A stretch of 42,614 nucleotides of DNA from Flavobacteriales bacterium (GTDB lineage Bacteria > Bacteroidota > Bacteroidia > Flavobacteriales > BACL11). The notes beneath the pieces were generated by a model. It was given only the letters and a program-made list of their open reading frames with translations, ran no database searches and was not told the DNA's origin. Made by a program: the position numbers and the translations under genes. Within the stretch, counting starts at the first letter, position 1, and every line of letters starts with the position of its first letter. The stretch lies in NCBI GenBank assembly GCA_002705205.1, contig PAHP01000012.1, forward strand, positions 1 to 42,614. The letters are read 5' to 3'. Below, in pieces: positions 1 to 42,614 of the stretch.

Positions 1-511
1 GATCATTTCTAAATGCTGACCTTTCATAACTATAAAATCCTCTATGAATTGCAGCAAGTTGCGTAACGCCTACATTATTTAGCCTCTCAAATGCTCCAAT
101 CCATAAACCTAATTCAGGGTGAATTGGGTTTTTCACAAAAACAGGGATGTCTACTCCTTCTAATGCCTGAGCGATCTCTTGCATATAAAAGGGGTTTACA
201 GTAGTTCTTGCTCCAATCCAAAGCATGTCAATTCCTGCATCTAAACAAAGCTCTACATGTTTTGCTGTGGCAACTTCAGTGGCAACTTTTAATTTGCATT
301 CTATTTGTACTTTCCTTAACCATTTTAACGCTTCTTTTCCTATCCCTTCAAATGAATTTGGATGTGTTCTTGGCTTCCAAACTCCAGCCCTAAACACATC
401 TATAGTGTTTTTTATCTTATGTGCTATTGTTAATGTTTGTTTTTCGGACTCTGCACTACAGGGGCCTGCAATTAAAAATGGTTTTTTATGTATAAATTTA
501 TCTGTCTTCAT
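1..511 (-). CDS. 3-deoxy-7-phosphoheptulonate (DAHP) synthase, 3' end outside window
   Basis: First committed step of the shikimate pathway: condenses phosphoenolpyruvate with erythrose 4-phosphate to DAHP in the cytoplasm. About 170 N-terminal residues are visible from ATG 511. Type I (KdsA-like) DAHP synthase motifs are seen: GPCSAES at residues 16-22, RAGVWKPRT at 41-49 (the KPRT loop binds substrate), then ATEVAT, DMLWIGART, VKNP and IHRGF. The frame runs off position 1 without a stop. In Bacteroidota this enzyme is often fused to a C-terminal chorismate mutase; whether it is here cannot be seen. The start overlaps the end of rsmI by 14 bp, so the two are probably cotranscribed. A GAGGGG stretch lies four bases before the ATG, but it is also rsmI coding sequence and may be incidental. 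Confidence 0.9.
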   Translation of the reverse strand, partial: MKTDKFIHKKPFLIAGPCSAESEKQTLTIAHKIKNTIDVFRAGVWKPRTHPNSFEGIGKEALKWLRKVQIECKLKVATEVATAKHVELCLDAGIDMLWIGARTTVNPFYMQEIAQALEGVDIPVFVKNPIHPELGLWIGAFERLNNVGVTQLAAIHRGFYSYERSAFRND

Positions 512-1178
512 TTTTCCCCTCTACAATAATTACAAATTCTCCTTTTGGTTTTTTTGCTTCAAAATGTTGTAAAACATCAAATATACTTCCTCTTATTTTT
601 TCTTCAAACATTTTGCTTATTTCCCTAGAAATAGATACTTTTCTATCTCCTCCAAAAAAATCTACAAATTGATTTAGTGTTTTAATAATTCTATGTGGGG
701 ACTCATAAAAAACCATAGTTCTTTCTTCTTCAGATAGCAGATCTAATCTTGTTTTTCTTCCCTTTTTAACAGGAAGAAACCCTTCAAAAATAAACTTTTC
801 AGTTGGTAATCCTGAATTTACCAGAGCAGGGACAAAAGCTGTTGCTCCTGGCAAACAATTGACCTCTATTCCTTCTTTAATACATTCTCTTATGAGTAAA
901 AATCCTGGGTCAGAAATGGCAGGAGTTCCGGCATCAGAAATTAATGCAAAGGTCTCTCCTGATTTTAATCTTTCAATATATTTTAATAAAACCCTATGTT
1001 CATTATGCATATGAAAAGTAACCAATGAGGTTTGAATCTCATAGTATGAGAATAGCTTTCTTGATATTCGAGTATCTTCTGCTAAAACTAAATCAACCTC
1101 TTTAAGCAATCGAATTGCTCTTAAAGTTATATCCTCTAGATTGCCTATAGGAGTAGGTATAATATATAGTTTTGACAT
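498..1178 (-). CDS. rsmI: 16S rRNA (cytidine(1402)-2'-O)-methyltransferase RsmI
   Basis: Uses S-adenosylmethionine to 2'-O-methylate C1402 of 16S rRNA in the ribosomal P site. The 226-residue product has the family hallmarks: IPTPIGNLEDITLRA near the N-terminus, LAEDTR about residue 35, the glycine-rich SDAGTPAISDPG loop near residue 85, and FYESPHRI near 155. It is shorter than the E. coli protein (286 residues) because the C-terminal extension is absent. It starts 9 bp after the DUF2279 gene and overlaps the DAHP synthase start by 14 bp, consistent with a minus-strand operon. Identification is by motif and length; confidence is high. Confidence 0.95.
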   Translation of the reverse strand: MSKLYIIPTPIGNLEDITLRAIRLLKEVDLVLAEDTRISRKLFSYYEIQTSLVTFHMHNEHRVLLKYIERLKSGETFALISDAGTPAISDPGFLLIRECIKEGIEVNCLPGATAFVPALVNSGLPTEKFIFEGFLPVKKGRKTRLDLLSEEERTMVFYESPHRIIKTLNQFVDFFGGDRKVSISREISKMFEEKIRGSIFDVLQHFEAKKPKGEFVIIVEGKNEDR

Positions 1179-1187
1179 CTTACTAAA

Positions 1188-2075
1188 TTATAAAAATAGT
1201 GGATAAAACTCTAATTGAGGAGAAATTTTAATTGTAGGTGCTGGTAAATGAAAATAATTCAACCAGTGTTTTACTTTCTTTGCTGTTGGAGAATCCCACT
1301 TTTTTAACATTTTAGGAATGTTATAGTCTAATGCAATATACCATTCATTGTTTCCTCCTTTTTTCGTATTATTCTCATTTAAATACTGTGTGTCATCTAA
1401 ACCAAATCCAATTGCAAGATTTAGCCATTCCGGCCAGCAACAAGTTTCAGCAAAATGATTCACATCAAAACTCATCCAATAAGTCTGATTAGGATAGTCA
1501 TCTTGCCAAGAATTTTTATTTATTTCTTTGCCTCTTTGTTGTTCTAATTCCCAATAAATATCAGACCTTTTATAATATGACAACTTAAAGTCTATTGCAT
1601 TGAAATCATTATTATAATATTGTGCTAGTGGCCAAATAGAGCCTACTGAACCAAGTGCCAAATCCCATTTACTAAATCCCCAATATGGAGCATAAGCATC
1701 CTTCATTTCAATCGCAAGCTGAAGTCCAGAGCCAAATGCGGCTCCATACCAAAGCGATTGTTTTTCATTCATTCCCGTCCACCTCATTGATGATGAAAAA
1801 AGATCTGCAGCCTGAAGGCCTCCCATAAAATGCCCAATTTTATCTACATTTAATGCATATGTCAAATCTGCTCCATCATCAAAATGGAAGTCTGTTTGTT
1901 TCTCAGCCCACCAAGCATTTTTAACATACCAATAAGATCCTCCAAGCGCAACGCCTAAACTACTGCTAACTATTAAAACCCGTTTTTTATTTATTTTCTT
2001 CGTGTCAGTTTGAGCTAAAAGATTATTAAAAAATAAAAGATACAGGCCTACTAAAAACAAACTTTTAAATTTCAT
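1188..2075 (-). CDS. DUF2279 (YfiM-like) membrane-associated protein
   Basis: Function unknown. The 295-residue product begins with a signal-peptide-like segment (KFKSLFLVGLYLLFFNNLLAQ), so it is probably exported to the envelope. The central region carries the DUF2279 pattern: KIGHFMGGLQAADLFS, then YGAAFGSGLQLAIEMKDAY, then PYWGFSKWDLALGSVGS, with His, Gly and an acidic Glu-x-Lys-Asp motif conserved in this family. The C-terminal third, with many aromatic residues and a CC pair, reads like an outer-membrane or surface strand region, which is inference. A minus-strand TAnnTTTG box at 2109-2116 lies 33 bp before the ATG and probably drives this gene and rsmI downstream. Confidence 0.75.
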   Translation of the reverse strand: MKFKSLFLVGLYLLFFNNLLAQTDTKKINKKRVLIVSSSLGVALGGSYWYVKNAWWAEKQTDFHFDDGADLTYALNVDKIGHFMGGLQAADLFSSSMRWTGMNEKQSLWYGAAFGSGLQLAIEMKDAYAPYWGFSKWDLALGSVGSIWPLAQYYNNDFNAIDFKLSYYKRSDIYWELEQQRGKEINKNSWQDDYPNQTYWMSFDVNHFAETCCWPEWLNLAIGFGLDDTQYLNENNTKKGGNNEWYIALDYNIPKMLKKWDSPTAKKVKHWLNYFHLPAPTIKISPQLEFYPLFL

Positions 2076-2096
2076 AAATTTTGAAATTGGTTTTTA

Positions 2097-2104
2097 TACT
2101 TTTG
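2097..2104 (+). promoter_or_regulatory. Bacteroidota -7 promoter box for tdk
   Basis: TACTTTTG matches the Bacteroidota -7 consensus TAnnTTTG exactly. A TTTG lies at 2080-2083, but the 13-bp gap is shorter than the usual 17-23, so the -33 element is uncertain. Transcription would start near 2110. That is downstream of an in-frame ATG at 2081 and upstream of ATG 2150, so the box supports the shorter tdk start. Confidence 0.55.
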
Positions 2105-2108
2105 TTAG

Positions 2109-2116
2109 CAAACATA
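2109..2116 (-). promoter_or_regulatory. Bacteroidota -7 promoter box for the DUF2279-rsmI operon
   Basis: The minus strand reads TATGTTTG, an exact match to TAnnTTTG, 33 bp before the DUF2279 start codon. No clear TTG was found 17-23 bp further upstream. It lies only 4 bp from the oppositely directed tdk box at 2097-2104. Confidence 0.5.
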
Positions 2117-2149
2117 AACAAAGGCCTCTTAATAAAACTAAGAAATAAA

Positions 2150-2725
2150 ATGTTTTTAGAATCTCTAGCTAACTCGCCAACACAAAAAGGAAGTATTGAA
2201 GTAATATGTGGACCTATGTTTTCTGGGAAAACAGAGGAGCTAATAAGAAGAATAAAAAGAGCTAAATACGCTAAACTGAACATCAAAATTTTCAAACCTA
2301 AAATTGATACTCGATATAATAAAGATAATGTAGTTTCTCATGATAATAATTTCATTGAAGCAATAGTAGTAGAGAACTCTAATGAAATATTATCATTAAT
2401 TGAAGACGCTAGAGTAGTTGCTATTGATGAGGCTCAATTTTTTGATGACAATTTATTTATTATATGTAATCAGATTGCAGATAATGGTATCCGAGTAATC
2501 GTTGCTGGTCTTGATATGGATTTTTTAGGTAAGCCTTTTGGTCCAATACCACAACTTTTAGCTGTTGCCGAATACATAACAAAAGTACACGCTATTTGTA
2601 TAAATTGTGGATCAATTGCCAATCATTCATTTCGTAAAACACAAGACACTGAATTAGTAAAAATAGGGGAAAATAATGAGTATAAGCCTCTTTGTCGAAC
2701 ATGCTTTAGTAATCAAAAATATTAA
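2150..2725 (+). CDS. tdk: Thymidine kinase (type II, zinc-containing)
   Basis: Phosphorylates thymidine to dTMP in the pyrimidine salvage pathway. The P-loop GPMFSGKT is at residues 21-28, the Walker B-like IDEAQFFDD about residue 85, and the lasso/zinc region has two Cys pairs (CINC and CRTC) near the C-terminus. The start is placed at ATG 2150, giving 191 residues, the normal size for the family. The frame is open back to an ATG at 2081, but those extra 23 residues are not family-like and that ATG lies upstream of the predicted promoter box. The stop overlaps the alr start by one base (TAATG), so tdk and alr are cotranscribed. Confidence 0.95.
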   Translation: MFLESLANSPTQKGSIEVICGPMFSGKTEELIRRIKRAKYAKLNIKIFKPKIDTRYNKDNVVSHDNNFIEAIVVENSNEILSLIEDARVVAIDEAQFFDDNLFIICNQIADNGIRVIVAGLDMDFLGKPFGPIPQLLAVAEYITKVHAICINCGSIANHSFRKTQDTELVKIGENNEYKPLCRTCFSNQKY

Positions 2726-3801
2726 TGTCAAATTCTCATGAAACTATACTATTTGTTGATTTAGAGGCTCTAGAATATAATTATCATTATCTCAAATCAA
2801 AACTAAATGCTAGCACGGAAATAATAGCAGTTGTAAAAGCTTTTGCATATGGGCATGGGGATATTAGAATCGCTAAAAAATTAGAATCGTTAGGTGTGCA
2901 TGCTTTTTGGGTTGCAGATTTTGAAGAAGGTATTAAGCTAAGAGAATCTGGCATTGATTCTCGAATAATAATTGCTAACCCTGGCTCAAAAAGCTATTCT
3001 AATATTATTGACTATAGTTTACAGCCTGTAATATATAATTTTCGATTATTAGATCTTTATGGAGGAAAAGGCGACACTATTGATGTTCATATTAAATTTA
3101 ATAGTGGAATGAATCGATATGGATTTCATCTAGGTGAAATGGAAATGCTTGCAAAAAAACTAAAAGAATATCCTAATCTTAAAATTCAAAGTATTTGCAC
3201 TCATCTCTCTTCTTCTAATGAAAGTAGTAAAGATGAATTTACGCGCTCACAATTACTAAGATTTGAGGAAATTTCATCATCATTTTCTACAAAGACTAAA
3301 GTAAACCCAAAAAAACATATACTAAATACTGCTGGTGTTCTTAGATTCCCTGATTCACAAGAAGAGATGGTTCGTTTAGGAATTGGTCTATATGGGATTG
3401 GAAATGATACGAATTTAAAGCCTATAGCAAAATTACAAAGTCATATTGTCCAAATATTAAATTTGAATCGAGGAGATAAAGTTGGCTATGATGCAACCTT
3501 TATAGCTAATAAAAAAATGAGAATTGGAATTATTCCTATTGGTTATGCTGATGGTATTAATAGAAAACTAGGAAATGAGAATGGCTGGGTTATTATTGAT
3601 AAAAAACAAGCAAAAATTATTGGCGAGATTAGTATGGATAGTATGATAATTGATTTAACAATCATTGATGCAAATGAGGGAGATATAGTTACAATATTTG
3701 ATGCAGATAACAAGGTTTCCGATATTGCTAAAAATTTAAAGACTATTCCTTACGAAATCCTAGCAACTCTTAATAGAAGGATTAAGAGGGTTTATTCTTA
3801 A
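2725..3801 (+). CDS. alr: Alanine racemase
   Basis: PLP enzyme that interconverts L- and D-alanine, supplying D-Ala for peptidoglycan. The 358-residue product has the PLP-lysine motif VVKAFAYGHGD (Lys38 as Schiff-base residue), the GVHAFWVADFEEG strand, FNSGMNRYGF, CTHLSSSN, and RLGIGLYGIG. In the C-terminal beta domain GYDATF, PIGYADGI and GEISMDSMIIDL are visible; the Met-Asp-Ser region is family-typical. It starts on the last base of the tdk stop. Its 3' end overlaps the convergent O-antigen ligase-like gene by 20 bp. It is a standalone racemase; the MurF fusion seen in some Bacteroidota is absent. Confidence 0.95.
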   Translation: MSNSHETILFVDLEALEYNYHYLKSKLNASTEIIAVVKAFAYGHGDIRIAKKLESLGVHAFWVADFEEGIKLRESGIDSRIIIANPGSKSYSNIIDYSLQPVIYNFRLLDLYGGKGDTIDVHIKFNSGMNRYGFHLGEMEMLAKKLKEYPNLKIQSICTHLSSSNESSKDEFTRSQLLRFEEISSSFSTKTKVNPKKHILNTAGVLRFPDSQEEMVRLGIGLYGIGNDTNLKPIAKLQSHIVQILNLNRGDKVGYDATFIANKKMRIGIIPIGYADGINRKLGNENGWVIIDKKQAKIIGEISMDSMIIDLTIIDANEGDIVTIFDADNKVSDIAKNLKTIPYEILATLNRRIKRVYS

Positions 3802-5158
3802 TCATTCTTGAAGCTAATACAAGATAAAAGAATATAATAAAAACTACGCCGGCTTGCCTTTCTAACATTGACTCAGTTAAAAGGCTTGATCCTACAATAA
3901 AGATAAAGGATCCTAGTAAATAATCTTTATTTTTTAATGACTTAAGAAATGGTAACACTAAGAGCCATATGATTAATAAAAACCCAAATAATCCAATTGC
4001 TCCAAATATTTGGAAATACTGATTATGAAAATTGTAACCCCTATCTAAGGAAGTTTTATAGCGACTATTTTTCCGCATTAAACTATTTTTTGCATAAGCA
4101 TATAATTGCTGCTGATAAGATACATTATTAAGTTTTGCTCTTTTCTTTAAATAATTAGTCGTTTTTGTATTCTGTTCAATCTGATAAACAATACTATCTA
4201 TTACAGATTCAGAAATAGAACTTTCAGAAATTACTTGTGAATACCTTTGAATTAACTCATCTTTTACATCACCAACTCCAGCTCCAGTTAACCAATTATC
4301 TTTAATAACTATCAAGGCCTCAGACCAAATAAATTTTCTCGGGTCAGAATTATCCGTATGTACTCCAATATTCTTAACATGAGAAACTGTTTGTTTAAAT
4401 CTATAGTTCAATGCTGAAGGCATACTCATAATTAATTTCCCAAATAAAAAAATCAAAAGAACATATGCTATACCTAAAAAAAGTTTACTTTTCCTATAAT
4501 ATATTGGTAGTATCGTTATTGGAATTAGCACTATTGTTATTAAAAGCTGCATCCTTGATGATAATATCAATATAAAAGTCAATTGAAGAAAAATAATAAG
4601 TGCCATGATTAAGTTTGGGATATATTTTTCTTTTAATCTTAAATAAATAAATATTGTAATAGAAAAACAAGTATACATTGCTTGATATGCCGAATGCATG
4701 TTAACAGTAAATTTATGATAAAAAAATTCATTTATTTCTTCTGTCTGCATATAACTAATACACGCATCTGTAAGGCAAAAAATATTCAGAATAAGACTTG
4801 ATAATGCAAAAGATAATAGTATCTGATTTATTTGTTTTTTGATTAAACTCTCTTGTGATGCAATAATTAATGATAAAATTAATATTGGGCTCTTAAGAAA
4901 CAAGTCATTTAGTCCAAACTCAATATTATCTGACCACAATAAGCTTAAAGTATATAGAAAATAAAGAGAAATCATCCCAACAGCAAGATTATTTTCTCTT
5001 AATTTTATCATTTTCTGCTTAAATCCTGCAGAAATCAGCCACTGCAATAAAAGAGCAATAATTGCTATTTTATAAAGAACTATTTGTAGGCCAATGCCTA
5101 TAGAGCATAACAATAATAAATAAAAGTATGTTTGTTTTGATCTGATTAAGGATTGCAT
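3782..5158 (-). CDS. O-antigen ligase / polymerase family membrane protein (Wzy_C)
   Basis: Likely inner-membrane glycosyl transfer protein acting on undecaprenyl-linked glycans, either a WaaL-type ligase or a Wzy-type polymerase; sequence alone does not separate these. The 458-residue product has about ten hydrophobic segments. The typical Wzy_C pattern is visible: DPRKFIWSEALIVIKDNWLTG followed by GAGVGD, a long polar loop of about 85 residues, then FHNQYFQIFGAIGLFGFLL with the conserved His-Asn before the last membrane segments. It follows the S41 protease by 5 bp and ends 20 bp inside alr on the other strand. The loop is rich in Ser, Lys and Tyr and should face the periplasm (inference). 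Confidence 0.8.
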   Translation of the reverse strand: MQSLIRSKQTYFYLLLLCSIGIGLQIVLYKIAIIALLLQWLISAGFKQKMIKLRENNLAVGMISLYFLYTLSLLWSDNIEFGLNDLFLKSPILILSLIIASQESLIKKQINQILLSFALSSLILNIFCLTDACISYMQTEEINEFFYHKFTVNMHSAYQAMYTCFSITIFIYLRLKEKYIPNLIMALIIFLQLTFILILSSRMQLLITIVLIPITILPIYYRKSKLFLGIAYVLLIFLFGKLIMSMPSALNYRFKQTVSHVKNIGVHTDNSDPRKFIWSEALIVIKDNWLTGAGVGDVKDELIQRYSQVISESSISESVIDSIVYQIEQNTKTTNYLKKRAKLNNVSYQQQLYAYAKNSLMRKNSRYKTSLDRGYNFHNQYFQIFGAIGLFGFLLIIWLLVLPFLKSLKNKDYLLGSFIFIVGSSLLTESMLERQAGVVFIIFFYLVLASRMIKNKPS

Positions 5159-5163
5159 TATTC

Positions 5164-6804
5164 TTACTTCAGAATTTCATAATAGTTTTCTTTATTTTGT
5201 AAAAGAGAAATCGCTTTTTTAACTTCAAGATCAAAAGTTAACCCGCCTTTTATCCTTCCAACTTGATAGTAGTATCTGCTCAATATCTCTGATGTTAAAA
5301 TTTCTTTAATATCATCTTTGCTTTTCTTCAAATCATCACTCTTATTTATATTCATCTTCGCTACTAACGCATCATACTCTACAGATAATCCATTAAAATA
5401 TTTCTCATCCTTTGCTTTCTTTTTTAATTTATCTAAACTCTTTTCTGTTTCAGTCTTATACGAATATTCTTTATCTAATAAAAATGTTGTAAAATCATTA
5501 TATGTTAAATCTGAGCAAATAAATTGATCAGAAATACTATCATTTGAAAATCTAAAATCAGTAGCAAAATCAAAGAATAGTCGTTCTTTAAAAAGTGACA
5601 AAATTATATTACTATATTTACCCGCGTCAATCTGAATATCAGGCAAAATTCCTCCCCCATCTTTTACTTCTCTACCATTTCTAGTTGTAAAAATTGTCAT
5701 TAATGAATCAGGCACTTTTCCTATACTTCCATCTTCATTTCTATTTGTATAATCTAAAGCCTGAATACATCTGCCACTAGGAATATAATACTTTGCAACC
5801 GTAAGTTTTAACTGGGAATTGTACGATAGTTTTCTTGTTTGCTGAACTAACCCCTTCCCATAACTTCTCTGCCCTATAATCACTCCTCTATCTAAATCCT
5901 GAATAGATCCAGCTACAATTTCAGAAGCAGAAGCTGATGAAGAATTTATTAGTACTACCAAAGGCACTTCGGTATTTAATGGATTTTTATTAGCTATATA
6001 CTCTTTTTCCCATGATTTTATTTTCCCTTTTGTACTTACAACCTTCTCGCCTTTTTCAACAAATAAATTTACAATATCAACAGACTCATTTAATAGACCC
6101 CCAGGATTATTTCTTAAATCAAGGATTAAGCCATTAAGCTCTCTCTCTTTTTGCAGTTCTTTTATTGCATTTTTTAAATCATTAGCACAATTTCTTGTAA
6201 AGCTCCTAAGTCTTATGTAGCCTATTCCATTAACTAAATAAGCAGAATAAGGAACGCTTGCAACAGAAACCTTCTTTCTTTCAAAACTCACTGAAAATGG
6301 ATTTTCTCTATTTTTCCTTTCTATAAGTAAGGAAACAGAAGTATTTGGCTGTCCTTTAAGTATTTTACTTACCTCTTCTGTAGTTTTATTTTTTGCTGTT
6401 TCTCCATTTATCTCCAAAATCTTATCTCCAGCCATTAGTCCTGCTTTATGTGCTGGAAATCCTTCATACGGCTCAGTAATAAAAACATACTCCCCTCTTT
6501 TAGTAATCATCGCTCCAATTCCCCCATATTGACCTGTTGTCATAAACCTAAAATCTTCAATCTCAGATTCAGGAATATAAGTTGTATAAGGATCCAGAGA
6601 TTTTAGCATTTCATCTATGCCCTTCTTCATCAATTCTCCTGGATTAGTTTCATCAACATAAAAAGTGTTAAGCTCTTTATAAAGAGTAGTGAAAATGTCA
6701 ATATTTTTTGATATCTCAAAATAATTATCAACAAAGCCCACTGAAACTACAGAAGTGATAGCTAGTGATATTATTAAGATGATAAGTTTAAATTTCTTCT
6801 TCAT
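5164..6804 (-). CDS. S41 family C-terminal processing peptidase (Ctp/Prc type)
   Basis: Periplasmic serine protease that clips C-termini of envelope proteins. The 546-residue product starts with a Lys-rich signal anchor (MKKKFKLIILIISLAITS). A PDZ domain lies at about residues 85-165 (GQYGGIGAMI, AGLMAGDKILEINGE), followed by the S41 core with GYIRLRSF, LILDLRNNPGGLL, the catalytic Ser in NSSSASASEIVAGS and the catalytic Lys in SYGKGLVQQ. The start is set at ATG 6804 because the signal peptide begins there; the frame is open to 6837, but those residues overlap yidD and are not family-like. The C-terminal 130 residues are charged and helical. It lies 10 bp downstream of yidD. Confidence 0.93.
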   Translation of the reverse strand: MKKKFKLIILIISLAITSVVSVGFVDNYFEISKNIDIFTTLYKELNTFYVDETNPGELMKKGIDEMLKSLDPYTTYIPESEIEDFRFMTTGQYGGIGAMITKRGEYVFITEPYEGFPAHKAGLMAGDKILEINGETAKNKTTEEVSKILKGQPNTSVSLLIERKNRENPFSVSFERKKVSVASVPYSAYLVNGIGYIRLRSFTRNCANDLKNAIKELQKERELNGLILDLRNNPGGLLNESVDIVNLFVEKGEKVVSTKGKIKSWEKEYIANKNPLNTEVPLVVLINSSSASASEIVAGSIQDLDRGVIIGQRSYGKGLVQQTRKLSYNSQLKLTVAKYYIPSGRCIQALDYTNRNEDGSIGKVPDSLMTIFTTRNGREVKDGGGILPDIQIDAGKYSNIILSLFKERLFFDFATDFRFSNDSISDQFICSDLTYNDFTTFLLDKEYSYKTETEKSLDKLKKKAKDEKYFNGLSVEYDALVAKMNINKSDDLKKSKDDIKEILTSEILSRYYYQVGRIKGGLTFDLEVKKAISLLQNKENYYEILK

Positions 6805-6814
6805 ATTTATTGTT

Positions 6815-7036
6815 TTATGGAGCAGGATCATGCCCATGCCCCCCCCAAGGATGACAACTAAATATCCTTTTTACTGTTAATTTTCCCCCTTTCCAAGGCC
6901 CGTATTTTGTTATTACTTCAAGTCCGTATTGCGAGCAAGTTGGAGTATATCTACATCTTGGAGGCAAAAATGGAGAAATTATTTTTTGATATATAATAAT
7001 GAGCATCTTAAAAAAGAACGAAAACATTAATTGCAT
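6815..7036 (-). CDS. yidD: Membrane protein insertion efficiency factor YidD
   Basis: Small membrane-associated protein that helps YidC-dependent insertion of membrane proteins. The 73-residue product has the full family signature: an amphipathic start with [20 protein letters not shown], then [20 protein letters not shown], and the terminal GGHGHDPAP. The three conserved Cys are present. The start is at ATG 7036, overlapping the rnpA 3' end by 10 bp; an internal ATG at 7006 would also give a family-like protein. The rnpA-yidD pairing is found across bacteria and supports the call. Confidence 0.95.
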
Positions 7037-7407
7037 AATTTCTTTTTTAAACGATCTAAAATAACTTTTATTTTCTGTTCTATAATAGTATAGTCTAAAA
7101 TCTCTTTTTTCTGATAAATAATCGCCAAATTAATCTGTTTTTTATTCTCTTTTAAAGTCTCTTCAAGCATTAATTTCTTCTTTCTAAGCGCTTCTCTAAT
7201 TCTTCTTTTTACTTTATTCCTTTCAAAAGCCAAATTTAATTGCTTCTTGGGTACAACTATTAATGATTTCAGTGGAACTTCATTTATATTTTCTTCAACC
7301 CTCCATAAAATTCTAAATGGAATCTCTTCAAAAGAATTGTTTTTTAAAAATAGCCTCTCAATTTCTTTTTCATTCGATAATATTTGCGCTTTAGAAAATC
7401 CAAACAT
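7027..7407 (-). CDS. rnpA: Ribonuclease P protein component
   Basis: Protein subunit of RNase P, which removes 5' leaders from tRNA precursors together with the catalytic RNA. The 126-residue product has the conserved RNR-type motif [16 protein letters not shown] about residues 60-75 and a preceding [11 protein letters not shown] strand, with a Lys-rich C-terminal tail. It begins the minus-strand run rnpA-yidD-S41 protease-ligase. It lies 60 bp after hemD and beyond a terminator hairpin, so it is probably transcribed separately from hemD; no clear TAnnTTTG box was found in the gap. The rpmH gene that often precedes rnpA is not here. Confidence 0.92.
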
Positions 7408-7420
7408 CTGATAAAATTAC

Positions 7421-7447
7421 AAAAAAAGGAGCCGTAAAGCTCCTTTT
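7421..7447 (-). terminator. Rho-independent terminator after hemD
   Basis: Perfect 9-bp stem (AAAAGGAGC at 7424-7432 with GCTCCTTTT at 7439-7447) and a 6-base loop. Read on the minus strand it is followed by seven T (7427 to 7421). It lies between the hemD stop and the rnpA start. Confidence 0.85.
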
Positions 7448-7467
7448 ACAAATTTATTTACCAATAA

Positions 7468-8232
7468 TTATCTTCTTCTTTTATTAGCTTCTTTTATGTA
7501 TTGATCAAGAGCCATCGACATTGATGGGGCCTTTTTATTCGGCGCTGCAATGTCTACCCTTAAACCATTATCTTCAACAGATTTTATTGTTGTCGGGCCA
7601 AATACTGCTAAACGTGTATCTTCCTGCTTAAAGTTTGGGAAGTTTTCTAATAAAGACTTAACCCCTGTTGGGCTAAAAAATACCAATACATCGTATTTCA
7701 CGTCTGATAAATCAGAAAGATCAGAACAAGCAACCCTGTACATCTGAGCTTTTGTATGATCTAATCCACTTTCTTCTAAAGATTTATTCATTTGTTTTTT
7801 TAACACATCTGAGCATGGAAATAAAAATTTAGACTCTTTATGCTTTTGCATAATAGGAATTAAGCTAGCTAAAGTTTGCTCTCCTGTAAACACCTTCCTT
7901 TTGCGATAAGTAATAAAGTTTTGCAAATAATGTGCAATAGCTTCAGAAACACAAAAATATTTTGTAAAATCAGGAACCCTTAGCCTTAACTTATCCAACA
8001 TGCTAAAATAATGATCCATTGCATTTTTAGATGTAAATATGACTGCATCATGGTTTAGAATAGAAATTCTTTGTTCCTTAAACTCCATTGCAGAAATCTC
8101 TTCAACATGCATAAAAGGAATAAAATCAATTTTTACTTTATGTTTTTTCTCCAAATTTGCATATGGAGACTTCCCCTCAGGTTTTGGCTGTGAAATTAAA
8201 ATTTTCTTAACTTTCTTATTCTGTACGACCAT
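7468..8232 (-). CDS. hemD: Uroporphyrinogen-III synthase family protein
   Basis: Closes and inverts ring D of hydroxymethylbilane to give uroporphyrinogen III for haem synthesis. The 254-residue product shows the bilobed HemD pattern: ILISQPKPEG at the N-terminus, a first lobe with AVIFTSKNAMDHYF, the hinge with FCVSEAIAHYLQ, then DVLVFFSPTGVKSLLENF and RLAVFGPTTIKSVEDNGLRV. HemD sequences are very divergent, so the call rests on these short blocks and on its place next to a DUF4271 gene, a pairing common in Flavobacteriia. It starts 14 bp after the DUF4271 stop and ends 20 bp before the terminator hairpin. Confidence 0.85.
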   Translation of the reverse strand: MVVQNKKVKKILISQPKPEGKSPYANLEKKHKVKIDFIPFMHVEEISAMEFKEQRISILNHDAVIFTSKNAMDHYFSMLDKLRLRVPDFTKYFCVSEAIAHYLQNFITYRKRKVFTGEQTLASLIPIMQKHKESKFLFPCSDVLKKQMNKSLEESGLDHTKAQMYRVACSDLSDLSDVKYDVLVFFSPTGVKSLLENFPNFKQEDTRLAVFGPTTIKSVEDNGLRVDIAAPNKKAPSMSMALDQYIKEANKRRR

Positions 8233-8246
8233 TTCTTGTTTTTTGT

Positions 8247-8894
8247 TTAATAAAAAACTTCCTTTCCTAGTAATAGGAGAGGAAAAATTTCAAGCGTGCA
8301 AAGATACAAAAATATATAAAATGGCGAGAGGCCAAATGAATTTGTTCCAATTTTCCAAAACCAAAATAATTTAAGCCCAAATAAGATTACCGAAAATATC
8401 ACCAAAGAAAAAATAGCAAAAAGAGAAATGTCAAAACTAAAAAAAAACAAGACAATTACTACTGGAAATAGTAGAGCCCCCAAGACTCTATCAAATAATA
8501 ATGAGAAAAAAATAGCTAATTTTGACAAACTATTAACTCTAAAAACAAAACCTAAGAATCGTAAAATACCAATTTTTACTAAAAAGAAAAACACTACAGA
8601 CACTAAAGTGACGCTAATTGATATCCAGTCAGAGAACAATAATAGTTTTGATATTACTAATGTAAAATTTATGGACATCAATAAAAAAGTAATTAAATTA
8701 ACTCTTTCAGTAAATGCATTTTCCTCTCTTAAATATTGGTTTGCATATCTTTGTGCATACACACTTTTAAATAGTAAGCCTGCATGTTTCGAATAGATCC
8801 CTTTCAGCAATGAAATTAAAAAAAATGATACTATTAATAGTGTGAAAAAAACATCTTGATTAAGTGCTGTCTTATTTAAGGCATACATATTCAT
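8247..8894 (-). CDS. DUF4271 integral membrane protein
   Basis: Function unknown; the family is found in Bacteroidota beside hemD. The 215-residue product has about six hydrophobic segments, beginning with FFTLLIVSFFLISLLKGIYS, and the family-like cytoplasmic stretch FKSVYAQRYANQYLREEN between segments 1 and 2. The C-terminal segments include SPFYIFLYLCTLEIFPLLLL. Two start codons are possible (8894 and 8888); the first is given. A minus-strand TATCTTTG box at 8902-8909 lies 7 bp before the ATG, so this is the first gene of the DUF4271-hemD transcript. Confidence 0.8.
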   Translation of the reverse strand: MNMYALNKTALNQDVFFTLLIVSFFLISLLKGIYSKHAGLLFKSVYAQRYANQYLREENAFTERVNLITFLLMSINFTLVISKLLLFSDWISISVTLVSVVFFFLVKIGILRFLGFVFRVNSLSKLAIFFSLLFDRVLGALLFPVVIVLFFFSFDISLFAIFSLVIFSVILFGLKLFWFWKIGTNSFGLSPFYIFLYLCTLEIFPLLLLGKEVFY

Positions 8895-8901
8895 TATACA
8901 A

Positions 8902-8909
8902 CAAAGATA
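8902..8909 (-). promoter_or_regulatory. Bacteroidota -7 promoter box for DUF4271-hemD
   Basis: The minus strand reads TATCTTTG, an exact TAnnTTTG match, ending 7 bases before ATG 8894. The transcript would have at most a few leader bases. No convincing TTG was located 17-23 bp upstream of it. Confidence 0.55.
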
Positions 8910-8974
8910 TGCTTTATCATGACTATGTCAATCTTATTAAAAAAGGTATTTTTACAAAAAAATTAACAGTTAAA

Positions 8975-9217
8975 GTGTCACAAGATTTATACCAAGCTCC
9001 TGATTATTTTCAAATGGATGAGCTTCTTACAGAAGAGCATCGATTAATCCAAAAGTCTGTAAGAAATTGGGCAAAAAAAGAGATCTCGCCAATTATTGAG
9101 GATGCTTGTCAAAAAGCCAAGTTCCCAAAAGAAATACTTAAAGGACTAGGAGAAATTGGCGCTGTTGGCCCCTATATTACTGGAATGGATATTACCGGAG
9201 AAAATACTTTTAACTAG
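8975..9217 (+). pseudogene. Glutaryl-CoA (acyl-CoA) dehydrogenase remnant, internal deletion
   Basis: Only about 80 codons remain of a flavoprotein dehydrogenase gene normally near 390 codons. The first part matches the N-terminal helical region of glutaryl-CoA dehydrogenases (DLYQAPDYFQMDELLTEEH, KKEISPIIEDACQKA, FPKEILKGLGEIGAVGPYI). The last residues, ITGMDITGENTFN, resemble the extreme C-terminus of the same family, where human GCDH has an I-x-G-x-x-ITG-x-x-AF pattern. The FAD and substrate sites and catalytic Glu are all missing. The simplest reading is one in-frame deletion of roughly 300 codons near 9172-9180. The frame is open upstream to ATG 8909, but family similarity begins after GTG 8975, which is taken as the old start (possibly a former ATG). 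Its TAG is one base before the DUF3817 ATG. Confidence 0.7.
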
Positions 9218-9218
9218 A

Positions 9219-9494
9219 ATGAAAAATCTATTTAGAACCATTACATTGTTAGAGGGAATATCATACATCCTCCTTCTTTTTATAGCAATGCCTATAAAGT
9301 ACTGGATAGGAGACGAACAATATGTAAAATTATTAGGGATGCCACACGGGTTATTATTTGTTGTGTATATTATACTAGCTTTTCTAATTAAGCGTCATGA
9401 AAATTGGACTACTAAAGATTTTGGGATAGTCCTACTTGCTTCTATCTTACCTTTTGGGACGTTTTACATAGACTGGAAATATCTGAGATATTAA
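9219..9494 (+). CDS. DUF3817 small membrane protein
   Basis: Function unknown. The 91-residue product has three hydrophobic segments and the DUF3817 signature: a conserved Glu in TLLEGISYILLLFIAMPIKY, then GMPHGLLFVVYIILAF with the His-Gly pair, and a C-terminal LPFGTFYIDWKY. ATG 9219 is chosen because it gives the family length and starts one base after the stop of the dehydrogenase remnant, an arrangement that allows translational coupling. An ATG at 9156 in the same frame would add non-homologous residues. It ends head-on with the DUF3109 gene, the two stop codons sharing TTAA (9491-9494). Confidence 0.85.
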   Translation: MKNLFRTITLLEGISYILLLFIAMPIKYWIGDEQYVKLLGMPHGLLFVVYIILAFLIKRHENWTTKDFGIVLLASILPFGTFYIDWKYLRY

Positions 9495-10057
9495 CCGTCT
9501 AATCGTTTAGCTGCCGCTAATAGCCTCCGATACCAATACTCTCCATATTTTCGGATAAGAGCTTCTTTCAAGAACACGTAAACAGGAATTTCTAATTTAC
9601 TTCCACACGCACATGCTGGCTTACAGATTTTTATGTCTTCATAGTTTACCGCATCAAAATTAGCATATTCTTTTATTCGTATAGGGAACAAATGACAAGA
9701 AATTGGTTTTTTAAAATTAATCTTTTTTTCTATGTATGCTTTTTCAATTGCACATTTCGAAACTCCCCTCTCATAAAAGACAAAAGCACATTCTCTATTA
9801 TTTATAAGTGGAGTGGTCAGATCTCCCTCAATGTCATATATTGCAACACCCTGTTTTTCTATTTCTAAAACCCCTTCTTTTCTCATGTAGGGCTTTACTT
9901 TATCATACGCTTTATCTATTATTTTTCCTTCCTCTGGTAATAGTGGTGCTCCAGAATCACCCTCTACACAACAAGCTCCTTTGCAAGCATTTAAATCACA
10001 TACAAAGTATTTTTCAAAAATATCCAGCGAAATTATTTTGTCTTCTACTTGAATCAT
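9491..10057 (-). CDS. DUF3109 cysteine-rich protein
   Basis: Function unknown; the Cys pattern suggests a bound metal or iron-sulfur cluster, as in the YkgJ-like zinc/iron-chelating group (inference). The 188-residue product has ten Cys: Cys20, 25, 29 and 30 in the N-terminal block FVCDLNACKGACCVEGDSG, then single Cys in NRECAFVFYE, SKCAIEKAY and PISCHLFPIR, and three in the late block ICKPACACG. These blocks match the DUF3109 family, common in Bacteroidota. No signal peptide, so cytoplasmic. A minus-strand TACTTTTG box lies only 4 bp before the ATG. It is divergent from glyS. Confidence 0.87.
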   Translation of the reverse strand: MIQVEDKIISLDIFEKYFVCDLNACKGACCVEGDSGAPLLPEEGKIIDKAYDKVKPYMRKEGVLEIEKQGVAIYDIEGDLTTPLINNRECAFVFYERGVSKCAIEKAYIEKKINFKKPISCHLFPIRIKEYANFDAVNYEDIKICKPACACGSKLEIPVYVFLKEALIRKYGEYWYRRLLAAAKRLDG

Positions 10058-10061
10058 TTTA

Positions 10062-10069
10062 CAAAAGTA
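10062..10069 (-). promoter_or_regulatory. Bacteroidota -7 promoter box for DUF3109 gene
   Basis: The minus strand reads TACTTTTG, an exact TAnnTTTG match, 4 bases before ATG 10057. This would give a leaderless or nearly leaderless mRNA. The -33 region would overlap the glyS promoter; no TTG is evident at normal spacing. Confidence 0.5.
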
Positions 10070-10090
10070 CGATTTTGATAACAGAATTTA

Positions 10091-10098
10091 TATTTTTG
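10091..10098 (+). promoter_or_regulatory. Bacteroidota -7 promoter box for glyS
   Basis: TATTTTTG fits TAnnTTTG and ends 4 bases before ATG 10103. A TTTG at 10074-10077 is 13 bp upstream, closer than the usual -33 spacing. Confidence 0.5.
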
Positions 10099-10102
10099 TA
10101 GC

Positions 10103-11638
10103 ATGGCTAATTACGAAAATATCTTTAAAAAGGTTGTTGCGCATTGCAAAGAGTATGGTTACATTTTTCAATCATCTGAGATATATGATGGACTAGCAGC
10201 TACTTACGATTATGGGCCTAATGGAGTAGAACTTAAAAATAATATTAAAAACTATTGGTGGAAATCAATGGTGAATATGCATGAGAATATTGTAGGTTTA
10301 GACTCTGCTATTTTTATGCATCCTACTACTTGGAAAGCATCAGGACATACAGATGCTTTTAACGATCCATTAATTGACAATAAAGATTCCAAAAAAAGAT
10401 ATCGTGCTGATATACTTATTGAAGATTATATTGCTAAAATAGAAGTTAAAATTGAAAAGGATTGTCTAAAAGCGTCAAAGCGTTTTGGTGATGCTTTCAA
10501 TAAACAAAAATTTATAACTACTAATAGTAGAGTTTTAGACAGGCAAAAACAAATTGATATTATTAATAGTAAGATGAATGCCTTTCTTTCTAAAGGAAAT
10601 TTAAAAGATGTAAAAAAATTAATCGAAGAATTAGACATAAAATGTCCAATTTCTGGAACAAATAATTGGACAGATGTTCGTCAATTTAACTTAATGTTTA
10701 AAACTCAAATAGGAGCAGCTTCTGATAATTCCTCTGATTTATATCTAAGACCAGAAACAGCACAAGGTATTTTTGTAAACTTTCTAAATGTACAGAAAAC
10801 TACTCGGATGAAAATTCCTTTCGGTATTGCTCAGATTGGAAAAGCATTTAGAAACGAAATTATCGCTCGTCAATTTATTTTCAGAATGAGAGAATTTGAA
10901 CAAATGGAAATGCAATTTTTTATTCGGCCAGGAGAAGAGATAAAATGGTACAAATACTGGAAAGATTTTCGCATGAAATGGCATACCTCATTAGGTATGG
11001 GAGAAGATAATTACCGTTTCCATGACCATGAAACGTTAGCTCATTATGCAAATGCTGCTACTGATATTGAATTTAAGTTTCCATTTGGATTTAAAGAGTT
11101 AGAAGGCATCCATTCTCGAACTGATTTTGACTTAAAAGCACATCAAGAGTGTTCCGGCAAAAAACTTCAATATTTTGACCCTGAACTAGAAGAAAACTAT
11201 GTCCCTTATGTATTGGAAACATCTATCGGTTTAGACAGAATGTTCCTTGCCATACTAAGCAGCTCTTTCACTGAAGAAAAATTAGAAAATGGAGAAAATA
11301 GAGTGGTCTTAAACATTCCTCCTATTTTATCTCCTATTAAAGCTGCTATTCTACCGCTAACTAAAAAAGATAACCTACCAGAAAAAGCTAGAGAAATTAT
11401 GAAATCTCTTCAAATAGATTTCAATTGTCAATATGAAGAAAAAGATTCTATCGGCAAAAGATACAGAAGACAAGATGCGATTGGAACACCTTATTGTATT
11501 ACAGTGGATCATCAAACTTTAAAAGATAATACCATTACTTTACGAGATAGGACTAGTATGAAGCAGGAAAGAATTTCAATAGAAAAGCTACATTCAATTA
11601 TTGCTGAAAAAGTGAATATTAGCAGGTATCTAGGCTAA
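10103..11638 (+). CDS. glyS: Glycyl-tRNA synthetase (dimeric, eukaryote/archaeal-like type)
   Basis: Class II aminoacyl-tRNA synthetase charging tRNA-Gly. The 511-residue single-chain form is the alpha2 type, not the alpha2beta2 GlyQ/GlyS type of many bacteria. Visible motifs: GLAATYDYGPNGVELKNNIK near the N-terminus, LRPETAQGIFVNF (motif 2 region), FGIAQIGKAFRNEI, FRMREFEQMEMQFF, and the class II motif 3 ETSIGLDRMFLAIL. The C-terminal anticodon-binding domain starts near LNIPPILSPIKAAILPL. The 4-bp gap between the promoter box and ATG suggests a very short leader. The stop overlaps the convergent folB stop by 4 bp. Confidence 0.96.
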   Translation: MANYENIFKKVVAHCKEYGYIFQSSEIYDGLAATYDYGPNGVELKNNIKNYWWKSMVNMHENIVGLDSAIFMHPTTWKASGHTDAFNDPLIDNKDSKKRYRADILIEDYIAKIEVKIEKDCLKASKRFGDAFNKQKFITTNSRVLDRQKQIDIINSKMNAFLSKGNLKDVKKLIEELDIKCPISGTNNWTDVRQFNLMFKTQIGAASDNSSDLYLRPETAQGIFVNFLNVQKTTRMKIPFGIAQIGKAFRNEIIARQFIFRMREFEQMEMQFFIRPGEEIKWYKYWKDFRMKWHTSLGMGEDNYRFHDHETLAHYANAATDIEFKFPFGFKELEGIHSRTDFDLKAHQECSGKKLQYFDPELEENYVPYVLETSIGLDRMFLAILSSSFTEEKLENGENRVVLNIPPILSPIKAAILPLTKKDNLPEKAREIMKSLQIDFNCQYEEKDSIGKRYRRQDAIGTPYCITVDHQTLKDNTITLRDRTSMKQERISIEKLHSIIAEKVNISRYLG

Positions 11639-11988
11639 TTCTCTGCCTCGGTAATTACTGAAATTTTATTGAATGCAGCGTCAATAGGAGGTAATACCTT
11701 TTCAACTTCTACTTTTACTTTTTTGACTTTATCCAAAGATAAAATTGCATCTACTATTTTCCTTGCAGGGACTTCAATCATCTTTGCTTGGATAGCCATT
11801 TGCTCTTTTACAATTTCTATAATTTTTACATAATCAACAGTATCGTTTAAATCATCTGTTTTTTCTACTTGAGAAGTGTCAGTAGTTAGCCAAACATTTA
11901 CAATAAAATGACCTCCTAAAACTGCCTCTTCTGGCAAATGTCCATGATAGGCAAAAATTCTAATCCCCTCTACTGTAATCAATCCCAT
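11635..11988 (-). CDS. folB: Dihydroneopterin aldolase
   Basis: Converts 7,8-dihydroneopterin to 6-hydroxymethyl-dihydropterin and glycolaldehyde in folate synthesis. The 117-residue product has the family layout: VEGIRIFAYHGHLPEEAVLGG with the Tyr-His-Gly near the start and the conserved Glu after it, DDLNDTVDYVKIIEIVKEQM in the middle, and the C-terminal KVKVEVEKVLPPID. The length fits the family. It starts 10 bp inside the 3' end of gltX and should be read from the same transcript. Its stop overlaps that of glyS on the other strand by 4 bp. Confidence 0.92.
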   Translation of the reverse strand: MGLITVEGIRIFAYHGHLPEEAVLGGHFIVNVWLTTDTSQVEKTDDLNDTVDYVKIIEIVKEQMAIQAKMIEVPARKIVDAILSLDKVKKVKVEVEKVLPPIDAAFNKISVITEAEN

Positions 11989-13511
11989 TGTTGTATGCTA
12001 TTTAATGCTGTTTTCATTCTTTTAATTGTCTCTTCTTTTCCTAAAAGAGAAGCTATATCAAAAAGTGAAGGGCCCACTGCTAGGCCTGTTAAAGAAATTC
12101 TAAATGGAGGCAGTAAGCTTCCCATTCCAATTTCATTTTCTTTTAGGTAAAGCCTAAATACTTCCTCTATATTTTGTGAGGTAAAATCTGAAATCCCTTC
12201 TATTCTGCTCATTAATTCAGACATATACTTTGGAGTATCATACTTCCACTTTTTACGGATTATCTTTGCATCATAGGAAGTAGGAGCAATAAAATAATAT
12301 TTTCCTTCATCCCACATATCTTTTATAAAAGTCGCTCTTTCTTTTAGCTGCTCACAAACAGCGGCCACAAAACTATCATTAGCTTCTACTCTATGTTCTT
12401 TCAAAATAAGTTGTAACTCAGCAGCTAATTCTTCTTTTGTTTTTGCTCTCAAATACTGCTGATTGAACCATTTTGTTTTGTCAAAATCAAATTTTGCTCC
12501 TGCCTTCCCTACTCTTTCCAGAGTGAATGACTGTATTAACTCGTCCATAGAAAAAATCTCCTTTTCTGTTCCTGGATTCCATCCTAATAAAGAAAGCATA
12601 TTTATAAATGCCGATGAAATATACCCACTTTCACGATATCCTAAACTAATTTCTCCTGTTTGAGGATTTTTCCACTCTATTGGAAATACAGGGAATCCTA
12701 ATCTATCCCCATCTCTCTTGCTTAATTTTCCATGCCCATCAGGTTTTAAAATTAGCGGTAAGTGTGCAAATTCAGGTGTTGAATCCTCCCACCCTAAATA
12801 TCTATACAACAAAACATGTAAAGGGGCAGACGGAAGCCATTCCTCTCCTCTTATTACATGAGAAATTTTCATACTATAATCGTCTACCACATTTGCTAAA
12901 TGATAAGTTGGCATGCCATCAGATTTAAAAATAACTTTATCATCCATATTATTAGTATTTACAGAAACCCAACCCCTAATAATATCATTTAATTTTACCT
13001 CTTCATTTCTTGGCATCTTTATTCTAATAACATACGGTTCTCCTGAATCTATTCTTTTGGAGACCTCGTCTTCTGAAAGAGCTAATGAGTTTTGCATTGT
13101 AGTTCTAGTAAATGCATTATATTGTGGAGAAGGGACTCCAGCTGTTTTCATTCTTTCTCTCATTGCTGAAAGCTCCTCTGAAGTATCAAAGGCATAATAA
13201 GCAAAACCATCTTTTACTAACTGCTCCGCATACGGCAAGTACATTGCTTTTCTTTCTGATTGCTTATATGGGCCATAATCCCCCCCATGAACTACTGATT
13301 CATCAAATTCAATCCCACTCCATTTTAATGAATCAATAATATATTCCTCCGCTCCCTCTACAAATCTTGCTTGATCAGTGTCTTCAATACGCAAAATGAT
13401 TCTGCCTCCTTTACTTTTTGCAAAAAGATAATTATATAGTGCCGTTCTGACGCCTCCAATATGTAAAGGGCCTGTAGGGCTTGGTGCAAATCGTACTCTT
13501 ACTTCTGACAT
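11979..13511 (-). CDS. gltX: Glutamyl-tRNA synthetase
   Basis: Class I aminoacyl-tRNA synthetase that attaches glutamate to tRNA-Glu. The 510-residue product has RFAPSPTGPLHIGGVRTALYN with HIGG at residues 17-20 (the HIGH signature), ILRIEDTDQARF, VIRGEEWLPSAPLHVLLY, and HGKLSKRDGDR as the KMSKS-type loop. The C-terminal helical anticodon-binding part follows. ATG 13511 is chosen because the protein normally begins just before the VRFAPSPTG strand; the frame is open to 13595, but those 28 residues are not family-like and would overlap the promoters. A minus-strand TATCTTTG box lies 20 bp upstream. It heads a gltX-folB transcript. Confidence 0.96.
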   Translation of the reverse strand: MSEVRVRFAPSPTGPLHIGGVRTALYNYLFAKSKGGRIILRIEDTDQARFVEGAEEYIIDSLKWSGIEFDESVVHGGDYGPYKQSERKAMYLPYAEQLVKDGFAYYAFDTSEELSAMRERMKTAGVPSPQYNAFTRTTMQNSLALSEDEVSKRIDSGEPYVIRIKMPRNEEVKLNDIIRGWVSVNTNNMDDKVIFKSDGMPTYHLANVVDDYSMKISHVIRGEEWLPSAPLHVLLYRYLGWEDSTPEFAHLPLILKPDGHGKLSKRDGDRLGFPVFPIEWKNPQTGEISLGYRESGYISSAFINMLSLLGWNPGTEKEIFSMDELIQSFTLERVGKAGAKFDFDKTKWFNQQYLRAKTKEELAAELQLILKEHRVEANDSFVAAVCEQLKERATFIKDMWDEGKYYFIAPTSYDAKIIRKKWKYDTPKYMSELMSRIEGISDFTSQNIEEVFRLYLKENEIGMGSLLPPFRISLTGLAVGPSLFDIASLLGKEETIKRMKTALNSIQQWD

Positions 13512-13531
13512 TTGATAAAATATTTGAACGG

Positions 13532-13539
13532 CAAAGATA
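13532..13539 (-). promoter_or_regulatory. Bacteroidota -7 promoter box for gltX-folB
   Basis: The minus strand reads TATCTTTG, an exact TAnnTTTG match, 20 bp before ATG 13511. It supports the shorter gltX start, because the alternative ATG at 13595 would lie upstream of it. Confidence 0.55.
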
Positions 13540-13584
13540 AGCTTTATCAAAGAAATACATTTTACATCTTGAAGGATAAAATTG

Positions 13585-13592
13585 TACCTTTG
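13585..13592 (+). promoter_or_regulatory. Bacteroidota -7 promoter box for the DUF4175-ybeY-mnmG operon
   Basis: TACCTTTG matches TAnnTTTG exactly and ends 6 bases before ATG 13599. A TTG at 13569-13571 is 13 bp upstream, closer than usual. It supports ATG 13599 as the start and implies a nearly leaderless mRNA. Confidence 0.55.
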
Positions 13593-13598
13593 CAATAC

Positions 13599-16500
13599 AT
13601 GAAAAACTTAACACAACATTTATTTGATAAGCTTAATGAGTTTATCAAGAAATATTATCATAATCAACTCATAAAAGGTTGTATTTATGTTCTTTCTATT
13701 TTATTAATATTTTTTATTCTGTTTTCTGTTATTGAGTATTTCTATACAATGGATGTTAGGGGAAGAACATTTTTGTTCTGGACATATATTGTAATAAACT
13801 TCATTGTCTTTTGTAAATATATTACTTTTCCTTTATTGCGATTGTTTAGTTTTAAAGATCGACTTACTCATAAGCAGGCGTCCAAAATAATTGGGGATCA
13901 TTTTTCTAATATTAATGATAAACTTATAAATATCCTCGAGCTACATGACTTATCAAATGATCAAAATGAACTAGTTCTTGCAAGTATTGAACAAAAAACA
14001 AGTAGCATAAATGCCGTTCCTTTTAAAAATGCTATCGATTTCAAAGGAAATAAGCAACATCTAAAATGGATTTTGACTCCTATTATCATTTTATTTTTAT
14101 TTTTCATATCTGGCAAAGAATATATGCTGACTGAAAGCTCTGCAAGAATTGTAAAGCATAATACTTTTTTTGAACCAAAGGCACCATTTAATTACGTCTT
14201 CCTTAATAAAAACTTGAACTGTAAACAATTTGATAATTTCTTATTAAAAATTAGGATTACCGGAAATGAAATCCCTAATGAAATTTTTATACAGTCAGAA
14301 AACAATAAATTTAAATTAGAAGAGCTAGGCAATAATGAATTTCAGTATAAATTTAAGCGTATTAATTCAGACATTATATTTAACTTTTTTGCTGGCGGAT
14401 ATAGTAGTAAGCCCTATACTATTAAGTCATTAGCTCAGCCAAAAGTTGTAGACATGAGAATAGTTATTTCACATCCAAAATATACAGGCAAAATAATAGA
14501 AAAAAAATCCAATAATGGGGATATTATTGCAAGTGAAGGTAGTTCTATTAATTGGAAAATTCAACTCCAGAATACCGATAGTTGTTCATTTATTTATAAT
14601 GGGGAAATTGTTCAAGAAACCAGTGATCTGAAATTAGAGTTTAGCAAGAAAGTACTTAGAAGTAGTAATTATTCAATAATTAGTTCAAATGAAAATAAAT
14701 TAACCGACACATTAACTTATTATATTACTGTTATTGCTGATAAATTTCCTAAGATAGATCTTGTTCAAAGATATGATTCATCAAATACACAATTTATTTT
14801 TGAAGGCAATATTGAAGACGATTATTTACTTAGAAAATTAGAATTTATTTATTCTATTAAACAGAACGACAGCATTATTAATTATTATGAAAATGTGAAA
14901 ATTGAAAAAAATAAAAAGCAAAGATTTTTCTATACATTTAATTTTGAAAACTTAAATATTGATCCCGAAAAAGAGTTAAAATATTATTTTAAAATATGGG
15001 ATAATGATGCGATAAACGGTTCAAAGTTTACTAAAAGCAATACTTTTATTTACAAACAACCTAATATTGAAGAGATAATAAAAAGACAAGATATTGAAAA
15101 CAAAAAAATAAAAAGCGGCCTAAATAAGTCAATCTTATTAGCAGAGGAAATACAAAAAAAGATTGAAGAACTAAATAAATCAATACTAAAAAAGAAAAAA
15201 ATTGGCTGGGAAGAGAAAAAAAAAGCAGCCGATATTATTAAACTTCAAAAAGAACTTGAAAAAAAGATTGCCAACACACAAAAAAAGAACTCTGAAAATT
15301 TAAAAGCCACAGAAAAATTAAATTCCTCAGTACTTGAAAAGCAAAAGAAATTAGAAGAGCTGATGAATAATTTAATAGATGACGAAATAAAAAAATTAAT
15401 CCAAGAAATGGAGCAGATGATGGATGAATCAAATAAAGAGAAATTACAAAATTTATTAGAGCAAATTAAACTCTCAAATACTGATTTAGAAAAAGAACTT
15501 GATAGGGAATTAGAGCTTTTTAAGCAGTTTGAATTTGAACAAAAAGTTGAAGAAACTCTAGATAAGCTAGCTAAGTTAAAAAAAGAACAAGAAGGTTTAA
15601 AGAAAGAAACTACTGCTGAACAATTAACTAAAGAAGAGCTGGTAAAGGCTCAAGAAAATCTTAGCCAAGAAATGGATAAAATCAAAAAAGATTTAAATGA
15701 TTTGAGAAAGAAAAACATGGATTTAGAGGATAAAAATAAACTCCCTAATACTCAAAAAATAGAAACTACTATTCAACAAAAAATGCAGGAAAGCAAAAAT
15801 AATTTAGAGATTGGGAAAAAAAAGAAATCAGAAAAATCACAGAAAGATGCTATTGAAAAAATCGAGGAATTAACGAAAAAGTTAGAAAGCATGAAACAAG
15901 CTTCTGAAGAAGAGAAACCTAAAGAAGACATGCATAACCTCAGAAAGATTCTTGAAAATTTAGTAACTGTTTCTTTTAATCAAGAAGAGCTAATGGCTCA
16001 TGTAAATAATACCCCTAGAAATAGCTCTGAATTTGTAAGAATTGTACAAGAGCAAAATAAACTTTCTGCTGACAGTAAAATTATTGAAGATTCATTATTT
16101 GCACTTAGTAAAAGAGTAGTCCAGATACAAGGAGCTATTAATAAAGAAATTACATCTATCAAAAGCAATATGCAAAAAGCAACTAAGAAACTAGAGGATA
16201 GGGATGTAAATAAGGCCACTGAAAGGCAACAATTTGTAATGACCTCTGTAAATAATCTTGCTCTTCTTTTGTCAGAAATTTTGGAACAAATGCAAAAAGA
16301 ATTAGACTCTCCTCCTTCAGACTGTAATAAGCCAAAGAATTGTAACAAACCAAATCCAAATTGCAAGAAACCTTCTATGTCAGAACTTAAAAAAGCTCAA
16401 AAAAAACTTAATGAAAAAATGAATAAAGGAAAGGGGAAAAAGAAAGGACAGGGAGAAAAGAAAGGAGAAAAAAAATCAAAAGAATTAATAAAATTAGCAA

Positions 16501-16895
16501 GAGAGCAGGAGCAAATTCGAAAACAATTAATGGAATTAAGAGATAATATTGGTGAAAATGGAGAGAAAGGAAAGCTTGATAAAATTTTAGAAGATATGGA
16601 AGAAAATGAACGAGATATTATTAACAACAAAATTACACAAGAAACTATTAACAGACAATCAGAAATTCTAACAAGATTATTAGAGGCAGAAAATGCAGAA
16701 AGAGAACAAGAAGAAGACAATAAAAGACAGGCAACTGAATGGAAATTTGAACCTGATAATATAACTGATGAATATATTGAATATAAAAAACTTAAAAAAG
16801 AACAAGAAGAACTTCTAAAAACAACACCCGTTCAGCTTACCCCTTTTTACAAAGAAAAAGTAACCAACTACTTTAACCATATAATAAATGATTGA
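13599..16895 (+). CDS. DUF4175 family membrane protein with long coiled coil
   Basis: Function unknown; DUF4175-type proteins are large membrane proteins common in Bacteroidota. The 1098-residue product has two hydrophobic segments near residues 26-48 and 57-80 and a third near 155-175 (WILTPIIILFLFFIS). A beta-rich, probably periplasmic part follows (residues 190-500). From about 520 to the end it is almost all Lys/Glu/Gln coiled coil. Near residue 910 there is a Cys-Pro-Lys segment (CNKPKNCNKPNPNCKKP) followed by a Gly-Lys stretch. ATG 13599 is chosen over the earlier in-frame start because a -7 box lies just before it. It overlaps ybeY by 8 bp and leads that operon. Confidence 0.82.
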   Translation: MKNLTQHLFDKLNEFIKKYYHNQLIKGCIYVLSILLIFFILFSVIEYFYTMDVRGRTFLFWTYIVINFIVFCKYITFPLLRLFSFKDRLTHKQASKIIGDHFSNINDKLINILELHDLSNDQNELVLASIEQKTSSINAVPFKNAIDFKGNKQHLKWILTPIIILFLFFISGKEYMLTESSARIVKHNTFFEPKAPFNYVFLNKNLNCKQFDNFLLKIRITGNEIPNEIFIQSENNKFKLEELGNNEFQYKFKRINSDIIFNFFAGGYSSKPYTIKSLAQPKVVDMRIVISHPKYTGKIIEKKSNNGDIIASEGSSINWKIQLQNTDSCSFIYNGEIVQETSDLKLEFSKKVLRSSNYSIISSNENKLTDTLTYYITVIADKFPKIDLVQRYDSSNTQFIFEGNIEDDYLLRKLEFIYSIKQNDSIINYYENVKIEKNKKQRFFYTFNFENLNIDPEKELKYYFKIWDNDAINGSKFTKSNTFIYKQPNIEEIIKRQDIENKKIKSGLNKSILLAEEIQKKIEELNKSILKKKKIGWEEKKKAADIIKLQKELEKKIANTQKKNSENLKATEKLNSSVLEKQKKLEELMNNLIDDEIKKLIQEMEQMMDESNKEKLQNLLEQIKLSNTDLEKELDRELELFKQFEFEQKVEETLDKLAKLKKEQEGLKKETTAEQLTKEELVKAQENLSQEMDKIKKDLNDLRKKNMDLEDKNKLPNTQKIETTIQQKMQESKNNLEIGKKKKSEKSQKDAIEKIEELTKKLESMKQASEEEKPKEDMHNLRKILENLVTVSFNQEELMAHVNNTPRNSSEFVRIVQEQNKLSADSKIIEDSLFALSKRVVQIQGAINKEITSIKSNMQKATKKLEDRDVNKATERQQFVMTSVNNLALLLSEILEQMQKELDSPPSDCNKPKNCNKPNPNCKKPSMSELKKAQKKLNEKMNKGKGKKKGQGEKKGEKKSKELIKLAREQEQIRKQLMELRDNIGENGEKGKLDKILEDMEENERDIINNKITQETINRQSEILTRLLEAENAEREQEEDNKRQATEWKFEPDNITDEYIEYKKLKKEQEELLKTTPVQLTPFYKEKVTNYFNHIIND

Positions 16896-17292
16896 TTTTC
16901 AATATATTAACTGCAAAACGCTACCTATTAAAGATTCTTCAAAGTGGCTAGATTCAATTATCTTAGCTGAGGGGAAAAAGCTTGGAGCAATTGTATATGT
17001 ATTTTGTACTGATGAATATTTACTTAAAAAAAATATTCAATTCTTAAATCATAACGATCTGACAGATGTAATCACTTTTGATTATTGTAAGAATAATATT
17101 ATTAATGGAGATATTTTAATCAGCATTGAAAGAGTAAAAGAAAATGCAAAAACCTTTGAGGTTAATTTTTTAACTGAATTAAATAGGGTTATGGCTCATG
17201 GTTTACTACATTTGCTAGGATATAAAGATAAAACTAAAGAAGATGTCAAGATAATGCGTGCTAAAGAAAATTATTACTTATCTATAAAATGA
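16888..17292 (+). CDS. ybeY: Endoribonuclease YbeY (rRNA maturation factor)
   Basis: Metal-dependent RNase needed for 16S rRNA 3' maturation and ribosome quality control. The 134-residue product has [13 protein letters not shown] in the core and the metal motif [15 protein letters not shown] near the C-terminus. The first two His of the usual H-x3-H-x5-H are present, while the third is replaced by Asp in GYKD, a form I recall as normal for Bacteroidota members. It starts 8 bp inside DUF4175 and its stop shares ATGA with mnmG, so all are cotranslated from one mRNA. Confidence 0.92.
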
Positions 17293-19160
17293 TTTTAGAA
17301 GAAAAATATGATGTGATTGTTGTTGGTGGTGGACACGCTGGATGTGAGGCTGCACATGCTGCTGCAACTATGGGCTCAAAAATTTTACTGATAACGCAAA
17401 ATCTTGAAACAATTGCCAGAATGTCATGCAACCCAGCAATGGGCGGTGTCGCTAAAGGTCAAATTATAAGAGAAATTGATGCTCTTGGGGGTATGTCTGG
17501 AATGATTACAGATGCTTCTACAATTCAATTTAGAATGTTAAATAAGAGTAAAGGCCCTGCTATGTGGAGTCCTCGAGCGCAGTGTGATAGAAAAGTATTT
17601 GAAAAAGAATGGAGAAAAAAACTAGAAAAGAATAAAAATATTGACTTCTGGCAAGATACAGTAGAAAGTTTAATTGTTGAAAATAATGACGCTAGAGGAG
17701 TAATAACTAAAATGGGGGTTCAAATTTCAGCAAAGAGTATAATACTATGTAATGGAACTTTCTTAAATGGAATTATTCATTTAGGGAAAAAAAATTATAA
17801 AGGAGGTAGGTCTGGAGAACCGTCTGCCGAAGGGATAACTAAACAATTAATTGAGCTTGGATTTAGCCGAGGAAGAATGAAGACGGGAACCCCTCCAAGA
17901 TTAGACGGAAGAAGCATTAACTATTCTAAAACTGAAGAGCAAGCCGGAGATACAAACCCTGTCCATTTTTCATATTTAACAAAAACGAAATTAAGCCGAC
18001 AACACTCTTGCTATATCACTTATACCTCACCTGAAGTACATAACATCTTAAAAAGTGGATTTGATGATTCTCCAATGTTCTCAGGAAGGATAAGTGGCTC
18101 AGGGCCAAGATATTGTCCTTCAATTGAAGATAAAATTGAGAGATTTTCTTCTAAAGAAAAACATCAGCTATTCATTGAGCCAGAAGGCAAAGATACTGTT
18201 GAAATTTACTTGAATGGTTTTTCTACATCGCTACCAGAGAAAGTACAACTTCAAGCTTTAAGAAAAATTAAAGGCCTTGAAAAAGTAAAAATGTTCAGGG
18301 CAGGATATGCTATTGAATATGATTACTTCCCTCCTACGCAATTAAAACATACTCTAGAAACTAAAATTATCAATAAACTGTACTTTTGCGGACAAATAAA
18401 TGGCACAACAGGCTATGAAGAAGCCGCAGCTCAAGGGTTAGTAGCTGGTATAAATTCACATCTTAATATTAATAAAAAAAATGAATTTATTCTTGATAGA
18501 TCAGACGCCTATATTGGCGTTCTAATTGACGATTTAATTACTAAAGGGACGGAAGAACCCTACAGAATGTTTACATCAAGAGCAGAATACAGACTCCTTT
18601 TAAGACAAGACAATGCAGATCTAAGACTAACAAAAAAGGGATATGAAATAGGACTTGCAACAAAAAAAAGAATTACAGCCCTGAAGATTAAAGAAGAAAA
18701 CACCTCTAAATTAATTGATTTTCTAAAGAAAACAAGTGTCTCACCAGAAGAAATTAATCCTATTCTTAAAGAAAAAAATAGCTCTTCCTTAAAACAAAAA
18801 ATGAAAGCAAAATCAGTATTGGCAAGACCACATATTAGTATTAATGACTTATGTGCTTCCTCTTTGATATCAGATTTTTTAAATTCTAGCGGCTTTTCTA
18901 ATGAAATAATTGAACAAGCAGAAATTCAAATAAAATATGGAGGATATATAAATAAAGAGAAGGAATCTGTAGCAAAACTAAAAAGATTAGAAAATATTAA
19001 AATTGGAGCAGACTTTGAATTTGACAAGCTACATTCAATATCAACTGAGGGGAGGGAAAAATTAAAATCTATTCAGCCTAGAACTATTGGTCAGGCCTCA
19101 AGAATTAGCGGCGTTTCTCCGTCAGACATAAATGTATTGCTAATATACCTAGGGAGATGA
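17289..19160 (+). CDS. mnmG: tRNA uridine-5-carboxymethylaminomethyl modification enzyme MnmG
   Basis: FAD enzyme that, with MnmE, installs cmnm5 on U34 of several tRNAs. The 623-residue product opens with the dinucleotide-binding [20 protein letters not shown] (GGG at 13-15). It continues with the family blocks [86 protein letters not shown] and [18 protein letters not shown], and ends with a helical tail carrying [19 protein letters not shown]. Length is typical. Overlaps of 4 bp with ybeY upstream and the methyltransferase downstream (both ATGA) mark a tight operon. Confidence 0.97.
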
Positions 19161-20041
19161 TTTTACTTGACAGCTGTCCTATTTGCAAAAAAAAGAACCT
19201 TAAGAAAAAGCTGAACTGCATTGACCACTCAGCCTCTAATGAGGAATTTACAATTGTTTCATGTGGAACATGTGACTTTGTATTTACAAATCCAAGACCA
19301 AAAGACGAAAACCTTACGCATTACTATAATTCTAATAATTACATTTCTCATGCAAACCTCTCATCAGGTTTGTTTAATTGGACTTATCAAAGAATAAGAG
19401 CCTTTGCTATTAAATTAAAAATCTCATTATTAAAAAGTGTTTCTAAAAAAGGACATCACCTTGATATTGGATGTGGAACAGGAGAATTCTTAAATGCTTG
19501 TAGAAATGTGGGATTTAATACCCAAGGCATTGAGCCTTCAGATATAGCAAGAAGCCAGGCTATTAATAATTACAACCTATCCGTTTCAAAAAGCACCAAC
19601 CTAAAGCAATTTAATGAATCTCAATTTGACTCAATAAGCATGTGGCATGTCCTAGAACATATCCCAAACTTAAATCAAATGCTAGCAGATATTAATAGAG
19701 TTCTTTCAAAAAAAGGAAAGCTTATTATTGCCGTCCCCAATCTAAAAAGCTGGGACGCAAGACACTATAAAGAATACTGGGCTGCATGGGACGTCCCAAT
19801 TCATTTATGGCACTTCTCAAAAGAAACACTTGTCAAACTATTAAATAAACATGGCTTTAAGAAAGTAAAACAAAAAGCTATGATCTTTGACGCATTTTAT
19901 GTTTCAGCCTTAAGTGAAGAATACAAAAATGGAAGCAAGAATTTAATAAAAAGCTTTGCCATTGGAATCATATCAAATCTAAGTGGGATTTTTACAAAAA
20001 ATGGCCACTCAAGCACAATTTATGTTTTTGAAAAAAAATAA
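19157..20041 (+). CDS. Class I SAM-dependent methyltransferase with N-terminal Cys4 motif
   Basis: Substrate unknown. The 294-residue product has two Cys pairs (Cys7/Cys10 in CPICKKK and Cys36/Cys39 in CGTCDFVF) that look like a zinc knuckle, then the phrase [16 protein letters not shown] typical of this methyltransferase group. The SAM site is [15 protein letters not shown] about residue 100, with [14 protein letters not shown] as the post-motif region. Such proteins act on sugars, lipids or small molecules; the sequence does not say which. It shares ATGA with mnmG and is the last gene of that operon; no clear terminator follows. Confidence 0.85.
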
Positions 20042-20163
20042 GCTAAAATAAAGCTATCTAAGCCCTTTAGGAGCCTCCAAAGACTTAAGCATCTAAAATC
20101 CTTAAAAAACCCAAAAAAGACAGGCCTACTATAACTACTTGATTTTTAAATGATTACGTGTAT

Positions 20164-20197
20164 TTTGAGCTTTTTAACTTGAATTTTTGTAGATTTG
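20164..20197 (+). promoter_or_regulatory. Bacteroidota promoter for the FN3 secreted protein
   Basis: TTTG at 20164-20167 and TAGATTTG at 20190-20197 (exact TAnnTTTG), 22 bp apart, within the known Bacteroidota range. ATG 20213 follows the -7 box after 15 bp. The rest of the 171-bp gap after the methyltransferase (20042-20163) holds no gene or hairpin that I could see. Confidence 0.6.
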
Positions 20198-20212
20198 TAA
20201 AAAATAATTACC

Positions 20213-21508
20213 ATGAAACATATCCTCCTTTTTTTAATGATAGCCTTTTCAACGCAAGGGTTCTCACAGTGCGATGCTCCATCTACAATTTTTGCATCAA
20301 ACGTTAATTATTATAATGCTGAAGTAAACTGGAATACAACTTCAGGAACATATTTTTACAGAATTAGATTTAAAATAATTGGGGCTCCCTCTTGGTCATA
20401 TAAAAATAATATTGACTCTACTCTAAACAAACTGATTCTTATTGATTTACTTCCATTAAGCGATTATATTTGGCAAATAAAGTCTTATTGCGATACCACT
20501 AACACAAACACATCAAGCTGGTCAACAACAGACACATTTACAACTATTACAAATACATGTCCAAATACAAATGTACTTTTTACAAGTAATATTAACTTTA
20601 ACAACGCAGTAGCTAATTGGGATACTATAAATGGCGCAAATAGATATAAAATACGGTATAAAATTTTAGGCACAACTTTATGGTCATATCTAGGTCCTGT
20701 ATACCACCCATTAGACAGTATTACAATTCCAGTATTACAGCAGAATACATCCTATGAATGGCAAGTGCTTACATTTCATGATAGTACTAATTTATTGGGA
20801 TCCCTATGGTCAGAAAGCGATACCTTTACAACGACTTCCTTTGTTTATTCTCCTTTTAATCCATTAGTAACAAATACATTAAGTAGTCTAGAATGCAGTT
20901 CTCCATCTGAATTTTCTTTAACTGTTACTCAGTCTGCCTATGAACCTGATATTGGCACAAGTAGAATAACATCAGATGGTGGCTATTTTGACATTTCATC
21001 CATAAGTATGGGGGATTCTGTTGGCTTTGCTATTATGACAACAACCACGCAAAACATAACCGCAGTATTAAGAGCAGGACTAATTGCGGGGCAAAATTAT
21101 GCTATTATTAATTCATATGACAGCACAGGCTCTTTAATAGGGTTCTTTACGATTGAAAATGATAATGGAGGAATAAAAGTAACAACCACGACTCCAAATG
21201 ACAATAATGACTATACTAGCGGCTATATCAGTGAGGTCTACTTGACTAATCTTTTTATTAATCCTCCAAATTCAGGGCCATTACATTTCTTTATCGATAT
21301 TGAATCTGAGTTAAGTGATCAAATATATGATACTGATACGGTTCAAATATGGTGTAATACAAATAACATCATAGAACAAAAATATGAAAAAGAAATTCTT
21401 GAACTATACGATCTATTAGGAAGAAAAAGACAGAACAAACAAAAAAATAAACCCATCTTGTATATGTATGATGACGGAACCGTTCAAAGAAAAATAATTA
21501 TAGAGTAA
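20213..21508 (+). CDS. Secreted fibronectin type III protein with short T9SS-like C-terminal tail
   Basis: Probable surface or secreted protein exported by the type IX system. The 431-residue product has a signal peptide (MKHILLFLMIAFSTQGFSQ). Two fibronectin III-like domains follow, at about residues 20-112 and 114-208; each begins with Cys and ends with a DTFTT motif, and they are tandem repeats of each other. A region at about 225-385 with no family I recognise comes next, then a C-terminal tail (about 392-431) with ELYDLLGRKRQNKQ, YMYDDGTV and RKIIIE. That tail resembles a T9SS type A sorting signal but lacks the usual Y-P-N-P opening. Monocistronic: own promoter upstream and a hairpin downstream. 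Confidence 0.75.
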   Translation: MKHILLFLMIAFSTQGFSQCDAPSTIFASNVNYYNAEVNWNTTSGTYFYRIRFKIIGAPSWSYKNNIDSTLNKLILIDLLPLSDYIWQIKSYCDTTNTNTSSWSTTDTFTTITNTCPNTNVLFTSNINFNNAVANWDTINGANRYKIRYKILGTTLWSYLGPVYHPLDSITIPVLQQNTSYEWQVLTFHDSTNLLGSLWSESDTFTTTSFVYSPFNPLVTNTLSSLECSSPSEFSLTVTQSAYEPDIGTSRITSDGGYFDISSISMGDSVGFAIMTTTTQNITAVLRAGLIAGQNYAIINSYDSTGSLIGFFTIENDNGGIKVTTTTPNDNNDYTSGYISEVYLTNLFINPPNSGPLHFFIDIESELSDQIYDTDTVQIWCNTNNIIEQKYEKEILELYDLLGRKRQNKQKNKPILYMYDDGTVQRKIIIE

Positions 21509-21535
21509 AAAACCTCACTTATTAAAAGTGAGGTT
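21507..21535 (-). terminator. Rho-independent terminator of tRNA-Arg
   Basis: Perfect 10-bp stem (AACCTCACTT at 21511-21520 with AAGTGAGGTT at 21526-21535), 5-base loop. On the minus strand it lies 7 bp past the tRNA end and is followed by a T run (complement of the A run at 21507-21512). On the plus strand no T run follows, so it should serve mainly the tRNA, though it also sits right after the FN3 gene stop. Confidence 0.8.
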
Positions 21536-21542
21536 AAATTAG

Positions 21543-21616
21543 TGGCCTAGAGAGGATTCGAACCCCCAACCCTCAGAGCCGAAATCTGATATTCTATCCA
21601 GTTGAACTACTAGGCC
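21543..21616 (-). tRNA. tRNA-Arg (anticodon UCG)
   Basis: A complete 74-nt cloverleaf on the minus strand. The acceptor stem GGCCTAG pairs with CTAGGCC. The D arm is GTTC/GAAT, and the anticodon stem TCAGA/TCTGA encloses the loop TTTCGGC, giving anticodon UCG, which reads CGA (Arg). The T arm has the standard TTCGAAT loop. The discriminator base is A; CCA is not encoded (CTA follows) and must be added after transcription. It has its own promoter upstream and a strong hairpin terminator downstream. Confidence 0.96.
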
Positions 21617-21622
21617 ATTTTG

Positions 21623-21651
21623 CAAAAATAAGATATCTTTTAACTCTACAA
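21623..21651 (-). promoter_or_regulatory. Bacteroidota promoter for tRNA-Arg
   Basis: On the minus strand, TTG (21651-21649), an 18-bp gap, then TATTTTTG (21630-21623), an exact TAnnTTTG. The -7 box ends 6 bases before the tRNA 5' end, so the 5' leader is almost absent. Spacing is canonical. Confidence 0.75.
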
Positions 21652-21704
21652 TTTTTTATTAATTAAGATGTTATCTGATTGTAAAATATTATTATTGTGA
21701 AATT

Positions 21705-23912
21705 ATGAAAAAGCTCCTTTTACTTTTATTCCCTTTCTTCATGCAAGCTCAAGATGTAGCTATTGGGCATTGGAAGGATTATTTATCATACAATTCTGCC
21801 TCCTATATTACTGAGGCTGAAAATAAAATATATTGCGTAGCAAATGGGGGCTTGTTCTATATAAATAAAAATGATGAGACAATCAACAGACTCTCAAAGA
21901 TAACAGGCCTTTCTGATGTAGGTATTAAACAAGTTGCTTATTCTTATGAACTAGATATTGTAATAATTACCTATAAAAACTGTAATGTTGATCTTTTAAA
22001 GAACAATCACATTATAAATATATCAGACATAAAACGCAAAGAAATTACAGGCATCAAGTCAATAAATAATATTACAATTAGAAAAAATATTGCATACCTA
22101 TCAACATCTATTGGGTTAATTCTAGTTGATTTAGAAAATGAAGAAATAAAAGACACTTATAACTTGGGAGATGCAAGTAGTGCCTATAAAATAAACGGAT
22201 GTGCATTCTTAGGAGACTCAATAATTACAGCAACATCTCAAGGGTTATTTTATGCTAATGTCAATGATCCAAATTTATCTGATTATAGTAGCTGGTCTGT
22301 TTTCCAAGCTCAGACAAATGAAGAAACATATGACAATATTGTTTATGGAAATGGAAATATTAATGGAGATTATTGGTATGAAACAAGAAGCGTCAACTAT
22401 AACAACAGCACTCTAGTAAGAACTAAATTTGACAGAGTTGAAATCACTAAAGATGATGGAGCATATATCGAGTTAACGCACTTAAAATTTGAAAATATAT
22501 TATACGCCTTAAATGATGACGAAAATATTATTTGGGTAGCGGACTCTGTAAATGGCCTTTTGAAATTTATAAATTTAGACTATCAAGAACGTTTTATTCC
22601 TTCAGGGCCCGTTCGAAATGAAATTTATAGCTTAGAATACGAAGAAAATAAACTATATCAATGCCATGGAGGACATGCTAATTTTGGCTCAAATTCCTTA
22701 ATTAATAATGGCGTATCAATAAAAAACAATTATGATGATTGGACTAATTATGATAGATATAAATTAGGCAATGCCAGAGATATATTAGAGGTCGCTGTTA
22801 ATAATGGAGTTGAGTATTATGCCTCGTGGTATCATGGAATCCCTCAAATGAAAGATGGAGAGCTAGTAATAAAATATGATTATCAAAACACTAATGGAGT
22901 GCTAGATACCTGTTGGTATTCAAATAATAGAATTCGTATTTCAGATATCAAATTTGACTCTGAAGGAAATATGTGGGCTCTAAGCTCAGAGGTAAACCAT
23001 CCATTAGTGCTGAAAACCAAAGATAATAATTGGTATGCATACAGCATGAATCAAAATCAAGTTAGCCTATTCTTTGATGATTTACTAATTGATAGTTATA
23101 ATCAGAAATGGGGAGTATTAGGAAGAGGAAATGGATTATTTGTTTATGATGATAACAGAACTTTTGATAATCAAAATGATGATCAATATAAATTATTAAA
23201 TACTAATATCGGATATGGAAATTTACCCTCAAATCAAACTTATTGTTTAGCTGAAGACTTAGATGGAGAAATCTGGATAGGGACAGATAAAGGGATCACT
23301 GTTTTTTATGATCCAGCAGCAATATTCTCGGGCTATAATTTTGATGCCCAACAAATTCTTATAACAGAAGGAGATTACGGCCAGTATCTTTTAAGTGAAG
23401 AAAGGGTTAAGTGTATCGCTATTGATGGAGCAAATAGAAAATGGATTGGCACAGAAAAATCAGGAATCTTCTTGCTTTCTGAAGATGGTCTACAGCAAAT
23501 TTTACACTTTACAGAAGATAATAGCCCACTATACTCTAACAACATTGTAGATATTGCTATAAATCATGAAAATGGAGAAGTTTTTATTGGCACGAGTAAA
23601 GGGTTAATCTCATACAGATCAGATGCGACAATTGGAGCAGTGAAGCAAGGAAAAACTCATGTATTTCCAAATCCTGTTAAAGAAAATTATAATGGAGTCA
23701 TTACAATAAGTAAATTAGTAAAAAATGCTACTGTGAAGATAACTGATATAGGTGGTAATTTAGTTTTTGAAACTATTGCAAATGGCGGGCAAGCGATATG
23801 GGACGGAAAAAATAAAAATAAAACACGAGTCTCAACTGGCGTTTATTTAGTCTTCAGTACGGATATATATGGAGAGGAGAAAGTTGTAAGCAAAATTCTA
23901 TTTATTAACTAA
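21705..23912 (+). CDS. porZ: T9SS attachment-complex protein PorZ-like (beta-propeller, type A CTD)
   Basis: PorZ works at the cell surface with PorU, PorV and PorQ in attaching T9SS cargo to the outer membrane; in Porphyromonas it is linked to delivery of anionic LPS. The 735-residue product has a short signal peptide (MKKLLLLLFPFFMQA), then GHWKDYLSYNSA, a regular two-component-type propeller (repeats such as NKIYCVANGGLFYI, ITGLSDVGIKQVAY, GEIWIGTDKGITVFY, NRKWIGTEKSGIFLL, GEVFIGTSKGLISY), and a C-terminal type A sorting domain starting HVFPNPVKENYNG and ending VSKILFIN. Length is close to P. gingivalis PorZ. It overlaps recO by one base (TAATG). Confidence 0.82.
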   Translation: MKKLLLLLFPFFMQAQDVAIGHWKDYLSYNSASYITEAENKIYCVANGGLFYINKNDETINRLSKITGLSDVGIKQVAYSYELDIVIITYKNCNVDLLKNNHIINISDIKRKEITGIKSINNITIRKNIAYLSTSIGLILVDLENEEIKDTYNLGDASSAYKINGCAFLGDSIITATSQGLFYANVNDPNLSDYSSWSVFQAQTNEETYDNIVYGNGNINGDYWYETRSVNYNNSTLVRTKFDRVEITKDDGAYIELTHLKFENILYALNDDENIIWVADSVNGLLKFINLDYQERFIPSGPVRNEIYSLEYEENKLYQCHGGHANFGSNSLINNGVSIKNNYDDWTNYDRYKLGNARDILEVAVNNGVEYYASWYHGIPQMKDGELVIKYDYQNTNGVLDTCWYSNNRIRISDIKFDSEGNMWALSSEVNHPLVLKTKDNNWYAYSMNQNQVSLFFDDLLIDSYNQKWGVLGRGNGLFVYDDNRTFDNQNDDQYKLLNTNIGYGNLPSNQTYCLAEDLDGEIWIGTDKGITVFYDPAAIFSGYNFDAQQILITEGDYGQYLLSEERVKCIAIDGANRKWIGTEKSGIFLLSEDGLQQILHFTEDNSPLYSNNIVDIAINHENGEVFIGTSKGLISYRSDATIGAVKQGKTHVFPNPVKENYNGVITISKLVKNATVKITDIGGNLVFETIANGGQAIWDGKNKNKTRVSTGVYLVFSTDIYGEEKVVSKILFIN

Positions 23913-24619
23913 TGAAATATAAAAGCCGAGCAATTGCGCTAACTTATATAAAACAAGGAGACAGCTCAATTATTGCCAAATTATTTACTGAAAAAAAAGG
24001 CTTACAAACTTTTATTATTAAAGGGGTGAGATCCAAAAAATCAAAGAATAACATAACTTTTTTTGAGCCTTTAAAACAACTAAGCATTAATGGTCTATAT
24101 AAGCCCAAAAATTCATTGCAATACTTAGATGATATTAGACTAGAGAATAGTTTTGGCGCATTAAGAAAAAACATGTTTAATGTTTTTATTTCAGTGTTTA
24201 TTGCAGAAGTAAGTTCAAAGGTTTTGCAAGAGAATGATAAAAACCCAGCTTTGTTTATTTTCTTATGGGAAACAGCACAGGCCTTATCCCTTGAGAATAA
24301 GAGCAACTCAAATTATGTGCTCACTTTTATGTTAAACCTGTCTCGGTATTTAGGTTTTTATCCTTCTATTTCAGAAATAAAAAAGTCATTTTTCGATCTA
24401 GAGAGAGGAATATTTTCAGATCAATTAAAAAGCCTCGATATTTGTATGAATAAAAAAAATACCCTATACCTAAAAGCTCTAATAAAAAATGAGCCGATTA
24501 ATATTCCTCAAAAAGATAAGTCTATTTTATTACAAAAGTTAATTCGGTATTATACCCTTCATCATTATAATATAGAAAACATCAAATCGCACCTAGTCAT
24601 TGAATCATTAAGGGTATGA
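23912..24619 (+). CDS. recO: DNA repair protein RecO
   Basis: Helps load RecA on single-stranded DNA together with RecF and RecR in recombinational repair. The 235-residue product has the N-terminal OB-fold pattern of RecO: SRAIALTYIKQGDSSIIAKL, FTEKKGLQTFIIKGVRSKKS and FFEPLKQLSI, followed by a helical C-terminal half with LSRYLGFYPS. The zinc-binding Cys of some RecO proteins are absent, as is usual in this phylum. The start overlaps porZ by one base and the stop shares ATGA with the TonB receptor gene, so an RNA covering porZ, recO and the receptor is likely. Confidence 0.9.
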   Translation: MKYKSRAIALTYIKQGDSSIIAKLFTEKKGLQTFIIKGVRSKKSKNNITFFEPLKQLSINGLYKPKNSLQYLDDIRLENSFGALRKNMFNVFISVFIAEVSSKVLQENDKNPALFIFLWETAQALSLENKSNSNYVLTFMLNLSRYLGFYPSISEIKKSFFDLERGIFSDQLKSLDICMNKKNTLYLKALIKNEPINIPQKDKSILLQKLIRYYTLHHYNIENIKSHLVIESLRV

Positions 24620-26925
24620 AAAAGTTAATTATTCTTTTTTTAATATGCTACACAAAAACAGTAGTTTCACAGGAAATTGTTATTAAAGACAGCCTTCTAG
24701 AAATAGCCATTGAAAATGTAAATCTAGTACAGCATAGCCTTGGTAAAATAAGTAATAAAAATGGTTTAGTAAATATTAGTCAATTTAACGATTCTGATTT
24801 AATAACAATATCACACCTTGCTTATCATTCAAAAAAAATAAAAAAGATAGATATTAAAAATATTATCTTATTAAGCCCAAAAATAAAAATGCTCCCAACT
24901 GTAACCCTAAATGATAATTCAAAAGTCCCTCTTTCAGAAAAATACACCCTATTTAAAATAATTCCCGCAGAATCTACACTACTAAATATTTCTTCATCCG
25001 ATTTATTAGCCAATAATTCATCCGTTCTAGTTCAAGAGAGTCAATCTGGTGGGGGGAGCCCAAATTATAGAGGAATGGAAGCTAATAGGCTCCTTTTAGT
25101 AGTAGATGAGATCTCGCTAAATAATACTATCTATAGAAGTGGGCACCTACAAAGCTCTGCCACTATTAATCCTTTTTTTATTGAACGTGTTACTTTATTG
25201 TCCGGGCCTGCATCAGTGGCATATGGGAATGGTGCAATGGGAGGAGCCCTGCTGTTCAAAACAAAGAATAATCGAAGAAATGAAAATGGAATTCAAATGC
25301 ATCAACAATACGAAAGTAGTAGTAATATGGTGTTTTTTGGTTTTCTAAGCAAGTATACAAAAGGTAGAGGCTCCCATTTATCAGCATTTTCAATAAAATC
25401 TGCTGGAAACCTGAAAATGGGGGCTAATCGACAGCATAAATATAACGACTGGGGAAAAGAAGAGATTATAGCAAATGGAGAAGAACAACTTTTTACAGCA
25501 CATCATCAATTAGATTTATTACACAAAGCATATTATCAAATAGACCAAAAGAATCAAATCTCTTTTAATACTCAATACTCTACATCTTCAAATATAAATC
25601 GATTTGACAAGCTAAATGATTACAAAGAAAATTTACCAAAATATACAAACTGGTATTATGGCCCTCAAAATAGGTTTTTGCAAAGTATCTCTTTGTTAAG
25701 TAAGAAACCAAACTTATTCTTTGAGAAAATTAAAACTATAGTATCATATCAAAACGTAAGAGAATCAAGACATAAACAGTTGCTGGACGAAAGCCTTATT
25801 AATAATAGAAATGAGAATGTGTATATATATGATGCTCTAGCTGATTTTCAAAAAACAATTTTAAGATCCAAAATCACATATGGGATAGGTCATAGAAGGC
25901 AAAATGTTTACTCCTCAGCAAGTCTCTCAAATAAAAATGGAGATTCGTTCTATAATACAACACGATATCCTGATGGAGGAACTCTAGTTCAAGACTACTT
26001 TTTATATAGCCAAATGATTTTAGCTGTCAGTAAAAAACTAGATCTAGTAATAGGAGGGAGGTTGAATGCAAATTATTTAACAGCTACTTATGAGGACACC
26101 TCAACTTATCAGCTTCCTTTTTCAACTATTAATAATGAAAACCAATCTTTTATAAATTCAATATTATTAACTTATAAAACTACAAATCAGACTACGATTA
26201 ATGCATCATATTATAATGGATTTCGGAATCCAAATATTGATGATCTTGGTAAAGTCTTTTCTAAAAATAGCGATTATGTAGTAGTTCCAAATGCAGATTT
26301 AGAGCCAGAGTATTCTACTAATCTAGAATTAAGTATAGAGTATGCAATTAAGAAAATACAAATACAAATACAGCTTTTTAATACTGAAATCGATAATGCC
26401 ATAAGCAGACAATTTGCAAGTATTGGTGGTGTAGACAGTTTAAAATATGACGGCGAAATAATGCGCATACAAACAAATAAAAATATTTCTTCAGCTAACA
26501 TCAAAGGAATTAATTTCAATTCGAATTATTATTTTACTAATTTACTGTACGTTAGTGCCCATTGCAACTACATAGTAGGTCTAACATTTGACAATCGGCC
26601 CTTGGCTCATATTCCTCCTCTAAATGCAAAAATTGAAGTCACCTATAATCCTAATAAATATTCTATTTCTTTCTATAGTGATTATAGTGCTTCAAAAAAA
26701 GCAATAGAATATGATGATGCTGGCGTAGACAACTTTGAAGAGGCTACTATTGAAGGGAGTCCAATGTGGTATACCTTAAATCTCGCTTACAAAAAAATTA
26801 TTGATAAAAACCTAACCTTTAGTTGTGGAATAAAAAATATTATGGATATCCATTACAAAACTTTTGGATCTGGCATAAGTGCTAGTGGTAGGAATTTTAT
26901 CATATCTTTGCAGGCTAATTTATAA
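24616..26925 (+). CDS. TonB-dependent outer-membrane receptor
   Basis: Outer-membrane gated barrel importing an unknown ligand with energy from TonB. The 769-residue product has a signal peptide (MKKLIILFLICYTKTVVSQ), a carboxypeptidase-like regulatory domain at about 20-90 (SNKNGLVNISQFNDSDLITI), a plug at about 115-225 (GGGSPNYRGMEANRLLLVVD, VERVTLL-like strand IERVTLLSGPASVAYGNGAMG), and a long beta barrel (YNGFRNPNIDDLGKVF, PEYSTNLELSIEY) ending in the aromatic-type tail GRNFIISLQANL. No SusD partner lies next to it, so a siderophore, vitamin or metal is as likely as a glycan. It starts inside the recO stop and is 3 bp before the BNR gene. Confidence 0.88.
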   Translation: MKKLIILFLICYTKTVVSQEIVIKDSLLEIAIENVNLVQHSLGKISNKNGLVNISQFNDSDLITISHLAYHSKKIKKIDIKNIILLSPKIKMLPTVTLNDNSKVPLSEKYTLFKIIPAESTLLNISSSDLLANNSSVLVQESQSGGGSPNYRGMEANRLLLVVDEISLNNTIYRSGHLQSSATINPFFIERVTLLSGPASVAYGNGAMGGALLFKTKNNRRNENGIQMHQQYESSSNMVFFGFLSKYTKGRGSHLSAFSIKSAGNLKMGANRQHKYNDWGKEEIIANGEEQLFTAHHQLDLLHKAYYQIDQKNQISFNTQYSTSSNINRFDKLNDYKENLPKYTNWYYGPQNRFLQSISLLSKKPNLFFEKIKTIVSYQNVRESRHKQLLDESLINNRNENVYIYDALADFQKTILRSKITYGIGHRRQNVYSSASLSNKNGDSFYNTTRYPDGGTLVQDYFLYSQMILAVSKKLDLVIGGRLNANYLTATYEDTSTYQLPFSTINNENQSFINSILLTYKTTNQTTINASYYNGFRNPNIDDLGKVFSKNSDYVVVPNADLEPEYSTNLELSIEYAIKKIQIQIQLFNTEIDNAISRQFASIGGVDSLKYDGEIMRIQTNKNISSANIKGINFNSNYYFTNLLYVSAHCNYIVGLTFDNRPLAHIPPLNAKIEVTYNPNKYSISFYSDYSASKKAIEYDDAGVDNFEEATIEGSPMWYTLNLAYKKIIDKNLTFSCGIKNIMDIHYKTFGSGISASGRNFIISLQANL

Positions 26926-26928
26926 GCT

Positions 26929-29448
26929 ATGTATAGACTATTATTTATTCTTTTTGGTTCATTTTTATCACTTTCCTTGTCATCTCAAGTCTGGCAAGAT
27001 GATTTACTAAAAACAAAGCCTAAGCCAACAACAGCTGATAAAGTTGAAGCTTTTGAAGCTTATAGGGAAATACACCCTTATATTAAAGGAAACGGTTATA
27101 AGCCATACGCTCGTGAATTAGACTTTGTAACTCAAAGAATAAGTAACAACACTGCCTTTAAGGCTAATGCCTTATATATTGAATGGAAAAAAGAACAAGA
27201 AAAACATGCTTTTTCTAAAACAAAATCTACAGCAAATTGGGTGGCTAAAGGCCCAATTAATCCTCCTATTATTTTATCTAATGGGAAAAACAGAGGAAAT
27301 GGAAGGGTAAATTGTATTGCTTTTGATCCAATTAACTCTGATATAATTTGGGTTGGCTCTCCTGCTGGAGGACTATGGAAGTCAACTGATGGAGGAGATA
27401 GCTGGAGTACAAATACTGATGATCTTCCGGTACTTGGAGTATCTCATATTGCTATTGATCCTAGTAACACTCAAACAATGTATATTGTAACTGGAGACGC
27501 TAATGCTACTGATACATATAGCATTGGCATTCTTAAATCTACTGATGGAGGAGGAACTTGGAATACTACGGGATTAAGCTACACTGTTGAGCAAGAAGAA
27601 ACAGTAAATAAAGTTATTATTAACCCTGAGTTTACTGATAGTTTATATGCCGTTACAAATTCAAATATTATGATAAGTGCAGACGGAGGTAATAGCTGGA
27701 ATATCGCTGGCAGTATCGGAAGATGGCGTGATATCGAATTAAAGCCAAATAATAGAAATGTATTATATGCTGTTAAGCAATCAAGCGGTTCAAGCAATGT
27801 TTACCGAACAACAGATGGTGGTGCAAATTGGACTATTATCGATAATGGAATTAGTGGCACTAGATACCGACCTTTAATTGCTGTTACGCCAGACAATCCT
27901 GAAGTTATTTATGCTCTTTTTACAGATGCACAATACAATTTTCATGGGATATATAAATCTTCTGATTCTGGAGATAATTGGATTTTGCAATCAGACAGTC
28001 CAAATATCTTAGGAAGAAATACAGATGGCTCATCAACAGGAAATGGTCAAGCATGGTATGATTTAAGTCTAGGAGTCGCTACAAATAATGAAAACTTGGT
28101 CTATGTAGGGGCGATTAATCTATGGCGATCAGATGATTCTGGAAATAATTGGGATATTGATGCGAGTAGTGGAAGTAGCTCTAATTATAGCTATATGCAT
28201 GTAGATCAGCATGCTTTTGAATTCAATCCTCATACTCATGTTGCTTATGCTGGAAATGATGGGGGGTTTTACAAATATAGAAATGATCTGAACTCCTGGG
28301 AAGAAAAATCAGATGGCCTTGAAATATCACAATTTTATAAATTAGGCTTATCAAGATCAAATCCAACTAGATTAGTCACAGGAGCTCAAGATAATGGAAC
28401 TGAAATGCTAACTGGAAATATTTGGGATGCAATTAGAGGTGCAGATGGCATGGAGTGTGCAATTGATCATTATGATGAAGATATTATTTATTCATCATCT
28501 CAATATGGTGGACTTAAAAAAAGCTACAATGGAGGTGGTAATTGGGATAATATAAAGCCTGTAAGCTATGATGGAGCTTGGGTAACTCCATACGCTATAC
28601 ATGCAAATAATAACAACTTAATTGTTGTTGGTTATGATGAAGTTTATAGATCAACAACTGGGGGTGCTGTTTGGGACTCTGTGTCTTACAATGTAAGTAA
28701 CGGACAATCTCTTCGAACAATTGCACTAGCTCCTTCTGATGAAGATTATATCTATGCTGCATCATATAGTTGGATTAAACTAACCAAAGATGCGGGAAAT
28801 ACATGGACTAATATAAAATGGGGGCTGCCAAACTATAGTATTACTGATATAACAGTGGCCAATAATAATGCGGATAGAGCTTGGGTTACTTTCTCTGATT
28901 ATAATAATATTCACAAGGTTTATGAAACAACTGATGCTGGCAATACTTGGTTTAATATCTCTGGTAATAATTTGCCAGGGCTTCCGGTCAATTGTATTAT
29001 ACATCAAGGCGGGGCCAATGATGATTTATATATAGGGACAGATGTTGGGGTCTATTATAAAAACAATACTCTTTCTGAATGGATCCCTTTTAACGATGGG
29101 CTTCCTAATGTTATTGTAAAAGAACTAGAGATACATTATGCTAATGGGACAATCAGTGCGGCAACGTTTGGTAGGGGTGTTTGGGAAAGCCCTTTAAATA
29201 CTCTATCCACAAATATTAATGATGTAAAACCCTTTTCTTTCTCAATTTATCCTAACCCAGCACAAAATCAAATAACAATCAACTCAAATTCTCAAAATAT
29301 TACAACTACTATTCTAGCTCTTACTGGTCAGAAAATAATTACTACAACATCAAATGTTATCAGTACTCGTAATTTAAAGTCAGGATGCTATATTGTTGAG
29401 GTAAACAGTAATAATATTATTAAAAGAGAGGTGTTAATTATAAGATAG
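26929..29448 (+). CDS. BNR-repeat (sortilin/WD40-like propeller) protein with T9SS type A sorting domain
   Basis: Probable T9SS-secreted surface protein; enzymatic role unknown. The 839-residue product has a signal peptide (MYRLLFILFGSFLSLSLSS) and about ten Asp-box (BNR) motifs, including STDGGDSWS, STDGGGTWN, SADGGNSWN, TTDGGANWT, SSDSGDNWI, SDDSGNNWD, TKDAGNTWT and TTDAGNTWF, as in VPS10/sortilin-like and glycosyl hydrolase propellers. The C-terminal ~75 residues form a type A sorting domain (FSIYPNPAQNQITIN, TILALTGQKI, LKSGCYIVEV, REVLIIR). It begins 3 bp after the TonB receptor and overlaps the convergent DUF4837 gene by 11 bp. Confidence 0.88.
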   Translation: MYRLLFILFGSFLSLSLSSQVWQDDLLKTKPKPTTADKVEAFEAYREIHPYIKGNGYKPYARELDFVTQRISNNTAFKANALYIEWKKEQEKHAFSKTKSTANWVAKGPINPPIILSNGKNRGNGRVNCIAFDPINSDIIWVGSPAGGLWKSTDGGDSWSTNTDDLPVLGVSHIAIDPSNTQTMYIVTGDANATDTYSIGILKSTDGGGTWNTTGLSYTVEQEETVNKVIINPEFTDSLYAVTNSNIMISADGGNSWNIAGSIGRWRDIELKPNNRNVLYAVKQSSGSSNVYRTTDGGANWTIIDNGISGTRYRPLIAVTPDNPEVIYALFTDAQYNFHGIYKSSDSGDNWILQSDSPNILGRNTDGSSTGNGQAWYDLSLGVATNNENLVYVGAINLWRSDDSGNNWDIDASSGSSSNYSYMHVDQHAFEFNPHTHVAYAGNDGGFYKYRNDLNSWEEKSDGLEISQFYKLGLSRSNPTRLVTGAQDNGTEMLTGNIWDAIRGADGMECAIDHYDEDIIYSSSQYGGLKKSYNGGGNWDNIKPVSYDGAWVTPYAIHANNNNLIVVGYDEVYRSTTGGAVWDSVSYNVSNGQSLRTIALAPSDEDYIYAASYSWIKLTKDAGNTWTNIKWGLPNYSITDITVANNNADRAWVTFSDYNNIHKVYETTDAGNTWFNISGNNLPGLPVNCIIHQGGANDDLYIGTDVGVYYKNNTLSEWIPFNDGLPNVIVKELEIHYANGTISAATFGRGVWESPLNTLSTNINDVKPFSFSIYPNPAQNQITINSNSQNITTTILALTGQKIITTTSNVISTRNLKSGCYIVEVNSNNIIKREVLIIR

Positions 29449-30331
29449 CCTCAAACTCTTTTATGTACTTTCTTTTTCTGCTTTGAGGCGCAAAAACAAG
29501 CCCTATATTTACAACTATCTTATTCTTGATAAAATATGTTTTTATAAGAAAAGGCCCCCCCATAAAACCATTCTCTAATTTCCAAAGGCCTCTATAAGTA
29601 TTCTCAAAATAATACGGTAGAAATTCCGTCTCAATTCTAACGAAACTTCCTTTATTTTCACCAATAAGATATTTTGAAAAAATACTGTCGGTTTTTTGTA
29701 ATACTTCAGTTTGGATATTTATGGACTGCGGAACAAATGAAAAAGCAATAATATTCTTTATCTCATCAGAATTTTCTGGGTCATAATGAGCCCAAAAAAT
29801 TAAACTGTCATTCTTAATTACTTCATACTCCTTTGGAACAATGCATTCAATTCCAAAATTAGTGAAAATGGTTTTTTCTATATTCTTCTGTGAAAATCTT
29901 TCCAAAAGGCTTCTTTTATGTTCTATTTCTTTTAGAACAAAAATTGAGCGTATTTCCTTTATCTCTTTCAACATTTTTTCTAAATTATGCTCCCATTTTA
30001 AATGCGCAACAGCTTGATTAATAGCCCATTTATTTGTGTGAATAGAATGCCTCCCACTCTCACGAATAATTAAAATATTCTTATGTGTCTTTAATATAGA
30101 TTTAAACTCACTATGGCTTACTTGTACAATTCTGAATAGTGATTCTTTCTGATTAATACCTTCTATGCTTTCCCCAAATATATTGTAGACTAAGGAGTCT
30201 ATCGAATCTTCCCATAGCCTATCCTCAACAACACAAATGATCTCAGCATCGGATCCTGTTGAGCTAGGGAGTGTCTTTAAGCTGTCTTTACAGCCTATTA
30301 GAATGCATGAAAACAAAAAAACATAGCGCAT
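29438..30331 (-). CDS. DUF4837 family lipoprotein
   Basis: Function unknown; the family is characteristic of Bacteroidota. The 297-residue product has a lipoprotein signal with the lipobox LIGC (Cys14), so it should be anchored in the envelope. Family-like features: TLPSSTGSDAEIICVVEDRLW near the N-terminus (a Ser-Ser-x-Gly then strand and Trp), a central helix-rich segment, and a C-terminal half with GSFVRIETEFLPYYFENTYRG followed by GLWKLENGFMGGPF. It starts one base inside the stop of the lytic transglycosylase gene and is transcribed with it, and it ends 11 bp inside the BNR gene on the other strand. Confidence 0.82.
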   Translation of the reverse strand: MRYVFLFSCILIGCKDSLKTLPSSTGSDAEIICVVEDRLWEDSIDSLVYNIFGESIEGINQKESLFRIVQVSHSEFKSILKTHKNILIIRESGRHSIHTNKWAINQAVAHLKWEHNLEKMLKEIKEIRSIFVLKEIEHKRSLLERFSQKNIEKTIFTNFGIECIVPKEYEVIKNDSLIFWAHYDPENSDEIKNIIAFSFVPQSINIQTEVLQKTDSIFSKYLIGENKGSFVRIETEFLPYYFENTYRGLWKLENGFMGGPFLIKTYFIKNKIVVNIGLVFAPQSRKRKYIKEFEAIL

Positions 30332-31620
30332 TAAGTTGTAGGTAAAATAATTTTAGTTCCTGGCTTTAAATTGTCACTTTCTAAATTGTTTAATGACTTT
30401 ATTTTCCAAACACTTAGTCCTTTATATTTTTGTGCAATTCCCCATAAAGTATCCCCTTTTTGTATAACATATTCATTTTTAAGTTGTTGGCTCGCCTCGG
30501 TTTCTAATTTAAGATTCTTTTTTACATAGACCACTAACTTATCCCCAATATCCAAATCTGTTGTTCTAAGATTATTCCACTGCTTTATTTCATAAACATG
30601 AACTCCATACTCTTTTGCTATCCTTCCTAAGTAATCTCCCTTTTGAACACTATACACAATCCTATCTTCATCAATAAGTATTTCTTTATTATCAACTGCA
30701 TCAATAAATATATAATTTGACTCTTCATTATTTAAGAAATCATTAACCGCAAAGAAGGGCAGTACAAGTACTGATCCTTTTGGGTAGATTTCTTTTTTAT
30801 ATGATGGATTCAAATAATTAATAGTTGCTTTATTGACACATAATATCTCCATAAGTGTTTTAATTTCCACTTGTTTTTTGAGTGTTAAAGTGTCTATTTC
30901 TCCAACATTAATTTCTGGTGATTGGATTAAAATACCATGCTTATCAGAATAATTCATTACATAATTTACAGCGATAAATGTTGGAATATAGTTTCTAGTC
31001 TCTTTTCTTAGATGTGGATATAATTCCCAAAAATTATATGAGCCTACAGAATTAATCTTCTTTTGCAGATATCCAGGCCCTCCATTATACGCTGCTAATA
31101 CCAAGTTCCAATCTCCAAATAAATCATATAATTTACAAAAATAAACACAAGCTGCCTCCGTTGCTTTATAAGGATCTTGTCGTTCATCCATATAAGAGGT
31201 AACTTGAAGGCCATATTGTTTGCCGGTTAAATACATAAACTGCCACAATCCGGTAGCTCCAGATCCAGATCTCGCTTTTGGGTTTAATGCCGATTCAACA
31301 ATTGCTAAATATTTTAACTCTAGAGGCAGTTCATACTTATCTAATTGCTGTTCAAATAAAGGAAAATATAAATCCTTTACTCCCTGCATTCTTGAAATTA
31401 AATTTTTATTTTTCCCTAAATAGCTCTCAATAATTGGCTCTACTTTTTCGTTATATGATAAATCCATAGGAGAATTTATGTTAAGGAGTTCCAATCTTTC
31501 TTCATAGATATTTAACGGCTTATCAATTTCTAATGAAACTGTATCTGTTATAACTAATCTGTTGTCTGCATTAGCAATAGACATTAATAGAATAAAGTAT
31601 ATATAGCAAAAAAATCTCAT
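30331..31620 (-). CDS. LysM-containing lytic transglycosylase (MltD-like)
   Basis: Cleaves the MurNAc-GlcNAc bond of peptidoglycan in the periplasm. The 429-residue product has a signal peptide (MRFFCYIYFILLMSIANA), then an SLT domain at about residues 90-230 with LPLELKYLAIVESALNPKA (catalytic Glu109), GATGLWQFMYLTGKQYGL and LVLAAYNGGPGYLQK. Two LysM domains follow near the C-terminus: one begins VYSVQKGDYLGRIAKEYGV and the other YVIQKGDTLWGIAQKY, both ending in a GxKLxx/GTKI strand. The layout matches MltD-type enzymes. It precedes DUF4837 by a one-base overlap and is divergent from dxs; no exact -7 box was found for it. Confidence 0.93.
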   Translation of the reverse strand: MRFFCYIYFILLMSIANADNRLVITDTVSLEIDKPLNIYEERLELLNINSPMDLSYNEKVEPIIESYLGKNKNLISRMQGVKDLYFPLFEQQLDKYELPLELKYLAIVESALNPKARSGSGATGLWQFMYLTGKQYGLQVTSYMDERQDPYKATEAACVYFCKLYDLFGDWNLVLAAYNGGPGYLQKKINSVGSYNFWELYPHLRKETRNYIPTFIAVNYVMNYSDKHGILIQSPEINVGEIDTLTLKKQVEIKTLMEILCVNKATINYLNPSYKKEIYPKGSVLVLPFFAVNDFLNNEESNYIFIDAVDNKEILIDEDRIVYSVQKGDYLGRIAKEYGVHVYEIKQWNNLRTTDLDIGDKLVVYVKKNLKLETEASQQLKNEYVIQKGDTLWGIAQKYKGLSVWKIKSLNNLESDNLKPGTKIILPTT

Positions 31621-31704
31621 AAAACAAAATTGGTAAAAACAAACTCATTAAGAGCATTCTCTACGACACAATTATTAACTCTTATTTGTTAACGAATATT
31701 ATTA

Positions 31705-31736
31705 TTTTTGCATAACTAACGATTTTAGTACCTTTG
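31705..31736 (+). promoter_or_regulatory. Bacteroidota promoter for dxs-asnS-rpoN
   Basis: TTTTTG at 31705-31710 and TACCTTTG at 31729-31736, an exact TAnnTTTG, 18 bp apart: canonical Bacteroidota spacing. ATG 31746 lies 9 bp after the -7 box, so the leader is very short. Confidence 0.75.
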
Positions 31737-31745
31737 TAATAGTTT

Positions 31746-33683
31746 ATGAATGAAAAAAAGAAATATCCTCAAGGAAAATTATTAAGCAGCATTAATAGTC
31801 CTGCTGATTTAAGAAAATTGAAAAAAAATCAATTACAACAAATCAGCAATGAAGTAAGGCAATATATTATTGATATTGTTTCAGAAAAAGGTGGGCATTT
31901 TGGAGCAAGTCTTGGTGTTGTTGAGCTAACCGTTGCGTTGCATTATGTTTTTAATACCCCTAAAGATCAGCTTGTTTGGGATGTTGGTCATCAAGCATAT
32001 GGCCATAAAATATTAACCGGTCGTAAGGAGCGATTCCCTTCTAATAGAATAAAAGGTGGATTAAGTGGATTTCCTAAAAGATCCGAAAGTGTTTATGATA
32101 CTTTTGGTGTTGGTCACTCTTCAACATCTATTTCTGCAGCTCTTGGAATGGCAGTTGCTTCAAAAAAAAATGGAACTGATAAAAAGCAGCATATCGCAAT
32201 TATTGGTGACGGATCTATGACCGCCGGAATGGCTTTTGAGGCCTTAAATCATGCTGGAGCTGAAAATACAAATCTACTTGTTATACTTAATGACAATTGT
32301 ATGTCAATTGACCCTGCGGTTGGAGCATTAAAAGAATACTTAACTGATATCTCTACATCTCACACATACAATAGAGCTAGAAATAAGATTTGGAAAATCC
32401 TTGGTAAAATAAGTAAATTTGGCCCAAATGCTCAAGCCGTTGCAAAGAAAATTGAAGGAGCCATAAAAACAACTATCTTAGGAGAAAGCAACTATTTTGA
32501 ATCTTTGAACTTCCGATATTTTGGCCCTATTGATGGGCATAACCCTAAACATTTAGTAACAGTACTAAATGATTTAAAAGACATTCCTGGGCCTAAAATT
32601 TTACATTGCCTAACAGTAAAAGGGAAGGGATATACTCCTGCCGAGAAGGGGGATACTACAAAATGGCATGCTCCTGGAGTTTTTGACAAAGAAACAGGAA
32701 AAATAATCGCTGCAAAAAAGAAAAAAGTTCCCCAAAAATATCAAGATATTTTTGGGGAAACAATAGTTGAGTTAGCAAAAGAAAATGAAAATATCGTTGG
32801 GGTAACACCCGCTATGCTTACTGGAAGCTCATTAAATCTTATGATGAAGGAAATGCCAAAAAGAACTTATGATGTTGGCATTGCAGAACAACATGCTGTA
32901 ACATTTTCGGCAGGTATGGCAACTCAAGGAAAGATCCCTTTTTGCAATATCTACTCAACTTTTATGCAAAGAGCTTATGACCAGGTAATTCATGATGTTG
33001 CATTACAAAATCTGAACGTTATTTTTTGTTTAGACAGAGGGGGCCTTGTTGGTGCTGATGGAGCTACACATCATGGTGCTTTTGATATTGCTTTTTTTAG
33101 GTGTATTCCAAATATGATAGTTTCAGCCCCCATGAACGAACAAGAATTAAGAAACCTGATGTATACTGCTCAACTTCCTAATCAAGGTCCTTTTTCAATA
33201 CGCTATCCAAGAGGGAATGGAGTAATGTTAAACTGGAAAACTCCTTTTGAAAAAATAAAAATTGGAACAGGAAGAAGAATTCATGCGGGAGAGGAAATAG
33301 CAATTTTATCTTTAGGGCATCCTGGAAATTTTGTTGAAAAAGCGCAAGAACAATTTAAAAAAGAGGGGTTAAGTATTGCGCATTATGACATGCGTTTTGT
33401 TAAGCCTCTTGATGAAAAATTGCTTCATTCTATTTTTAAATCATTTGATAAAATCATCACAATTGAAGATGGTTGTTTACAAGGAGGATTTGGCTCTGCT
33501 ATTCTAGAATTTATGGCAAATAACAGCTATACTTCTTCTGTAAAAAGACTTGGAATTCCTGATGAATTTATACACCATGGAACACAAGAAAGTCTACATC
33601 AAGACTGCTCTTATGATACAAACTCTATTATTCAGTCTGTTCATGAGGCTCTTTCAAAAAATTATATTTCTCAAGTAGGATAA
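31746..33683 (+). CDS. dxs: 1-deoxy-D-xylulose-5-phosphate synthase
   Basis: Thiamine diphosphate enzyme joining pyruvate and glyceraldehyde 3-phosphate to give DXP, the first step of the MEP isoprenoid pathway. The 645-residue product has [39 protein letters not shown], the ThDP-binding [18 protein letters not shown] with the later [29 protein letters not shown] (active Glu), [16 protein letters not shown] and [18 protein letters not shown]. Length is standard. It lies 16 bp before asnS and starts the run dxs-asnS-rpoN-membrane protein. Confidence 0.97.
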
Positions 33684-33699
33684 ACTTAAACTCCTCAAA

Positions 33700-35133
33700 A
33701 TGAAAATTAAAAAACTACTTAAAATAGAAGCTTCTGATCAAAGCGTCACTATAAAAGGATGGGTCAGGACAAAAAGGGGGAGCAAGAATATCTCTTTTAT
33801 CGCATTAAATGACGGCTCAACAATCAATAATATTCAAGTTGTTTTAGAGGGAAACAATTTTTCAGAAGACTTAGTAAAACAAATAACAACTGGCTCTTCT
33901 CTCATAATTGAAGGAATATTAGTCCCTTCAAAAGGAAACAAGCAGCCAATTGAGGTTTTGGCTAAAAAAATTAATGTTTTAGGAGGGGCTGATGCAGAGC
34001 AGTATCCATTACAGCCAAAAAAACATTCGTTAGAATTTCTAAGAGAAAAGGCACATTTACGTTTCAGAACAAATACTTTTTCTGCTGTTTTCAGGTTAAG
34101 ACATGCTCTTACATTTGCAGTGCATAAATTTTTTAATGAGAAAGGATTTTTTAGTCTTCACACCCCAATTATTACAGGCACAGATGCTGAAGGGGCAGGA
34201 GAAATGTTCCAGGTCACAACGCTTAATTTAGAAGATTTGCCAAAAAATAAAACTGGAAATATTGACTTTACAAATGATTTTTTTGGAAGCAAAACAAACC
34301 TTACAGTCTCTGGTCAGTTAGAAGCAGAGCTTGGGGCGCTAGGGTTAGGACAAGTGTACACTTTTGGGCCAACATTTAGAGCTGAAAATTCAAATACCTC
34401 AAGACACTTATCAGAATTTTGGATGATTGAGCCAGAATTAGCCTTTGCAGATCTACATGAATGCATCGATTTAGCTGAAGAATTTGTTAAATATTGCATC
34501 AAATATTGTATTGATCATTATGCTGATGATTTACAATTTCTAAATAAACGAATGTCTGATGAAGAAGCTAAACTAAAAAAAGAAGACAGATCTGAAATGG
34601 GATTGCTTGAAAGATTACAATTTGTATTAGAAAATGATTTCTTGAGGATCACTTATAGTGAGGCTATTGATATTCTTAAAAACTCCAAGCCAAATAAAAA
34701 GAAAAAATTCAAATACTTAATTGATGGATTTGGAGCTGACCTACAATCAGAACACGAAAGATATTTAGTAGAAAAAAAATTCAAAAGACCCATTGTTATC
34801 ACCGATTATCCAAAAGAGATTAAAGCATTTTATATGCGAATAAATGAAGACAATAAAACTGTAAGAGCAATGGATATCTTATTTCCAGAAATTGGCGAAA
34901 TTATTGGCGGATCTCAAAGAGAAGAAAGGCTTGATAAATTAAAAGAAAGAATGACCGAAATGGATATTTGTGAAAAAGAATTGTGGTGGTACTTAGAAAC
35001 TAGGAAGTTTGGAACATGTCAACATTCAGGATTTGGGCTAGGCTTTGAAAGGCTGATTATGTTTGTTACTGGAATGAAAAATATTCGTGATGTTATCCCA
35101 TTCCCAAGAACTCCACAAAATGCAAACTTTTAA
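33700..35133 (+). CDS. asnS: Asparaginyl-tRNA synthetase
   Basis: Class IIb synthetase charging tRNA-Asn. The 477-residue product has an N-terminal OB fold at about 10-100 ([20 protein letters not shown]), then the class II catalytic domain with [20 protein letters not shown] (motif 1 region), [20 protein letters not shown] (motif 2) and the C-terminal [20 protein letters not shown] with DVIPFPRTP (motif 3). The [11 protein letters not shown] sequence and missing GAD domain point to AsnS and not AspS. The stop overlaps the rpoN start by one base (TAATG); asnS-rpoN is a pairing I recall from Flavobacteriia. Confidence 0.96.
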
Positions 35134-36449
35134 TGGTTAAACAGAAGTTACAGCAAAAGCAATATCAAAAACTGAGTGCTAAACAGATTCAATTTTTAGG
35201 ACTCTTGCAAATACCTGTTGTTTCACTAGAAAAGAGAATTGAAAAAGAAATAGAAGAGAATCCTGCGCTAGAAGAAGAAGAAGAAGAAGAAGAAGAGCAA
35301 CAACATTATTCTGCATACAAAACAACTAATTATGACCATTTTCAAATTGAAGATAAATTAGAAAGCCTTACTGATTATCTTTTAAAGCAATTAGTTGGAT
35401 CAGAATTATCTCATGATAATTTGTTTTTAGTTAAGTATATCATTAATAGTCTTGATGACAATGGGTTTTTAACTAGAGATCTGTATTCTTTAAGTAGTGA
35501 CCTTCTAACTGGAAATAATCTCTCAGTAGATGATTCTGACCTAAATTCAGCATTAAAGATTGTTCAATCTTTAGAGCCTTATGGAGTTGGGGCTGCTAAT
35601 TTGCAAGAGTGTCTTCTAATTCAATTAGAGCAACTATCTCCAATAAACAGCCTAGCTTATGATATCATATCAAAGCATTACTCTGCTTTTAGCAATAAAA
35701 ATTATGAGTCCTTATTAAGGGATGTCAAAATTACAAAAGATGAATTAAAAGAAATATATCATTTAGTTGAAAGCTTAAATCCAATTCCATCAGCAGGGTT
35801 TTCAAAAAGTACTACTTCTACTGAATATATTTATCCTGACTTTAAAGCCCTCATTAATAACAATAATATAGAATTACATCTTACTAAAAGTAGTTCTAGA
35901 GGAATAACGGTTAGTAAATACTACTCTGAGCTTCTAGAAAAAACAGACGATGCTAAAACTAAAGCCTTTTTAAAAGAAAAAGTAGAAAAGGCAGAATGGT
36001 TTAAGGATTCCATTAAGAAAAGGCAAGAAACACTAAAAAAAGTTATGTCTGCAATAATTGAATTGCAAAATAAATACTTTATTAGTGGCCATGAAAATGA
36101 TTTAAGGCCTATGAAACTTGCTGACGTTGCAAATATTGTCAAGATGGATATCTCCACCATTTCACGAGTGAGTAACTCTAAATACATAGAAACGCATTTT
36201 GGAACTTTTAAAGTAAAAGAACTATTCTCAGAAGCATATAGAAAAGATAATGGAGAGTTTATTTCAACAAATAAAATTAAAAATTGCTTGCGAGATATTA
36301 TCAATTCTGAAAATAAAAAAATGCCCTTTAATGACGAACAAATTGCTGATTTATTAGGAAAAGAAGAATATGATATTGCTAGAAGAACTGTCGCTAAATA
36401 TAGAGAGCAATTAGGCATCGACACAGCCAAATTAAGAAGACAATTATAA
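35133..36449 (+). CDS. rpoN: RNA polymerase sigma-54 factor
   Basis: Alternative sigma factor that needs an AAA+ activator and recognises -24/-12 promoters. The 438-residue product has region I with a Gln-rich start (KQKLQQKQYQKLSAKQIQFL), a nine-Glu acidic stretch about residues 47-55, the core-binding domain (LEPYGVGAANLQECLLIQLE), the HTH part (MKLADVANIVKMDISTISRV) and the RpoN box ARRTVAKYREQLGI near the C-terminus. It is somewhat shorter than the roughly 480-490 residues common in this phylum, mostly in the region I/II linker. It starts on the last base of asnS and overlaps the next gene by one base. Confidence 0.95.
   Translation: MVKQKLQQKQYQKLSAKQIQFLGLLQIPVVSLEKRIEKEIEENPALEEEEEEEEEQQHYSAYKTTNYDHFQIEDKLESLTDYLLKQLVGSELSHDNLFLVKYIINSLDDNGFLTRDLYSLSSDLLTGNNLSVDDSDLNSALKIVQSLEPYGVGAANLQECLLIQLEQLSPINSLAYDIISKHYSAFSNKNYESLLRDVKITKDELKEIYHLVESLNPIPSAGFSKSTTSTEYIYPDFKALINNNNIELHLTKSSSRGITVSKYYSELLEKTDDAKTKAFLKEKVEKAEWFKDSIKKRQETLKKVMSAIIELQNKYFISGHENDLRPMKLADVANIVKMDISTISRVSNSKYIETHFGTFKVKELFSEAYRKDNGEFISTNKIKNCLRDIINSENKKMPFNDEQIADLLGKEEYDIARRTVAKYREQLGIDTAKLRRQL
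35271..35297 (+). repeat. GAA trinucleotide tract in rpoN
   Basis: Eight GAA units followed by GAG, encoding the nine-Glu run between sigma-54 region I and the core-binding domain. Slippage here would change Glu number but keep frame. Confidence 0.9.
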
Positions 36450-37051
36450 TGCGATTATCAAAAATTATTTCAGTGGCTCTTCATCCAATATTTATGCCAT
36501 TAATTACACTACAACTTACTTTATTTTTAATTCCTGAAATTCAATTTATAATAAATCCTTACTTAACTTTTATTACAGTAAGTGTTGTTATTTCTACTAT
36601 AATATTTCCGCTAATTTTAATTTTAATTTTTATAAAGATGGGGCGGGTAAAATCATTAGAAATGGACAATTATAAAGAACGATCAAGCCCCTTAATATAC
36701 TGCTCTTTATCGATGTTTATTGGATATCAATTTGTTGATGCGTTTTTAACCTTTACTCCAATATTAAAGGCTGAATTTTTAGGGGCAATTATTATTATTA
36801 GTGTAGCTTCTTTTATTTCAAAATTCTGGAAAATAAGCTTACATATGCTAGCAATAGGAGGACTTACAGGGGCACTTATTGGCTTGCATTTTTTATATGG
36901 AGGGCTTTCCTCTTTTGTAATTGTTGCAATTCTTCTTGCAGGAGTCTTGGGCATATCTAGAATTAATGAAAACGCTCATAATTATTCTCAAATATATACA
37001 GGATTTCTTATTGGTGTTAGTATAGAGCTAGCAACCATATTACTTTTTTAA
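36449..37051 (+). CDS. Polytopic membrane protein of unknown function
   Basis: I do not recognise the family with certainty. The 200-residue product has about six hydrophobic segments, a polar loop MGRVKSLEMDNYKERSSPL after segment 2, and a late helix pair with KISLHMLAIGGLTGALIGLH. The Ser-x-His-x-x-x-Gly-Gly pattern is faintly like PAP2 phosphatases, but the key Lys and Arg motifs of that family are not visible, so I do not assign it. It starts on the last base of rpoN (TAATG), which links its expression to rpoN. It ends 12 bp inside the convergent OmpA-like gene. Confidence 0.75.
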   Translation: MRLSKIISVALHPIFMPLITLQLTLFLIPEIQFIINPYLTFITVSVVISTIIFPLILILIFIKMGRVKSLEMDNYKERSSPLIYCSLSMFIGYQFVDAFLTFTPILKAEFLGAIIIISVASFISKFWKISLHMLAIGGLTGALIGLHFLYGGLSSFVIVAILLAGVLGISRINENAHNYSQIYTGFLIGVSIELATILLF

Positions 37052-38437
37052 TATTACCTTAACAATTTCAACTTTTCTCTCTAACATTGCCTCTAAACTA
37101 TAAACTGAATCTATTATATTATTGGGGTTGTCACTTGTGACTTCCAAAGATTTGCTCTCTCCTAAGGGCAATTCTAACACTGAAAGCTGGCCAGAATTTA
37201 GATACTTTACAAGTGTTGAGTTTTGATAAATTGCGATAAAATTAATAACACTTTGAATTCGTCTTTGAGATAAATTAATATTATATCCGAAATTATGTAA
37301 GGGGCTTGCATATCCCCTAAGTTGCAATTCAATATTTTTTCCTAAGCTTAATTCTTTAGTTAAGTTGTCTAATAACTGTATAAGCCTATTATAATTGTAC
37401 TTCAAATTATTCTCAAAAAACTCAATTGAACTCTCATTCTGATTATTATATTCATCTTGTATTTTAAAGTATGAAACATAGGATTCTTTATAGTTAACTT
37501 GTGTTGTTAGCTTCATTGTGGAACAATCAGGCTCGTCATTATGAAAATAAAGAGTTATCATTTTGAACTTTTCCCAATTATATTGCTCTGTAATAGTATC
37601 AGGGCTCAAGATATTAAACGAGAAAATATCATTACAACAATACTCATTAGTTTTATATCTAGCTCCTTTTCTATTCGATGAAAAATATCCATTTTTTTTA
37701 TCATAAAAAACCAAATACATTTCATCCTCTTTTGAATTAAGAGCTGTTACATTTTCTGCTTTATTCCATAGGTTTAATCTGCCCGCAGAACTATAAATAT
37801 CAAACCCTCCCAAACCCTTCTCTCTATTAGAAGAAAAATATAGTTTATTCTCAAAATCATTAAAAAAGGGTGTAATCTCATCTGAAGAAGTATTAATACT
37901 TGAGCCTGCATTAATTGGGACTCCAAAATTTCCATTAACATCAATGATACTTAGCCAAATATCTAGGCCCCCAAATCCTCCTTTACGATCTGAAACAAAG
38001 TATAAAACTTTTTGTTTTTTATGATTAGTTAAATGTCCTTGAATATTTTTATTGCCAGCATTATTTATTGTATTAATTTTTAAGAAATTACCTTTAGAAG
38101 AAAAAATTAACTTGCAATTATTATCTAGGTCACATAAAGAAAAAACGGCTTCATTATTATTCAAAAAACAAATATCTCCAGTATTTAATTTTTCAGAATT
38201 AAATTCGGAGTACCTTGCTCTTTTCCACTTATTTCTTATTTTACTGGCTAAATAAATTGATGACTGATAATTGTTTTCTTCAGAAATTACAGTGTAATAC
38301 GCTGAAGAATCATTAAATTGACAAAAATTTAAATCAGCATCGTAAGTGTTAATCGGACTATCTAAGTGTTCAATATGTGCCGCAAATTGCGAGAATCCAA
38401 AAAGTGGCAGTAAAAAGAAAAAGCATAATCTGTTCAT
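37040..38437 (-). CDS. PD40-repeat, OmpA-like C-terminal protein (T9SS-associated)
   Basis: Envelope protein of the type found beside PorP/SprF genes in Bacteroidota. The 465-residue product has a signal peptide (MNRLCFFFLLPLFGFSQ). WD40-like PD40 repeats are seen at about 150-280 (LYFVSDRKGGFGGLDIWLS, LYFSSNREKGLGGFDIYSS, GYFSSNRKGARYKTNEY). The OmpA-like part is at about 370-465 (IELQLRGYASPLHNFGYNIN, LSQRRIQSVINF). The peptidoglycan-binding Asp of classical OmpA domains (in G-x-T-D) is replaced by Ala-Ser, while the Arg is kept. ATG 38437 is chosen over the earlier in-frame start at 38497 because the signal peptide begins there and it overlaps the PorP/SprF stop by one base. Confidence 0.88.
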   Translation of the reverse strand: MNRLCFFFLLPLFGFSQFAAHIEHLDSPINTYDADLNFCQFNDSSAYYTVISEENNYQSSIYLASKIRNKWKRARYSEFNSEKLNTGDICFLNNNEAVFSLCDLDNNCKLIFSSKGNFLKINTINNAGNKNIQGHLTNHKKQKVLYFVSDRKGGFGGLDIWLSIIDVNGNFGVPINAGSSINTSSDEITPFFNDFENKLYFSSNREKGLGGFDIYSSAGRLNLWNKAENVTALNSKEDEMYLVFYDKKNGYFSSNRKGARYKTNEYCCNDIFSFNILSPDTITEQYNWEKFKMITLYFHNDEPDCSTMKLTTQVNYKESYVSYFKIQDEYNNQNESSIEFFENNLKYNYNRLIQLLDNLTKELSLGKNIELQLRGYASPLHNFGYNINLSQRRIQSVINFIAIYQNSTLVKYLNSGQLSVLELPLGESKSLEVTSDNPNNIIDSVYSLEAMLERKVEIVKVILKK

Positions 38438-39396
38438 TATAAATATTTTGGACAAATATTTATTTCTGTTTTCTTGATTAATTTTGAAATACTCCATTCA
38501 TATGCTAAAGAGACTTCAAACCCCCCTTTATAATCACTAGCGGCATTTAAAGATGAAATATTTATATCATAAGAAACCATAGCGTCAAAATTATCAATCT
38601 TTATTCCAAATTCTGGAATTATTGCATCATTCTTTCTGTTAAACAGTCCAGCCCTCAAAACTATAGCTTCTGAAGAGGGTTTATTCCGCAAATAATTAAC
38701 CCTTATGCCAGATATAAACTCATTAAATCCGTCTTGTTCTGAATAATATAATGTTGGTTTAATTTGTAACTTGCTATTAAAATAATAAATTACTGACGCG
38801 TGTATTTTAGAGTTTATCGGAAGTTCAATATTTTTGCTTCCTAGTAATGTTTGATTTGGCTTATTCAAATGAAATAATGATAGTCCAGAAATAATAGTCA
38901 TGGATGAATTAAAATCGTGTTCATAAGCCCCCCCAATTGCTACATCAAAGAAGTCTATAGTTTTATTCGGAATGTTTTCAACATCATTAAAAACTAAATT
39001 TGAATAATCTATTGATCTTTGATATGCTCCAAAAAGTATCCCACAGGATATATTATTCCTATTGTTAACTTTTAATTTATATGAAATTGAAGATGTGATA
39101 CCATTAGTTTTAAAGTGTGAGTCTCCAGCTATATCATCTAACAACTGAACACCAAAAGAACAATTTTTAAAGATATTTTTTGCTTCCAATGAAATTGAAA
39201 ATGTATTAAAGGGGACGCTTACACTTTGCCATTGTGACCTTCTTTGAAGCTGAAGCTTATAATCCCCATCTTGAAAACCAATTAGCGCTGGATTAATTAA
39301 TGATTTAGTCTGATTAAACTGAGAGAAATGAACATCTTGAGAAAACATCTTATAACAAAAAAATGCAAAAAATAATGTTGTTATAAAACGTATCAT
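38437..39396 (-). CDS. PorP/SprF family type IX secretion membrane protein
   Basis: Outer-membrane beta-barrel partner of large T9SS cargo, as SprF is for SprB in Flavobacterium johnsoniae. The 319-residue product starts with a signal peptide (MIRFITTLFFAFFCYKMFSQ), then the family motif QDVHFSQFNQTKSLINPALI and the RRSQWQSV block near residue 52, followed by alternating strands (FGVQLLDDIAGDSHF, ISYKLKVNNRNNI, VAIGGAYEHDF) and the C-terminal KGGFEVSLAYEWSI. It lies between the type B cargo gene upstream (4-bp overlap) and the OmpA-like gene downstream (one-base overlap), the usual order for this trio. SprF paralogs are many, so no specific gene name is given. Confidence 0.92.
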   Translation of the reverse strand: MIRFITTLFFAFFCYKMFSQDVHFSQFNQTKSLINPALIGFQDGDYKLQLQRRSQWQSVSVPFNTFSISLEAKNIFKNCSFGVQLLDDIAGDSHFKTNGITSSISYKLKVNNRNNISCGILFGAYQRSIDYSNLVFNDVENIPNKTIDFFDVAIGGAYEHDFNSSMTIISGLSLFHLNKPNQTLLGSKNIELPINSKIHASVIYYFNSKLQIKPTLYYSEQDGFNEFISGIRVNYLRNKPSSEAIVLRAGLFNRKNDAIIPEFGIKIDNFDAMVSYDINISSLNAASDYKGGFEVSLAYEWSISKLIKKTEINICPKYL

Positions 39397-42300
39397 CTAA
39401 TTAAAGTAATATTTCCTTTATGAAAAAGTTTTTTAGCTCCAATACAGCCAATTTCCAAATAAAAATCAAATACCTGAGGGGGGAGGAGCTCTCCTCTAAA
39501 GCTTCCGTCCCATTCACTATTAGCAATGTCTTCTGATGCATATACTTTTTGACCAAGTCTATTAAAAATCTCAAGCTTAAAATCTGTTATTATTTGATAC
39601 TTGTCATTAATAAAATATTTATCATTTACACCATCTCCATTAGGAGAAAAGGCCGTGGGTATTTTTATGTTTTTATCATCACAAAAAACATTCTTTAGAG
39701 TAATAAAAACAGAGTCTTCTACAGTACAGCCAAAATCGTTACTTATTTCGAATATTTGCCACCCTTCAATATTTACTTCAATAAAGCGGTTGTATATCGA
39801 ATCTCCCGCAATAATGGTTAGCAATATATTTTCTCCTTGATAAGCTACAGTGTCTGAAATCCATAAACTATCAATATGAGAATAAGGATAAACACTAACA
39901 AAAATGGAATCACTTAGAATACACAAATTCGAATTTAGGACTTCAACTGAATACCACCTGGAAGAATCAGGACTGTCAACTAATAATGATGTGGTTTCTG
40001 GAAATCCAGTCCAAACATAAGATATAATTGGTAATAATGGATTATTATTTTCTACCTCAATTAAAACTGAATCACCTTCACAAATATCATTAGAAATCAT
40101 ATTAATATTCACACTCTCAGAAGTAATGATGACGCTGTCTATTTGTTCACAAACTCCATTCTTAACTTTTATGTAAAATGTGCCTGCAGAAAAAACAACT
40201 AACGAATCTAGCAACCCTAAAGTATCTGTAAAATTATGATTTGAGGACCATAAAACTGAATTCACATCTAACGAGAATGTTGCAAATATTTGAGTTGAAT
40301 CATTACAAAATGTTAAACTAGAGCTTACTTGTAATTGAAGATTGTTATTGCTGGAAACATTAACGCTATCTACTTTCTCACAATTGCCATCAGACACCTT
40401 AACATAGTACATTCCTATTGAAGAAATGTTTACTAAATTAGTGGCACTTAATATATTTGAAAAATCTTCTGTATTAGACCAAATTATAGAATTCACATTA
40501 TTGGAAAAGGTAGCCTCTAAAATGAGTGGAGAGCTGCAAAAAGTAGTGTCTTCTCCTGCATCTAACTGTAAAGAAGAAACATTAACTTTTTGGAATAAAG
40601 TATCCGAACAGCTACCATTAGAAATAATAAGTTGGTATTGAGTATCTGAATTAGCATCGCAAAAAGGATTAGATGAATTGGAAGTGCTCAAGTTTATTAC
40701 AGGACTCCAAGCGTATGTAATCGTAGGATTATTCAATGGCAATAATCCAATCTGTATTTTTTCATCAGGACATTTAATAATCTCTTGTATGGTGTCGGAA
40801 GAGTTAGATAAAATATATATATCTTTGATAATTGTATCTGAAACATTACAAGCACCAATATCACTAGCTATAAGCATAACCTCATATATTCCCCCTTGCG
40901 AATAATTATGTGTTGGATTTATGTTGGTAGAGGTTGATCCATCTCCAAAATCCCAAATATAAGTTACATTATTACTTGAAAAGGTTAAATTTTGGAAATT
41001 AATACTTGTATCGCAGCTAACCCAAGGAGCTTCAAAATCTACAACAACCATAGAAAAATCAAAATTAAACTTAAACACTCCATTATTACAATTTATACTA
41101 TTATTTAATGGAGATACCGCTCCCGGATTTGGCTCAATAGGAAAGTCTGAATTTCCTCCACATCCAGCACAAACTGACTGATAAATAACTCCTTTTTTAT
41201 CAAATCTACTAGTCCCTCCGTCAACATGCTCATTGCTTTGACTTCCTCCAAAATACGTAGCATAAATATTTGAGCTTAAATTTTTATCTAGCACCATTAT
41301 ATAAAAATCATTTCCATCTGTTGTTTGCTGATAAGCGCTGTCAGTAATTGACAAGTTTAAAGTTGATAGGGGGCCTCCCGCTACATTTGATCCCCACCCA
41401 GAAAAATATATCTTATCACAAACATCCACTAAAAAGGCTGTTGGAGAAATATCTGGAGTTCCTTTTCCTGTCCCTACAACCGTTGAGCGCAATACATTAC
41501 TCAGATCTTCACTTAATACTGTTATAAACTGCCCTCCATTTGGAACAAAATAAGCTGCATTATGAACTAATTGAGTGCCTAAACTCTCTGTTTGACCAAA
41601 AATGTAAACAGAATTTGTGTTCCCTATCTCTACAAAATAAGATTGATCATACTTATTAGTTCCAAAATATGATGATGAAATAATTTGATTTCCACTTGAA
41701 GAGACTTTAGTGATAAATGCATCTGCTTTTGACGAATCCTGATGTGTAGTTTGATATGCATTTATGGTCACTGGGAAGTCAGTAGAATTTGTTCCTCCAG
41801 TTACATAAATATCATCATTCTGATCTAACGCCAGAGAGTAAATAGCATCATCATTGCTCCCTCCAAGATAAGTGCTCCAAATAATTGTTGTAAGCTGATT
41901 ATCCATCTTAATTATACAACCTTCTTGACTGCCTTTTGATGAAGACTGAAAGCTACCTAGAGTGGGGAAATCAGTTGACCTTGTACAGGTAGCAATATAA
42001 ATATTATTGTTTTTATCAATATCTATCTCACCTCTTACCTCGTCAGCATAATTATATTTTAGCTTTGATGCTGTATTTAACCCATCATTTCCTGTTCCTC
42101 CAATAAACGTTGATGCTAACAAATTACCTCCACTAGCACTTAATCTACTTACAAAAATATCAGATCCATAAGGGAAGGAAACTCCGATTCCAGAAGGAGA
42201 GAATGATGGCCCTCCAATAAAAGCTCGTTGATAAGATGAAGGTGTAGTTGGAAAATCGGAAGAACCAGTAGTTCCATATATAAATAACTCATTAGCAGAA

Positions 42301-42614
42301 TTAACAATCATTGAATGAGGAAGCTCATCTAGCCCGCCACCTAAATAAGTTGAATAAATCCTATGTGTTCCTGTGGTATCATATTTAGTTATTGCTAAAT
42401 CTGTTCCTCCAGAGCTATTTGCATAATTAAGCTGATAAGCTCCAATTGTAGTTGGATAGCCTGTCCCAAATGAGGTGCTTCCTGCATATAAAAAGCCAGA
42501 ATTATCATATGTTGCTGTATAGCCAAAATTATCAGTGGTGCTCCCTGAATAGGTTGAAAATTCTAATACAGGGTCAATTATTAATTCATATCTAGAATCA
42601 TACCCATTAGGAAA
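39393..42614 (-). CDS. Large SBBP/PKD-repeat protein with T9SS type B (gliding-associated) C-terminal domain, 5' end outside window
   Basis: Likely exported, adhesin-like T9SS cargo. The frame is open from the window edge (1073 residues visible); the ATG at 42311 is internal, since the upstream 101 codons continue the same repeats (ELIIDPVLEFSTYSG, GYTATYDNSGFLYAGSTS). SBBP-type beta repeats fill about residues 1-420 (DIYVTGGTNSTDFPV and similar). A PKD domain lies about 523-610 (VTYIWDFGDGSTSTN). Two tandem 74-residue Cys-paired modules follow, and the type B domain is at about 975-1073 (KIPTAFSPNGDGVNDKYF, FNRLGQKVYAS, WDGSFRGE). It overlaps the PorP/SprF gene by 4 bp. Confidence 0.92.
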   Translation of the reverse strand, partial: FPNGYDSRYELIIDPVLEFSTYSGSTTDNFGYTATYDNSGFLYAGSTSFGTGYPTTIGAYQLNYANSSGGTDLAITKYDTTGTHRIYSTYLGGGLDELPHSMIVNSANELFIYGTTGSSDFPTTPSSYQRAFIGGPSFSPSGIGVSFPYGSDIFVSRLSASGGNLLASTFIGGTGNDGLNTASKLKYNYADEVRGEIDIDKNNNIYIATCTRSTDFPTLGSFQSSSKGSQEGCIIKMDNQLTTIIWSTYLGGSNDDAIYSLALDQNDDIYVTGGTNSTDFPVTINAYQTTHQDSSKADAFITKVSSSGNQIISSSYFGTNKYDQSYFVEIGNTNSVYIFGQTESLGTQLVHNAAYFVPNGGQFITVLSEDLSNVLRSTVVGTGKGTPDISPTAFLVDVCDKIYFSGWGSNVAGGPLSTLNLSITDSAYQQTTDGNDFYIMVLDKNLSSNIYATYFGGSQSNEHVDGGTSRFDKKGVIYQSVCAGCGGNSDFPIEPNPGAVSPLNNSINCNNGVFKFNFDFSMVVVDFEAPWVSCDTSINFQNLTFSSNNVTYIWDFGDGSTSTNINPTHNYSQGGIYEVMLIASDIGACNVSDTIIKDIYILSNSSDTIQEIIKCPDEKIQIGLLPLNNPTITYAWSPVINLSTSNSSNPFCDANSDTQYQLIISNGSCSDTLFQKVNVSSLQLDAGEDTTFCSSPLILEATFSNNVNSIIWSNTEDFSNILSATNLVNISSIGMYYVKVSDGNCEKVDSVNVSSNNNLQLQVSSSLTFCNDSTQIFATFSLDVNSVLWSSNHNFTDTLGLLDSLVVFSAGTFYIKVKNGVCEQIDSVIITSESVNINMISNDICEGDSVLIEVENNNPLLPIISYVWTGFPETTSLLVDSPDSSRWYSVEVLNSNLCILSDSIFVSVYPYSHIDSLWISDTVAYQGENILLTIIAGDSIYNRFIEVNIEGWQIFEISNDFGCTVEDSVFITLKNVFCDDKNIKIPTAFSPNGDGVNDKYFINDKYQIITDFKLEIFNRLGQKVYASEDIANSEWDGSFRGELLPPQVFDFYLEIGCIGAKKLFHKGNITLIR
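40119..40340 (-). repeat. Second 74-residue module of the type B protein
   Basis: Exactly 222 nt, encoding a module that opens LQLQVSSSLTFC and ends EQIDSVIITS. It aligns without gaps to the module at 40350-40571, with roughly 29 of 74 residues identical by eye, including the two Cys (module positions 12 and 64). Confidence 0.85.
40350..40571 (-). repeat. First 74-residue module of the type B protein
   Basis: Exactly 222 nt, encoding a module that opens LQLDAGEDTTFC and ends EKVDSVNVSS. It is separated from the next module by three Asn codons. The Cys pair and Trp31 suggest an immunoglobulin-like fold closed by a disulfide (inference). Confidence 0.85.

Follow-up and report, generated by a model that had tools for sequence, protein, structure and literature searches.

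A stripped-down relative of the standard T9SS sorting tag in many uncultured marine bacteria, which most likely sends enzymes out by that system

The window analysed here, by which we mean the whole stretch of 42,614 nucleotides of contig PAHP01000012.1 (Flavobacteriales bacterium, assembly GCA_002705205.1), contains at 20213–21508 on the forward strand the gene of a tail-bearing, probably secreted protein of 431 amino acids. Its translation starts with MKHILLFLMIAFSTQGFSQ and ends with ...NTNNIIEQKYEKEILELYDLLGRKRQNKQKNKPILYMYDDGTVQRKIIIE. A Sec signal peptide (MKHILLFLMIAFSTQGFS, 20213–20266, forward strand) was predicted by both the loose and the strict form of our heuristic and is followed by Q, in line with the Q rule of the Bacteroidota (PMC5837995, in its available part). 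The N-terminal half carries weak Fn3 repeats. Fn3 alone was found at E < 0.001 when the whole protein was scanned against Pfam (23.2 bits versus a cut-off of 25), and the NCBIfam scan of the whole protein gave no family at E ≤ 10. Residues 385–431 make up a short T9SS-like C-terminal domain of 47 aa (21365–21505, forward strand), the N-terminal limit of which is presumed from a cleavage-like N-N-I sequence. Within this domain, motif B (ILELYDLLGRK, 21395–21427, forward strand) aligns to type A columns 23–38 and provides the first predicted strand (residues 16–21 of the tail taken as a 52-mer) and the turn. A terminal hairpin (ILYMYDDGTVQRKIIIE, 21455–21505, forward strand) occupies the position of motifs D and E but lacks the GxY of the former, as judged from the profile alignment, the structure model and the motif count. 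The initial annotation had pointed to an unusual tail that keeps the YDLLGRK turn, ends in YMYDDGTV-x-x-KIIIE and lacks the Y-P-N-P opening, and the translation agrees with it on each of these features, the ending being YMYDDGTV-QR-KIIIE. Its limits for the tail, 21389–21508, had to be revised; the conserved unit begins about 8 residues earlier, and we place it at ~21365–21505, limits that were set by homologues and by the weakly conserved cleavage-like motif.

A tRNA-Arg gene (tcg, 21542–21616, reverse strand) lies between the tail gene and the T9SS gene porZ (21705–23912, forward strand; NF052228, 611.5 bits). Further on, at 26929–29448 on the forward strand, a BNR/sortilin-like protein is encoded. 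Both PorZ and the BNR protein had been said to carry the usual type A sorting domain and serve here for comparison. For the BNR protein this is correct (TIGR04183, 31.0 bits versus a cut-off of 23; PF18962, 40.3 versus 27), whereas the domain of PorZ is marginal, with 22.5 bits versus 23 for TIGR04183 in the whole protein and 25.4 bits in the genome search. The window tail, as a 52-mer, scored 16.1 bits against TIGR04183 and falls below the curated cut-off of 23. At 38437–42311 on the reverse strand, the window also encodes a protein with a type B sorting domain (TIGR04131, 48.2 bits), immediately next to a PorP-like gene (169.6 bits), which is a standard pair of type B cargo and shuttle.

Searching the source genome with the 50-residue tail returned 27 matches (E from 1e-28 to 0.4), 25 of which look like genuine tails; L020, among those kept, is a fragment of 41 aa preceded by a stop. 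Two matches were dropped, L033 having no tail in its frame and L035 lying inside the gene of L017. The genome carries 29 type A domains over the cut-off as well, none of which coincides with a tail. Another of the 25, a protein of 95 residues (L034; G000:C14, tail at 64063–64125), has a signal peptide and the terminal YIYDDGT hairpin only, without the motif B turn, and is possibly a natural minimal form or a decayed gene.

Among the relatives, 29 of 40 genomes (source included) gave a tail match at E ≤ 1. The tail profile was matched at E ≤ 0.001 by 69 of the 196 genomes of the order sample, again counting the source, and these belong to its own family f1 (31 genomes), f7 (12), f9 (10), f15 (12) and f8 (4), with 1 to at least 34 matches per genome. 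The class sample yielded 22 matching genomes out of 295 (source included). Five of them belong to family f36 and match mostly by the motif B part alone (mostly profile positions 4–33, E about 1e-4; one match reaches position 47 at 7.5e-7); these may be the ordinary motif B of type A domains. The others have 1 to 8 copies, the eight being found in G204. Only 3 of 296 genomes in the phylum sample matched, including the source and G569, where the motif B part alone is covered. By record title, the best 80 of 274 relatives are mostly Flavobacteriales bacterium, several with marine sample names, and some are Cryomorphaceae bacterium, one of these BACL11; a few titles read differently (Polaribacter, Chryseobacterium gleum, Neomarinimicrobiota). 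The initial annotation had mentioned similar YDDGTV-KIIIE endings in marine flavobacterial proteins; the tail recurs in Flavobacteriales, many of them marine by record title.

Fifty tails gave the majority consensus K-x-L-x-K-x-x-D-x-L-G-R-E-T-x(4)-N-x-P-L-F-Y-I-Y-D-D-G-T-V-E-K-R-I-I-I-E, in fuller form K-E-L-L-K-V-T-D-L-L-G-R-E-T..N-x-P-L-F-Y-I-Y-D-D-G-T-V-E-K-R-I-I-I-E. Residues were counted over 151 distinct tails, all of which had been selected as search matches. An aspartate precedes the motif B turn in 138 of them, a YDDG-like turn is present in 150, a basic residue of motif E (K/R/Q) stands at the VEK position in 149, and 120 end in D or E. The motif B turn is kept together with its glycine (D-x-L-G-R), and the G[RKQN] anchor is missing from no tail of the set, a constancy that is partly by construction because the glycine served as the alignment anchor. 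The tyrosine of motif B is rare (6/151). At the place of motif D, neither GxY nor G.[YN][IVLF] was found in any of the 151 tails. Anywhere within the last 32 residues, GxY/F occurs in 4 of 151 tails versus 24 of 26 type A domains of the source genome (one pattern), the looser [GS]x[YF] in 6 of 151 versus 26 of 26, and GxY or GxN, the form known from P. intermedia, in 2 of 151 tails. In 100 of the 151 tails, a cleavage-like [TSPGAN][GSATN][IV] motif precedes the motif B glycine by 14–22 residues; three equally long upstream windows contain it in 16, 29 and 14 of the 151. In the 100 tails that have it, the distance from this presumptive cut site to the C-terminus is 43–52 aa.

In the ORFs scanned, the tail is confined to the C-terminus and goes with signal peptides. 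Of 306 stop-to-stop ORFs with a minimum length of 150 aa, drawn from the window and 77 loci (L064–L140), 95 matched the tail HMM, all of them ending no more than 12 residues from the C-terminus; 6 further ORFs have type A ends, and none has both tails. Signal peptides were scored by a simple heuristic on the first ATG and not by SignalP. The heuristic was positive for 82 of the 95 tail ORFs and for all 6 type A ORFs, compared with 67 of 205 others, controls that include spurious ORFs (tail versus others, p = 6e-19); with the Q rule, the counts were 73/95, 5/6 and 29/205. Similarly, 23 of 24 tested tail proteins of the source genome were positive at one of the first methionines, and so were all 19 complete tail proteins from distant lineages.

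Of the 25 tail proteins in the source genome, 23 were scanned for passenger domains against Pfam, NCBIfam or both. Two M14 zinc carboxypeptidases, two M43 peptidases, a C70 peptidase, a PI-PLC, a PHB depolymerase-like esterase, a PETase-like hydrolase, two choice-of-anchor B proteins, LRR and SprB repeats were found, and five of the scanned proteins had no match (L010, L015, L022 and L025 in Pfam, L023 in NCBIfam). Such passengers are typical T9SS cargo. The PETase-like hydrolase (L017, G000:C8:246343–246489; PF12740, 144.3 bits) bears the short tail and is therefore probably secreted or surface-bound.

When 50 tails were aligned by hhalign to 24 type A domains from the source genome, the probability was 74% and E 2.7e-5 (one comparison); after trimming, the probability was 80%. 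The reversed tail profile scored 9.2 versus 26.9 for the real one. Taken alone, the N-terminal half of the tail aligned to type A columns 23–38 (motif B) and the C-terminal half to columns 62–74 (the last strand or strands); about 15 columns are deleted between the two aligned halves. Both halves are colinear with type A, and our reading is accordingly that the tail is a type A domain from which motifs A and C are missing. Apart from TIGR04183, no NCBIfam family matched more than one of 50 tails, and the type B model TIGR04131 matched neither the window protein nor the 50 tails. AlphaFold2 (57 rows) built three strands (16–21, 35–40 and 45–49) at moderate confidence (pLDDT 66, pTM 0.43), and the fold matches of this model to T9SS CTDs are weak. 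Foldseek gave no match under E 0.001, the CTD of a T9SS cargo (8gl8_D) ranking fifth at E 2.1. HBP35 came first in VIA-align (Z 3.7), the T9SS-bound RemA CTD fourth (Z 2.7) and FspA-CTD scored 2.0; these values are all weak and the list consists mostly of unrelated folds. Against the sequences of solved structures, the tail profile reached a best E of 0.46 with no convincing match; the type A profile finds the T9SS-bound CTDs 8glk and 8glj.

The choice-of-anchor B proteins carry either tail. A search over 60 genomes gave more than 90 matches, from which 30 loci were taken, one per genome; L202 could not be read and was left out, and two loci from the source genome, L143 and L162, were included in addition. 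Of the resulting 31 proteins, 20 end in the short tail (15–72 bits with the tail model, 2–17 with the type A model) and 11 in a type A domain (20–68 bits with the type A model, at most 6 with the tail model). On the tree of the passenger domain the type of tail changes at least four times, and at least two of these changes are forced by well supported branches; the tree was calculated with LG+G4 without a mixture, and the program warns of meeting long branches. The exchange on one passenger suggests that both tails do the same job there.

The genes of SprA, PorV (G000:C16:20437–21483, besides two PorV-like paralogues), PorU and PorZ are all present in the source genome. PorU was detected in 63 of 69 tail-matching genomes of the order sample versus 84 of 127 others (p = 6e-5, relatedness ignored). 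The six tail-matching genomes without PorU all have SprA, and five of them are under 85% complete. The initial annotation had considered a co-occurrence of the tail with T9SS genes and with signal peptides; we observe both, the former in that PorU or SprA is present in each of the 69 genomes, the latter in the excess of signal peptides among tail ORFs described above. At class level, SprA was found in 286 of 295 genomes (22/22 tail-matching versus 264/273, p = 1), and the test has no power because T9SS is almost universal there. The phylum sample, with 3 matches in 296 genomes, was left out of co-occurrence testing. Many class genomes have two SprA matches, some of which are perhaps split genes.

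Computation thus gave homology to type A, a C-terminal position, signal peptides, exchange of passengers and occurrence with T9SS genes. We consider it highly probable that the tail descends from type A and works as a short sorting domain for T9SS, whose bearers are exported by Sec, cross the outer membrane through the SprA translocon and are most likely handled by PorV and PorU. Secretion itself, binding to PorV, and cleavage by PorU and its site are what we infer. Sec would export the protein by means of its signal peptide, and the SprA translocon would carry it across the outer membrane upon recognition of the C-terminal 47 residues. These residues are predicted to form a three-stranded sheet, composed of the motif B strand and turn (D-x-x-G-R) and the last two strands, with the lysine of motif E among their residues. 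Type A has a seven-stranded Ig-like sandwich; its remaining strands, with motifs A and C, would be gone from the tail, and in place of the motif D GxY there would now be the conserved hairpin F-Y-I-Y-D-D-G-T/S-V-E-K. PorV most likely shuttles the protein, and PorU most likely cuts near T/N-S/N-I, about 46–48 residues from the end.

Published experiments bear on this model. According to a review, GFP can be exported with no more than the final 22 residues of HBP35 (motifs D and E), and the motif E lysines are needed (PMC10202324, available part). According to the accessible sections of PMC11285876, work on RgpB and PorU has found the motif B loop (L-β3-β4) and the C-terminal strand (E) relevant or essential; exchange of the motif B glycine for arginine hindered secretion, whereas a proline in its place, introduced in earlier work, made no significant difference. 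The tail keeps just the motif B and the C-terminal/E regions. P. intermedia is described in the available text of PMC11969387 as having 48 short CTDs of 43–55 aa with a predicted three-stranded sheet beside 32 long ones; the short ones are predicted to use PorV. The retention of the motif B and E regions, together with this precedent, is why we favour a short T9SS domain with PorV as its shuttle and PorU as the protease that removes it. One finding speaks against the model: a point change in a P. gingivalis CTD, which upsets the contact between the CTD and the domain before it, was found to block secretion (PMC11285876, same sections), and loss of most of the type A fold would therefore call for compensation. 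CTDs of one species can also be incompatible with the system of another (PMC11285876, same sections).

The initial annotation had gone further and proposed a separate sorting-signal class, perhaps used by a different shuttle protein. Its first half stands, as the tail is a separate, recurrent class that is missed by the type A models. Its second half found no support: the tail is homologous to type A and keeps both of the experimentally relevant motifs. The corresponding alternative, a T9SS signal class with its own PorV-like or PorP-like barrel as shuttle and a destination unlike that of type A cargo, is in our estimate unlikely. It would account for a conservation that is very unlike type A, with GxY nearly absent and YDDG[TS]VEK conserved, and candidate barrels exist: genomes of the own family mostly have PorV plus one to three PorV-like paralogues, and the source genome has 6 PorP-like genes. 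PorV-like paralogues are, however, also found in tail-free families (G025, G026, G028, G031 and G037). In the source genome (20 contigs, 73% complete), no tail gene has a PorV-like gene closer than 14 kb or a PorP-like gene closer than 17 kb, whereas cargo and shuttle genes of the type B pair in the window are neighbours. These observations make a different shuttle less likely. The short CTDs that serve as precedent are modelled on PorV (PMC11969387, available text), and the passengers exchange with type A. PorV-family proteins occur in 39 of the 40 genomes of the relatives set. G034 and G039, which have no convincing PorV, have no convincing tail either; G002, a 76% complete draft, has 8 tail matches and PorV-like paralogues only, with no full PorV. 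Stated in full, the idea is that T9SS has a signal of a fourth type: its short CTD would have exchanged the GxY of motif D for a YDDG hairpin of its own and would be read by a dedicated PorV-like barrel, which gives about half of the type A-like cargo a different fate. We regard this as unlikely; were it true, several marine lineages with small genomes would sort their cargo differently, for instance by release versus anchoring.

That the tail has nothing to do with T9SS, and instead acts as a signal for outer-membrane anchoring, assembly or quality control or as a folding cap, appears very improbable. The confidence of the structure is moderate, the profile match is remote, and one of 300 column shuffles comes near the real score (25.0 versus 26.9). 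Yet none of the 300 shuffles (mean 9.5) scores as high as the real tail profile, both halves of which are colinear with type A. The same passenger is found with the tail and with type A, all 69 tail-matching genomes of the order sample have PorU or SprA, and both motifs relevant to T9SS are kept (PMC11285876, same sections). Finally, it is hardly credible that the tail is an ordinary, poorly conserved type A domain overlooked by the standard models: TIGR04183 does give sub-threshold matches at E ≤ 10 to 7 of 50 single tails (best E 0.008, the window's own), and three related choice-of-anchor B tails, L184, L186 and L191, are degenerate (15–20 bits with the tail model, 4–7 with the type A model), but the two profiles separate on the choice-of-anchor B proteins, Por_Secre_tail (PF18962) matched 0 of 50 tails in the Pfam scan, motifs A and C are missing and the glycine of motif D nearly always, and the tail has 47 aa versus about 72 and a strong consensus of its own.

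Type A-derived as we take it to be, the tail shares with the type A CTD (TIGR04183, PF18962) a D-x-x-G-R turn in motif B followed by a basic last strand, similar passengers, a signal peptide and the exact C-terminal position. It differs by the absence of Y-P-N-P, of motif C and nearly always of GxY, by being about 25 residues shorter, and by scores below the model cut-offs. Type B CTDs (TIGR04131, PF13585; partner PorP/SprF) are likewise C-terminal T9SS signals. They have about 90 residues and their genes are usually linked to a PorP-like gene (PMC10202324, available part), whereas tail genes of the source genome have no linked PorP-like gene (at least 17 kb away). The type C CTD of F. johnsoniae ChiA (cl41395) is also a T9SS CTD outside types A and B and by its description has about 100 residues (PMC10202324, available part).

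The closest known counterparts are the short CTDs of P. intermedia, with which the marine tails were compared by published description and not by alignment (PMC11969387, available text). Lengths would agree (43–55 aa there, an implied 43–52 in the marine tails), and both kinds occur beside long CTDs in one genome. For both, a three-stranded sheet is predicted, which in terms of the long CTD consists of its strands 3, 6 and 7; both keep motifs B and E and have Ile (or Val) two residues after the likely cut. In P. intermedia, however, the glycines of motifs B and D are described as absolutely conserved and the motif B tyrosine as very strongly conserved; motif D there is GxY or GxN, seen at that place in 0 of 151 marine tails, in which the motif B tyrosine is also rare and the last residue mostly Asp or Glu. 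Because the motif D glycine is missing, we regard the marine tail as a variant distinct from the short CTDs of P. intermedia. The two could have one origin or have arisen by parallel shortening. Cleavage and C-terminal glycosylation were documented by mass spectrometry in P. intermedia (PMC11969387, available text), whereas a cut in the marine tails is predicted from their sequence.

In the literature that we searched, which was chiefly of the non-subscription kind, no paper contained YDDGTVEK, FYIYDDG or related strings and no description of the tail was found. Within the same literature, short CTDs were linked to T9SS for P. intermedia only, and the terms T9SS, marine, metagenome-assembled and C-terminal secretion signal were combined nowhere. 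The available text of PMC11969387 names P. intermedia as the only species reported with both CTD lengths, a claim that would need widening. Annotation by TIGR04183 and PF18962 overlooks the tail proteins. In the source genome, where the tails number about 25 and the type A domains 29, close to half of the probable type A-like T9SS cargo thereby escapes notice. The overlooked cargo of these uncultured ocean bacteria includes proteases, esterases and a PETase-like enzyme. The tail also represents a second, sequence-distinct minimal CTD that keeps the motif B turn and the last strands only, and the minimal recognition by SprA/PorV becomes directly testable with it.

Some genomes deviate in their T9SS genes. 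PorU was not found at E ≤ 1e-20 in G033, G348, G613 and G619, all of family f10 and 81–99% complete; G033 and G348 carry choice-of-anchor B, and G033 also has PorV. These genomes may have a T9SS without a sortase, or one with a divergent sortase. G027 (f4) and G035 (f12) likewise have PorV and no PorU match. Three PorU-like genes lie in tandem in a genome of family f2 (G609:C45:21531–32657), and G661 encodes, besides a standard SprA, a second, divergent SprA-like protein in a frame of 2261 aa (C6:39473–45061).
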